Source: Mycolicibacterium fluoranthenivorans
GTDB taxonomy: Bacteria; Actinomycetota; Actinomycetes; Mycobacteriales; Mycobacteriaceae
Direction: 5' to 3'
Assembly: GCF_011758805.1 (NCBI RefSeq)
Contig: NZ_JAANOW010000002.1
Coordinates: 1,038,264-1,102,263, forward strand
DNA length: 64,000 nucleotides
Shown: in pieces, positions 1-64,000 of the stretch
Layout of the letters: each line of letters starts with the position of its first letter
Position numbering within the stretch: the first letter of the stretch is position 1
Notes under the pieces: generated by a model
Told to the model about the DNA's origin: nothing
The model's input: only the letters and a program-made list of their open reading frames with translations
Databases searched by the model: none
Position numbers and translations under genes: made by a program

Positions 1-322
1 CCCGATCGGCGGGCGGCTTAAGCATTCTGCCTCGGCGAGGTGACACCACACCCATCGCCAGGCCGAAGCAGTCGAAGAATTCGGTGATCGCGCACACATC
101 GACCGGCCGCCTGGCAGCAGACGTGCTCGACCGCAAACCTTGCTTGTCGACGCAGGGAGGGGGAAGTCGCCGGCGGCAAATCACGCCCTCTCGGCCTTTG
201 CCAGGTCGAGGCATTCTCGAGCAAAGTCACGGTGTTCGCCGGGGCGGGAAAGGGGTTCGTCGATTGCCGCGGAACGCCCACCCCGGTGCGCGCACCTTAG
301 AAAATGGTGAGAAGATCCCTGC
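1..322. other. Non-coding or unassigned left edge
   Basis: I see no convincing gene here. Two open frames exist on opposite strands (18-281 minus, 84-326 plus), but both translate into arginine/proline-rich text typical of chance frames in GC-rich DNA. The stretch may be the end of an intergenic region whose other gene lies outside the window. Confidence 0.4.
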
Positions 323-628
323 GTGACAGAAGATGCGGCGGTGAGCCAGGCGCGACAGCTACTGACCGCTCTCTACGACCAAGTCGCCGACATCTCGCAC
401 AAACTGGAAATCGTCGATGCACGAAATCGGAGGGCACGGTCGCGTGGCAACGCGCGGGTCGATCCCCGGGCCGGCGATCTGCGGCGCGAGCTCTACGAGG
501 CGCACCGGCTGATCGACGGGTTGCACCGGCGATTCCCCGAAACCTCGCCCCATCACCGCCCTTTCGCGGGCCGGCACGCCAGGCCCGGTCAACCCCGATT
601 GGCCGCGAGCACCGAGAGCAGTTCGTAA
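323..628 (+). CDS. Small hypothetical protein, 101 aa
   Basis: I do not recognise this protein. The first 75 residues look like a real amphipathic helical protein, with a Leu/Ile heptad-like stretch at residues 8-30 ([15 protein letters not shown]) and a second helix around residues 53-68 ending in HRRFPE. The last 25 residues are low complexity. The GTG start is the only sensible one near the helical part and has a weak ribosome site. Its 3' end overlaps the convergent ureohydrolase gene by 40 bases. It may be a coiled-coil cytoplasmic protein. Its reality rests only on the composition of the helical half. Confidence 0.45.
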
Positions 629-1533
629 CCGACGTGCGCTGCGGCGATGCCGGTGATCTCGGCATGGTCGTAGGCGGGCGCCACCTCGACGATGTCGGCC
701 CCGACCACCTCCAGCCCGACCAGCCCACGCAGCGTGTTCAGTAGTTCCCGCGACGTCATGCCGCCCGCTTCGGGGGTGCCCGTACCCGGCGCGTGTGCGG
801 GGTCGAGCACGTCGATGTCGACCGAGACGTAGACCGGGCCGCCGGAGAGGCGCTTGCGCATCCGCTCGACGATCGATGCCACGCCGTCGAATTCGTAGTC
901 GTCGGAGCGGATCACCTGGAATCCGAGCACCGCGTCGTCCTCGAGGTCGTGCTTGCTGTACAGTGGACCGCGAATGCCGATGTGCTGGGACCGTTCCATA
1001 TCGATCAGACCCTCCTCGCTGGCCCGGCGGAACGGCGTGCCGTGGGTGAACGGTGCCCCGAAGTAGGTATCCCAGGTGTCCAGGTGGGCATCGAAATGCA
1101 GCACGCCGATGGGGCCGTGATCGCGGGCCAGGGACCGCAGGATGGGCAGGGCGATGGTGTGGTCGCCGCCGATGGTCAGCACCTTCGAGCCGTCCTTGCG
1201 CAGATCGGTCACGGCGGTGTCGATGGTCTCGATCGCCTCGGCGATGTCGAACGGATTCACCGCGATATCCCCGCAGTCGGCGACCTGCTGAACCGCGAAC
1301 GGTTCGATCCCGACCGCGGGGTTGTACGGCCGCAGCAGTTTCGACGAGGCGCGGACATGACCGGGTCCGAAGCGGGCCCCGGGCCGGTAGGACACCCCGC
1401 TGTCGAACGGGATGCCCACGATGCTCACATCGGCGCTGTCGACCTGGTCGATGCGCGGCAGTCGCGCAAAGGTGCCGGGTTCGGTGTAGCGGGGCCGGCG
1501 CGTGGCATCCACCGGACCGATCGGATCGGTCAT
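589..1533 (-). CDS. speB: Ureohydrolase, agmatinase-like (arginase superfamily)
   Basis: This 314-residue protein is a binuclear-metal ureohydrolase that should release urea from a guanidino compound such as agmatine or 4-guanidinobutyrate. All six metal ligands are visible: His125 in IGGDHT, Asp148/His150/Asp152 in HFDAHLDT, and Asp239/Asp241 in SVDIDVLDP. Length is normal for the family. Its start overlaps the stop of the upstream permease gene by four bases (ATGA), so the two are translationally coupled and probably serve one catabolic pathway controlled by the divergent PucR regulator. Substrate cannot be read from the sequence: relatives labelled agmatinase include guanidinobutyrase, guanidinopropionase and guanidine hydrolase, so the gene symbol is provisional. 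Confidence 0.85.
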
Positions 1534-2993
1534 TTCTCCTCCGTTTCAACGGTGTTGGCGATCGCCACCGCATCGGCGGGATCGGCCAGGGATGGATCCT
1601 CGGCGATGAGGGCGAGCTCATGGGACAAGTTCAGCGACCGGGTCAGCGCGATGTACACCAGACCGGACACCGCCAGCCCGACGATGAAGGCGATATCGAC
1701 ATCGCCCATCGCAGCGGCGACCGGGCCGGTATAGAACGGCAGCACCACGAACGGGATCTCTGCGGCGATGCCCGCGGCGAAGGCCACCAGCCCGCGCCAG
1801 GACCAGGCGCCGTACACCCCCGCCGGGGTGAACAGGTCGGCGATGACGTAGTGCCCGCGGCGTACGAAGAAGAAGTCGGTGAGGTTCACCGCGGTCCACG
1901 GCACCAACAGGTACAGCATGATCAGCAACGTGGTGTTCAGCGCCGCCGTCGCGTTGGACAACAGCAGGCTCATCGCCAGCCAGGCAAGCGCGAGCACCAC
2001 GATGGTGATCACTCGCAACCTCCGCGTGGGGCGTACCGAACGCACCGAATCCAGCCCGGTGACCACCGTCAGCATCCCGCTGTAGGCGTTGAGGCCCATG
2101 GTCGCCACCAGTACGAGTGTCGCGACCACCGCCAGCACGCTGCCCAGCATCGGTACCGTGGCGTTGCCGGTGGTGTTGATCCCGGCCAGCGCATCGGAGG
2201 CGCCCAAGTAGGTGGCCATCCAGGCGCCCAGCGGGATCAACCACACCGGGGATGCGGTGGCTCCCACGAATACCGACGCGATGATCGCCGCCGGCCGGGT
2301 GCCCCGCGGCAGGTACCGGCTGTAGTCGGATACATAGGGCGCATAGGTGATGTTGTAGGACGCGGCCACCCCGAACTGGGCCAGAAACGCGACCCAAGTG
2401 AAAGAGCCTGTAACCGAATCGGTTCCGGGTACCCCGCCGGACAGCACTCCGTAGGTGAGTACCAGCCACAGCGGTAGGGATATCCAGAACAGCACGCGGA
2501 AAGCTCTGTGCAGCAAGTCATGTCCGAAGATGGCCAGGCCGGCGGCCACCACGGTGATCACCACCGCCACCACGGCCGAATTCCAGCCGAAGATCTCCTG
2601 GAGGCCGGATTTGAGGATGACGACATCGACGACGTTGAACCCGACGAAGGTGAACAATGTGCCGATCAGCGGCACCAGCACCCCGCGGAAGCCGAACTGC
2701 GCCCGCGACTGGATCATCTGGGGCAGCCCGAGCACGGGCCCCTGGGTGGCGTGGAAGGCCATGAACAGGGTGCCGAACGCGATGCCCGCGATTCCTGCGA
2801 CCACCGTCCACCACAGCGAGAGGCCGAGGCTGGGTCCGACGAACCCGAGCGCGAGGGTGAACGGCTGAAAGTTGCCGACGAACCAGAACGGCCCCTGGTG
2901 GGCGACCTTGCCGTGCCGTTCGTCATCGGGCACGTAGTCGATGGAGCGGGTCTCGATCAACGTCGCCGTCCGGTCGGCGTTGGGCATGGCCAT
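1530..2993 (-). CDS. NCS1-family nucleobase/cation symporter
   Basis: This 487-residue integral membrane protein has about twelve hydrophobic segments and the N-terminal hydrophilic region ending in [18 protein letters not shown] that is typical of NCS1 permeases (CodB/PucI/Mhp1 group). NCS1 proteins import purines, pyrimidines, allantoin, hydantoins or related small nitrogen compounds with a cation. The ATG is preceded by a good AGGGAGA ribosome site. It is the first gene of a two-gene operon with the ureohydrolase and is divergent from the PucR-type regulator 119 bases away. The most likely job is uptake of the nitrogen compound whose urea group the next enzyme removes. Exact substrate is unknown. 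Confidence 0.85.
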
Positions 2994-3023
2994 GTCTATC
3001 TCCCTGTGTGGCGGTGGTCATAC

Positions 3024-3033
3024 TTTGGCCAAA
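3024..3033. promoter_or_regulatory. Palindrome in the permease/PucR divergent promoter region
   Basis: TTTGGCCAAA is a perfect 10-bp palindrome within the 119-bp gap between the divergent permease and regulator genes. Operators of PucR-type regulators in other bacteria carry TTGG cores, so this is a reasonable candidate binding site, but that link is inference. Confidence 0.4.
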
Positions 3034-3112
3034 TCTGCTGTTGGAAGCCATAGCCGTTTTGTTCAGTCTGACCATTAAGATTGGACGATATGTACAAGAC
3101 ACCGGAGCGGCG

Positions 3113-4576
3113 GTGATCACCGTCCGCGATGTCGCGACCGCTGCGTCACTGCAGCTGACAGTGGTGGCCGGCGCGGCGGGGCTGGAACGCGAGATCACCA
3201 CCGCGCATGTCTCCGAACTCACCTCGCCCGGGGACTGGCTGCGCGGAGGCGAGCTCCTGATGACCGTCGGCCTGCTGCTACCGATGAACGCCGCGGCGTG
3301 CCGCACCTACGTTTCCGAATGCGCCGCGGCCGGTGTGGCCGCACTCGCGCTGGGAGTCGGCCACGGGCTGCCGTACCGGGAATGTCCGGAACCGCTGCGG
3401 GCGGCCGCGGAGCAGGAGGGTATCGCCATGCTCGTCGTGCCCGACCAGACCCCGTTCATCGCCGTCACCAAATGGGTCTTCGAAACCATCGCACGGCAGG
3501 AACGTCGTGGACTTCAACAGGCCATGGAGAACAATCGGCGGCTCACCGCGGTGGCGACGAGCTCCGCACCGCTGCCGGCGCTGCTCGCGGCGTGGGCTTC
3601 GACGAGCGCCACCCCATGTGTGGTGTGCGACGGTGCCGGCGGACTGGTAGCCGCCAGCCCGGGGACCCCGCCGGACACCGTCGAACAGGCACGCCGGGCC
3701 TGCGCCCAGATGGAGGGACGCAATTGGGCGGTGCTCAATGGGTTGGAGGTGCACACCATCGGCGCGCAGATACCCCTGGCGTTCGTGGCGTTCGGCGCCG
3801 ATATGGACGCCACCGCCCGCGCGTCGTCGACCGTGCTGGTCTCGCTCATCGCCGTGGACCGCGAGCGGCGTGAACTCTCCGATGAGCCCGAGCGTCGGCG
3901 CAGGGAACAGGTATTCGGACAGCTACTGCGCACCGGGATCAAACGCGAACGCGCCCAACAACTTGCGTCGAGCGTCGGCTTGACCGCCGAGCACTGCCAC
4001 GTCGCGGTGGTGGACGAGGCGGGGGAGGAGCTCGCGTTCCGGCTGCGCTCCACCCTGGACGGAGCCTTGGTCCGGGTCCACGGCCACACGGTGGAGATCG
4101 CGCACTGGAATCTGAACGCACTCACCGAGACCCTGCAGTCGCATGCCGGCGGACTGCCCACCGGCATCGGCGCAGCGACCAGCCCTGACACGCTGGGGGT
4201 TTCGGCCATGCAGGCGCGGTCCCTGGTCGCTGTCAGCCGACGACTCGGCCGCACCGTCAGCGCGGTCGAAGGCGAGACCGTGTCCTTGCTGCTATCGCTG
4301 GGGGCGACCGAGGCGGTCCGTGGATTCGCCGACGCGGTGCTGGCGCCACTGGAGGCGCTCGAACCGGGGGACCGGGCCGAGATGTTGCGGACGCTTGATC
4401 AATGGCTGCGGGTCAACGGTGCGTGGGATCCGGCAGCTGCTCGGTTGTCTGTGCACCGCAACACGGTTCGCAATCGCATCGACCGAATCGCGCAACTCAC
4501 CGGGCGCCGGCTCGATGACGGCGACGACCGGATGGAGTTGTGGCTGGCGCTCAAGGCCCGCACGGCGCTGCCGTGA
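3113..4576 (+). CDS. PucR-family transcriptional regulator
   Basis: The protein (487 aa from this start) has the PucR architecture: an N-terminal purine-catabolism PucR domain from about residue 1 to 125 (ITVRDVAT, then HVSELTSPGDWLRGGELLMT), a central GGDEF-like region, and a C-terminal PucR HTH with LSVHRNTVRNRIDRIAQLTGR near the end. The frame is open further upstream, but the GTG at 3113 begins exactly at the conserved ITVRD start of the domain and has GGAG eight bases before it. PucR proteins usually activate or repress purine, allantoin or related nitrogen-scavenging genes. Here the obvious targets are the divergent permease and ureohydrolase genes. Confidence 0.88.
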   Translation: MITVRDVATAASLQLTVVAGAAGLEREITTAHVSELTSPGDWLRGGELLMTVGLLLPMNAAACRTYVSECAAAGVAALALGVGHGLPYRECPEPLRAAAEQEGIAMLVVPDQTPFIAVTKWVFETIARQERRGLQQAMENNRRLTAVATSSAPLPALLAAWASTSATPCVVCDGAGGLVAASPGTPPDTVEQARRACAQMEGRNWAVLNGLEVHTIGAQIPLAFVAFGADMDATARASSTVLVSLIAVDRERRELSDEPERRRREQVFGQLLRTGIKRERAQQLASSVGLTAEHCHVAVVDEAGEELAFRLRSTLDGALVRVHGHTVEIAHWNLNALTETLQSHAGGLPTGIGAATSPDTLGVSAMQARSLVAVSRRLGRTVSAVEGETVSLLLSLGATEAVRGFADAVLAPLEALEPGDRAEMLRTLDQWLRVNGAWDPAAARLSVHRNTVRNRIDRIAQLTGRRLDDGDDRMELWLALKARTALP

Positions 4577-4577
4577 C

Positions 4578-4583
4578 TAGACT
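4578..4583 (+). promoter_or_regulatory. -10 element of a leaderless promoter for the nitrilase-family gene
   Basis: TAGACT fits the mycobacterial TANNNT -10 consensus and ends exactly six bases before the ATG at 4590. That spacing puts the transcription start at or next to the start codon. It begins two bases after the PucR-family stop codon, so the downstream gene can be transcribed on its own. Confidence 0.55.
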
Positions 4584-4589
4584 TCGCTG

Positions 4590-5387
4590 ATGACCCGGAT
4601 CGCGTGCGCACAGATCGCACCCCAGCTCGGAGCCCCCGACGCCAACAGCGGTGTGATCGTCGAGCAGATCCGAGCTGCCGTCACGGCCGGCGCCGATGTC
4701 ATCGTTCTTCCGGAGCTCGCCACCTCTGGGTACATGTTCGACGACGCCGACGAGGCCCGGGCGCACGCCCTGCCGGCCGCCACCACGTCGTTCGCGAACT
4801 GGATCGGCGCGGCCGGTGACGCGATCGTCGTCGGCGGCTTCCCGGAGATCGGCCCGGACGGGCTGCTGTACAACAGCGCGGTCATGCTCGATGCCACCGG
4901 CGTGCTGGGGTTCTACCGCAAGTCACATCTGTGGGACCGGGAGAAGCTGATCTTCACCCCGGGTGCCGCGGTCCCGCAAGTGCTGGCCACCCGGCACGGC
5001 GCCATCGCCGTGATGATCTGCTACGACCTGGAATTCCCCGAGCTGACCCGGCCGGTGGCCTTGGCTGGGGCCGAACTCATTGCCGCACCGGTCAATTGGC
5101 CGTTGTTCCCGCGGCCCGAGGGTGAGCATCCGGGTGAGGTGATCAATGCCATGGCCACCGCACGGGCCAGCAAGGTGGCCGTGGCCTGCTGTGACCGCAC
5201 CGGCGTGGAACGTGGCCAGCCGTGGACCGAAGGCAGTGTGGTGGTCTCACCCGACGGGTGGGTACTCGACAGTGTGGGGTCCGGCGCGGGTATCGCCATC
5301 GCCGACGTCGACCTTTCGGTGACCCACGACAAATCGTTGACCGCTCACGTCGATCTCTTCGGCGACCGGCGCCCCGAACTGTACTGA
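4590..5387 (+). CDS. Carbon-nitrogen hydrolase (nitrilase superfamily)
   Basis: This 265-residue enzyme has the complete nitrilase-superfamily triad: Glu42 in VLPELATSG, Lys111 in YRKSHLW and Cys144 in VMICYDLEFPE. Family members hydrolyse C-N bonds of amides, carbamoyl amines or nitriles. It follows the PucR-type gene by 13 bases and next to a ureohydrolase could act on an amide or N-carbamoyl intermediate, as N-carbamoylputrescine amidase does in agmatine breakdown, but the family is too broad to assign the substrate. A TANNNT element suggests it has its own leaderless promoter. Confidence 0.85.
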   Translation: MTRIACAQIAPQLGAPDANSGVIVEQIRAAVTAGADVIVLPELATSGYMFDDADEARAHALPAATTSFANWIGAAGDAIVVGGFPEIGPDGLLYNSAVMLDATGVLGFYRKSHLWDREKLIFTPGAAVPQVLATRHGAIAVMICYDLEFPELTRPVALAGAELIAAPVNWPLFPRPEGEHPGEVINAMATARASKVAVACCDRTGVERGQPWTEGSVVVSPDGWVLDSVGSGAGIAIADVDLSVTHDKSLTAHVDLFGDRRPELY

Positions 5388-5392
5388 GCCCG

Positions 5393-6928
5393 TCAGCGGG
5401 TGGACTTCACGATCTGCGCGAAGTTGAACTGCCAGCGCTCCACGATGTGGAACCCCATCCGCTCGGACACCTGGTACGCCGGTGCCCGGCGCAACCGCGG
5501 GCCGGGATCCAGGCCCGGGCCGCTCTGGTGGTCCGGCACGGACGCGTCCCGTTGCGACACCGTCCACAGCACCGTGCACTTGCGGACCTGGTCGGCCACC
5601 CCCCAGATGCCCAGATGTGCGTCCCAGAGCCGGTTTCGGTCCGCGGCGCGCGCGCCACGGCCCGGGTCCACCAACTTGGCGTAGGCCGCGGGCCGGGCCG
5701 CGGTCAGGGGCCGGATCGGGCCGGGTAGCCAGGTGGTGGTGTTGTCCATGATCAGGCAGTCCCCGGGGGCGGCGTGCGCGGTGACGATATCGGCGACCTG
5801 GCTGAAATCCATACCCTCCTTCGCGTACGGGCCGCGCTGGACCACCAGGAAGTTCGGGGTGGCGGCGACGGCGAGCACTGCCACCGCGGCGGTGGCCCGC
5901 TCGCGGGTCCGTACGAGGGCCACGATGCACACACCGAGCAGCAGTGCCATGGCCGGGGCGGTGTAGGTCAGGTAACGCGGGTAGTAGATCGGTTCGGCCA
6001 CAGCGGAATACGCCAGCATGACGGCGGTCGGCAGTATCACCCATGCCAGCGCGAGCCGGATCAGGGCCTGTGCGCCGGGGTCGGTCGGCCGCAGTCGCCG
6101 GAACACCAGCGGGAGCGCAAGAATCGCTGCGGCGCACACGGCGAACGCCAGGCTCTGATCGAAGTACTGCTTCTTGAGAAGCTCGCCGAATGTGCCGGCC
6201 GACAGCGGAGAGATCCAGTGCACCTGCGCGATCTGGGTGCGGCAGAAGAACAGGAACGGCGCGACCGCGGTGACCGCGGTGCCGGTCGCGACCGCCCAGG
6301 CGACCGCCGGCCGGCGGGCTCTCAGGGTCGCCACATGGGCCGCGTGCACCAGCACCAGCAGCACCATGAAGACGTTGAGCACGGTGGCCAGCGCCAGGCC
6401 GGCGCCGTACCACGCCCACAAACCGGGTCGCTGCCGGCGCGTGGATACGACCAGCAGCACCGTCAGCCACACGGCGACCGCTGCGGTCAGCGCGTAGGAC
6501 CGCGCCTCGATCCCGGCCCACGTCATCCTCGGCAGGATCGCGAACACCACACCCGCGGTGACCGCCGAGGAACGGCCGACGAATTGCCGGGCCAGCGCCA
6601 CCACCCCGGCGGCGGCGACGCCGACGGCCAGGCAGCTGGAGAATCGGGTCCAGAACTCGGTGGCGGGGAACACCGTGAACCACCCGTGCATCAGCAGGTA
6701 GTACGCGCCGTGCACCGCATCGATATTGCCCAGCAGACCCCACAGCTGGCCGACGGTGCGGGTCCCCGCGGAGATGGTGGCCGCCTCGTCGAACCACAGC
6801 GAAGGGCGGGCCGCCCCGGCCGCGCTCACGACTACGGCGAAGACTCCGACCAGGACACTGTCGAGTCCGCCGGTGCGCAACCGGGCGGCCGGATCACGCC
6901 GGCCCAGCGTGAGCTGTGACAGTTGCAC
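5393..6928 (-). CDS. GT-C family membrane mannosyltransferase, Rv1635c/CapA-like
   Basis: A 511-residue polytopic membrane protein with ten or more hydrophobic segments and an acidic first extracytoplasmic loop motif SLWFDEAATIS, the Asp-Glu signature of GT-C polyprenyl-phosphate-dependent glycosyltransferases. A hydrophilic C-terminal domain starts near residue 370. It sits beside the universal stress protein gene exactly as Rv1635c does next to Rv1636 in M. tuberculosis. Rv1635c (CapA) adds the first mannose cap to lipoarabinomannan. From context I infer a related role in envelope polysaccharide mannosylation. Start is GTG with a weak ribosome site. Orthology rather than general GT-C membership is the uncertain part. 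Confidence 0.75.
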   Translation of the reverse strand: MQLSQLTLGRRDPAARLRTGGLDSVLVGVFAVVVSAAGAARPSLWFDEAATISAGTRTVGQLWGLLGNIDAVHGAYYLLMHGWFTVFPATEFWTRFSSCLAVGVAAAGVVALARQFVGRSSAVTAGVVFAILPRMTWAGIEARSYALTAAVAVWLTVLLVVSTRRQRPGLWAWYGAGLALATVLNVFMVLLVLVHAAHVATLRARRPAVAWAVATGTAVTAVAPFLFFCRTQIAQVHWISPLSAGTFGELLKKQYFDQSLAFAVCAAAILALPLVFRRLRPTDPGAQALIRLALAWVILPTAVMLAYSAVAEPIYYPRYLTYTAPAMALLLGVCIVALVRTRERATAAVAVLAVAATPNFLVVQRGPYAKEGMDFSQVADIVTAHAAPGDCLIMDNTTTWLPGPIRPLTAARPAAYAKLVDPGRGARAADRNRLWDAHLGIWGVADQVRKCTVLWTVSQRDASVPDHQSGPGLDPGPRLRRAPAYQVSERMGFHIVERWQFNFAQIVKSTR

Positions 6929-7062
6929 CTGGCGGACCCCCGATTTTCGCTATAGGGCAGAACCGTAATACCCGGCCCGCGGTGCCGCTACCGCACGTCG
7001 GTGCGGGTCCGGTGTTCGCCGACGGGACGGCACCGGATACATGTTCTCGGACAGTGATTTTG

Positions 7063-7091
7063 CCGCCGACATGGCACCGCCATGTCGGCGG
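7063..7091. repeat. Perfect 13-bp inverted repeat (hairpin)
   Basis: The arms CCGCCGACATGGC and GCCATGTCGGCGG are perfect reverse complements around a 3-base loop ACC. No T-run follows on either strand, so it is not a standard intrinsic terminator. It lies about 135 bases upstream of the mannosyltransferase and 290 bases upstream of usp, and could be an operator, an RNA structure or a palindromic repeat unit. Confidence 0.7.
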
Positions 7092-7244
7092 ATGTCGACC
7101 CTGGACGCCGTTGAGGTGCCAAACATCGGCGCAGTGAACGAAATTCGGTACCGTTGTGACCCTCGGCAGGGGCCGGACGGGCTTTGACGCAGGTCACGTC
7201 CAGCCCATGTCCTGCATCACCAAAAGGCCTGATCCGGACGCCTG

Positions 7245-7259
7245 ACCGATACCATCGGT
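7245..7259. promoter_or_regulatory. Inverted repeat upstream of usp
   Basis: ACCGAT-ACC-ATCGGT is a perfect inverted repeat with six-base arms, about 120 bases upstream of the usp start. Its size and symmetry suit a dimeric repressor or activator, but no regulator can be named. Confidence 0.35.
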
Positions 7260-7379
7260 ATTCGAAAGGCGCCAACGGGACGGTGGTCGGCGCGCCGGGT
7301 GTCGCGAATCGCGCCCACGGCCGCCGAGCAAAGGGTTACTGTCTGCGTTGGCTTAGCTACTGACACTTGGAGGGCATGA

Positions 7380-7823
7380 ATGAGCGCCTATCGGACCGTG
7401 GTCGTCGGCACGGACGGATCTGATTCGTCACTGCGTGCCGTGGAACGCGCCGGAGAGATCGCTGCTGGAGCGGGCGCGAAACTCATCGTCGCGACGGCAT
7501 ACTTCCCGCAGAGCGAAGACCACCACGCCGCCGACGTGCTGAAGGACGAGGGCTACAAGACGACCGGCAACGCCCCTATCTACGCGATCCTCAAGGAAGC
7601 GAGCGATCGCGCGAAGGTCGCGGGCGCGAAGGATATCGAGGAGAAGGCGATCGTCGGGGCACCCGTCGATGCCTTGGTCGACCTGGCCAATGATTCCGGA
7701 GCGGATCTGCTGGTGGTCGGCAACGTCGGTCTTTCGACCATCGCGGGCCGGCTTCTGGGCTCGGTGCCCGCGAACGTGGCACGTCGGTCGAAGGTCGACG
7801 TGCTCATCGTGCACACGTCCTGA
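7380..7823 (+). CDS. Universal stress protein, Rv1636/TB15.3-like
   Basis: This 147-residue single-domain USP begins YRTVVVGTDGSDSS and ends with GNVGLSTIAGRLLGSVPANV, the glycine-rich nucleotide-binding motif. It closely resembles the M. tuberculosis Rv1636 group, a cytosolic USP reported to bind cAMP with high affinity. Size and neighbours (mannosyltransferase on one side, Rv1637c-like hydrolase and uvrA further on) agree with that assignment. A strong ribosome site (TTGGAGGG) precedes the ATG and a clear intrinsic terminator follows, so it is monocistronic. Confidence 0.92.
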   Translation: MSAYRTVVVGTDGSDSSLRAVERAGEIAAGAGAKLIVATAYFPQSEDHHAADVLKDEGYKTTGNAPIYAILKEASDRAKVAGAKDIEEKAIVGAPVDALVDLANDSGADLLVVGNVGLSTIAGRLLGSVPANVARRSKVDVLIVHTS

Positions 7824-7837
7824 CATCACGTCCGAAG

Positions 7838-7868
7838 GCCCGGCACACTGCGGTGTGCCGGGCTTTTT
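7838..7868 (+). terminator. Intrinsic terminator after usp
   Basis: Arms GCCCGGCACAC and GTGTGCCGGGC form a perfect 11-bp stem with a TGCG loop, followed directly by TTTTT. It is the clearest rho-independent terminator in the window and ends the usp transcript 15 bases after the stop codon. Confidence 0.93.
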
Positions 7869-8053
7869 GCATCTCCGGCCGTTGATGGACTTTACAAAAG
7901 TACGATGAAATGTCACGGTGTCCGGGTGGACGTGCCGCTATCCGATCAGAGTCGTGCGCTCCGGCGGGGCCGTGAACCGGTGAGAATTCCGGCCGGGCAG
8001 GACATCTGGCTCTCCGGGCGGCCGGGTCCCTCGCCGACCTCGAGTGGAGTCCG

Positions 8054-8968
8054 ATGAAATTCGCGTTCACGCATCCAATGCACAGCCATCCGTACAACCC
8101 CGAATTGGTCGGCGGGGCCGGGGTGGCGGCGGTGGCCGTGGCAGCGGAGAAGGCGGGTTTCGGCGGTTTCGGATTCACCGATCACCCGGCCCCCACCGAG
8201 AAATGGCTGCGGGCCGGCGGGCATGACGCCCTGGATCCGTTCGTGGCCATGGGGTTTGCCGCGGCACACACCACGACCCTGCGGCTGATACCCAATGTGG
8301 TGGTGCTGCCGTACCGCAACCCCTTCGTGGTCGCCAAAGCCGGTGCGACGCTCGACCTGTTGTCGGGTGGGCGCTTCACCCTGGCCGTCGGCGTCGGTTA
8401 CCTCAAGCGTGAATTCATGGCCCTGGGCGTCGATTTCGAGGAGCGGGCAGGCCTGGTCGACGAGGCACTGCAGGTGATCCGGGCCATCTGGACCACCGAT
8501 GACTACAGCTTCGAAGGCAGGCATTTCACGGCCGCGGGGGTCACCGCTCATCCCCGCCCGGCCGTCGCCCCGCCCATCTGGGTCGGCGGCAACACCGGCG
8601 CCGCCAGGCGCCGCGCCGCGCTGTACGGCGACGGATGGTGCCCGTTTCCCGCACCCGCGGTGCTGGCCCAGACCGCCCGGACGGCATCGCTGGAATCGCT
8701 GGCGGAACTCGAAGTGGGGATCGGCGATCTGCGGCGGCGTCTCGACGAGACCGGTCGCGATCCGGCGACCGTCGACATCACCTTCAGCAACAGCCAGGGC
8801 GGCGTACCCGGTGCGGACGGCTTCGACGCCGCCGCCTACCTGGACGGTGTCGCCGCGCTGGCCGACTGCGGTGTCACCTGGATCCAGGTGCAGGTGCCCG
8901 GTGACAGCCTGGCCCACGCTGTCGAGGCGGTCGAGCAGTTCGGCGAGCAGGTCATCGCCAAGCTCTGA
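8054..8968 (+). CDS. LLM-class (luciferase-like) F420-dependent oxidoreductase
   Basis: A 304-residue luciferase-like monooxygenase-fold protein. The start MKFAFTHPMHSHPYN, the motif FGFTDHPAPT, the GGRFTLAVGVGYLKREF segment near residue 115 and PPIWVGGNTGAARRRAALYGDGW near residue 175 are typical of the actinobacterial F420-dependent LLM subfamily. Such enzymes use F420 or FMN for hydride transfer to small organic substrates, which are mostly unknown. It precedes a CYP124-like P450 on the same strand by 85 bases, so the pair may share a lipid or steroid oxidation role. Both appear to be an insertion relative to the M. tuberculosis gene order. Confidence 0.85.
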   Translation: MKFAFTHPMHSHPYNPELVGGAGVAAVAVAAEKAGFGGFGFTDHPAPTEKWLRAGGHDALDPFVAMGFAAAHTTTLRLIPNVVVLPYRNPFVVAKAGATLDLLSGGRFTLAVGVGYLKREFMALGVDFEERAGLVDEALQVIRAIWTTDDYSFEGRHFTAAGVTAHPRPAVAPPIWVGGNTGAARRRAALYGDGWCPFPAPAVLAQTARTASLESLAELEVGIGDLRRRLDETGRDPATVDITFSNSQGGVPGADGFDAAAYLDGVAALADCGVTWIQVQVPGDSLAHAVEAVEQFGEQVIAKL

Positions 8969-9053
8969 AGACAAAATTCGGTGACTCCGGCGGAGAAATT
9001 GCGGACAGACCACTTGTCGCGGTGCCACACTCGGCACTGACGGGAGGTCGACG

Positions 9054-10352
9054 ATGACCGCAACACTGACTCATACCGGAATCCCACCCCGCAGGAACGG
9101 TGCACCACCGCCCGACGTGCCGCTCGGCGATATCGATCTCGGCTCGCTGGAGTTCTGGGAGTGGGACGACGACCTGCGCGACGGTGCTTTCGCCACCCTG
9201 CGCCGTGAATCGCCGATCACCTTCTTCGGGGTGCCGGAGTTCGCCGGGTTCCCGTCGGGGGCGGGGCACTGGGCGCTGACCACCTATGACGACGTGCGTC
9301 ACGCCAGCCGACACCCTGAGATCTTCAGTTCCAGCCCGACCAGCACCTCGCTGTCGGATGTGCCTGCCGAGATCTCCGAGTTCTTCGGCTCGATGATCAC
9401 CCTCGACGATCCGCGCCACCTGCGCTTGCGCGGCATCGTCAACCGGGCCTTCACTCCCAAGGTGGTGGCGCGCATCGAGGACAGTGTGCGCGAGCGGGCC
9501 CGCCGGCTGGTCGCGCAGATGGTCGAGCGGCACCCGGACGGCGAGGCGGAATTCGTATCCGAGGTGGCCGGCCAACTGCCGCTGCAGATCATCTGCGATC
9601 TGATGGGCATCCCCGAGGAGGACGAGGCCGAGATCTTCCACTGGACGACGGTGCTGCTCGGCGCAGGCGATGACGAAGTGTCCGGCGACTACGACGAAAT
9701 CCTCAAGGTGTCAACGAATCTCGCCAACTATGGGATGAACCTGGCCGAACAACGGCGGGCCAAGCCGGCCGAGGACCTGACCACCAATCTGGTGCAGGCC
9801 GAGGTCGACGGCGAGCGACTGAGCTCCGCGGAGATCGCCTCGTTCTTCATCCTGCTGTCGGCGGCGGGTAACGAGACGACACGCAACGCCATCAGCCACG
9901 GGATGGTGGCGCTGACCCGCTATCCCGAGCAGCGCGATATCTGGTGGCAGGATTTCGACCGGGTGGCTCCGACGGCGGTCGAGGAGATCGTCCGGTGGGG
10001 CTCACCGCTCATCTTCATGCGACGCAACCTGACCGAAGACATCGAGTTGCGCGGCATCCAGATGAAGGCCGGCGACAAGATCTCGATGTGGTACGCCTCG
10101 GCCAACCGCGACGAGCAGAGGTTCGCCGACCCCTACCGGTTCGACGTGACCCGTGACCCCAACCCGCAGATCGGCTACGGCGCCGGCGGCGCGCACTTCT
10201 GTCTGGGGGCCAACCTGGCCCGCCGCGAGGTCCGGGTGGTCTTCGACGAGCTGTACCGCCAGGTTCCCGACATCGTCGCGACCGCCGAGCCGGCGATCCT
10301 GCGGTCGGCCTTCATCCACGGGATCAAGCGGCTGCCCGTGGCATGGGATTGA
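9054..10352 (+). CDS. cyp124: Cytochrome P450, CYP124-like
   Basis: This 432-residue P450 has the I-helix motif AGNETTRNA, the K-helix ExxR in EEIVRWGSP and the haem loop GGAHFCLGANLARRE with ligand Cys383. From memory the whole sequence, including GDIDLGSLEFW near the N-terminus, RHLRLRGIVNRAFTPKVVARIE and the C-terminal FIHGIKRLPV, follows M. tuberculosis CYP124 (Rv2266) closely. CYP124 omega-hydroxylates methyl-branched lipids and also attacks cholesterol side chains. A good ribosome site (GGGAGG) precedes the ATG. In M. tuberculosis cyp124 lies elsewhere, so this location is a local difference. Confidence 0.85.
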   Translation: MTATLTHTGIPPRRNGAPPPDVPLGDIDLGSLEFWEWDDDLRDGAFATLRRESPITFFGVPEFAGFPSGAGHWALTTYDDVRHASRHPEIFSSSPTSTSLSDVPAEISEFFGSMITLDDPRHLRLRGIVNRAFTPKVVARIEDSVRERARRLVAQMVERHPDGEAEFVSEVAGQLPLQIICDLMGIPEEDEAEIFHWTTVLLGAGDDEVSGDYDEILKVSTNLANYGMNLAEQRRAKPAEDLTTNLVQAEVDGERLSSAEIASFFILLSAAGNETTRNAISHGMVALTRYPEQRDIWWQDFDRVAPTAVEEIVRWGSPLIFMRRNLTEDIELRGIQMKAGDKISMWYASANRDEQRFADPYRFDVTRDPNPQIGYGAGGAHFCLGANLARREVRVVFDELYRQVPDIVATAEPAILRSAFIHGIKRLPVAWD

Positions 10353-10367
10353 GCCCGGCCCCGCGAT

Positions 10368-10883
10368 TCACCAGCCCGTCGATCCGGGGATGCCCTTGAA
10401 GGGACCGGTCACCCAGCTGGTGATCCATCCGCCGTAGAAGCCACCGGGCTGCGGCAGGACCTCCTCGCCGTTCACGGTGCAGCGGTCGACATCCGCGGCC
10501 ATCACCGCGATTGCTCCGGTCAACGGTGCGAAGTCGCGCGTCGGCTTGAGGTAGGTCCACGCCGCCCGCTTCGCCACGACCGACCCCGACACCAGGTCGT
10601 AGTAGCTGGCCGCGCCCTTCCACTCACACCACGTCCACTCACCTGACGACGAACCCGCCGCGTCGCGCAGCACCCCGTCACCGAATGCCGCGCGAGGCAG
10701 GTAGTACGTCGGCGGATGGCTGGTCTCCAGGACTCGCCAGCCCCGTTCGGTCGACGCGATCCGCTCGCCGCCGAGTTCGACGGTGATCGACCCCCGGAAC
10801 TCTTCCAGCCGGGGCGGGCGTGGGTAGTCCCACACCGATTCCTGACCGGGGCCCGGTGTGTCGGGGACGGGCCGGCTGCTCAT
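10368..10883 (-). CDS. DUF427 domain protein
   Basis: A 171-residue protein with the DUF427 hallmarks ESVWDYPRPPR at residues 15-25, VLETSHPPTYYLP around residue 52 and WCEWKGAASYYDL around residue 85. DUF427 proteins are small all-beta cytoplasmic proteins common in actinobacteria, without a settled function. The open frame extends upstream, but the ATG at 10883 follows the metallo-hydrolase stop by four bases and starts just before the conserved domain. It is probably the second gene of an operon with that hydrolase. Confidence 0.85.
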   Translation of the reverse strand: MSSRPVPDTPGPGQESVWDYPRPPRLEEFRGSITVELGGERIASTERGWRVLETSHPPTYYLPRAAFGDGVLRDAAGSSSGEWTWCEWKGAASYYDLVSGSVVAKRAAWTYLKPTRDFAPLTGAIAVMAADVDRCTVNGEEVLPQPGGFYGGWITSWVTGPFKGIPGSTGW

Positions 10884-10887
10884 CGGG

Positions 10888-11583
10888 TCACCACCCGCGG
10901 GCGCGCCATTCGGCGAGATGGGGCCGCTCGGCACCGAGAGTGGTGTCATCGCCGTGGCCCGGATGCACCACGGTTGAATCCGGATAGCGGTCGAACAGCT
11001 TCGTGGCCACATCGCCGAGCAGCCGCTCGAAGTCGCCGTCCTTCCACGTCTTGCCGACCCCGCCCGGGAACAGGCAGTCCCCGGTGAACAGATGGGTGAC
11101 GTCCCCCGCCCCGTCCCCGCCGCCGCGCAGCGCCAAGGCGACCGACCCCTCGGTGTGACCCTGCAGATGAATGACGTCGAAGGTGAGCTCGCCGATGTCG
11201 ATGGTGTCGCCGTCGGAGAGGATGCGGTACGGGGTGACGGGTAGCGGTTCGGCGTCCAGCGCGTGCGCTGCGGTCGGTGCACCCGTGGCCTCGGCCACAG
11301 CTTGCAGTGCCTGCCAGTGGTCGAGATGCTGGTGGGTGGTGACGATGAGCGAGACCTCGGGGGCATACGTGTCGATCAGCTCGATGAGCCGGTCGGCGTC
11401 ATTGGCCGCGTCGATGAGCAGGGTTTTCCCGGTTGCGGAACAGGTGATCAGGTAGGCGTTGTTGTCCATCGGGCCGACGGATGCCTTGATGATGGTGGCC
11501 GCGGGCAGGGTGCGCCGGGCCGCGGTCCCGGGGTCGACGTGACCGGTGTAGTCGTCGCTGACGAGGCTGTGTGGGCTGTTCAC
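10888..11583 (-). CDS. Metallo-beta-lactamase-fold hydrolase, Rv1637c-like
   Basis: This 231-residue protein has the metal-binding signature THQHLDHW (HxHxDH), a later His in LQGHTEGS, Asp in [10 protein letters not shown] and a terminal His in VHPGHGDDT, the glyoxalase II-type set. It probably hydrolyses a thioester or related ester in the cytoplasm. It is divergent from uvrA, as Rv1637c is in M. tuberculosis. The GTG start lies six bases after a TAGCGT hexamer, indicating a leaderless transcript. Confidence 0.87.
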
Positions 11584-11589
11584 AATCCC

Positions 11590-11595
11590 ACGCTA
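11590..11595 (-). promoter_or_regulatory. -10 element of a leaderless promoter for the metallo-hydrolase gene
   Basis: On the minus strand TAGCGT fits TANNNT and is followed by six bases (GGGATT) and then the GTG start at 11583, the spacing of leaderless mycobacterial promoters. Confidence 0.55.
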
Positions 11596-11670
11596 GCGGG
11601 CTTGTCGGTGCCGGCACCTAGCATGGGGCCTGGATTCTTGTGCCTTGCGCAGGAACGGAAAGGGTGGAGT

Positions 11671-14583
11671 GTGTCTGACCGTCTGATCGTCAAGGGTGCG
11701 CGCGAGCACAATCTGCGTGGCGTGGACCTTGACCTGCCCCGCGACGCGATGATCGTGTTCACCGGTTTGTCCGGGTCCGGCAAGTCGTCGCTGGCTTTCG
11801 ACACGATCTTCGCCGAGGGGCAGCGCCGCTACGTCGAGTCGTTGTCGGCCTACGCCCGGCAGTTCCTCGGGCAGATGGACAAACCCGATGTCGACTTCAT
11901 CGAAGGCCTCTCGCCGGCGGTGTCCATCGACCAGAAGTCCACCAACCGCAACCCGCGCTCCACCGTCGGCACCATCACCGAGGTCTACGACTACCTGCGT
12001 CTGCTGTACGCCCGGGCCGGCACGCCGCACTGCCCGGTGTGTGGGGAGCGCATCGCGCGGCAGACGCCGCAGCAGATCGTCGACCAGGTGCTGGCCATGG
12101 AGGACGGCACCAAGTTCCAGGTGCTCGCGCCGGTGGTGCGTACCCGCAAGGGCGAATTCGTGGATCTCTTCGACAAGCTGAACTCGCAGGGTTACAGCCG
12201 GGTGCGGGTGGACGGGGTGGTTCATCCACTGACCGATCCACCCAAGCTGAAGAAGCAGGAGAAGCACGATATCGAGGTGGTCGTCGACCGCCTCACCGTC
12301 AAGGCCAGCAGCAAACAGCGCCTGACCGACTCGGTCGAGACCGCGCTGGGCCTGGCCGACGGGATCGTCGTCCTCGATTTCGTCGACCGCGAAGACGACC
12401 ACCCGCATCGCGAACAACGCTTCTCCGAGAAGCTGGCCTGCCCCAACGGGCATCCGCTGGCCGTCGACGACCTGGAACCGCGGTCGTTCTCGTTCAACTC
12501 GCCCTACGGCGCCTGCCCCGAATGCACCGGGTTGGGCATCAAGAAGGAGGTCGACCCGGAGCTCGTCGTCCCCGACCCGGAGTTGACCCTGGCGGAGGGA
12601 GCGGTGGCACCGTGGTCGATGGGCCACACCTCCGAGTACTTCACCCGCATGATGGCCGGCCTCGGCGAGGAGCTCGGCTTCGACGTCGACACCCCGTGGA
12701 AGCGGCTGCCGGCCAAGGCACGCAAGGCCATTCTGGAGGGCTCCGACCACCAGGTTCATGTGCGGTACAAGAACCGCTATGGCCGCACCCGGTCCTACTA
12801 CGCCGACTTCGAGGGCGTCCTCGCCTTCCTGCAGCGACGGATGGAACAGACCGAGTCCGAGCAGATGAAGGAACGCTACGAGGGCTTCATGCGCGACATT
12901 CCGTGCCCGGAATGCGCCGGTACCCGGCTCAAGCCCGAAATCCTCGCGGTGACCCTGGCGGCCGGGACCCACGGTGCCAAGTCCATCGCCGAGGTCGCCG
13001 AACTGTCCATCGCCGACTGCGCGGCCTTCCTCAACGCACTCACCCTGGGCACACGTGAGCAGGCGATCGCCGGGCAGGTGCTCAAGGAGATCCAGTCCCG
13101 GCTGGGCTTCCTGCTCGACGTCGGCCTGGAATACCTGTCGCTGTCGCGGGCCGCGGCGACGCTGTCCGGCGGCGAGGCGCAGCGCATCCGGCTGGCCACC
13201 CAAATCGGTTCCGGACTGGTGGGCGTGCTGTATGTGCTCGACGAGCCGTCCATCGGTCTGCACCAGCGCGACAACCGCAAGCTGATCGACACCCTGATGC
13301 GGTTGCGCAATCTGGGCAATACGTTGATCGTCGTCGAGCACGATCTGGACACCATCGCGCACGCCGACTGGGTGGTCGACATCGGCCCCTATGCCGGTGA
13401 GCACGGCGGGCGGATCGTGCACAGCGGTTCGTACGCGGACCTGCTGAAGAACCCGGAATCCCTTACCGGAGCCTATCTTTCGGGTAAGGAGAGCATCGAG
13501 GTCCCGGCCATTCGCCGGCCCGTGGACCGCAAACGTCAGCTCACCGTGGTGGGTGCGCGCGAGCACAACCTCAAAGAGGTCGACGTGGCCTTCCCCCTGG
13601 GGGTGCTGACCTCGGTCACCGGGGTGTCGGGGTCGGGGAAGTCCACCCTGGTCAACGACATCCTGGCGACGGTGCTGGCGAACAAGCTCAACGGCGCGCG
13701 TCAGGTCCCGGGCCGGCACACCCGGATCAACGGGATCGACCAACTGGACAAGCTGGTCCGCGTCGACCAGTCGCCGATCGGTCGCACCCCGCGGTCCAAC
13801 CCGGCCACCTACACCGGGGTGTTCGACAAGATCCGCACCCTGTTCGCCGCGACCACCGAGGCCAAGGTGCGCGGGTACCAGCCGGGCCGGTTCTCGTTCA
13901 ACGTCAAAGGCGGCCGCTGCGAAGCATGTTCGGGCGACGGCACGCTGAAGATCGAGATGAACTTCCTGCCCGATGTGTATGTGCCGTGCGAGGTTTGCCA
14001 TGGCGCCCGGTACAACCGGGAGACCCTCGAGGTGCACTACAAGGGCAAGACCATCTCCGAGGTGCTCGACATGCCGATCGAGGAGGCCACCGAGTTCTTC
14101 GAGCCGATCTCCTCGATCCACCGCTATCTCAAGACGCTGGTGGATGTCGGGCTCGGCTATGTGCGGTTGGGACAGCCGGCGCCCACGCTGTCCGGTGGTG
14201 AGGCGCAACGGGTGAAGCTGGCGGCCGAATTGCAGAAGCGGTCCACCGGCCGCACCGTCTACATCCTCGACGAGCCCACCACCGGTCTGCATTTCGAGGA
14301 CATCCGCAAGTTGCTCAAGGTGATCAACGGTCTTGTCGACAAGGGCAATTCGGTCATCGTGATCGAGCACAACCTGGATGTCATCAAGACCTCCGACTGG
14401 ATCGTCGACATGGGTCCCGAAGGGGGTGCAGGTGGCGGCACCGTCGTCGCGCAGGGCACCCCCGAGGATGTGGCGGCCACGCCGGAGAGCTACACCGGGC
14501 AGTTCCTCGCAGAGATGCTCGGTATGCCCGCGCCGGTATCCGCGCCTGCCCCGAGCCGGAAGCGGCGCAAGGTCAGCGCGTAG
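11671..14583 (+). CDS. uvrA: Excinuclease ABC subunit A
   Basis: UvrA is the damage-recognising ATPase of nucleotide excision repair and works with UvrB. The protein (970 aa) has two ABC modules: Walker [10 protein letters not shown] near residue 31 and GVSGSGKST near residue 650, two LSGGEAQR signatures, Walker B segments VLDEPSIGL and ILDEPTTGL, and the zinc cysteine pairs [13 protein letters not shown] and CEVCHG. The open frame runs 136 codons further upstream, but that extension is unrelated to UvrA. The GTG at 11671 follows GGTGGAG and gives the family's usual length and start ([18 protein letters not shown]). Its 3' end overlaps the convergent winged-helix gene by 11 bases. I see no LexA-type SOS box upstream. 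Confidence 0.98.
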
Positions 14584-15754
14584 CGGACTTCGTCAGCGGG
14601 GAGGGGAACCGCGGTTTCACCCGCACCCCGTCCAGCCAGGCGGTGAGCTCGTCAGCCTTGTGCTGCAGAGTTTTCCGTGCGCTCGCGGTGACATCCGCCG
14701 TCAACTGCAGGTGCACTCGGCCGTCCTCGTCGTGCACCCAGCCGCCCACCACGCGGCCATCTACCCAAGTGGTCGGCCCGGCATTTCCATAGCGGTCGAA
14801 CACCTGCTCGCGGTGACCGTCCAGGTACCAGTCGCGGTCGAACCAGCCCATGGTGGTGACATCCAGGCCGGGGAGCAACGCGCACCATGGTTCGGCCGCA
14901 GGCTCGGGCTCCAGGTCATCGGGCAGCGCCACACCGGGGGTGCCGTGCAGATCCACCTGCACCGCACCGACCTGGGCCAGGGCGCGCCGCGTCCACGTCA
15001 GGGTGTGGCCGAACCACCAGGCGATATCCGCGACGGTGGCCGGCCCGAAGGCGCGCAGCCAGGTGCGGACCAGCTCGGTTCCGGCCGAATCGGCGTCGGC
15101 GGACGCACCGTCACCCAGCCAGGACGTCCGCGACGCCCACAGCGGCCGCGATGTCGTCCACGCGCCGGTGTTCGGGCCACGGACGATATCGCCGCGCACC
15201 GACAGCACCGTCAGCACCCGGGGTGACACCGGCGTCGCTCCGCCCCAGGGTTTTCCGGGTGCGGGGTCGTAGCTGCCCGCGAGTTCGGGCAGGGCAGTGC
15301 GCAGCTGCGCCGCACCGGTCGGTCCGTGTGTGTCCAGATATGCCAGCACCGCCGCGCACGCGGTGTCCAGCCACGCCGCACCGTCCGTGGCGATCCCGCC
15401 CTTCTCGACATCGGCGATCAGCTTGCGCCGTTCGTTGGCCGCCACCCGGTCGCTGGCTGCCGCCTGCACCGCGGCCAGACTCTCGGAGCCGACCACCCAC
15501 AGGGTGCGGCGCATCGCGAGATGTTTGACCAGGGACCGCCGCTCGTACAACGCACTGTCGAGATCGGCGACGGTGAATCCCGGCATCCGCGCCCACAGCG
15601 ACAGATAAGGGGTCGCCGGATCGCTGGCGTGCAGGCCGACCAGTGCCGAGGAGACGCTCTCCGCGCTGCCGCCGCGCGAGGCCAGGAAATGCCGTCGGGC
15701 CAGCCGGGCGCGCCGCTCCTCGACCGTGAAGGACCTAATCGTCACCACCGGCAC
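14573..15754 (-). CDS. Winged-helix DNA-binding protein of the AlkZ/YcaQ (HTH_42) family
   Basis: A 393-residue protein with the HTH_42 layout: N-terminal winged-helix region (residues 10-110, including [12 protein letters not shown] and [17 protein letters not shown]), a central domain and a C-terminal beta domain ([19 protein letters not shown]). Characterised members are DNA glycosylases for crosslinks and bulky alkyl lesions (YcaQ/AlkZ). The catalytic QxQ/QxD position appears to be His42-Ala43-Ser44 (GLHASDP), so base excision activity is doubtful. It converges on uvrA and overlaps its last 11 bases. The GTG start overlaps the stop of the preceding minus-strand gene, suggesting coupling; GTG codons two and three positions later are alternative starts. 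Confidence 0.75.
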
Positions 15755-16040
15755 GGGGTTTCTCGGGCTGATCCATCGACTCCCGGATCTGGCGCAGGCG
15801 TTCGGCAGCGGCTTCCTGACGCTTCTCGTACTGCTCAGTCACCGAGCGGCCCTCCGGCGTCGCCTCGGCCAGTTCGGTGGCGCCGATCGCGGTACCGAAC
15901 CTGTTCTCGATCTTCTCCCGGACCGACTCGAAGGTCGGTACACCGCTGGGGTCGTACCCGGGATCCGGTGGGGTGGCGGGCAGCACCGGTGCCGGTGGCA
16001 CGGGTTCCGGCGGGACGGAAGACTGCTGCTCATCGGCCAT
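15735..16040 (-). CDS. Small hypothetical protein, 101 aa
   Basis: I do not recognise a named domain. The first 35 residues are Pro-rich (SSVPPEPVPPAPVLPATPPDP). The rest is a charged helix with VREKIENRF, EQYEKRQEAAAERLRQIRESMDQPEK, probably coiled coil. It is cytoplasmic by lack of signal or membrane segments. The ATG at 16040 follows TATCGT plus six bases, a leaderless promoter arrangement, which is why I reject the longer open frame upstream. Its last 20 bases overlap the next minus-strand gene (AlkZ-like), so the two are likely one operon. Confidence 0.65.
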   Translation of the reverse strand: MADEQQSSVPPEPVPPAPVLPATPPDPGYDPSGVPTFESVREKIENRFGTAIGATELAEATPEGRSVTEQYEKRQEAAAERLRQIRESMDQPEKPRAGGDD

Positions 16041-16046
16041 ATCGCC

Positions 16047-16052
16047 ACGATA
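16047..16052 (-). promoter_or_regulatory. -10 element of a leaderless promoter for the 101-aa gene
   Basis: TATCGT on the minus strand, six bases (GGCGAT) before the ATG at 16040, matches the leaderless TANNNT spacing. Confidence 0.55.
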
Positions 16053-16151
16053 CCCACCGCGAAGTTTGGGATCGGTAGCAAGGACGCCCGGATGTACTTC
16101 TCCCACGCCGCGCCACCGGGGCGCCGGGCGAAACGAAGGGACTCTCACGAA

Positions 16152-16646
16152 ATGACGAAGAATCGCGTTCTGGTTGCAGGCATCGGAATGGTCGCGGCCG
16201 CCGCGGTACTGGTCGGCTGCTCCGATGACAGCTCATCGAAGGGCAGCACGCCGTCGGCCAACAACGGCAGCACCCAGGTCAGCTCGGGTGGTGGCACCGA
16301 GGTCAAGGTCGAGGGCCAGGACCTGTCCGGCCTGGACGTCAAGACGGTGACCTGCGTCAAGCAGGGCGGCAAGATCAACATCGCCAGCGGTGCCATCGGC
16401 GGCCAGCAGGGCCTGGGCGTCGTGATGACCGACGAGGCAACCCCGAAGGTCGAGTCGCTGGGTCTGGTGGTGGACGGGAACGCCCTCGCCGTGGCCTCCA
16501 TGGGCGGTGCGAACACCGGTTCGGCAGATGTGAAGGTGGACGGCAGCACCTACACCATCACCGGTGAAGCCGCCGGCGCCGACCTGAAGAACCCCATGGC
16601 CGGGATGATCAGCAAGAAGTTCGAGATCAAGGTCACCTGCAACTGA
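16152..16646 (+). CDS. LpqH-family lipoprotein (19 kDa antigen-like)
   Basis: This 164-residue precursor has a lipoprotein signal peptide with lipobox LVGC (acylated Cys23), a Ser/Gly/Thr-rich linker to about residue 48, and a beta domain with two conserved cysteines (TVTCVKQGGKINIASG and the C-terminal FEIKVTCN). The pattern DGSTYTITGEAAGADLKNPM is the LpqH/LppE family signature. LpqH-type lipoproteins are abundant surface lipoproteins of mycobacteria. The frame continues upstream but the signal peptide fixes the ATG at 16152. A GC-rich hairpin follows the gene. Confidence 0.88.
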   Translation: MTKNRVLVAGIGMVAAAAVLVGCSDDSSSKGSTPSANNGSTQVSSGGGTEVKVEGQDLSGLDVKTVTCVKQGGKINIASGAIGGQQGLGVVMTDEATPKVESLGLVVDGNALAVASMGGANTGSADVKVDGSTYTITGEAAGADLKNPMAGMISKKFEIKVTCN

Positions 16647-16684
16647 TCGTCCACCGTCGGGGCGACGCGAAGACACCCGGTGGC

Positions 16685-16709
16685 GGCGGGCGCGCCTGGC
16701 GCGCCCGCC
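16685..16709 (+). terminator. GC-rich hairpin, probable terminator of the lipoprotein gene
   Basis: Arms GGCGGGCGCG and CGCGCCCGCC are perfect complements around a CCTGG loop, starting 38 bases after the stop codon. Only a short pyrimidine tract (TCTTC) follows, so termination is plausible but not canonical. Confidence 0.6.
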
Positions 16710-16726
16710 GTCTTCGGTGGCCCACT

Positions 16727-16732
16727 TATGAT
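16727..16732 (+). promoter_or_regulatory. -10 element of a leaderless promoter for the TPR-CHAT module
   Basis: TATGAT is an almost ideal mycobacterial -10 hexamer and ends six bases before the ATG at 16739. It should start the transcript of the TPR-like and CHAT genes at the start codon. No clear -35 is visible. Confidence 0.6.
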
Positions 16733-16738
16733 GGCCCG

Positions 16739-18358
16739 ATGTCGATACCCGACGACCTGGAGCGGGCCCGGCGGCTGGCCTTCGCCTCGGATGAACTCGG
16801 GGCCAAAGAGCTGTTGCTCTCGCTGATGGCGCCGATCGAGGCGGCCGACCGGGACGACCTGATGCTGGAGGTTCTCGCTCAACTCGGCGAGATTTACCTG
16901 GTGCGGACGGCTTATGACGGAGTCACCGAAGCAATGAAACGTATCGACGACTGCCTGCAGACCTATCGCGGCATCCGGGCGGGTACGCGGCCCGAGGACG
17001 CAGCGCAGGTCACCATGACCGCGGCCGAAATCGACCACATGGTCTGCCGTTACACCCGGCGCGCCCGGTTTCTGCAGACTGGTTTGGCCGCCGCGCACGG
17101 TGAGCACGAGGCGGCCGCGGCCGCACTGCACCAGCTGGCCGAGGATCCCGGCAGGTTCGACGACCTGACCGCCGAGCATGCGTACCTGGTGACCCATGCC
17201 CGCATCCTGTGCGCGGCCGCCCTGTGTGATGACGATCTTCACGTCCAGTCACTTCCCTTGTGGGAGAAAGTGTTCGATGCCCTGGACGGCCCGGGGGACG
17301 ACACCGAATTCGACGATACCCTGCGTGTCCTGGCCGGCACCGGCTACGGACGTTTCTGTGTCGAGACGGGCCGCCTGACCGAGGCCGAACCCTGGCTGCG
17401 CCGGGCCGGGGCCCGCGCCCTTGCACGTGGGTGGGATCTCGCCACGGCCAGAACCGAATTGGAGCGCGCCACCGCGGCGTGGGCGGCGGGGGACCGGGCT
17501 CGCGCCCAAGATCTGGTGCACGGCGCCTATCCGGTCATCGCCGAACACGCCCGCGCCCACGATGTCTCGCGCAGCTGGCTGTACTTCGGCCTGATCAGCA
17601 TCTCGGTGGGAGCCCTCGACGACGCCGACGAGCGTCTCAGCCATGCCGAACGGCACTGGCGTGAGATCGAAAAGCCGCTGCACATCCACCGAATCCTGGT
17701 GCAGCGCAGCTGGGTCGACATCCTGCGCGGTGACTTCGCCGCCGCCGGCGACCGTGTCGCGGAGGCGCGTGAGCTACTCGACAGCTGGCCCAGGAGCAGC
17801 TGGCTGCAGTACGCGCGGCTCGACGACCATCTCGGATCGATCCTGCGGGCGGAGGCGCTCGCGGACACGGAGACCGCCGAGGAGAAGTTCGCGCGGGCCG
17901 CCGATCTCAAGGTGCCGGCCGCGCTGGCCGTCGACACGGTGCGGCACACCATTGCCGACGCCGACGCCCGGATGAGATGGGCCACCCATGTCTCGGGCCG
18001 CCTGCTGGCCGGGGCATTCGCCGTCGCGTGGGAATGGGGTAACACCGGCCTGGTCAGCGAGCTCATCGAATACCATTGCGCGCGAGGCGCATTCAGCGTT
18101 CCGCAATCACCACTGACGATGGGTTGGGCGGACACCGCGACCGCGGCGGTGCCCGTCGACGACGCCGACGAATACGCGTTGGTCGCGTCCGGGCCGGGAT
18201 CGACGGCCGGGGGAGCGCTCACCAGGCTCGGCCCGCTACCGCCGTTGCGGATGGACCCGGCCACGGGGCCGGTCCTGGCGCGCTACCGCGAACTCGCGCA
18301 ACAGCGGTACGGCAAGACCGTCACCTCTGCCGAAGCCGAGTGGTCCACCTGGCCATGA
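16739..18358 (+). CDS. TPR-like helical repeat protein, partner of the CHAT protease
   Basis: A 539-residue cytoplasmic protein made largely of helical hairpins that read like degenerate tetratricopeptide repeats (for example GTGYGRFCVETGRLTEAEPWLRR, SVGALDDADERLSHAERHW and VDILRGDFAAAGDRVAEARELL at residues 200-370). It has no signal or membrane segment. Its stop overlaps the CHAT gene start by four bases (ATGA). In many bacteria a TPR region is fused to or encoded with a CHAT protease and acts as its sensor or substrate-recruiting arm, as in the TPR-CHAT protein of type III-E CRISPR. No nuclease or CRISPR gene is near. The trigger and partners are unknown. Confidence 0.75.
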   Translation: MSIPDDLERARRLAFASDELGAKELLLSLMAPIEAADRDDLMLEVLAQLGEIYLVRTAYDGVTEAMKRIDDCLQTYRGIRAGTRPEDAAQVTMTAAEIDHMVCRYTRRARFLQTGLAAAHGEHEAAAAALHQLAEDPGRFDDLTAEHAYLVTHARILCAAALCDDDLHVQSLPLWEKVFDALDGPGDDTEFDDTLRVLAGTGYGRFCVETGRLTEAEPWLRRAGARALARGWDLATARTELERATAAWAAGDRARAQDLVHGAYPVIAEHARAHDVSRSWLYFGLISISVGALDDADERLSHAERHWREIEKPLHIHRILVQRSWVDILRGDFAAAGDRVAEARELLDSWPRSSWLQYARLDDHLGSILRAEALADTETAEEKFARAADLKVPAALAVDTVRHTIADADARMRWATHVSGRLLAGAFAVAWEWGNTGLVSELIEYHCARGAFSVPQSPLTMGWADTATAAVPVDDADEYALVASGPGSTAGGALTRLGPLPPLRMDPATGPVLARYRELAQQRYGKTVTSAEAEWSTWP

Positions 18359-19560
18359 GCGAAACCACCCTGGTCCTGCGCTACGCCGACGTCGGCGTGG
18401 CCACCTACGGCAGCCTTCGCGTCGTCGGGCAACCGGACCGAACCGTCACCTGGGTGCTCGACGAGCCCGCCCTCGGTGCGGTGCGCGACCGGCTCGGCGA
18501 GGCGCTGCCCGACCCGCGTCCGGGCGAGACGATCCGGACCGCGCTCGAACGTGCGCTCACCACCGGGGCGTTCGCGGCGCCGGCGGCCGAGCAGGAGATG
18601 GCCGAACTCCTGGGCGCGGGGCTGATCCCGGCCGCCGGCTGGGAGTTGATCGTCGGCGCCGCGGGGGACGCGCCGGCCACGCTCTTCGTCGCGCCGACCG
18701 CGGGCCTGGCTCAGGTGCCGTGGATGGCGCTGGCGATGCCGGACGCACCGGGGCGACGGCTGATCGAACTCGCCGACATCCTGTTGGCCGCGCCGCCCAA
18801 CATCGCCAACGCCCCGCGAAAGCCGGCGAGCTGGGCGCAGCGGCGCGATCACGCGGCACTGCTGATCCTCGACCCGCGCGTGCCCGGCCAGCGACCGGAC
18901 TCCGCGCTCGGCTCGGTGCTCGGCCGGCCCGACCCCACCGGTCCGCTGACCCGTCACTTCGCGCAGCGCCGGGCCCACCGTGACGTGCTGCCCCAGGTGG
19001 AGTCGACGGTCGAGCTGTTCCGCAGCACGCAAGCCGATCGCAGGTGGTTCGCCGGCCAGCTCGCGGCGGCGCCGAGCCGATTGTTGTTCGTCGGCCATGC
19101 CACCGCCGCCGACGGTGAGGTCGGCCACGCCGACCGCGCATCGGTGCATCTGGCCGACGCCAGTCCGCTGTCGGCCGCGGACCTGATGACCGCGCAGTTG
19201 CCGATCCCGCCGCGGGCGGCGCTACTGGCCTGCTCCTCGGGTGGCGACTACCGGTTCGACGAGGCGACCGGACTGGTCGCGGCACTCATCCTCGGCGGTG
19301 CCGTGCTCGTCACGGCCACGCTGTGGTCATTGCCCACCGCCGCCGGCTACCGCCAGTTCAGCGGCACCGCAACGGAATCCATCGATCCGATGGCCGAAGT
19401 CGTCATCGCCGTCGACTCCGCGCACGAAGCGGTCGAGGCGGGCCGGGCGGTCAACGCATGGCAACGCTCCCAGCTGATCCGCTGGCGTGACGGTGACGGT
19501 GCCGCGAGTCCGCTGTACTGGGCCGCTCTTGCCACCTTCGCGGTGGACGGTGCGCGATGA
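18355..19560 (+). CDS. CHAT-domain protein (caspase-like cysteine protease)
   Basis: This 401-residue protein carries a CHAT domain over about residues 90-400. Visible hallmarks are the FVAPTAGLAQVPWMAL strand, the catalytic His248 in LLFVGHAT, the catalytic Cys293 in ALLACSSGG, the ATLWSLPTAAG segment and the terminal PLYWAALATFAVDG. Both dyad residues are present, so proteolytic activity is expected. The N-terminal 90 residues are a separate small domain. The open frame extends upstream, but the ATG at 18355 overlaps the TPR-gene stop. CHAT proteases are usually effectors that cut a partner protein on a signal. Possible targets are the two unknown proteins encoded downstream. Confidence 0.85.
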   Translation: MSETTLVLRYADVGVATYGSLRVVGQPDRTVTWVLDEPALGAVRDRLGEALPDPRPGETIRTALERALTTGAFAAPAAEQEMAELLGAGLIPAAGWELIVGAAGDAPATLFVAPTAGLAQVPWMALAMPDAPGRRLIELADILLAAPPNIANAPRKPASWAQRRDHAALLILDPRVPGQRPDSALGSVLGRPDPTGPLTRHFAQRRAHRDVLPQVESTVELFRSTQADRRWFAGQLAAAPSRLLFVGHATAADGEVGHADRASVHLADASPLSAADLMTAQLPIPPRAALLACSSGGDYRFDEATGLVAALILGGAVLVTATLWSLPTAAGYRQFSGTATESIDPMAEVVIAVDSAHEAVEAGRAVNAWQRSQLIRWRDGDGAASPLYWAALATFAVDGAR

Positions 19561-19564
19561 GCCC

Positions 19565-19888
19565 TCAACGCGGGTCCGGGGCGGCGACCGCGACCGACGA
19601 CTCGTCGCCGGGACGGTAGTAGGTGTCGACGATGCTGCCAGGAGTGAAGCTCGCCAACGACGCTTCGGGAATCATCGTCGTCTCGCGGGCCGCGAACTGT
19701 CCTCCGTCGGGACGGGTGACCATGATGTCGAGTTCGACCTCGTGGCAGTCCGCGCAGAAGTCGCCGGTGAGGCGCAACCCGACGATCACGCCGCGGGATC
19801 GCACCATGGCGGTCGTCGGGACCAGCAGGACCGCGGCCGTTCCGCCGAACAGGAAGCTGAAGAAGACCAGGGTGGGCAGGGTAGGCAT
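19565..19888 (-). CDS. Small membrane protein, DUF3592-like
   Basis: A 107-residue protein with one N-terminal membrane segment (residues 5-27, LVFFSFLFGGTAAVLLV) and a small beta domain ending YYRPGDESSVAVAAPDPR, similar in shape to DUF3592 proteins. It lies on the opposite strand in the middle of the CHAT module: its stop is four bases from the CHAT stop and its start is divergent from the next plus-strand gene. The ATG at 19888 follows GGGTGA, which favours it over an upstream in-frame start. Function unknown. Confidence 0.65.
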   Translation of the reverse strand: MPTLPTLVFFSFLFGGTAAVLLVPTTAMVRSRGVIVGLRLTGDFCADCHEVELDIMVTRPDGGQFAARETTMIPEASLASFTPGSIVDTYYRPGDESSVAVAAPDPR

Positions 19889-19931
19889 GCGTTCACCCTG
19901 GACGACATGCGCGGCTACCGAACCCAACTTC

Positions 19932-19937
19932 TATCCT
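19932..19937 (+). promoter_or_regulatory. -10 element of a leaderless promoter for the 436-aa gene
   Basis: TATCCT fits TANNNT and ends six bases before the ATG at 19944, so the second half of the module can be expressed from its own start. Confidence 0.55.
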
Positions 19938-19943
19938 GTTGCG

Positions 19944-21254
19944 ATGAGCGCAGCCCCCGATACGCCGGTGGCCGTGCGGCAACCCCGCCGCGCGGTGATC
20001 GAACAGGCGTGGCGCGCCATCGGTGCCGGTGTCGAGGTGCTCAGCGCCGATGACGGCGGACCGTTGAGCCGGACGGTCAAACGGATCATCGATCCGCTGG
20101 TGCTGCGTCTGCGCTCCAACACCAGGTATTCGGCGCCGTTCGTGACGGCGGACGTCGCCGCCGAGATCCACGACGCGATCGTCGGTCACGCCGATACGCT
20201 GCGTGCCACCGCACGGTGGTTCGACACGCTCAAGCGGGAACGCCGCAGACAGCGCATCACCACCGGCAACGCCCAGGAACTCTATTTCCCGCTGTGTTTC
20301 GAACTCGCGGTCACCAAGGGTGCACCGTCGGACGAGGACCTGGCGGGCGCCGGAGTTCTGCTGCGCGACATCCACTCCGACCGCGATCGCATGGCGATCG
20401 AGGTACTCAATCGTCACATCGGGGACGACGCCGTGGTCGCGGCGTTGACGGCCCAGCTCGCCCGCAGCTGGCGCGATGTGCGTGCAGGCAACGAGATCAC
20501 CGGCCCCTTCCTGGCCGGGCTGGGCACTGTGCTCGGCAGTGTCGACGGGCACAACGCCGCGGTGGCCCGGCAGCGGGTGTGGTCGGCGTTGGTGGCCGAC
20601 GCAACCCCGTACAACCTCGGGGCCGCGGCACATTCGGCCGGTGCCGAACTGCCGTGGTCGATCGTCGATCTGGGGCTGAGTTCCGCTGCACCGCAACAAT
20701 GTCCGACCATCGCCGGTGGTGAGGGGGATCGTCCGCTGGACCGCAGCGTCGTCGACCGCGTGCGGGCGACGCTGCGCCGGGCACTGGCCCGTGACGAACT
20801 GCCCGATGTGCCGTTGCTGTGCGCCGAAGAGGTCGATCGCGTCTGCTCGCCGTGGGGCCTGCTGGGCGAGGACAAGCAGGCGACGCTGATCGCCGGTATC
20901 GAGATCGCTGTCGATCTTGCGCCGCTCGACGAGACGGCGCAGGCCCGTCATGACCTGTCGCGCCATATCCAGGCCAGGCTCCGCAAAGAGGCGTATGTGC
21001 TGCACGCGCGGCGCTATCTGGCCGGCGACGCCCCGATCCATCCGCGCCAGCAGCTGATCGTCGACGAACTCGCCGCATTCTGCCGGCCGTATCTGAACCG
21101 GTTGTGGGCCCGCCTGCACGGCCGCGACGTCTGGCAGGAGCCATGCTCCGACGTCGATGACGTCCGCGAGCTGTTGGAGGGCGTATCGCGTTCGGTCAGC
21201 CTGGATCACCGTCAGCGGATCAAAGCCATGCTCGAAGCGCAGGACCTGTCATGA
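19944..21254 (+). CDS. Unknown protein, 436 aa, in the TPR-CHAT module
   Basis: I do not recognise the family. The sequence is soluble, rich in helices, with a basic patch (TLKRERRRQRITTG near residue 95) and repeated acidic helical stretches such as VRATLRRALARDELPDVPLLCAEEVDRVC. There is no signal peptide, membrane segment or known catalytic motif. The frame is open far upstream, but the ATG at 19944 is chosen because of the TATCCT element six bases before it and because upstream residues are compositionally unlike a protein. It overlaps the next gene by four bases (ATGA). Its position makes it a possible CHAT substrate or scaffold. Confidence 0.7.
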   Translation: MSAAPDTPVAVRQPRRAVIEQAWRAIGAGVEVLSADDGGPLSRTVKRIIDPLVLRLRSNTRYSAPFVTADVAAEIHDAIVGHADTLRATARWFDTLKRERRRQRITTGNAQELYFPLCFELAVTKGAPSDEDLAGAGVLLRDIHSDRDRMAIEVLNRHIGDDAVVAALTAQLARSWRDVRAGNEITGPFLAGLGTVLGSVDGHNAAVARQRVWSALVADATPYNLGAAAHSAGAELPWSIVDLGLSSAAPQQCPTIAGGEGDRPLDRSVVDRVRATLRRALARDELPDVPLLCAEEVDRVCSPWGLLGEDKQATLIAGIEIAVDLAPLDETAQARHDLSRHIQARLRKEAYVLHARRYLAGDAPIHPRQQLIVDELAAFCRPYLNRLWARLHGRDVWQEPCSDVDDVRELLEGVSRSVSLDHRQRIKAMLEAQDLS

Positions 21255-22339
21255 GGTTCGTCGAGGAATCCGGATTGTGGTCCACCGGACCGGCACCCGC
21301 GCCGGTGCCGCTGACGGCCGTGCTGGAGGTCGCGGGCGCCGTGTTGTCCTGGCCGGTGGACCGCCCAGCCGCCGACGTGCACCTCGCCTTCACGGATCCG
21401 GCGCGGGCCGACTGGCTCTGGCGGGTGGTCGGGGAGCGTGGGCACGATGCGATCGCCCGCGCGCTCGAGGCGGCCGCCGGAGATCCGGTCGACGTCGGGG
21501 AAGTGACTTTCGACGCTGCGGCACTGGAACCGTTGCGGCGGTTGGCGCTGGGACACTGGCTGCGCCGATGGTGGCCGGCCAGTAGCCGCGACGGTATCGC
21601 CGAACTCGATCCGGCGATCCTCGCCGGTGAACTGGCGCTTCTGACGACGGCCGCCGAGGCGTATTTCGCCGACGACACCTTCGACTCGGACGTGGCCGAG
21701 CTGTTGCGCCCACACGTTGCCGTGCTCGATGCGCAGGCAGCGCTCGGTGACCCGCGCATCGGCGAGATCGCCCGCGCCTGTGCTGAATTGGCCGAGGATA
21801 TCGGGGCCGCCGGGGTAGTCCCCGTCGCCCCGGCACGGGTGGGTCGCCGAGACGACTACGCGCTGGTCGCCGGTGCGGACCGAACCGGCACGGCGGCGTC
21901 GGGCATCGCCGCAGGCGTGACGTCGGTGAGCTGGGCGGCCGTCCCGGCCGGCATCTTCGATGCGGCCGAGGACACGGTGGACTGGCGAGTGGTATCCGCC
22001 GGCGGCGTCGTCAGCGTGGTGGTGCGGGCGGAACTCGGCGGACCGCACTCGCCTGCGGGTATCGCGGTGGGGGTGACGGCGGGCGAGATCGGTGGCTCGG
22101 GGTCGCTGGACGACACCGGCGCCGCGACGATTCCCTTGCTCGACCGCTTGGGTGGTCCGGTGCCCGAACCGGTGGCCTGGAACCGTGATTGGCGGGACAC
22201 CACGGTGACGGTCGGGGGCGGCGCCACCGAGACGGCGCAGGAACGCGAAAGGGTCCGGGCCATGGTGCGCGACCGGTTACGCCGGCCGGGGCGGGACGCG
22301 TTCCTGGCCGAGATCCTGGCTGCCGAAGCCGACTACTGA
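21251..22339 (+). CDS. Unknown protein, 362 aa, in the TPR-CHAT module
   Basis: I do not recognise the family. Residues 1-200 appear mainly helical (for example ALEPLRRLALGHWLRRWW, EIARACAELAEDI), and residues 205-320 look beta-rich with SVSWAAVPAGIFD and WRVVSAGGVVSVVVRAELGG, ending in a charged helix ETAQERERVRAMVRDRLRRPG. It has no signal peptide. It is the last gene of the module, coupled to the 436-aa gene through an ATGA overlap and convergent with the membrane esterase. A role with the CHAT protease is inferred only from position. Confidence 0.7.
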   Translation: MRFVEESGLWSTGPAPAPVPLTAVLEVAGAVLSWPVDRPAADVHLAFTDPARADWLWRVVGERGHDAIARALEAAAGDPVDVGEVTFDAAALEPLRRLALGHWLRRWWPASSRDGIAELDPAILAGELALLTTAAEAYFADDTFDSDVAELLRPHVAVLDAQAALGDPRIGEIARACAELAEDIGAAGVVPVAPARVGRRDDYALVAGADRTGTAASGIAAGVTSVSWAAVPAGIFDAAEDTVDWRVVSAGGVVSVVVRAELGGPHSPAGIAVGVTAGEIGGSGSLDDTGAATIPLLDRLGGPVPEPVAWNRDWRDTTVTVGGGATETAQERERVRAMVRDRLRRPGRDAFLAEILAAEADY

Positions 22340-22353
22340 GCCACGCCGACCGA

Positions 22354-23772
22354 TCAGCGGGCGGCGGCCTGTAGGGTCGGCGGCCCGGAGCGGGGCAGCG
22401 GGACCCGCTGCACACCGGGGGTGCCGATCTGGCCGGCCAGCCAGGGCAGGGCAGTCTCGAAGGCGCGCGCGGCGAACGGCCAGTCATGCTTGCCCGGCTG
22501 GATGATCACCGCGCAGTCGATCCCGTTGGTGGAGCCCAGCCCGCACAACGACTGGGCGGCCAGCGCCTGGTCGCTGGGGTGCGACGCCTGGTTGCCGGGG
22601 GGCGAGCCCGCGTCGTTGACCGCGAACCAGCCGGCGATACCGGAGTACCGGCCGTGCCGGTTCATCACCGCGCTGGGGTCGAAGGACGCGTACTGGGCGA
22701 TGTTTCCGCCGAACAGCCGGTCGATGGTCTGCGCCTTGGTGCCCGAATTGGGGCTGATATCACCGGCGATGTCCTCGAACACCGAGAACATGTCGGGATG
22801 CATCACCGTCAGGTCGACGGCGCAGGTGCCGCCCATCGACCAGCCCACCGAGCCCCAATTGGCCGGGTTCGCGCTCACCCCGAACTTCGCGATCATGGCA
22901 GGCACCACGTCTTTGGTGAGATGGTCGGCGGCCTTACCGCGGCGCCCGTTCACGCATTCGGTGTCGTTGTTGAAGGCACCGCCGGAGTCGACGAACACGA
23001 GCACCGGTGCGTTGCCGTCGTGCGCGGCGGCGAACCGGTCGACCACCCGGATGGCGTCGCCGGCGCGCAGCCAGTCCGCCGGCGTGTTGAACTCGCCGCC
23101 GATCATCATCAGGGTGGGCAACTTCGGCGGCGGGTTGGACGCGTACCAGGCCGGCGGCAGGTACACGAGTTCGCCGCGATGCTTGAACCCCGAGCCGGCG
23201 TCGCCGGTGTCGATCGGCACCACGGTGCCGTTGGCCGGGATGACGCGATCGTGCTGCATCGCGGTGACCGTCGCCATATCGGTCTGGTCCGGTAGTGGGC
23301 CCTCGGTCAGTTGACTCCAGGCCGTCTGCATCGTCGGGAAATAGCCGACCCACAAGTTCAGCGACAGCGCCGCGCACAGGGTGCACAGGGGGACCGCCAG
23401 CGCGGTGGTGCCGCGACGCCACCAACTGGTGCGCCGCCAGCCGGTCACCAGGACGGCGGCGACGAAACCGATCAGGCCCACCCAGATCCACAAGGCGTGT
23501 GGGGCGGGGTCACCGGCCAGCCCCTGGCTGCCGATGTACCAGTGCACGACAGTAGCCAACGCGATCCCGGCCACCAGTGACACCGGTAGTCCCAGTCGAT
23601 GCCAGCGCCTGCTACGCCAGCCCACGGCGGCGATGACGACGACTGCCGCGAGTAGTTGGGCGAGCACCGGAAGCCAGCCGTGCATCAGCGAAATACGGTG
23701 CAGGATCGAATCATTCGCATCGGCCAGAAGATGTGCGGCGGCCAGCGGAGTTCCGGTCGTCGAAGGTGTCAC
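22354..23772 (-). CDS. Membrane-anchored alpha/beta-hydrolase esterase, Rv1639c-like
   Basis: The protein (472 aa from the GTG) has four hydrophobic segments in residues 30-150 followed by an extracytoplasmic alpha/beta-hydrolase domain of the putative-esterase (mycolyltransferase-like) type, with nucleophile elbow GWSMGG and a candidate catalytic His in PGKHDWPF. The placement before lysX matches M. tuberculosis Rv1639c, whose function is unknown. The GTG is only a base or two after GGAGGC, so the true start could be another codon; the ATG at residue 30 still precedes the first membrane segment. It may act on an envelope lipid or ester. Confidence 0.8.
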   Translation of the reverse strand: MTPSTTGTPLAAAHLLADANDSILHRISLMHGWLPVLAQLLAAVVVIAAVGWRSRRWHRLGLPVSLVAGIALATVVHWYIGSQGLAGDPAPHALWIWVGLIGFVAAVLVTGWRRTSWWRRGTTALAVPLCTLCAALSLNLWVGYFPTMQTAWSQLTEGPLPDQTDMATVTAMQHDRVIPANGTVVPIDTGDAGSGFKHRGELVYLPPAWYASNPPPKLPTLMMIGGEFNTPADWLRAGDAIRVVDRFAAAHDGNAPVLVFVDSGGAFNNDTECVNGRRGKAADHLTKDVVPAMIAKFGVSANPANWGSVGWSMGGTCAVDLTVMHPDMFSVFEDIAGDISPNSGTKAQTIDRLFGGNIAQYASFDPSAVMNRHGRYSGIAGWFAVNDAGSPPGNQASHPSDQALAAQSLCGLGSTNGIDCAVIIQPGKHDWPFAARAFETALPWLAGQIGTPGVQRVPLPRSGPPTLQAAAR

Positions 23773-23830
23773 GCCTCCATCGTGGACGGAGATCCTGGGT
23801 GATGACTGTGAGTCTCCGTCCGTGCTCGGT

Positions 23831-27142
<3,312 letters not shown>

Positions 27143-27187
27143 AGGCGGCGAGGATATTCCTTTGAACAATGAATTTCGTGTGAGTGG

Positions 27188-27556
27188 CTACCAGACCGGG
27201 CCGGTGTATTTTTCGCCAGGCCCTTTGCCGGGTTCTTCGGGATCCACGCTGGCTTCCCGGAAGGCCAACTGGAGGCTCTTCAATCCGTCGCGCAACGGGC
27301 CCGCGTGCAGTCCGAGATACTCTGCGGAGGCGGTCACCAGACCGGCGAGAGCGGTGATCAGACGGCGGGCTTCGTCCAGGTCGCGGTGCGGGCTGTCGTC
27401 GGGATCCGGGTCGGCCAGACCCAGCTTCTCGGCGGCCGCGCTCATCAGCATCACGGCGGAGCGGGTGATGACCTCGACAGCGGGGATCTCGGCGAGCTCA
27501 CGCACAGACGGCTCGGCGGAGGCGTCGCTGCTGGGTGGTATCTGATCATCCGTCAT
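27188..27556 (-). CDS. DUF1844 family protein
   Basis: A 122-residue helical protein with an acidic N-terminus and the DUF1844 core (VEVITRSAVMLMSAAAEKLGL, LDEARRLITALAGLV), ending GEKYTGPVW. DUF1844 proteins are conserved next to infC in many actinobacteria but have no settled function. The longer open frame upstream is rejected because the ATG at 27556 begins the conserved part. It is divergent from infC and 45 bases upstream of lysX on the same strand. Confidence 0.8.
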   Translation of the reverse strand: MTDDQIPPSSDASAEPSVRELAEIPAVEVITRSAVMLMSAAAEKLGLADPDPDDSPHRDLDEARRLITALAGLVTASAEYLGLHAGPLRDGLKSLQLAFREASVDPEEPGKGPGEKYTGPVW

Positions 27557-27842
27557 GCCTGATAGACTGTCACGATCGACCGTCCCGGCGAACGCCAGGG
27601 ACAGCAAGTGGAGTCCCGCTCCCACCGCAGACCTTAACGGTCCCGCGGTCCGGTCGCAGGCATCTGCGGATGCCCTGTACTGCGTTTTGCGCAGGCGGCG
27701 TAAGCCGTGATCGGTCGGCATCGGGCCCTGCTATATGCAGGGCCTTTCTGTTCGCCAGAGCAGAAATGCCGATGGTGTGGTGCCCCCTGCTGGCCCGTCG
27801 TTTCCCTACGGTCGTGGACTAGCAGACAACGTAGGAGGCCCC
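27557..27842 (+). promoter_or_regulatory. infC operon leader
   Basis: This 286-base leader precedes the infC-rpmI-rplT operon. TAGACT at 27563-27568 fits a -10 hexamer and would give a leader of about 270 nt. Inside are a small perfect hairpin GGCATC-TGCG-GATGCC (27659-27674) and a stronger terminator-like hairpin at 27724-27747. Long leaders with attenuation are common for this operon in bacteria, so control by L20, IF3 or transcript termination is likely, though the mechanism is not read directly from the sequence. Confidence 0.5.
27724..27749 (+). terminator. Terminator-like attenuator hairpin in the infC leader
   Basis: GGCCCTGC-TATAT-GCAGGGCC forms a perfect 8-bp stem followed by TTTCT, about 95 bases before the infC start. 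It looks like an intrinsic terminator placed inside a leader, as expected for an attenuator. Confidence 0.6.
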
Positions 27843-28466
<624 letters not shown>

Positions 28467-28491
28467 TCCACGAGAAAACCAGAGGACACCA

Positions 28492-28686
28492 ATGCCCAAG
28501 GCCAAGACCCACAGCGGCGCTTCCAAGCGTTTCCGTAAGACCGGGACCGGCAAGATCGTGCGCCAGAAGGCCGGCAAGCGCCACCTGCTGGAGCACAAGG
28601 CCAGCAAGCGCACCCGCCGTCTCGATGGCCGCGCAGTGGTCGCCCCCGCCGATGCGAGCCGTATCAACAAGCTGCTGAACGGCTAA
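28492..28686 (+). CDS. rpmI: 50S ribosomal protein L35
   Basis: The 64-residue protein [18 protein letters not shown]... is a typical bacterial L35, very basic, with the conserved [14 protein letters not shown] segment. It follows infC by 25 bases with an AGAGGA ribosome site and is cotranscribed with infC and rplT. It is a structural protein of the large subunit. Confidence 0.97.
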
Positions 28687-28734
28687 CAGCCGCTTCACTT
28701 TTCGACTTCCCCCCGCAAGAATAGGAACACTCAC

Positions 28735-29124
28735 ATGGCACGCGTGAAGCGCGCACTCAATGCCCAGAAGAAGCGGCGCACAGTTCTCAAGGCGTCGAAG
28801 GGTTACCGCGGCCAGCGTTCGCGGCTCTACCGCAAGGCCAAGGAACAGCAGCTGCACTCCTTGACCTATGCCTACCGCGACCGTCGCGCCCGCAAGGGTG
28901 AGTTCCGCAAGCTGTGGATCTCGCGTATCAACGCCGCGGCCCGCGCCAACGGCATCACCTACAACCGCCTGATCCAGGGCCTCAAGGCCGCTGGTGTCGA
29001 GGTGGACCGCAAGAACCTCGCCGAGATCGCCGTCAGCGACGCGGCCGCGTTCACCGCCCTCGTCGAGGTCGCCAAGGCCGCACTGCCCGAGGATGTCAAC
29101 GCACCCTCCGGTGAAGCCGCCTGA
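28735..29124 (+). CDS. rplT: 50S ribosomal protein L20
   Basis: This 129-residue protein has the L20 hallmarks [33 protein letters not shown] and [19 protein letters not shown]20 is needed for early 50S assembly and in several bacteria represses its own operon through the leader. It lies 48 bases after rpmI and 11 bases before the TsnR-like methyltransferase gene, so the latter is probably cotranscribed. Confidence 0.97.
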
Positions 29125-29135
29125 GGCTTCGCTGA

Positions 29136-29915
29136 ATGAGTGGCGCAGCCACGCCGCTCACCGAGCGCTCCAACCGGGTGGCTGCAGCGATCAAGCTGCA
29201 GCGTCCCGCGGGACGTCGCCACGCCGCACGTTTCCTCGCCGAGGGGTCCAACCTCGTCGAGGCCGCGTTGCGGCGTGGTCTCGTTGAGGAGGTTTTCGCC
29301 ACCGCGGATGCCCTCGCCCGATTCAGCGATCTGCTGGCCGGGGCACCCGTCTTCGAGGTCACCGATCGCGCCGCGAAAGCCTTGTCGGACACCGTCACCC
29401 CGGTCGGGCTGGTCGCGGTGTGCCGGCTGCCCGACACGACGCTCGTGCAGGTGCTCTCCGGTGCGCCGCGTCTGGTGGCGGTGGCCGTCGAGACCTCCGA
29501 GCCCGGCAATGCCGGCACCCTGATCCGGTTGGCCGATGCCATGGGCGCCGACGCGGTGATCCTGGCCGGCAACTCGGTGGACCCCTACAACGGGAAGTGC
29601 CTGCGATCTTCCGCGGGCAGTATCTTCGGGGTGCCGGTGGTGCAGGCTCCCGATACGGGGGCGCTCATCACCGCGCTTCGGGATGCGGGCCTGCAGGTGC
29701 TCGCGACCACGTTGGATGGTGAAACACCTTTGCCCGCAGCTGAATTGAGAAACCCCACAGCGTGGCTGTTCGGTTCCGAGGCGCACGGGCTGGCTCCCGA
29801 GGTCGCCGCCGCGGCGGATCATCGGGTGACGATCCCGATGCAGGGCAGCGCCGAGAGCCTCAACATCGCGGCGGCCGCGGCGATCTGTCTGTATCAGAGT
29901 TCGCAAGCCGTGTGA
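29136..29915 (+). CDS. tsnR: SpoU/TrmH-family RNA 2'-O-methyltransferase, TsnR-like
   Basis: The 259-residue enzyme has an N-terminal substrate-binding domain (RRHAARFLAEGSNLVEAAL) and a C-terminal SPOUT knot with the three motifs: SEPGNAGTLIRLADAMGADAV, WLFGSEAHGL and IPMQGSAESLNIAAAAAI. It uses S-adenosylmethionine to methylate ribose in rRNA or tRNA. It occupies the position of Rv1644 (tsnR) after rplT in M. tuberculosis. The name comes from thiostrepton resistance methyltransferases, but resistance should not be assumed for this housekeeping paralogue. Confidence 0.88.
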   Translation: MSGAATPLTERSNRVAAAIKLQRPAGRRHAARFLAEGSNLVEAALRRGLVEEVFATADALARFSDLLAGAPVFEVTDRAAKALSDTVTPVGLVAVCRLPDTTLVQVLSGAPRLVAVAVETSEPGNAGTLIRLADAMGADAVILAGNSVDPYNGKCLRSSAGSIFGVPVVQAPDTGALITALRDAGLQVLATTLDGETPLPAAELRNPTAWLFGSEAHGLAPEVAAAADHRVTIPMQGSAESLNIAAAAAICLYQSSQAV

Positions 29916-29917
29916 CG

Positions 29918-29976
29918 CCGAGTGGCTGGTTGTGGCACGCGTATCGCCGAAAACCGTGCCACAACTGGCCACTCGG
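29918..29976. repeat. Long near-perfect inverted repeat between convergent genes
   Basis: Two 22-base arms (29918-29939 and 29955-29976) are complementary at 20 positions around a 15-base loop. The core arms are TTGTGGCACG and CGTGCCACAA. It starts three bases after the tsnR stop and ends ten bases before the convergent acyl-CoA dehydrogenase stop. It has no T-run but could work as a bidirectional terminator, or it may be a dispersed palindromic repeat unit. Confidence 0.8.
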
Positions 29977-29985
29977 TATCGCACG

Positions 29986-31230
29986 TCAGGTGTTCAGCAG
30001 CCCCTTGGCCACATGCGTGATCTGCACCTCGTTACTCCCGGCGTAGATCATCAGCGATTTCGCGTCACGGGCCAGCTGCTCGACGCGGTACTCGGTCATA
30101 TAGCCGTTACCGCCGAACAGCTGCACGGCCTCCATCGCGACATCGGTGGCGGCCTGCGAGCAGTACCACTTGATGGCCGACGCCTCGGACAGAGAGATCG
30201 GGAAACCCTTTTGGGCCGACTCGATCACCCGGAACAGCATGTTGCGCACATTCATCCGCGCAACTTCCATATTCGCCAGCTTCAACTGGATCAGCTGGAA
30301 CTGGGAGATCTCCTTGCCCCACAGCACCCGGTTCTTGGCGTAGTCCACCGACAGTCGCAGACACTCCTCGATGATGCCCAGTGACATCGCGGCCACCCCG
30401 ATGCGTTCGGCCGAGAAACTGGACCGTGCGCTGTCCCGGCCCTGATCGGTACCGTCGCCGCTTCCCTCCGTCTCGCCCAACAGGCGGTCCCGGCCCAGCC
30501 GGACGTTGTTGAAGAACAGCTCGCCGGTGCGCGAGCTGTGAATTCCCATCTTGCGGAACGGCTTCGACTGCACGAAGCCGGCCATCCCGCGATCCAGCAC
30601 GAAGGTCAGCACCTTACGGTCGCGCGTGGAGATACCAGGCTCGTCCAACTTGGCGTACACCACCACCACATCGGCGTCAGGTCCGTTGGTGATGAAGGTC
30701 TTCTGCCCGTTGAGCACATACTCGTCACCGTCACGGGTCACATAGGACTTCATGCCGCCGAACGCATCCGAGCCGGAATCGGGTTCGGTGATGGCCCAGG
30801 CGCCGATCTTCTCGTAGGTCACCAGGCCCGGCAGCCACCGTTCCTGTTGAGCCAGCGTGCCCCGACTCTGGATGGTGGGCACGGTCAGTCCCAGGCTGAC
30901 ACCCATTCCGGTCACCAGACCCATGGACACCCGGCACAATTCGGCGATCAGGACGAACCCCATGCCGGCCTGGTCGGGCCCGCCGCCGAACATGCCACCC
31001 GAGGACTTGGTTTCCCGCGCAGGGGAACCGTCCCGCAGCCGCGACAGCCGGCGCTCCAGCGCCTCCCTGGCCATCGTGTCGATTCCGAAGGTGGCGAACA
31101 GCTTCCGGACGATCGGATAGGGCTCCAGCTCGCCGTCTTCGAGGGCGTCGATATGAGGCCGGATCTCCTTGTCGATGAACTCGCGTACCGCATCGCGCAC
31201 GGCGATATCGACGTCAGACCATTCCAGCAT
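29986..31230 (-). CDS. Acyl-CoA dehydrogenase
   Basis: This 414-residue flavoprotein has the ACAD signatures WAITEPDSGSDAFGGM (FAD/substrate loop), a C-terminal QLFGGNGYMTEYRVEQLARDAKSLMIYAGSNEVQ, and the helical core around FSAERIGVAAMSLGIIEECL. It oxidises an acyl-CoA thioester at C2-C3 and passes electrons to ETF. The ATG at 31230 is preferred over an in-frame TTG four codons earlier, because the AAAGG ribosome site touches that TTG directly. It follows the MpaB-family gene by four bases, so both share one operon. Substrate is not predictable. Confidence 0.88.
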   Translation of the reverse strand: MLEWSDVDIAVRDAVREFIDKEIRPHIDALEDGELEPYPIVRKLFATFGIDTMAREALERRLSRLRDGSPARETKSSGGMFGGGPDQAGMGFVLIAELCRVSMGLVTGMGVSLGLTVPTIQSRGTLAQQERWLPGLVTYEKIGAWAITEPDSGSDAFGGMKSYVTRDGDEYVLNGQKTFITNGPDADVVVVYAKLDEPGISTRDRKVLTFVLDRGMAGFVQSKPFRKMGIHSSRTGELFFNNVRLGRDRLLGETEGSGDGTDQGRDSARSSFSAERIGVAAMSLGIIEECLRLSVDYAKNRVLWGKEISQFQLIQLKLANMEVARMNVRNMLFRVIESAQKGFPISLSEASAIKWYCSQAATDVAMEAVQLFGGNGYMTEYRVEQLARDAKSLMIYAGSNEVQITHVAKGLLNT

Positions 31231-31234
31231 CGTG

Positions 31235-32311
31235 TCAAGCAACCTTTCGTCGGGAGCCCGTGGGCTTCCTGGGTGAGCGAAGTGAGGGGAGACGACTGAG
31301 TCCCGTCAGCGAGAAGGTGGCATGGACCAGAGACCCGGCACGGTCCAGCAGCGACGTGTGCGGCGGCTGATAGTGCATGGGCAGGCCGCGACGGTCCCGG
31401 GGCGGTGCCATGAATGCCGGTGCCTCCACCAGCGGCGCGTCGTCGGGCACCTTGCCTGAGGCGCGGCGGTAGGCGGCGAGTGCCCGGGGGTGCAGCCGGA
31501 TCTCGTCGGGCACCGCAACGAAGGCCAACTCGACCATCTTGCCCAGCAGGCGCAGCACCACCTCGTCACCCGGCGTCCAGCGCATGCCCGCCTTCTCCCG
31601 CAGTGCCGGGTCGAACAGCCCGGCGGCGACCCAGCGTTGGGCGCCGACCATCGGTTTGAACAACTGGTCCCAGACCGGTGTGGGCATCAGGACGAACCAG
31701 GGCTTGGGAATGCGGATGCTGAAGATGTCCAGCGTGGCGCGGTTGATCTCCAGTTCCTCACGGCACTTGTGATCCCAGTACGCGCAGAAGTCCTCCCAGG
31801 TGGCCGGGACGGGCCGCATGCTCATCCCGTACATCCGGTACCACTGCACGTGCTCGTCGAAGAGCTGGTGCTTCTCCGCTTCGGTCAGCCCACCGCAGAA
31901 ATACTCCGCGGTCTTGACGATGAGCATGAAGAAGGTGGCGTGGGCCCAATAGAAGGTCTCCGGGTTCAGCGCGTGATAGCGCCGGCCGTTGGCGTCCACC
32001 CCCTTGATGTCGTGGTGGAAGCTCTTGATCTGCTCGCCGGTCTGTGCGGCGCGGTCGCCGTCGTAGACCACGCCCATGATCGGATACACCGACCGCGCCA
32101 CCCGCTGCAGCGGCTCGCGCAGCAGAATCGAGTGGTCCTCCACGCCCGCGCCGAGTTCGGGATACATGTTCTGGATGGAGCCGATCCACACCCCGAGCAG
32201 CCCGGTGCGCAGATCGCCGAAGTACTTCCAGGTCAGTGAATCAGGGCCCAGTGGCACGGTGGCCGTAGGAGCTGGATTCTCCGTGCCGGCATGAGACTGT
32301 GCTGTGGTCAT
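31235..32311 (-). CDS. DUF2236 / MpaB-family oxygenase-like protein, Rv1645c-like
   Basis: A 358-residue soluble protein of the DUF2236 (ER-bound oxygenase MpaB/MpaB'/latex-clearing) family, with conserved segments VYPIMGVVYDGDRAAQ, YHALNPETFYWAHATFFMLIV and LFDEHVQWYRMYGMSMRPVP. Characterised relatives are b-type haem oxygenases that cleave polyisoprene. The actinobacterial members near tsnR (Rv1645c) are uncharacterised. The start at 32311 has a GAGGA ribosome site. It is first in an operon with an acyl-CoA dehydrogenase and has an operator-like repeat in its promoter. Confidence 0.82.
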   Translation of the reverse strand: MTTAQSHAGTENPAPTATVPLGPDSLTWKYFGDLRTGLLGVWIGSIQNMYPELGAGVEDHSILLREPLQRVARSVYPIMGVVYDGDRAAQTGEQIKSFHHDIKGVDANGRRYHALNPETFYWAHATFFMLIVKTAEYFCGGLTEAEKHQLFDEHVQWYRMYGMSMRPVPATWEDFCAYWDHKCREELEINRATLDIFSIRIPKPWFVLMPTPVWDQLFKPMVGAQRWVAAGLFDPALREKAGMRWTPGDEVVLRLLGKMVELAFVAVPDEIRLHPRALAAYRRASGKVPDDAPLVEAPAFMAPPRDRRGLPMHYQPPHTSLLDRAGSLVHATFSLTGLSRLPSLRSPRKPTGSRRKVA

Positions 32312-32348
32312 GGCGTCCTCGCTGACGAAACCCCACCGTTGTCCCGCC

Positions 32349-32377
32349 ACCATAATCTTGACAACGGGTGTTGTCTA
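32349..32377 (-). promoter_or_regulatory. Promoter with overlapping operator for the MpaB/acyl-CoA dehydrogenase operon
   Basis: On the minus strand TAGACA (32372-32377) and TATGGT (32349-32354) are separated by 17 bases, a good -35/-10 pair. The inverted repeat GACAAC-GGGT-GTTGTC (32360-32375) fills the spacer and overlaps the -35, the expected place for a repressor operator. The repressor is not known; no regulator gene is adjacent. Confidence 0.55.
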
Positions 32378-32484
32378 TGTGCCCGGACGGTGTGGTGCGC
32401 GGCCGTGACGTGATGGCGATCTTGCTGCCATGAAGCCGTGACCTGGCGCTTTCCGTGTGTGAGCAAGGTCGTGTCACCGCATGA

Positions 32485-32513
32485 TTGCCGCTACCGGCGG
32501 TGCCACCTATCGT
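32485..32513 (+). promoter_or_regulatory. Promoter of the nucleotide cyclase gene (leaderless)
   Basis: TTGCCG (32485-32490), a 17-base spacer and TATCGT (32508-32513) make a full promoter, followed by six bases and the GTG at 32520. The in-frame ATG at 32481 lies upstream of the promoter elements, so it cannot be on this transcript. Confidence 0.65.
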
Positions 32514-32519
32514 GGCGCT

Positions 32520-35235
<2,716 letters not shown>

Positions 35236-35236
<1 letters not shown>

Positions 35237-37722
35237 TGCGTATTCCCTACAGCTGGCTCCGTGACGTGATCCGGGCCGGCGCGCCGGGCTGGGACAGCAG
35301 CGTCGACGAGCTCGAAGCGACGTTGGTCCGTATCGGCCACGAGGTCGAGGAGATCCTTCCGCTGGGGCCGGTCACCGGTCCGCTGACCGTGGGCCGGGTC
35401 GTCGAGATCGAGGAACTCACCGAGTTCAAGAAACCCATCCGGGCCTGCAAGGTCAATGTCGGCGAACAAGAGCCACGCGATATCGTCTGCGGCGCACGCA
35501 ATTTCGCGGTCGGTGACCTGGTGGTCGTGGCGCTGCCCGGCACGGTGTTGCCGGGCGATTTCCGCATCGCCCAGCGCAAGACCTACGGCCGTACCTCCGA
35601 CGGCATGATCTGTTCGGCCGCCGAACTGAACCTTGGTGCCGAGCAGTCCGGGATCATCGTGCTGCCGCCGGGCACCGCCGAGCCGGGAGCCTCCGGTATC
35701 GAGGTGCTGGGCCTGGACGACGTGGTGTTCAACCTGGCCATCACCCCGGACCGCGGCTACTGCCTGTCAATCCGCGGTATGGCACGCGATATCGCGTGCG
35801 CTTTGGATCTGGACTTCGTCGACCCCGCCGATATCCCGGCCCTGCCGGTCGAGGGGGAGGCCTGGCCGCTGACCGTGCAACCCGGTACTGGGGTACAGCG
35901 GTTCGGGCTGCGGCCGGTCACCGGGATCGATCCCGCCGCGGTGTCGCCGTGGTGGCTGCAGCGCCGGCTACTGCTGTCCGGTATCCGGGCCATCTCGCCC
36001 GCCGTCGACGTCACCAACTACGTGATGCTCGAGATCGGGCACCCGATGCACGCCCATGACCAGTCCCTGATCAACGGTGCATTCAACGTGCGCTTCGCCG
36101 AAGAGGGCGAGCAGGTGGTCACGCTCGACGATGTGACCCGCACGCTGAACGCCGGTGACGTGCTGATCGTCGACGATGTGGCGACCGCTGCGATCGGTGG
36201 CGTGATGGGTGCCGGCACCACCGAGGTCCGGGACTCCACCACCGACGTGCTGCTCGAAGCCGCGGTGTGGGATCCAGCCGCGGTGTCACGCACCCAGCGC
36301 CGGTTGCGCCTCTCCAGTGAGGCCGGACGCCGTTACGAGCGGACCGTGGATCCGGCCATTTCGGTAGCCGCCTTGGATCGTTGCGCCGCTCTGCTTGTCG
36401 AGATAGCCGGTGGCACAGTACAACCCAAGCTGACGGACTGGCGTGGCGATCCGCCGCGCACCGACTGGACGCGTCCGCCGGTGAGCATGCCGATCGACCT
36501 GCCCGATCGCACCGCCGGGATCACCTACGCCGAGGGCGTGACACCACGGCGCCTCGCCCAGATCGGTGCCGAGGTGTCGGTGGCCGACGGGGTGATCACC
36601 GCGATCCCGCCGAGCTGGCGTCCCGATCTGCGGGAGCCTGCGGACCTGGTGGAGGAGGTGCTGCGCCTGGAAGGGCTCGACCTCATCCCGTCGGTGCTGC
36701 CGCACGCGCCCGCCGGTCGTGGCCTGACACCGGTGCAGAAGCGCCGTCGTGCCGTCGGGAAGTCGTTGGCACTCAACGGCTACGTCGAGGTGTTGCCGAC
36801 CCCGTTCCTGCCGGCCGGGGTGTTCGACACCTGGGGACTGGGACCCGACGATCCGCGCCGGAACACCACGACAGTGCTCAATCCACTGGAAGCCGACCGT
36901 CCGCATCTGGCCACCACGCTGTTGCCCGGACTGCTGGAAGCCCTGGTGCGCAACGTGTCCCGCGGCGCGGTCGACGCCGCGCTGTTCGCCATCGCCGAAG
37001 TGGTGCTGCCCACCGCCGACACCCGCGCGGTGCAGCGCATCCCGACAGACCGGCGGCCGACCGAGGAGGAGATCGCCGGGCTGGACGCATCGCTACCGCG
37101 ACAGCCCGAACATGTCGGTGTGGTGCTCACCGGACTGCGCGAGCCGGCCGGGCCCTGGGGTGCCGGCCGTAAGGTCGAGGCCGCCGACGCGTTCGAGGCG
37201 GTGCGGGTGATCGGCCGTGCGGTCGGAACCGAACTGACCCTGCGGGCCGCCCAAGAGCTGCCGTGGCATCCGGGCCGTTGCGCCGAGGTCTTCGCCGGGG
37301 AGACATCCGTCGGCTTCGCGGGGCAACTGCACCCGGCGGTGGTCGAGCGCGCCGGATTGCCGGCGGGCACCTGCGCGGTGGAATTGGATCTGGACGCGAT
37401 CCCGATCGTGGAGCGACTGCCCGCCCCGTCGGTATCGCCGTTCCCGGCGGTGTTCCAAGACATCAGCCTCATCGTCGCCGCGGAGGTCGAGGCCCAAGCG
37501 GTCGTCGACGTGGTGCGTGCCGGGGCCGGCGAGCTGCTGGAGGATGTCCGGTTGTTCGACGTATACACCGGCCCGCAGATCGGGGAGGGGCGCAAGTCGT
37601 TGACGCTGGCGCTGCGGTTCCGAGCCGCCGATCGGACCCTGACCGAGGATGAGGCCAGCGCGGCACGCGATGCCGCGGTGGCGGCCGCCGCTGAACAGGT
37701 CGGAGCCACCCAGCGCGCCTGA
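35236..37722 (+). CDS. pheT: Phenylalanyl-tRNA synthetase beta subunit
   Basis: PheT (828 aa) is the partner of PheS and carries editing and tRNA-binding functions. In order it shows an EMAP-like tRNA-binding domain (residues 40-150, [10 protein letters not shown] and VCGARNF), the B3/B4 editing domain (about 210-370, with IGHPMHAHD), B5 (about 400-470), the catalytic-like fold (about 485-700) and a C-terminal anticodon-binding FDX-ACB domain (about 730-825, [14 protein letters not shown]). Coupled to pheS by a one-base overlap. An imperfect hairpin follows the stop. Confidence 0.97.
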
Positions 37723-37727
37723 CCCCC

Positions 37728-37755
37728 TCCCGCCCAATTGATCAATCGGGCGGGA
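37728..37755. terminator. Inverted repeat after pheT, possible terminator
   Basis: A stem built on CCCGCCC and GGGCGGG with inner ATTGATCAAT (one mismatch) starts five bases after the pheT stop. There is no T-run, so it is at best a GC-rich mycobacterial-type terminator separating pheT from the arginine operon. Confidence 0.5.
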
Positions 37756-37820
37756 AAGTGCCAGGTGGAGGCCACCATATCGTCGATCTCGACGCCGATG
37801 ATTAATGAGTTTGCAATCAA

Positions 37821-40100
<2,280 letters not shown>

Positions 40101-40104
<4 letters not shown>

Positions 40105-40978
40105 GTACCGGGACCACGTCCACCAGCACCAAAGCCCAGGTGTTGGCCGAAGCACTGCCGTGGCTCAAGCAGCTCAACGGCAAGATCGTCGTCGTCAAGT
40201 ACGGCGGCAACGCCATGACCGACGACACCCTCAAGGCCGCCTTCGCCGCCGATATGGTCTTCCTGCGCAACTGCGGTGTGCACCCGGTCGTCGTGCACGG
40301 CGGGGGTCCGCAGATCAGCGCCATGCTCAAGAAGCTCGGTATCGACGGCGAGTTCAAGGGCGGATTCCGGGTCACCACACCGGAAGTGCTCGATGTGGCC
40401 CGGATGGTGCTGTTCGGTCAGGTCGGCCGCGAACTGGTCGGGCTGATCAACGCCCACGGCCCGTACGCCGTCGGGATCACCGGTGAGGATGCCCACCTGC
40501 TCACCGCGGTGCGGCGCAGCGTACTGGTCGACGGCGTGCCGACCGATATCGGACTGGTCGGTGACGTCGAGCAGGTCAACGCCGCGGCGGTGCTCGATCT
40601 GATTGCCGCCGGCCGGATTCCGGTGATCTCCACCATCGCACCGGACAAGGACGGTGTGGTGCACAACATCAACGCCGACACCGCAGCCGCCGCGGTCGCC
40701 GAAGCGCTGGGCGCCGAGAAGCTGCTCATGCTCACCGATGTCGAAGGCCTCTACACCGACTGGCCCGACCGCACCTCACTGGTCAGCGAGATCGACACCG
40801 CCACACTGACGCAACTGCTGCCGACCCTGGAGTCGGGCATGGTGCCCAAGATCGAGGCCTGCCTGCGCGCGGTCAGCAACGGCGTGCCGAGCGCCCACGT
40901 GATTGATGGCCGCGTCGAACATTGCGTGCTCGTAGAACTTTTCACCGACGAAGGGACCGGTACGAAGGTGGTCGGCTC

Positions 40979-40982
<4 letters not shown>
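40101..40982 (+). CDS. argB: Acetylglutamate kinase
   Basis: ArgB phosphorylates N-acetylglutamate and is usually the arginine-inhibited control enzyme. From the GTG at 40101, which overlaps the argJ stop, the protein is 293 aa. It begins with the mobile N-terminal helix typical of arginine-sensitive kinases and has the amino acid kinase motifs VVKYGGNAM and [10 protein letters not shown]. The open frame continues upstream within argJ but the coupled GTG gives the normal length. Confidence 0.96.
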
Positions 40983-43092
<2,110 letters not shown>

Positions 43093-43094
43093 CC

Positions 43095-43571
43095 ATGAGC
43101 TCGCCGACCCGCGTCGGACGACAGGCCCGCATCGTCACGCTGCTGTCGTCGAATCCGATCAGTAGCCAGACCGAACTCGCGGCCTTGCTGGCCGAGGAGG
43201 GGATCGACGTCACCCAGGCCACCCTGTCGCGCGATCTGGAGGAGCTCGGCGCGGTGAAACTGCGCGGCGCCGACGGTGGGGTCGGCGTATACGTCGTGCC
43301 TGAGGACGGCAGCCCGGTGCGTGGGGTATCCGGTGGCACCGAGCGGGTGACGAAGCTGCTCGGCGAACTTCTGGTGTCCACCGACGCCAGCGCGAACATC
43401 GCCGTACTGCGCACACCGCCGGGCGCGGCGCACTACCTGGCCAGTGCCATCGACCGGGCGTCGTTGCCCCAGGTTGTCGGCACCATCGCCGGTGATGACA
43501 CCATCTTCGTGATAGCGCGTGAGCCGATGACCGGCGCCGAGCTCGCGACCATGTTCCAAAACTTGAAATAG
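43095..43571 (+). CDS. argR: Arginine repressor
   Basis: ArgR (158 aa) is the hexameric arginine-sensing repressor of this operon. It has an N-terminal winged helix (residues 8-75, [27 protein letters not shown]) and a C-terminal oligomerisation/arginine domain with [14 protein letters not shown]. The frame is open upstream in argF, but the ATG two bases after the argF stop starts the family's usual sequence. Its expected target is the ARG box before argC. Confidence 0.95.
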
Positions 43572-43600
43572 CAGTTCAGAGAAAAAAGGGAGATCAACGA

Positions 43601-44800
43601 ATGTCCGAACGCGTCATCCTGGCGTATTCCGGCGGTCTGGACACCTCGGTCGCGATCAGCTGGATCGGCAAGGAGACCGGCCGTGAGGTCGTGGCCGTGG
43701 CCATCGACCTCGGCCAGGGCGGCGAAGACATGGACGTGGTCCGGCAGCGTGCCCTCGACTGCGGGGCCGTCGAGGCCGTCGTCGTCGACGCCCGCGACGA
43801 GTTCGCCGACGAGTACTGCCTGCCGACGATCCAGTCCAATGCGCTCTACATGGACCGCTACCCGCTGGTGTCGGCCATCAGCCGGCCGCTGATCGTCAAG
43901 CACCTGGTCGCCGCCGCCCGGGAGCACAAGGGCGGCACCGTCGCACACGGCTGCACCGGCAAGGGCAACGACCAGGTCCGGTTCGAGGTCGGCTTCGCCT
44001 CGCTGGCTCCTGACCTGCAGGTGCTGGCCCCGGTGCGTGACTACGCGTGGACCAGGGAAAAGGCCATCGCCTTCGCCGAGGAGAACGCCATCCCGATCAA
44101 CGTCACCAAGCGGTCCCCGTTCTCGATCGACCAGAACGTGTGGGGCCGCGCGGTGGAGACCGGCTTCCTGGAGCACCTCTGGAACGCGCCGACCAAGGAT
44201 GTCTACGACTACACCGAGGACCCGACGCTCAACTGGAGCACCCCCGACGAGGTGATCGTCGGCTTCGAGAAGGGTGTGCCGGTGTCCATCGACGGCCGCC
44301 CGGTCACCGTGTTGGAGGCCATCGTCGAGCTGAACCGGCGTGCCGGTGCCCAGGGTGTCGGCCGACTCGACGTGGTCGAGGATCGCCTCGTCGGCATCAA
44401 GAGTCGCGAGATCTATGAGGCGCCTGGCGCCATGGTCCTGATCACCGCGCACACCGAACTCGAGCACGTCACCCTGGAACGCGAACTGGGCCGCTACAAG
44501 CGCGGCACCGACCAGAAGTGGGGCGAGCTGGTCTACGACGGCCTCTGGTACTCGCCGCTCAAGCGGGCCCTGGAGTCGTTCGTCGCGCACACCCAGGAAC
44601 ATGTGACCGGCGAGATCCGGCTGGTGCTGCACGGCGGGCACATCGCCGTCAACGGCCGGCGCAGCCCCACCTCGCTGTACGACTTCAATCTGGCCACCTA
44701 CGACGAGGGCGACAGCTTCGACCAGTCGTCGGCCAAGGGTTTCGTGCACGTGCACGGTCTGTCCAGCAAGATCTCGGCCAAGCGCGACCTCGGTCTGTAG
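43601..44800 (+). CDS. argG: Argininosuccinate synthase
   Basis: ArgG condenses citrulline and aspartate using ATP. The 399-residue protein has the PP-loop [15 protein letters not shown] at its N-terminus and the conserved [14 protein letters not shown]. It has its own AAGGGAG ribosome site in a 29-base gap after argR, and its stop codon is directly followed by the argH ATG. Confidence 0.97.
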
Positions 44801-46210
<1,410 letters not shown>

Positions 46211-46211
46211 G

Positions 46212-46217
46212 TATCAT
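46212..46217 (+). promoter_or_regulatory. Possible -10 element before the envelope cluster
   Basis: TATCAT fits TANNNT, begins two bases after the argH stop and ends eight bases before the ATG at 46226. It would give the following three genes a nearly leaderless transcript separate from the arginine operon. Confidence 0.45.
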
Positions 46218-46225
46218 CGGCAGCC

Positions 46226-46831
46226 ATGGAGCCCGGGGGGAGCACCGTGACCGTCATCGGGCGTGTCCGGCGGTGGCTTTCGGGCTGGGGTGTCACACAG
46301 TGGCGGCGGGCCGGGCTGATCGTGGTGCTCGCGGGCACCGCTGCGTTCGGTGGGCTGGACACGGTGAACAAGCAGGTCACCGAGCTCAAACCCGGCGAGC
46401 AGTTCAACACCGGCGAGTTCGAGATGACGGTGCAGCGCGCCACGCTGGTGAACGAGGTGCGGGCCGGTAACCGGCTGCTGTTCCCCGCGCAACCGGGTAG
46501 CCGCTATCTCGGTCTGGTGGTCACCGCCCACAACATCGGCACGCTGCCCGGCGTGGTGGACAAGCCGGTGCAACTGGTCGATCAGCCGCGGGCCAGAGTG
46601 CTGGCGCCGATGCGGGTGGCAGACGGCACGATCGCAGGGCGGCTCGGTCCCGGTCTCACCGACCAGATCGTGCTGCTGTGGCAGCTGCCGGAGACCGCGC
46701 TGTCGGTCGGCAGCCAGTTGCCCGTCCGGGTCTGGAAAGAAATGCGGAGGCTGAACGTGACCGCCGGGCAGGGCTGGATTCTGGGCAACGACTACGGTGA
46801 ATTGACCGTCCCGGTCGGAGGCCGGCCGTGA
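46226..46831 (+). CDS. Single-pass exported protein, 201 aa, unknown
   Basis: I do not recognise this family. One membrane segment lies at about residues 30-45 (GLIVVLAGTAAFGG), after a short Trp-rich cytoplasmic start; the remaining 150 residues look like an extracytoplasmic beta-sandwich (FEMTVQRATLVNEV, YLGLVVTAHNIG, DQIVLLWQLPETA), similar in style to DUF4352-type domains. It is the first of three coupled small exported proteins and overlaps the next by four bases. Confidence 0.7.
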   Translation: MEPGGSTVTVIGRVRRWLSGWGVTQWRRAGLIVVLAGTAAFGGLDTVNKQVTELKPGEQFNTGEFEMTVQRATLVNEVRAGNRLLFPAQPGSRYLGLVVTAHNIGTLPGVVDKPVQLVDQPRARVLAPMRVADGTIAGRLGPGLTDQIVLLWQLPETALSVGSQLPVRVWKEMRRLNVTAGQGWILGNDYGELTVPVGGRP

Positions 46832-47394
46832 TGCGGGCGCTCTACGCCCTGGCCACCGCCGTGGTTGTGGCGGCCGCGGCGTGGATGTGGCACAACTTGC
46901 CGGCCCCTGACGACGTGTACGCCCCCTTCGACGTCGACGCCGGGATGGGACAACAGGCCACCGGCCGGACCCTCACGGCGCAGGTCACCGGCGTGCGCAT
47001 CGGCCCACGGATCCGCAAGCAGCAGTATCGTCCGATCCTGGTCGACGCGGTGAGCACCTGGGTGGCGGTGGACGGCGAGGCGATGACGACCCGCACCGAC
47101 GAGGTGCCGACCGTCCAGCTGCTCGTCGGGCCGAACACGTATGCGCTCACCCAGCGCCTCGGATTCATGCCGCTCGCCGGCTCGTTGGCTCCCGGTATCA
47201 CCGTGCGCGGGTCGTGGGTCTTCGACGTGCCCGCCGAACTCGTGGCGCCGGGGCGCGGCGACATCACCGTGCGCGCGTGGACCGGCGACGGACGGCAGGA
47301 CTCCCGGCTGGTCTTCACCATCGGTCTTGATGATTCGCGGGTGCAGCGCACCGACCTCATCCAAATCCCGCCGGGAACGCAGGTCGGCACATGA
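46828..47394 (+). CDS. Signal-anchored exported protein, 188 aa, unknown
   Basis: No named family recognised. Residues 1-20 (MMRALYALATAVVVAAAAWM) form a signal anchor; the rest resembles the neighbouring proteins: a beta-rich extracytoplasmic domain with VTGVRIGPRIRKQQY, VSTWVAVDGEAM and GSWVFDVPAELV. Start is GTG or the ATG right after it, both downstream of GGAGG. It is coupled to both neighbours by short overlaps, which suggests a complex of the three products. Confidence 0.7.
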   Translation: MMRALYALATAVVVAAAAWMWHNLPAPDDVYAPFDVDAGMGQQATGRTLTAQVTGVRIGPRIRKQQYRPILVDAVSTWVAVDGEAMTTRTDEVPTVQLLVGPNTYALTQRLGFMPLAGSLAPGITVRGSWVFDVPAELVAPGRGDITVRAWTGDGRQDSRLVFTIGLDDSRVQRTDLIQIPPGTQVGT

Positions 47395-47855
47395 CCGGCA
47401 GGCTCTGGCAGCGCAATCTCATCGGAACGGGTGTGGCAGCCGTAACGCTGACGGCGATCACCTGGTTCACCCTCCTGCCGGCATGGGGGGACTACGAGCG
47501 CACCGTGCGGCCGGCACACGTCGCCGCCGCGCATCAACCGATCGAGGTCGACGGGCTGACCTGGTCGGTCCGTAATGTCAGCAGGTCGACGACGCAGCTC
47601 GGGTCCGGCGCCCCCGTGCCCAGCGGCACCGTCCGGATGAATGTCGTCGTCGAACGGTCGGGATCGCCGGCCGACGGGATTCCTTGTACCGGTTATCTCG
47701 TCGACGGTGACCGGTCCTGGCGCGCCATCGCGGGGGCTCCGTGCGGGCCGGCGACGTCGATGGAGTGGAGTTTTCTGATTCCGGCGAGCGCCGAGCCGAA
47801 GGCGGTCGACCTCAGGAAACCGGATTTCTCGATTCTGCTTCGGCTTCGGCTGTAG
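47391..47855 (+). CDS. Signal-anchored exported protein, 154 aa, unknown
   Basis: No named family recognised. It has a membrane anchor at residues 9-30 (NLIGTGVAAVTLTAITWFTLL) and a beta-rich exported domain with two cysteines (PCTGYLVDGD, GAPCGPATS). It starts in an ATGA overlap with the preceding gene, and its 3' end overlaps the convergent membrane protein gene by 44 bases. Confidence 0.7.
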   Translation: MTGRLWQRNLIGTGVAAVTLTAITWFTLLPAWGDYERTVRPAHVAAAHQPIEVDGLTWSVRNVSRSTTQLGSGAPVPSGTVRMNVVVERSGSPADGIPCTGYLVDGDRSWRAIAGAPCGPATSMEWSFLIPASAEPKAVDLRKPDFSILLRLRL

Positions 47856-49128
47856 GCCGTGCAGCTGTCGCCGCGGCGCTGCGGTCCAGACACCAGGCCA
47901 GCGTGGTCGCGATCAGACAGATCCGCAGCGGCTCGATGATCGAGTGCGAGATCAGCGCCAGCAGATCCCACGTGCCGTACCAGAATGTGATGTCGTGGGG
48001 GCCGAGCAGCCAGGCCATTCCGCGTAACAGGTATCCCGATCCCAGTTGTGCCCGGAAGAAGCTGCCCGACATGTCCAGCCAGGCCAGGCTCAGATAGGCC
48101 AGCACGTACAGCGACACCGCGAAGATACCGCCGGCGGCGATGACGTGGGCCGAGTCGGTGATGGGTTTGAACTTGCCGAGCTGTCCGGTGATCTGCTCGC
48201 GGACCTCGGTACGCACCTTGCCGGGAACGCGTTTCCACCCGCTGCTCAGCTGTGTCCGGGCGGTCTCCGAACGCTCGAGCCACCTGCCGATCCGGTCCCC
48301 GCCGACGCGCCGGGCGGCGGCGTGCCAGTCGGGCTTGACTGTGGCGCCGTAGACGATGCACGCGACGGCGAGCCAGATGAGCGGTACCGCCGCACCGCCG
48401 AATACGGTTCTCAGCGCCCACATCGCGCCGTCCCACGCCGCCTCCAGCGGGTGGAAGTGCGAGAACACACCTTCGCGGGTGTCGTTGAACCACACGATGA
48501 TCCGTCGTTCGGACACCCATGCCGACGGATTGATCAGGAACGTCACGCCGTGACTCGCCGAGAAGGTGAGCACCAGGAACACCCACAGCGTGTCGAGATA
48601 CACGCGTACGGGCAGCAGCCAGGCCGGCATCTTGTCCTTCAACCGGCCGAACAGGAATCGGGCTACCAGTGCGGCGACGATGATCACGATGGTGACCGTG
48701 CCTACCGGCAGCAGCTCCGGATGTAACTCGACCGGACCGCTCGACGGAGACATCGCGCCGAGCTTGTAATACAAGCCGCGATACTCGAAGGACAGCCAGT
48801 CCTCGCGGAACATCTGCCACGCCAGATAGATCGCGAAGAACGGCACGATGATGGTGGCGAACACGTCGATCTGACGGGACGGGCGCGGTGGCAGCGCAGC
48901 GAGTGCGGGGATGCCGCTGCGCAGCACCAGGAACATGCCCACATAGGAGCCGAGCCGCGCCATACCGGCCAGCGGCATGATGAGCGACGCCCAGAGGTCG
49001 TTGTCGTACCCGGCCCACGCCGCCCACTCGATGGCGGCGGTACGGCCGAGGTAGCCGAGCAGATAACAGGCCACCAGCTGTGGAAAGTGACGGACGAACA
49101 GCGTCACCGGCATCAGCAAGTAGCGCAC
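47812..49128 (-). CDS. Polytopic membrane protein, 438 aa, unknown
   Basis: An unrecognised integral membrane protein with about eight hydrophobic segments, for example FVRHFPQLVACYLLGYLG, TIIVPFFAIYLAWQMF and TVTIVIIVAALVARFLF. A loop of about 80 charged residues (270-330, including VGGDRIGRWLERSETA) separates the last segments. The C-terminal tail is Ala/Glu-rich. It converges on the three exported proteins and overlaps the last by 44 bases; it may be their membrane partner, but they are on opposite strands, so this is only inference from proximity. Confidence 0.75.
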   Translation of the reverse strand: MRYLLMPVTLFVRHFPQLVACYLLGYLGRTAAIEWAAWAGYDNDLWASLIMPLAGMARLGSYVGMFLVLRSGIPALAALPPRPSRQIDVFATIIVPFFAIYLAWQMFREDWLSFEYRGLYYKLGAMSPSSGPVELHPELLPVGTVTIVIIVAALVARFLFGRLKDKMPAWLLPVRVYLDTLWVFLVLTFSASHGVTFLINPSAWVSERRIIVWFNDTREGVFSHFHPLEAAWDGAMWALRTVFGGAAVPLIWLAVACIVYGATVKPDWHAAARRVGGDRIGRWLERSETARTQLSSGWKRVPGKVRTEVREQITGQLGKFKPITDSAHVIAAGGIFAVSLYVLAYLSLAWLDMSGSFFRAQLGSGYLLRGMAWLLGPHDITFWYGTWDLLALISHSIIEPLRICLIATTLAWCLDRSAAATAARPTAEAEAESRNPVS

Positions 49129-49158
49129 CGGGTCATCGTAACCGGGGCACTGCGAGAC

Positions 49159-50946
49159 TCAGCCCAGCATCTCGGTCAGCTCCAGCCATTTCTCCTCGAG
49201 TTCGGCGACCTCGGTCTCCAGGTCGCGAAGCTTGCCGCTAAGCCCCTGCAGCCCTTCGAAATCGCCTTGATCGTGTTCGGCAAGGCGCTGGTGAGCTGTG
49301 TCGATCTGTCCGGTCAGCTTCTCCAGCCTGCGTTCGATCGAGGCCACTTCCTTCTGCGCGGCCCGCAGATCGGCACCGGAGAGCCCTTCCTGGGCAACGG
49401 GTTTGGTCGGCGCGGGGCCGGTCTGGGCGGCATGCGAGGCGCGCAACCGGAGGTATTCGTCCACGCCGCCGGGCAGGTGCCGCAACCGGCCACCGAGGAT
49501 CCCGTACTGCTGATCGGTGACCCGTTCCAGGAAGTACCGGTCGTGGCTGACGACGATCAGCGTGCCGGGCCAGGAGTCCAGCAGGTCCTCCATCGCGGCC
49601 AGCATGTCGGTGTCCAGGTCGTTGGTCGGCTCGTCGAGGATCAGCACGTTGGGCTGCTCCAACAGGATGAGCAGAAACTGCAGCCGGCGCTGCTGGCCGC
49701 CGGAGAGGTCCTTGATCGGGGTGGACAGTTGGGCGCTGGCGAAGCCGAGGCGTTCCAGCAGTTGGCTGGGCGTGAGTTCCTGGGCCTTGGAGCCCGATCC
49801 GAAGGTGTAGGTGCTGGCCAGCTGGGTCAGCACCACCCGGACCGGGTCGTCGAGGTGTCCGGCCAGCTTGTCCACACCCTGGGTCAGCGTCGCGACCTTC
49901 ACCGTCTTACCGCGCTTCACCCGGCCCTCGGTCGGCTGCACCGAACCGTCGACCAGGCCGAGCAGCGTCGACTTACCCGCTCCGTTGACGCCGAGGATGC
50001 CGGTGCGCTCACCCGGCGCGATGAGCCATTCGACGCCGTGCAGCACCTCGCGCCCGTTGTAGCTCACCGACGCATCGAGCAGGTCGATCACCTGTTTGCC
50101 CAGTCGCGTCACGGCAAGCGACTGCAGCGCCACTTTGTCGCGGATCTCCGGGACATCGGCGATCAGGGCGTTGGCGGCGTCGATCCGGAATTTCGGTTTC
50201 GACGTGCGCGCCGGTGCGCCACGGCGCAGCCAGGCCAGCTCCTTGCGGGCCAGGTTCTGCCGCCGCTCCTCGATGGTGGCGGCTTGGCGGTCCCGCTCGA
50301 CCCGCTGGAGGATGTAGGCCGCGTAGCCGCCGTCGAACGGCTCCACGATCCGGTCGTGCACCTCCCACGTCACCGTGCACACTTCGTCGAGGAACCAGCG
50401 GTCGTGGGTGACCACCAGGAGTCCGCCGGCGTTGGGGCTCCAGCGCCGTTTCAGGTGCTCGGCCAGCCAGGTGATGCCCTCCACGTCGAGATGGTTGGTC
50501 GGCTCGTCGAGTGCCAGGACGTCGTCATCGCCGGCCAGCAGCCTGGCCAGCGCCACCCGGCGGCGTTGCCCGCCGGACAGGGTGCCCAGCACCGCGTGCC
50601 AGTCCAGGTCGCTGAGCAGGCCGGCGATCACATCCCGCCCGCGCGGATCGCCCGCCCATTCGTGCTCGGGCGTATCGCCGACCACCGCGTGCCCGACGGT
50701 GTCGGTGGGGTCCAGCGTGTCGGCCTGGTCGAGGACGCCGATGCGCACGCCGCCGCGCACCGTGACCCGGCCGCCGTCCGGCTTCACCCGGCCGGCCAGC
50801 ATGGCCAGCAAGCTGGATTTGCCGTCGCCGTTTCGGCCGACGATTCCGATCCGGTCGCCCTCGTTCACGCCGAGGGAGACGGAGTCGAAGACGACCTTGG
50901 TCGGGTATTCGAGGTGGAGGGCTTCTGCCCCGAGAAGATGCGCCAT
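49159..50946 (-). CDS. ABC-F family ATPase, Uup-like
   Basis: A 595-residue soluble protein with two ABC domains: Walker A GRNGDGKSS and GVNGAGKST, signatures LSGGQRRRV and LSGGQQRRL, Walker B VLALDEPTNHLD and VLILDEPTNDLD, joined by the ABC-F linker, and a C-terminal coiled coil (about residues 525-595, LRDLETEVAELEEKWLEL). The coiled coil is typical of Uup. ABC-F proteins act on the ribosome, not in transport; some protect against antibiotics. Nothing in the sequence lets me predict resistance. Confidence 0.9.
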   Translation of the reverse strand: MAHLLGAEALHLEYPTKVVFDSVSLGVNEGDRIGIVGRNGDGKSSLLAMLAGRVKPDGGRVTVRGGVRIGVLDQADTLDPTDTVGHAVVGDTPEHEWAGDPRGRDVIAGLLSDLDWHAVLGTLSGGQRRRVALARLLAGDDDVLALDEPTNHLDVEGITWLAEHLKRRWSPNAGGLLVVTHDRWFLDEVCTVTWEVHDRIVEPFDGGYAAYILQRVERDRQAATIEERRQNLARKELAWLRRGAPARTSKPKFRIDAANALIADVPEIRDKVALQSLAVTRLGKQVIDLLDASVSYNGREVLHGVEWLIAPGERTGILGVNGAGKSTLLGLVDGSVQPTEGRVKRGKTVKVATLTQGVDKLAGHLDDPVRVVLTQLASTYTFGSGSKAQELTPSQLLERLGFASAQLSTPIKDLSGGQQRRLQFLLILLEQPNVLILDEPTNDLDTDMLAAMEDLLDSWPGTLIVVSHDRYFLERVTDQQYGILGGRLRHLPGGVDEYLRLRASHAAQTGPAPTKPVAQEGLSGADLRAAQKEVASIERRLEKLTGQIDTAHQRLAEHDQGDFEGLQGLSGKLRDLETEVAELEEKWLELTEMLG

Positions 50947-51077
50947 GTCCCCCTAAGGCTAGGCGGACCTCGCGACGTCCATTCACCGACCATATTCGCG
51001 GTGGCCGGCAGCTGTTGCTGTGCCATGATGTCGGGGCAATCGGGGGATTGGACTCGTGATACGTAGGGGAGCGGGCG

Positions 51078-54044
51078 TTGGTCGATTTCTCGTTGATCAC
51101 CGGACCGGTCGGCCGTTTTCTGGCCACCGCCCAGAACGGGATCGAGGTGCTCCGCTACGGCGGCTTGGAGACCGGCGCGGTGCCGTCGCCGTACCAGATC
51201 GTCGAGAGCGTCCCGATGTACAAGCTGCGCCGTTATTTTCCGCCGGACAGCCGTCCGGGTGCGGCGGCGCCCGGTGCGCCGGTGCTCATGGTGCACCCGA
51301 TGATGATGTCGGCCGATATGTGGGACGTGACCCGCGCCGACGGCGCCGCAGGGATCCTGCACGCCTCGGGACTCGATCCCTGGGTCATCGACTTCGGGTC
51401 ACCCGACCAGGTCGAGGGCGGGATGCAGCGCAACCTCGCCGACCACGTGGTGGCGCTGAGCGAGGCCGTCGACACCGTCAAACGAGTGACCGGGCACGAC
51501 GTCCATCTGATCGGCTACTCCCAGGGCGGGATGTTCTGCTACCAGACCGCGGCCTACCGCCGCGCCAAGGACCTGGCGAGCATCATCACCTTCGGTTCGC
51601 CGGTGGACACCCTGGCCGCGCTGCCGATGGGTATCCCCCCGAACATGGGGGCGGTGGCGGCGAACTTCATGGCCGACCACGTCTTCTCCCGTATCGACAT
51701 TCCAGGGTGGTTGGCGCGCACCGGTTTCCAGATGCTGGATCCGCTGAAGACCGCGCAGGCCCGGCTGGACTTCCTGCGCCAGTTGCATGACCGTGAGGCG
51801 CTGTTACCGCGGGAACAGCAGCGACGCTTCTTGGACTCCGAGGGCTGGATCGCCTGGTCGGGACCGGCGATCTCCGAACTGCTCAAGCAGTTCATCGCGC
51901 ACAACCGGATGATGTCCGGTGGGTTCTCCGTGCGTGGGGATCTGGTGACCCTTGCCGATATCGACTGCCCGATCCTCGCGGTGGTCGGTGAGGTCGACGA
52001 TATCGGCCAGCCGGCCTCGGTACGCGGTATCAAGCGCGCCGCGCCCAAGGCCGATGTGTACGAATATCTGATCAGGACTGGACATTTCGGTCTCGTCGTA
52101 GGTTCCAAGGCGGCCGTTCAGTCGTGGCCGACGGTCGCCGCGTGGGTCAAATGGCGCGGCGGCGCCGGGGCGCTGCCCGACGGTGTGGTGCCGATGGCGG
52201 TCCGGTCGGAGACCGCGGCGACGGACAGTGGTGTCCCGTTCGCCTCCCGGGTGGCCGCAGGTACCGCGGCGGCGACCGAGGTGGCGTTCGGCCTGGCCCG
52301 CACCGCCGCGGATGCCGTTGTGGCAGCGCAGAAATCGGCACGCACGCTGGCCGTCGAGACCGCACGCACGCTGCCCAGGCTGGCGCGTCTGGGGCAGGTG
52401 AACGACCACACCCGGATCTCGCTGGGCCGGATCATGTCCGAACAGGCCATGAACAATCCCGACGGCGAGTTCCTGTTGTTCGACGGCCGCGTGCACACCT
52501 ACGAAGCGGTGGACCGTCGCGTCAACAACGTGGTGCGCGGCCTGATCGGGGTCGGTATCCGGCAGGGTGTGCGGGTCGGCTTGCTGATGGACACCCGCCC
52601 CAGCGCGTTGGTCGCCATCGCCGCGCTGTCCCGGCTCGGTGCGGTGGCCGTGCTGATCCCACCGGATGCCGACCTGCACGAGGTGGTGCGCCTGGGCGGG
52701 ATCGCCGATGTGCTCGCTGACCCGGGCAACCTCGAGGTGGCCCGCGGGCTGGGCATCCGGGTGCTGGTCCTCGGCGGCGGTGAATCGCGTGACCTGAATC
52801 TGCAGGGGGACGCGGACGTCACCGATATGGAGAAGATCGATCCCGATCAAGTCGAGCTGCCGGGGTGGTATCGACCCAACCCCGGATTCGCCCGCGACCT
52901 GGCCTTTGTGGCGTTCGCCAGCGCCGGCGGCGAATTGGTGCCCCGTCAGATCACCAACTTCCGGTGGGCGTTGTCGGCGTTCGGCACGGCCTCGGCGGCC
53001 AATCTGGGCAACCGCGACACCGTGTACTGCCTGACCCCGTTGCATCACCAGTCGGGGCTGCTGGTCAGCCTGGGCGGCGCCGTGGTGGGCGGGGCGCGTA
53101 TCGCCCTGTCCCGGGGGCTGACACCCGACCGGTTCCTGCACGAGATCCGTCAGTACGGCGTGACGGTGGTGTCCTACACCTGGGCGATGCTGGGTGAGGT
53201 CATCGATGATCCGTCGTTCGTGCTGTCCGGTAATCACCCGGTGCGGCTGTTCATCGGATCCGGCATGCCGACGGGTCTCTGGCGGCGGGTGGTCGAGGTC
53301 TTCGATCCGGCGCATGTGGTGGAGTTCTTCGCCACCACCGACGGGCAGGCCGTGCTGGCCAATGTGTCGGGCGTCAAGTACGGCAGCAAGGGCAGGCCGC
53401 TGCCGGGCGGTGGCCGGGTGCAACTGGCCGCCTATGACGCCGATGACGACATCATCCTGGAGGACGAGCACGGGTTCGTGCGGCTGGCGCAGGTCAACGA
53501 GGTGGGTGTGCTGCTCGCGCAACCACGTGGCCCGGTCGACCCGACCGCTCCGGTCAAGCGGGGTGTCTTCGCGCCGGCGGACACCTGGGTGTCCACCGAA
53601 TCGCTGTTCCGCCGCGACGAGGACGGTGACTACTGGCTGGTCGACAACCGCAGCGCGGTCATCCGCACCGAACGCGGACCCGTGTTCACCGCTGCGGTCA
53701 ACGACGCCGTCAGCCGCGTCGGCGCGGTCGACCTGTCGGTCACCTACAGCCTGGAGTCTGCCGGCCGCATCCTTGCAGTGACGGCGGTGACGTTGCGTCC
53801 CGGCGGCAGCGTGCCGAGCGCGGAGGTGTCCGAGGCGCTGGCGGCGTTGCCCGTCGGTGTGGGCCCGGACATCGTGTACGTGACGCCGGACCTGACCCTC
53901 AGTGCGTCCTATCGTCCGCTGGTCGGCCCGCTGCGTGCGGCGGGGATCCCGAAGGCGTCGCGTAACAGTTGGTATTTCGACGCCGATACGAGTCAGTACA
54001 AGCGTCTGACGGCGGCGGTGCGTGCTGAGCTTGGGGACTTGTGA
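51078..54044 (+). CDS. Bifunctional lipase / acyl-CoA synthetase-like protein, Rv1683-like
   Basis: A 988-residue fusion. Residues 1-360 form a PhaC-like alpha/beta hydrolase with nucleophile Ser148 in LIGYSQGGM (polyester synthases have Cys there) and a likely catalytic His in RTGHFGLVVG. Residues about 445-985 are an ANL-type acyl-CoA synthetase domain. M. tuberculosis Rv1683 has the same layout and has been linked to triacylglycerol and lipid droplets. Start is TTG after AGGGGAG. The ANL motifs are degenerate: the P-loop position reads ASAGGELVPRQ and the TGD position reads TES, so adenylation may be weak or lost. Confidence 0.88.
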   Translation: MVDFSLITGPVGRFLATAQNGIEVLRYGGLETGAVPSPYQIVESVPMYKLRRYFPPDSRPGAAAPGAPVLMVHPMMMSADMWDVTRADGAAGILHASGLDPWVIDFGSPDQVEGGMQRNLADHVVALSEAVDTVKRVTGHDVHLIGYSQGGMFCYQTAAYRRAKDLASIITFGSPVDTLAALPMGIPPNMGAVAANFMADHVFSRIDIPGWLARTGFQMLDPLKTAQARLDFLRQLHDREALLPREQQRRFLDSEGWIAWSGPAISELLKQFIAHNRMMSGGFSVRGDLVTLADIDCPILAVVGEVDDIGQPASVRGIKRAAPKADVYEYLIRTGHFGLVVGSKAAVQSWPTVAAWVKWRGGAGALPDGVVPMAVRSETAATDSGVPFASRVAAGTAAATEVAFGLARTAADAVVAAQKSARTLAVETARTLPRLARLGQVNDHTRISLGRIMSEQAMNNPDGEFLLFDGRVHTYEAVDRRVNNVVRGLIGVGIRQGVRVGLLMDTRPSALVAIAALSRLGAVAVLIPPDADLHEVVRLGGIADVLADPGNLEVARGLGIRVLVLGGGESRDLNLQGDADVTDMEKIDPDQVELPGWYRPNPGFARDLAFVAFASAGGELVPRQITNFRWALSAFGTASAANLGNRDTVYCLTPLHHQSGLLVSLGGAVVGGARIALSRGLTPDRFLHEIRQYGVTVVSYTWAMLGEVIDDPSFVLSGNHPVRLFIGSGMPTGLWRRVVEVFDPAHVVEFFATTDGQAVLANVSGVKYGSKGRPLPGGGRVQLAAYDADDDIILEDEHGFVRLAQVNEVGVLLAQPRGPVDPTAPVKRGVFAPADTWVSTESLFRRDEDGDYWLVDNRSAVIRTERGPVFTAAVNDAVSRVGAVDLSVTYSLESAGRILAVTAVTLRPGGSVPSAEVSEALAALPVGVGPDIVYVTPDLTLSASYRPLVGPLRAAGIPKASRNSWYFDADTSQYKRLTAAVRAELGDL

Positions 54045-54147
54045 CGGCGGGTCAGGGACGGAGCGACCCGGCGTGACCACGAGCCCCGTGCCCGGTAGCG
54101 GCGGCGCTGTTAGGCTCCCCGTGACGTCGAAACGCAGTGGAGGATCA

Positions 54148-54585
54148 ATGGCACCGGAAGTTTCACGGCCGAACGGTTGGCGCCGCGCCATCGCAGGCAT
54201 CGCCGTGGCCACCGGCCTGATGGCCGCCTTCGGATCCGGTGTCGCCAGCGCCGACGTCCTCGACGACATCGCCGCGGAGTACGACACCGGGGCGGGCGGC
54301 GGCCAGGTCTCCAACCTCATCCACGATGCGCTCAAGCTTCGGGCCCTGGGGTTCATGCCGTCGCGGGGTAACTATGCAGACCTCAAGGACGGCCTGGACC
54401 GGCGGCCGAATCAGACGCCGCTGATCAGCGCGTTGAAGGCCACGGTCGATTTCCAGCGCAAGACACAGGCCCGCACCCAGGCGCCGTCGAACCCGACCAC
54501 CATCGGCATCAACACCTACGATCCGACCAACAGCGGCATTCTGGGTGGCTTCAGCATCAGTGGCCCGCCGCTGGGCGGCGGATAG
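54148..54585 (+). CDS. Secreted protein, 145 aa, unknown
   Basis: A small exported protein with a clear signal peptide (residues 10-36, RRAIAGIAVATGLMAAFGSG, cleavage after ASA before DVLDD). The mature part is about 110 residues, with LKLRALGFMPSRGNYADLKDGLDRRP and a Gly-rich end (GGFSISGPPLGGG). I recognise no domain. The frame is open further upstream, but the ATG at 54148 has the ribosome site GGAGGA and places the signal peptide correctly. It ends seven bases before the Trm112-like gene. Confidence 0.75.
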   Translation: MAPEVSRPNGWRRAIAGIAVATGLMAAFGSGVASADVLDDIAAEYDTGAGGGQVSNLIHDALKLRALGFMPSRGNYADLKDGLDRRPNQTPLISALKATVDFQRKTQARTQAPSNPTTIGINTYDPTNSGILGGFSISGPPLGGG

Positions 54586-54592
54586 CGACGTC

Positions 54593-54808
54593 GTGCTCGA
54601 CTCCAGACTTCTGAGCATCCTGGTCTGCCCCGAGGATCACGGCCCGCTGCTGTACGTCGCCGGCGAAGGCCTGTACAACCCCAGGTTGCGCCGCGTGTAC
54701 CCGATCGTCGATGACATCCCCGTGCTGCTGATCGATGAGGCCGTTGCGGTGACCGAGGACGCCGAGCACGACCGTCTGGTCAGCTCAGGCTCGGCAGTTC
54801 CCCAGTGA
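54593..54808 (+). CDS. Trm112-family protein, Rv1684-like
   Basis: This 71-residue protein has the Trm112/UPF0434 pattern LDSRLLSILVCPEDHGPLLYV and RRVYPIVDDIPVLLIDEA. Trm112 proteins are small activators of methyltransferases in eukaryotes; the bacterial ones are less defined. The usual second Cys of the CPxC pair is replaced (CPEDH). The GTG at 54593 begins the domain. Its 3' end overlaps the convergent TetR gene by 29 bases. Position and size match Rv1684. Confidence 0.8.
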   Translation: MLDSRLLSILVCPEDHGPLLYVAGEGLYNPRLRRVYPIVDDIPVLLIDEAVAVTEDAEHDRLVSSGSAVPQ

Positions 54809-55394
54809 GGTAGCGCTGCAGATTCGGTGCGATCGTCTTGGCGATCGACTCGGGTGACAGCGACGCGAACGGCTCCAACTCCAGGATGTAGCGTGCGACC
54901 ACCACTCCCACCAGCTGGGAGGCCACGAACTGCACACGGACGGCGCCGGAGCCGGGCGGGTCGTCCACCCGGGAGCCGATCTCGACGGTGATCACTTCCT
55001 GCAGGAACGAGCGCACCAGGCTGACGTCGGCACCACCGAGCAGTGACCGCAGGGTGGCGATGAAGCCCTTGCCGATCTCGGAATCCCACAGCGGCAACAG
55101 CAGCGTCGGCAGCACCAGGCCGATCTCGTCGACCGGCGTTTCGCGCAGCGGGCCGATCACCTGCATCGGGTCGATCGGAATGTGGATGGCCGCGGCGAAC
55201 AATTGCTGCTTGGTGCCGTAGTAGTGGTGCACCAGCGCGCCGTCCACCCCGGCGGCGGTCGCGATGGACCGGATCGATGTCTTGTCGAATCCGTTGCGGG
55301 AGAACAGTTCGCGGGCGTGCTCCAGGATCCGCTCGCGGGTATCCGACGCACCGGGCGGTCGTCCGGGGCGTTTTCGCTCGGTGTGGTCTGTCAC
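54780..55394 (-). CDS. TetR-family transcriptional regulator, Rv1685c-like
   Basis: The protein (204 aa) has an N-terminal TetR HTH (residues 16-65, RERILEHARELFSRNGFDKTSIRSIATAAGVDGALVHHYYGTK) and a helical ligand domain of the TetR_C type. It is the last gene of an ABC transporter operon, overlapping the permease gene by four bases, and probably represses it. Candidate operators are the two palindromes over the start of the operon. The GTG at 55394 was chosen over the long upstream extension, which reads through the ABC genes in another frame. Confidence 0.88.
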   Translation of the reverse strand: MTDHTERKRPGRPPGASDTRERILEHARELFSRNGFDKTSIRSIATAAGVDGALVHHYYGTKQQLFAAAIHIPIDPMQVIGPLRETPVDEIGLVLPTLLLPLWDSEIGKGFIATLRSLLGGADVSLVRSFLQEVITVEIGSRVDDPPGSGAVRVQFVASQLVGVVVARYILELEPFASLSPESIAKTIAPNLQRYLTGELPSLS

Positions 55395-56218
55395 GGAGTC
55401 CTTCGTCGCAGGGTCGCCGCAGCCAACGCGAGCGAGACGACCGCGAAACCGATGACCACCGTGATATCGCGGAGCGCGATCGCCGTGGGTTCGCTGTACG
55501 CGCCGACCTGCTGCAGTGCTTCCAGAGCGTAGCTGGCGGGCAGCGTGTTGCTGACCCACTGCAGCCACTCGGGCAACGCCGCCCTGGGGACAACGATGCC
55601 GCACAGCAGCAGCTGCGGCGCGATCACCACCGGCATGAATTGCACCGCCTGGAATTCGGTGCGGGCGAATGCGCTGCACAGCAGTCCCAGGCCCACGCCG
55701 AGGACCGCGTTGACGATGGCGATGAAGAAGACCAGCGCCGGGCTGCCCGCGGTGTCGAAGCCCAGCAGCCAGAACGCGACGACACAGGCCAGGGTGGCCT
55801 GGATGGCCGCCGCGATGGAGAACGCCGTCCCGTAGGCGGCGAGCAGGTCGAACCGGCGTAGTGGGGTGGTCAGGATCCGCTCGAGCGTGCCGGACACCCG
55901 TTCGCGTTGCATGGTGATCGAGGTGATCAGGAACATCACGATCAGGGGAAAGACGCCGAGCATGATCAGGCAGGCGTTGTTGAACGGCGACGGCGTGCCC
56001 GCGCGGTGGGAACCGCCCGCGACATTGTCGAACATGAAGTACATCAACGTGATGACCAAGGTGGGCACCAGGACGATCATCGCCACGCTGCGGTGATCGC
56101 CGGCCAGTTGGCGCAGGATCCTGCCGGTGGTGGCCAGGTAGGCCTGTGGGCTCAGCTTGTGACGGCTGCGGTGGTGTGCCGGATGACGGACAGGAACGCT
56201 TCCTCCAGTGACGAACAT
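55391..56218 (-). CDS. ABC-2 type transporter permease, Rv1686c-like
   Basis: A polytopic protein with six hydrophobic segments and the ABC-2 core (MQRERVSGTLERILTTPLRRFDLLAAYG; QAVQFMPVVIAPQLLLCGIVVP). It pairs with the upstream ATPase to form a drug- or lipid-type exporter. The start is uncertain: the ATG at 56218 makes 275 aa and overlaps the ATPase gene by 67 bases; no ATG or GTG lies nearer the overlap. Confidence 0.82.
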   Translation of the reverse strand: MFVTGGSVPVRHPAHHRSRHKLSPQAYLATTGRILRQLAGDHRSVAMIVLVPTLVITLMYFMFDNVAGGSHRAGTPSPFNNACLIMLGVFPLIVMFLITSITMQRERVSGTLERILTTPLRRFDLLAAYGTAFSIAAAIQATLACVVAFWLLGFDTAGSPALVFFIAIVNAVLGVGLGLLCSAFARTEFQAVQFMPVVIAPQLLLCGIVVPRAALPEWLQWVSNTLPASYALEALQQVGAYSEPTAIALRDITVVIGFAVVSLALAAATLRRRTP

Positions 56219-56916
56219 CCTGTGTCCTCTCGCAATCGGGTGGGCGTGGTGTGGGCGAGGAGGCGGCCTTCGCGCATGAGCAGTAGGTCGCCGCAGTGGT
56301 CGGCTTCGTCCATGACGTGGCTGGACACCAGCAGCGTGGTTCCGGCCCGGGCCAGGTGGTCGAACTGTTCCCACAGGTCGACCCGCAGCACCGGGTCCAA
56401 GCCGACGGTGGGCTCATCCAGCACCAGGAGGTCCGGGCGTGACACCAATGCACAAGCCAGTGAAACCCGCGTGCGCTGACCGCCGGACAGGCTGTCGCAC
56501 AAGGCTGTTCGGTGATCGGTCAGGCCCACCGCGGCGATGGCGTCCTCGGCTGCCTGCGCGTCGCAACCGTAGAGGGCGGCGAAATAGCGGGCATTGTCGA
56601 TCACCCGCAGGTCGCGGTAGATGGTGGCGTCCTGGGTGACATAGCCGACGCGGCGGCGCAGGTCGGCGGAGCCGGCGGGCCGGCCGAGCACCGTGACAGT
56701 GCCCGAGGCGACGATCTGGGTCCCGACGACGGCCCGCATCAGGGTGGTCTTCCCGCAGCCCGACGGTCCTAGCAGGCCGGTGATGGTGCCTCGGGCGATC
56801 TGCACGGACAGGTCGACGATCGCGGGTCGGCCGCCGCGGACGACCTGCAGATTCTCGACGGAGATCGCGGGCTCCGCACGGTCGCGAATTAATTCATCAT
56901 TCGATGAAGTCATCAT
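56152..56916 (-). CDS. ABC transporter ATP-binding protein, Rv1687c-like
   Basis: A 254-residue ATPase with Walker A GPSGCGKTT, signature LSGGQRTRV, Walker B LLVLDEPTVGLD and the switch His in SSHVMDEADH. It resembles DrrA/CcmA-type exporter ATPases. The ATG at 56916 (a second ATG follows directly) fits the length of Rv1687c; the open frame extends 16 codons further. The start region is covered by two palindromes likely bound by the TetR protein of the same operon. Confidence 0.88.
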   Translation of the reverse strand: MMTSSNDELIRDRAEPAISVENLQVVRGGRPAIVDLSVQIARGTITGLLGPSGCGKTTLMRAVVGTQIVASGTVTVLGRPAGSADLRRRVGYVTQDATIYRDLRVIDNARYFAALYGCDAQAAEDAIAAVGLTDHRTALCDSLSGGQRTRVSLACALVSRPDLLVLDEPTVGLDPVLRVDLWEQFDHLARAGTTLLVSSHVMDEADHCGDLLLMREGRLLAHTTPTRLREDTGCSSLEEAFLSVIRHTTAAVTS

Positions 56917-56923
56917 GTGATGA
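56893..56923. promoter_or_regulatory. Two palindromes over the ABC operon start, candidate TetR operator
   Basis: TTCATC-ATTC-GATGAA (56893-56908) and TCATCA-TG-TGATGA (56910-56923) are adjacent perfect inverted repeats spanning the start codon region of the ATPase gene. They are AT-rich against the surrounding GC-rich DNA. The last gene of this operon is a TetR regulator, so autoregulation here is likely. Confidence 0.6.
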
Positions 56924-56975
56924 ATAGTGCGCCCGAGGTGTGGGGCTGTCAAGGGGCCGGGCACAATCTGAGGGC

Positions 56976-57617
56976 ATGGGGCGATCGGAGCGACGGGGGA
57001 GCCTGGATGCGCTGGCAGTCGACCCGGTGACCGCCGCGCGGTCGCTTCTGGGCGCCGAACTCGAGAGCCGTGGTGTGCTGGCGACGATCGTCGAGGTGGA
57101 GGCCTACGGTGGCCCGCTGGGGCAGCCGTGGCCCGATGCGGCGGCGCATTCCTACGGAGGGCCGCGCCCGCGCAATGCGGTGATGTTCGGTCCGGCCGGA
57201 CGGATGTACACCTACCGCAGTTACGGGATCCATGTGTGCGCCAATGTCGTATGTGGCACCGAGGGTTTCGCCGCCGCCGTGCTGCTGCGGTCTGCGGTGA
57301 TCACCGGGGGTGAGGAGGTGGCGCGTAGTCGCCGGGGTCTGGCCGTCCCCACAGCAGCGCTCGCGCGCGGCCCCGGAAATCTGTGTTCAGCCTTGGGAAT
57401 TCTCATGGCGGACAACGGAATCGACCTCGACGATGACGCAGGTGAGGTTCGGATCAGGCTCAAGCCGCCCACCGGCGGTGTCAACGGGGTCGCCGGCCCG
57501 AGGGTGGGGGTGAGCACCGCCGCCGATCGGCCGTGGCGATTCTGGCTGCCCGGCCATCCCGAGGTGTCGGCCTACCGGCGCAGCCCGCGGGCTCCGGCGC
57601 CGGGCGGTAGCGACTGA
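56976..57617 (+). CDS. mpg: 3-methyladenine DNA glycosylase (Mpg/AAG family)
   Basis: This 213-residue enzyme excises alkylated purines in base excision repair. It has the AAG-family motifs [11 protein letters not shown] (containing the catalytic Glu region), [34 protein letters not shown] and [12 protein letters not shown]. The ATG at 56976 follows CTGAGGG and fits the domain start. It is divergent from the ABC operon and precedes tyrS by 27 bases, as Rv1688 does. Confidence 0.93.
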
Positions 57618-57644
57618 GCGCCGCGGTAGGCAAAGATCGACAGC

Positions 57645-58946
57645 GTGAGTACGGGAATCCTCGAAGAACTGGAATGGCGCGGGCTGATCGCGCAGTCGAC
57701 CGATCGGGACGCGCTGGCATCGGATCTTGCCGCCGGTCCCATGACGGTCTATTCGGGATTCGACCCGACCGCACCCAGCCTGCATGCCGGGCATCTGGTG
57801 CCGCTGCTGACCCTGCGCCGCTTCCAACAGGCCGGACATCGACCGATCGTGCTGGCCGGCGGGGCGACGGGCATGATCGGCGATCCGCGTGAGACCGGTG
57901 AGCGGACGCTGAACACCGCCGATACCGTGGCCGACTGGGCGGACCGGATCCGCGGTCAACTGGAGCGATTCGTGGAGTTCGACGATTCGCCGACCGGTGC
58001 CATCGTGGAGAACAACCTGTCCTGGACCGGGCAGCTGTCGGCCGTCGAGTTTCTGCGCGATATCGGTAAGTACTTCTCGGTCAACGTGATGCTCGACCGG
58101 GACACCGTGCGGCGCCGGCTTGAGGGCGACGGTATCTCCTACACGGAGTTCAGCTACATGTTGTTGCAGGCCAATGACTACGTCGAGCTGCACCAACGGC
58201 ACGGCTGCGCGTTGCAGATCGGCGGTTCCGACCAGTGGGGGAACATCGTGGCCGGGGCGCGGCTGGTCCGGCAGAAGTCCGGCGCGACGGTGCACGCGAT
58301 GACGACACCCCTGGTCACGGACTCCGAGGGCAAGAAGTTCGGCAAGTCGACCGGCGGCGGCAACGTGTGGCTCGACCCCGAGCTGACATCGCCGTACGCC
58401 TGGTACCAGTACTTCGTGAACACCGGTGATGCCGATGTCCTCGGCTACCTGCGCTGGTTCACCTTCCTGGACGCCGAGGAGCTGGGGGAGCTTCGCGAGG
58501 CGACCGAAGAGCGGCCGCACGAACGCGCCGCGCAGCGCCGGCTCGCGCGCGAACTCACCACCTTGGTGCACGGACAGGCGGCCACCGATGGGGTGGAGCT
58601 CGCCAGTCAGGCGCTGTTCGGCCGCGCGGAGATCGCTGACCTGGATGAATCCACGCTTACGGCGGCGTTGACGGAAGCCGCCAACGGGGAGGTCACCGAG
58701 TTGGCGCCGGGTGATCCGGACGCCATCACCGACCTGTTGGTGGCGACCGGCTTGTCCAAGAGTCGTGGGGAAGCCAAGCGGGCAGTCGCCGAGGGTGGGG
58801 TGTACGTCAATAACGCGCGCGTGGAAAACGGCGAATGGATACCACAAGCGACGGACTTTCTGCGAGACCGTTGGTTGGTGTTGCGGCGTGGCAAGCGCCA
58901 CATTGCGGGGGTGCGTCGGGTCACCGGCTCTGACCAGCGAAAATAG
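57645..58946 (+). CDS. tyrS: Tyrosyl-tRNA synthetase
   Basis: TyrS charges tRNA-Tyr. The 433-residue class I enzyme has the HIGH-type motif LHAGHLVPL (residues 46-54), the KMSKS-type KFGKS loop, the DQWGNI tRNA/tyrosine-site segment, and a C-terminal S4 domain (about 365-425, [18 protein letters not shown]). GTG start 27 bases after mpg. It is followed by the rrnB promoter, a defining linkage of fast-growing mycobacteria. Confidence 0.97.
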
Positions 58947-58963
58947 GTCTCTGACCTGGCGAT

Positions 58964-58992
58964 TTGACTCGCTGTTAGCCCTGCCGTAACTT
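58964..58992 (+). promoter_or_regulatory. rrnB P1 promoter
   Basis: TTGACT (58964-58969), a 17-base spacer and TAACTT (58987-58992) form a sigma-A promoter. It is the only clear promoter between tyrS and rrs, in agreement with a single promoter for rrnB in rapid growers. Confidence 0.85.
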
Positions 58993-59135
58993 ATTCCAGG
59001 TCAGAGCGAAACGGCCAAGGCCGGAGAGCGAAGACCAAATCCGAGAGAAGTTCCCTTAAAGGGGAGTTACTCACTGCCCGCAGGACGGACCGCGGCTTTT
59101 AGCCGCGGGATTGCTGTGCGAGCAGAATCGGGCGT

Positions 59136-59164
59136 GTTGTTTGAGAACTCAATAGTGTGTTTGG
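59136..59164 (+). other. 5' half of the 16S rRNA processing stem
   Basis: These 29 bases, containing GAGAACTCAATAGTGTG, pair with 60975-61003 in the spacer with only two mismatches (allowing G-U pairs), enclosing the whole 16S gene. This is the expected RNase III processing stem. Confidence 0.8.
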
Positions 59165-59325
59165 TGGTTTTTGTTTGTTGTTTTTTGGCCACTCATTTTG
59201 GGGGGATTCCCGTCTTCCTGAGTTTGGTGGGTGGCTGTTTTTTTTGGATGCCAGTTTTGGTGTCTTTTGTTAGTGATCGGATTTTTCTGATTCGAATTCT
59301 GCCTGCGCCTTTTGGGTGTGGGGGT

Positions 59326-64000
<4,675 letters not shown>

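Follow-up and report, generated by a model that had tools for sequence, protein, structure and literature searches.

CATRA operons, named for "caspase and TPR repeat associated", bring together a caspase-like protease, a TPR protein and a conserved, uncharacterised partner. In CRISPR settings, CHAT proteases cut a dedicated operon partner at a non-conserved site (PMC11106740, PMC10028731), and the former report describes a role in CRISPR defence for TPR-CHAT proteases of the caspase-like kind. A third report calls the CATRA ternary conflict systems caspase-dependent (PMC8195603). We found no report of CHAT partners in actinobacteria in the literature searched. The LpqH family of lipoproteins has been studied mainly as antigen, and the same literature yielded no report of a family member tied to a protease cassette.

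Here we describe such a cassette in a 64,000-nucleotide stretch of the Mycolicibacterium fluoranthenivorans genome (the window). In mycobacteria the unit consists of six genes, encoding an LpqH-type lipoprotein, a TPR protein, a CHAT protease, a reverse-strand membrane protein, and two proteins that we call p436 and p362 (Table 1). A sequence-only reading of this DNA had proposed a block of four genes, in which the TPR and CHAT genes and then the two last genes are coupled by overlapping codons. All four genes are real and both couplings are present: one ATGA is common to the end of the TPR frame and the start of CHAT, and a second is common to the end of p436 and the start of p362. They do not form an uninterrupted run, however, as the reverse-strand gene, convergent with CHAT and divergent from p436, separates the coupled pairs, and the left edge of the cassette is the lipoprotein gene rather than the TPR gene. 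The p436/p362 overlap (ATGA or GTGA) recurs in 80/80 loci of the genus, and the nearest in-frame start of CHAT overlaps the TPR stop in the same manner in 66 of 77 scorable loci, lying 7 bases ahead of that stop codon in the remaining 11. The stretch around the hairpin between the lipoprotein and TPR genes (16644-16740) has a folding energy of -54.8 kcal/mol (z -2.75).

Table 1. Features of the cassette, in window positions
Feature	Position	Strand	Remarks
LpqH-type (19 kDa antigen) lipoprotein	16152-16646	+	cassette left edge; lipobox LVGC; PF05481 E 5.9e-30
GC-rich hairpin, no U tract	16685-16709	+	in the gap that separates the lipoprotein gene from the TPR gene
TPR-type repeat protein, 539 aa	16739-18358	+	TPR assigned via homologues
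CHAT caspase-like protease, 401 aa	18355-19560	+	PF12770; His248/Cys293
Small protein, DUF3592-like domain	19565-19888	-	one hydrophobic N-terminal segment (judged by eye)
p436, all-helical, no known family	19944-21254	+	ORF; predicted model
p362: N half helical, followed by a variable linker, a beta half of Ig-like type and a conserved tail at the C-terminus	21251-22339	+	

The protease belongs to the CHAT family by profile (PF12770, E 2.8e-14, the sole CHAT match found in the genome) and by its catalytic His and Cys. The two residues had been described as intact, and they are invariant in all 95 rows compared, the window plus 94 loci; all 14 members of alignment A4 match PF12770. The window TPR protein has no Pfam match, and the earlier TPR-like label proved right by way of homologues: three of the five scanned exceed the TPR_12 cut-off (L099, 6.4e-21; L094, 1.1e-15; L185, 1.5e-15) and two fall below it (L095, 1e-5; L186, 1.8e-5). 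That the TPR arm is a separate protein holds for the window but not everywhere, with TPR and CHAT in a single open frame in 8/99 loci examined. We infer that the TPR protein is a regulator or scaffold of CHAT. With Craspase (type III-E CRISPR; TPR-CHAT Csx29, substrate Csx30) the cassette shares a TPR arm, the CHAT His/Cys dyad, dedicated operon partners and, in some cassette relatives, the joining of TPR and CHAT in one frame. It differs in that the window has one gene for TPR and another for CHAT, in the lipoprotein and membrane protein of the mycobacterial form, in having no CRISPR-like direct repeats between 6000 and 34000, and in partners that have no useful sequence match to solved chains. 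With CATRA it shares an operon that joins a caspase-like protease to a TPR protein and a conserved, uncharacterised partner. A CATRA identity was considered and set aside: CATRA-C (PF20270) has no match in the cassette, and its sole match in the same genome is weak, below the cut-off and on another contig. No CATRA family appeared among 22 p436 and 25 p362 homologues searched against Pfam at E up to 5. Over 149 genomes PF20270 gave two matches, one just above the cut-off; the match at L217 lies inside a long repetitive frame resembling a coiled coil and was not taken for a genuine CATRA protein.

The two last proteins had been said to belong to no recognised family, and this stands. Neither p436 nor p362 reaches the cut-off for any family in profile searches, their profiles find only unrelated chains in the PDB (E 0.16 or worse), and fold searches with the predicted models, both of middling confidence (pLDDT 79.5 and 72.2, respectively), gave no trustworthy match to solved folds. 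The 22 p436 homologues share no recurring Pfam family. Two hits in p362 were taken as chance, HEAT_PBS in 1/25 homologues (E 0.0019) and DUF7696 in the window protein (E 0.08). Among the candidates scored, at least 1167 database proteins match p436 and at least 1259 match p362 (E up to 0.001). Of the four core proteins p436 is the most conserved, with a mean majority fraction of 0.80. In p362, a linker at about residues 184-199, between the helical and Ig-like halves, varies while the C-terminal tail, with the motif E-S/A-x-Y, is conserved; 78/79 closed genus frames end in Tyr. A published function for the gene set would have spoken against its novelty, and we found no description of the cassette in the open-licence literature.

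The lipoprotein is a clear member of the LpqH family, by profile, by its lipobox and by its similarity to the solved LpqH structures 7fds and 4zjm (E about 5e-15), and a lipobox-like motif is found in 70/72 copies. The reverse-strand gene of the window has no match to DUF3592 (PF12158) and does not belong to that family by profile, and related genes give matches below the cut-off (L185, E 0.019; two L095 genes, E 3.4e-4 and 9.9e-4). Weak matches to PHROGs without an assigned function (E from 7e-4 up to 9e-3) were also seen for two window proteins, the lipoprotein and the membrane protein.

If the four genes did not travel together, the sequence-only reading would have to be given up. They do: in the best 80 of 204 genus loci found through p436, CHAT, p436 and p362 are each present in 80/80 and the TPR gene in 77, the missing cases being contig ends. 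The lipoprotein gene is present in 72, all eight missing cases again being contig ends, and the reverse-strand gene (one or both domains, on the reverse strand) in 79, with L115 the exception. In L080, p362 is shortened, with an internal stop and a further fragment on a different contig. Of 98 genus genomes, the 64 that carry p436 are also the 64 that carry the lipoprotein ortholog; one of them (G005) has no CHAT match and carries p436 on a 4.3 kb contig. For the occurrence of CHAT or TPR without p436 or p362 these genome counts are the informative ones, within the genus, the sets of loci having been chosen through p436 or p362. The proposal of an accessory insertion also holds: of eight loci fetched from module-free genomes, seven run from uvrA to Rv1639c/lysX and have none of the six cassette genes; in the eighth, L212, no uvrA was found, and its site is not comparable. 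We assign the AlkZ-like glycosylase gene that adjoins uvrA (14573-15754) to the host site; it is present in 5/7 empty sites. The cassette occupies at least three chromosomal sites, and these have been kept for long.

Outside the genus, among loci found by p362 or p436, all four core genes are together in 19 of the 23 fetched, including Streptomyces plasmids, Nocardia and other families. Exceptions to the pattern are a 5 kb contig carrying p436 and p362 only (L223), a p436 fragment with an internal stop (L225), and two weak matches that lack the cassette (L226, L102). No envelope part is universal: the lipoprotein gene lies near the core in 3/19 and a DUF3592-like domain gene in 11/19. In Nocardia farcinica both adjoin the core in a different gene order, and in L092, L094 and L100 an anchored, weakly PQQ-like protein stands beside p436. 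Many mycobacteria keep all six genes as a set, with the four-gene core recurring in other actinobacteria. p436 was found in 11/396 genomes in the phylum search (alignment A1) and in 23/296 in the class search (alignment A3); both counts probably understate the true range, because scoring took in 4-5 candidates for each genome, and the protein search gave many Streptomyces and Nocardia homologues.

The explanation we prefer, to which we give slightly less than an even chance, is a cassette that is acquired, shed or relocated as a whole and encodes a controlled caspase-like protease complex, in which a TPR-regulated CHAT protease has p362 as its likely client and an envelope-linked trigger. The trigger, client and outcome are inferred. 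The TPR protein would hold CHAT inactive and present clients, and the translationally coupled p436/p362 pair would be the client or sensor arm. The acidic-aromatic C-terminal tail of p362 (ESDY, EEDF and the like) may dock in the TPR groove, and CHAT may then cut p362 within the variable linker that joins its helical half to its Ig-like half, so that a fragment, or p436, would be freed to act. The trigger could come from the envelope, where the lipoprotein of LpqH type, together with the DUF3592-like protein in the membrane, likely makes the link in mycobacteria and Nocardia, with a membrane-anchored propeller-like protein serving in some relatives. A stress response would be the most likely outcome, growth arrest on phage attack the alternative. 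In favour of this explanation we count the linkage of the genes, the presence of the unit at several sites, its complete absence from the empty ones, the recurrence of the core outside the genus, the dyad in every copy read, the TPR-CHAT frames, the p436/p362 overlap, the variable linker and conserved tail of p362, the envelope parts, and the precedent of CHAT proteases that cut an operon partner; against it stand the p362 tail, absent in 8/19 non-genus loci, the lack of a universal envelope part, the middling models of p436 and p362 that match no fold, and the hairpin between the lipoprotein and TPR genes.

Anti-phage abortive infection, in which p436 and p362 would sense infection and unleash CHAT so that the cell is killed or its growth arrested, is a reading that we consider doubtful and do not favour. 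An accessory cassette that inserts cleanly at several sites and also rides on Streptomyces plasmids fits such a role, as does the CRISPR defence role of other caspase-like TPR-CHAT proteases, but PADLOC-DB 2023 gave no match for five of the six window proteins (all but the lipoprotein) and eight relatives at E up to 1, p436 is absent from 50,697 phage records, and no CRISPR-like direct repeats of at least 20 bases lie within 120 bases of each other between 6000 and 34000. The long-kept sites, and the strong conservation, rather than diversification, of p436, likewise speak against the defence role that the sequence-only reading had offered.

It is also conceivable that the core forms a complex for scaffolding or quality control, whose CHAT spares p436 and p362 and processes other host proteins, the lipoprotein or the membrane protein. 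The near-constant presence of the membrane gene in the genus would fit, but p436 and p362 accompany CHAT in five loci where neither a lipoprotein gene nor a membrane gene turned up (L187, L219, L221, L222, L224), and in p362 it is the linker that varies and not the tail; we regard this explanation as improbable. Least probable of all, in our judgement, is that the lipoprotein and reverse-strand genes are mere neighbours with no functional part. One might expect as much from the hairpin and from the 16/19 non-genus loci in which the lipoprotein is not near the core, but both genes follow the cassette to other sites, are missing from the seven empty ones, and adjoin the core in N. farcinica in another order.

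Returning to the regulated protease complex, a bolder version, which we think unlikely as a whole, is a new form of actinobacterial envelope-to-cytoplasm proteolytic signalling. Here the lipoprotein (or the anchored propeller-like protein) and the DUF3592-like protein would report to TPR-CHAT, p362 would be recognised by its free acidic-aromatic C-terminus, and cleavage of the linker would free p436 or the Ig-like half. The cassette provides a fixed set of candidate CHAT partners, two of them from unnamed families, and by tying an LpqH-family lipoprotein to a specific protease module it makes a physiological role testable. If the envelope-signalling reading is true, the family of 19 kDa lipoproteins would gain a partner in signalling.

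The TPR and CHAT genes and those of the 436-aa and 362-aa proteins (p436, p362) travel together, as the sequence-only reading had proposed. Among genus loci (p436 led to 204 in named genomes, of which the best 80 were taken), CHAT, p362 and p436 were each present in all 80, TPR in 77 and the lipoprotein gene in 72, ordered lipoprotein-TPR-CHAT-p436-p362 on one strand; all eight loci with a missing gene start at a contig end, at most 250 bases from the first gene found. The small reverse-strand membrane-protein gene, initially counted in 48 of the 80, was recovered on the reverse strand in 79 once its two domains served as queries, with domain 2 only (the window type) in 31, domain 1 only in 30 and both in 18. 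Because p436 had picked these loci, separate searches with p436, CHAT and the lipoprotein were also run on 98 genomes of the genus. The first was positive in 64 and CHAT in 63, the sole p436-positive genome without CHAT (G005) being a fragmented assembly; the best lipoprotein match reached E 6e-31 or better in exactly the 64 p436-positive genomes, while the remaining 34 had either no match or one no better than 6e-22. Of the six cassette genes the sequence-only reading had described four, missing the lipoprotein and the reverse-strand membrane gene.

Features in and beside the cassette (window positions)
Feature	Position	Strand	Remark
AlkZ-like DNA glycosylase	14573-15754	reverse	PF06224, E 1.6e-63; adjoins uvrA
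Small ORF	15735-16055	reverse	left of lipoprotein gene
Lipoprotein gene	16152-16646	one strand with core	PF05481 member, related to LpqH
TPR gene	16739-18358		ORF left of CHAT
CHAT gene	18355-19560		ORF right of TPR
Small membrane-protein gene	19565-19888	reverse	between CHAT and p436
p436 gene	19944-21254		ORF right of membrane gene
p362 gene	21251-22339		ORF right of p436

In the window's 6.4-Mb genome the cassette region is bounded on the left by uvrA and on the right by an esterase gene (PF00756), for which Rv1639c is the sequence-only reading's own label. Its nearest kin among named loci, by p436 comparison, are Mycobacterium sp. nzgw94 and Mycolicibacterium iranicum. The ATGA couplings noted earlier for TPR/CHAT and p436/p362 are both there; p436 and p362 overlap by ATGA or GTGA in all 80 named genus loci. 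Of 77 loci scorable for TPR/CHAT, 66 show this kind of overlap at the nearest in-frame start; in the other 11 that start falls seven bases ahead of the stop codon. Between the lipoprotein and TPR genes is a GC-rich hairpin without a U tract (16685-16709; stretch 16644-16740, z -2.75), which may serve as an attenuator or as a site of processing. The position of the small ORF differs between genomes (8202-8459 in locus L062): in some it precedes the cassette on the left, in others it is found on the right. This may mark two insertion points or local rearrangement. No tRNA gene was found within the 64-kb window.

The cassette occupies several sites. Of the 80 genus loci, 44 lie beside uvrA/lysX. 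A second site accounts for 30; it is flanked on one side by aminotransferase-like and enoyl-CoA-hydratase-like genes and on the other by a beta-lactamase-like hydrolase (names assigned by eye). Five have a third right-hand flank in common, and one (L184) is unplaced. On the p436 tree the non-uvrA label requires at least three changes, the 30 second-site loci forming one fully supported clade; with starred branches alone, only one change is forced. Searching 16 module-free genomes with the esterase gave 12 matches and eight fetched regions, seven of which hold the stretch from uvrA to Rv1639c/lysX without any of the six genes; uvrA was not found in the eighth (L212). The AlkZ-like glycosylase was found in five of the seven empty sites. 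Given several sites and empty ones, the six genes have been gained, lost or relocated together: this is a cassette and not a fixed neighbourhood.

Outside the genus, 19 of 23 further loci (L080, L092-L102, L185-L187, L219-L226), found through p362 or p436, hold p436, p362, TPR and CHAT; L102, L223, L225 and L226 do not hold the full core. The order is p436-p362-TPR-CHAT in 18 of the 19, and mycobacterial in L080. In L225 a p436 fragment with an internal stop (7707-7826), found with no other core gene, is a decayed remnant. A single open frame spans TPR and CHAT in eight of 99 loci examined, all eight outside the genus. The lipoprotein gene of Nocardia farcinica (L185) and its membrane gene, here a two-domain version, adjoin p436 divergently, so the six parts recur in a different order. 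The lipoprotein was found in three of the 19 loci (L080, L099, L185) and a DUF3592-like gene in 11, divergent from p436 in L092, L094, L100, L185 and L220 and, with weaker scores, downstream of CHAT in L093, L095-L098 and L101. Two DUF3592-like genes below cut-off lie directly 3' of CHAT in L095 (12083-12709, 12606-13583) and are kept in five sister loci. In three loci a further conserved gene separates p436 from the membrane gene (L094 11356-12510, L092 10116-11270, L100 10509-11663). Its protein has one hydrophobic N-terminal segment (by eye) ahead of a large domain, which in L094 weakly matches the PQQ propeller, below cut-off (E 0.0086); the protein is perhaps a counterpart of the lipoprotein, a candidate envelope sensor. 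The survey thus shows a general four-gene core, with envelope parts that are common but lineage-dependent. p436 also occurs in six of 72,556 plasmid records (five Streptomyces, one Nocardia) and in none of the phage records searched.

That p436 and p362 belong to no recognised family, as first stated, held up: no Pfam match recurred among 22 and 25 homologues, respectively, and neither matched NCBIfam, PADLOC or PHROG. p436 is predicted to be all-helical (mean pLDDT 79.5) and has the highest mean majority fraction of the core proteins (0.80; CHAT 0.76, TPR 0.73, p362 0.67). The p362 model (mean pLDDT 72.2) has a helical and an Ig-like half, linked by a low-confidence stretch at residues 190-215. 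In the alignment, residues about 184-199 vary freely and the last 14 are largely conserved; 78 of 79 genus frames having a stop end in Tyr, mostly as ESDY or ESAY, and outside the genus p362 closes with an acidic stretch followed by Phe or Tyr in 11 of the 19 loci but not in the other eight. CHAT His248 and Cys293 are kept in all 95 aligned rows. The TPR protein is degenerate in the window; three of five homologues pass the TPR_12 cut-off. The C-terminus of the TPR protein is conserved too (W-S/x-T-W-P, window 18341-18358).

We propose that TPR and CHAT join in one complex and that p362 serves as the client of CHAT, because a variable linker sits between its folded halves while its C-terminus is fixed. 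Among TPR proteins, carboxylate-clamp TPRs and the peroxisomal receptors bind free C-termini. An envelope trigger is suggested by the membrane gene and the lipoprotein. What the sequences show is the linkage, the intact dyad, TPR-CHAT versions in one frame, and how tail and linker differ in conservation. We give a client-cutting switch somewhat less than an even chance. The rival reading, in which the cassette serves in defence, we consider less likely.

A comparison for the client-cutting switch is Craspase, whose CHAT protease cleaves Csx30, encoded in its own operon, at a position that varies from one orthologue to the next (PMC11106740); this cleavage has been proposed to lift sigma factor inhibition (PMC10028731). 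The cassette itself yielded no identifiable sigma-factor gene. In neither of two papers dealing with MoxR-vWA systems and related conflict systems does CHAT stand as a domain name: PMC7159879 lacks the word, and in PMC8195603 it occurs three times, each an author's surname. The latter mentions a caspase-dependent CATRA system, from which the cassette differs in that CATRA's C-terminal domain had no match in it (own genome and p436/p362 homologues searched); a weak match below cut-off lies elsewhere in the window's genome (G000:C1:260381-260593, E 7.7e-4). The partner set was found neither in the family libraries used nor in the open-licence literature searched. A CHAT protease paired with a TPR protein is of an already known kind.
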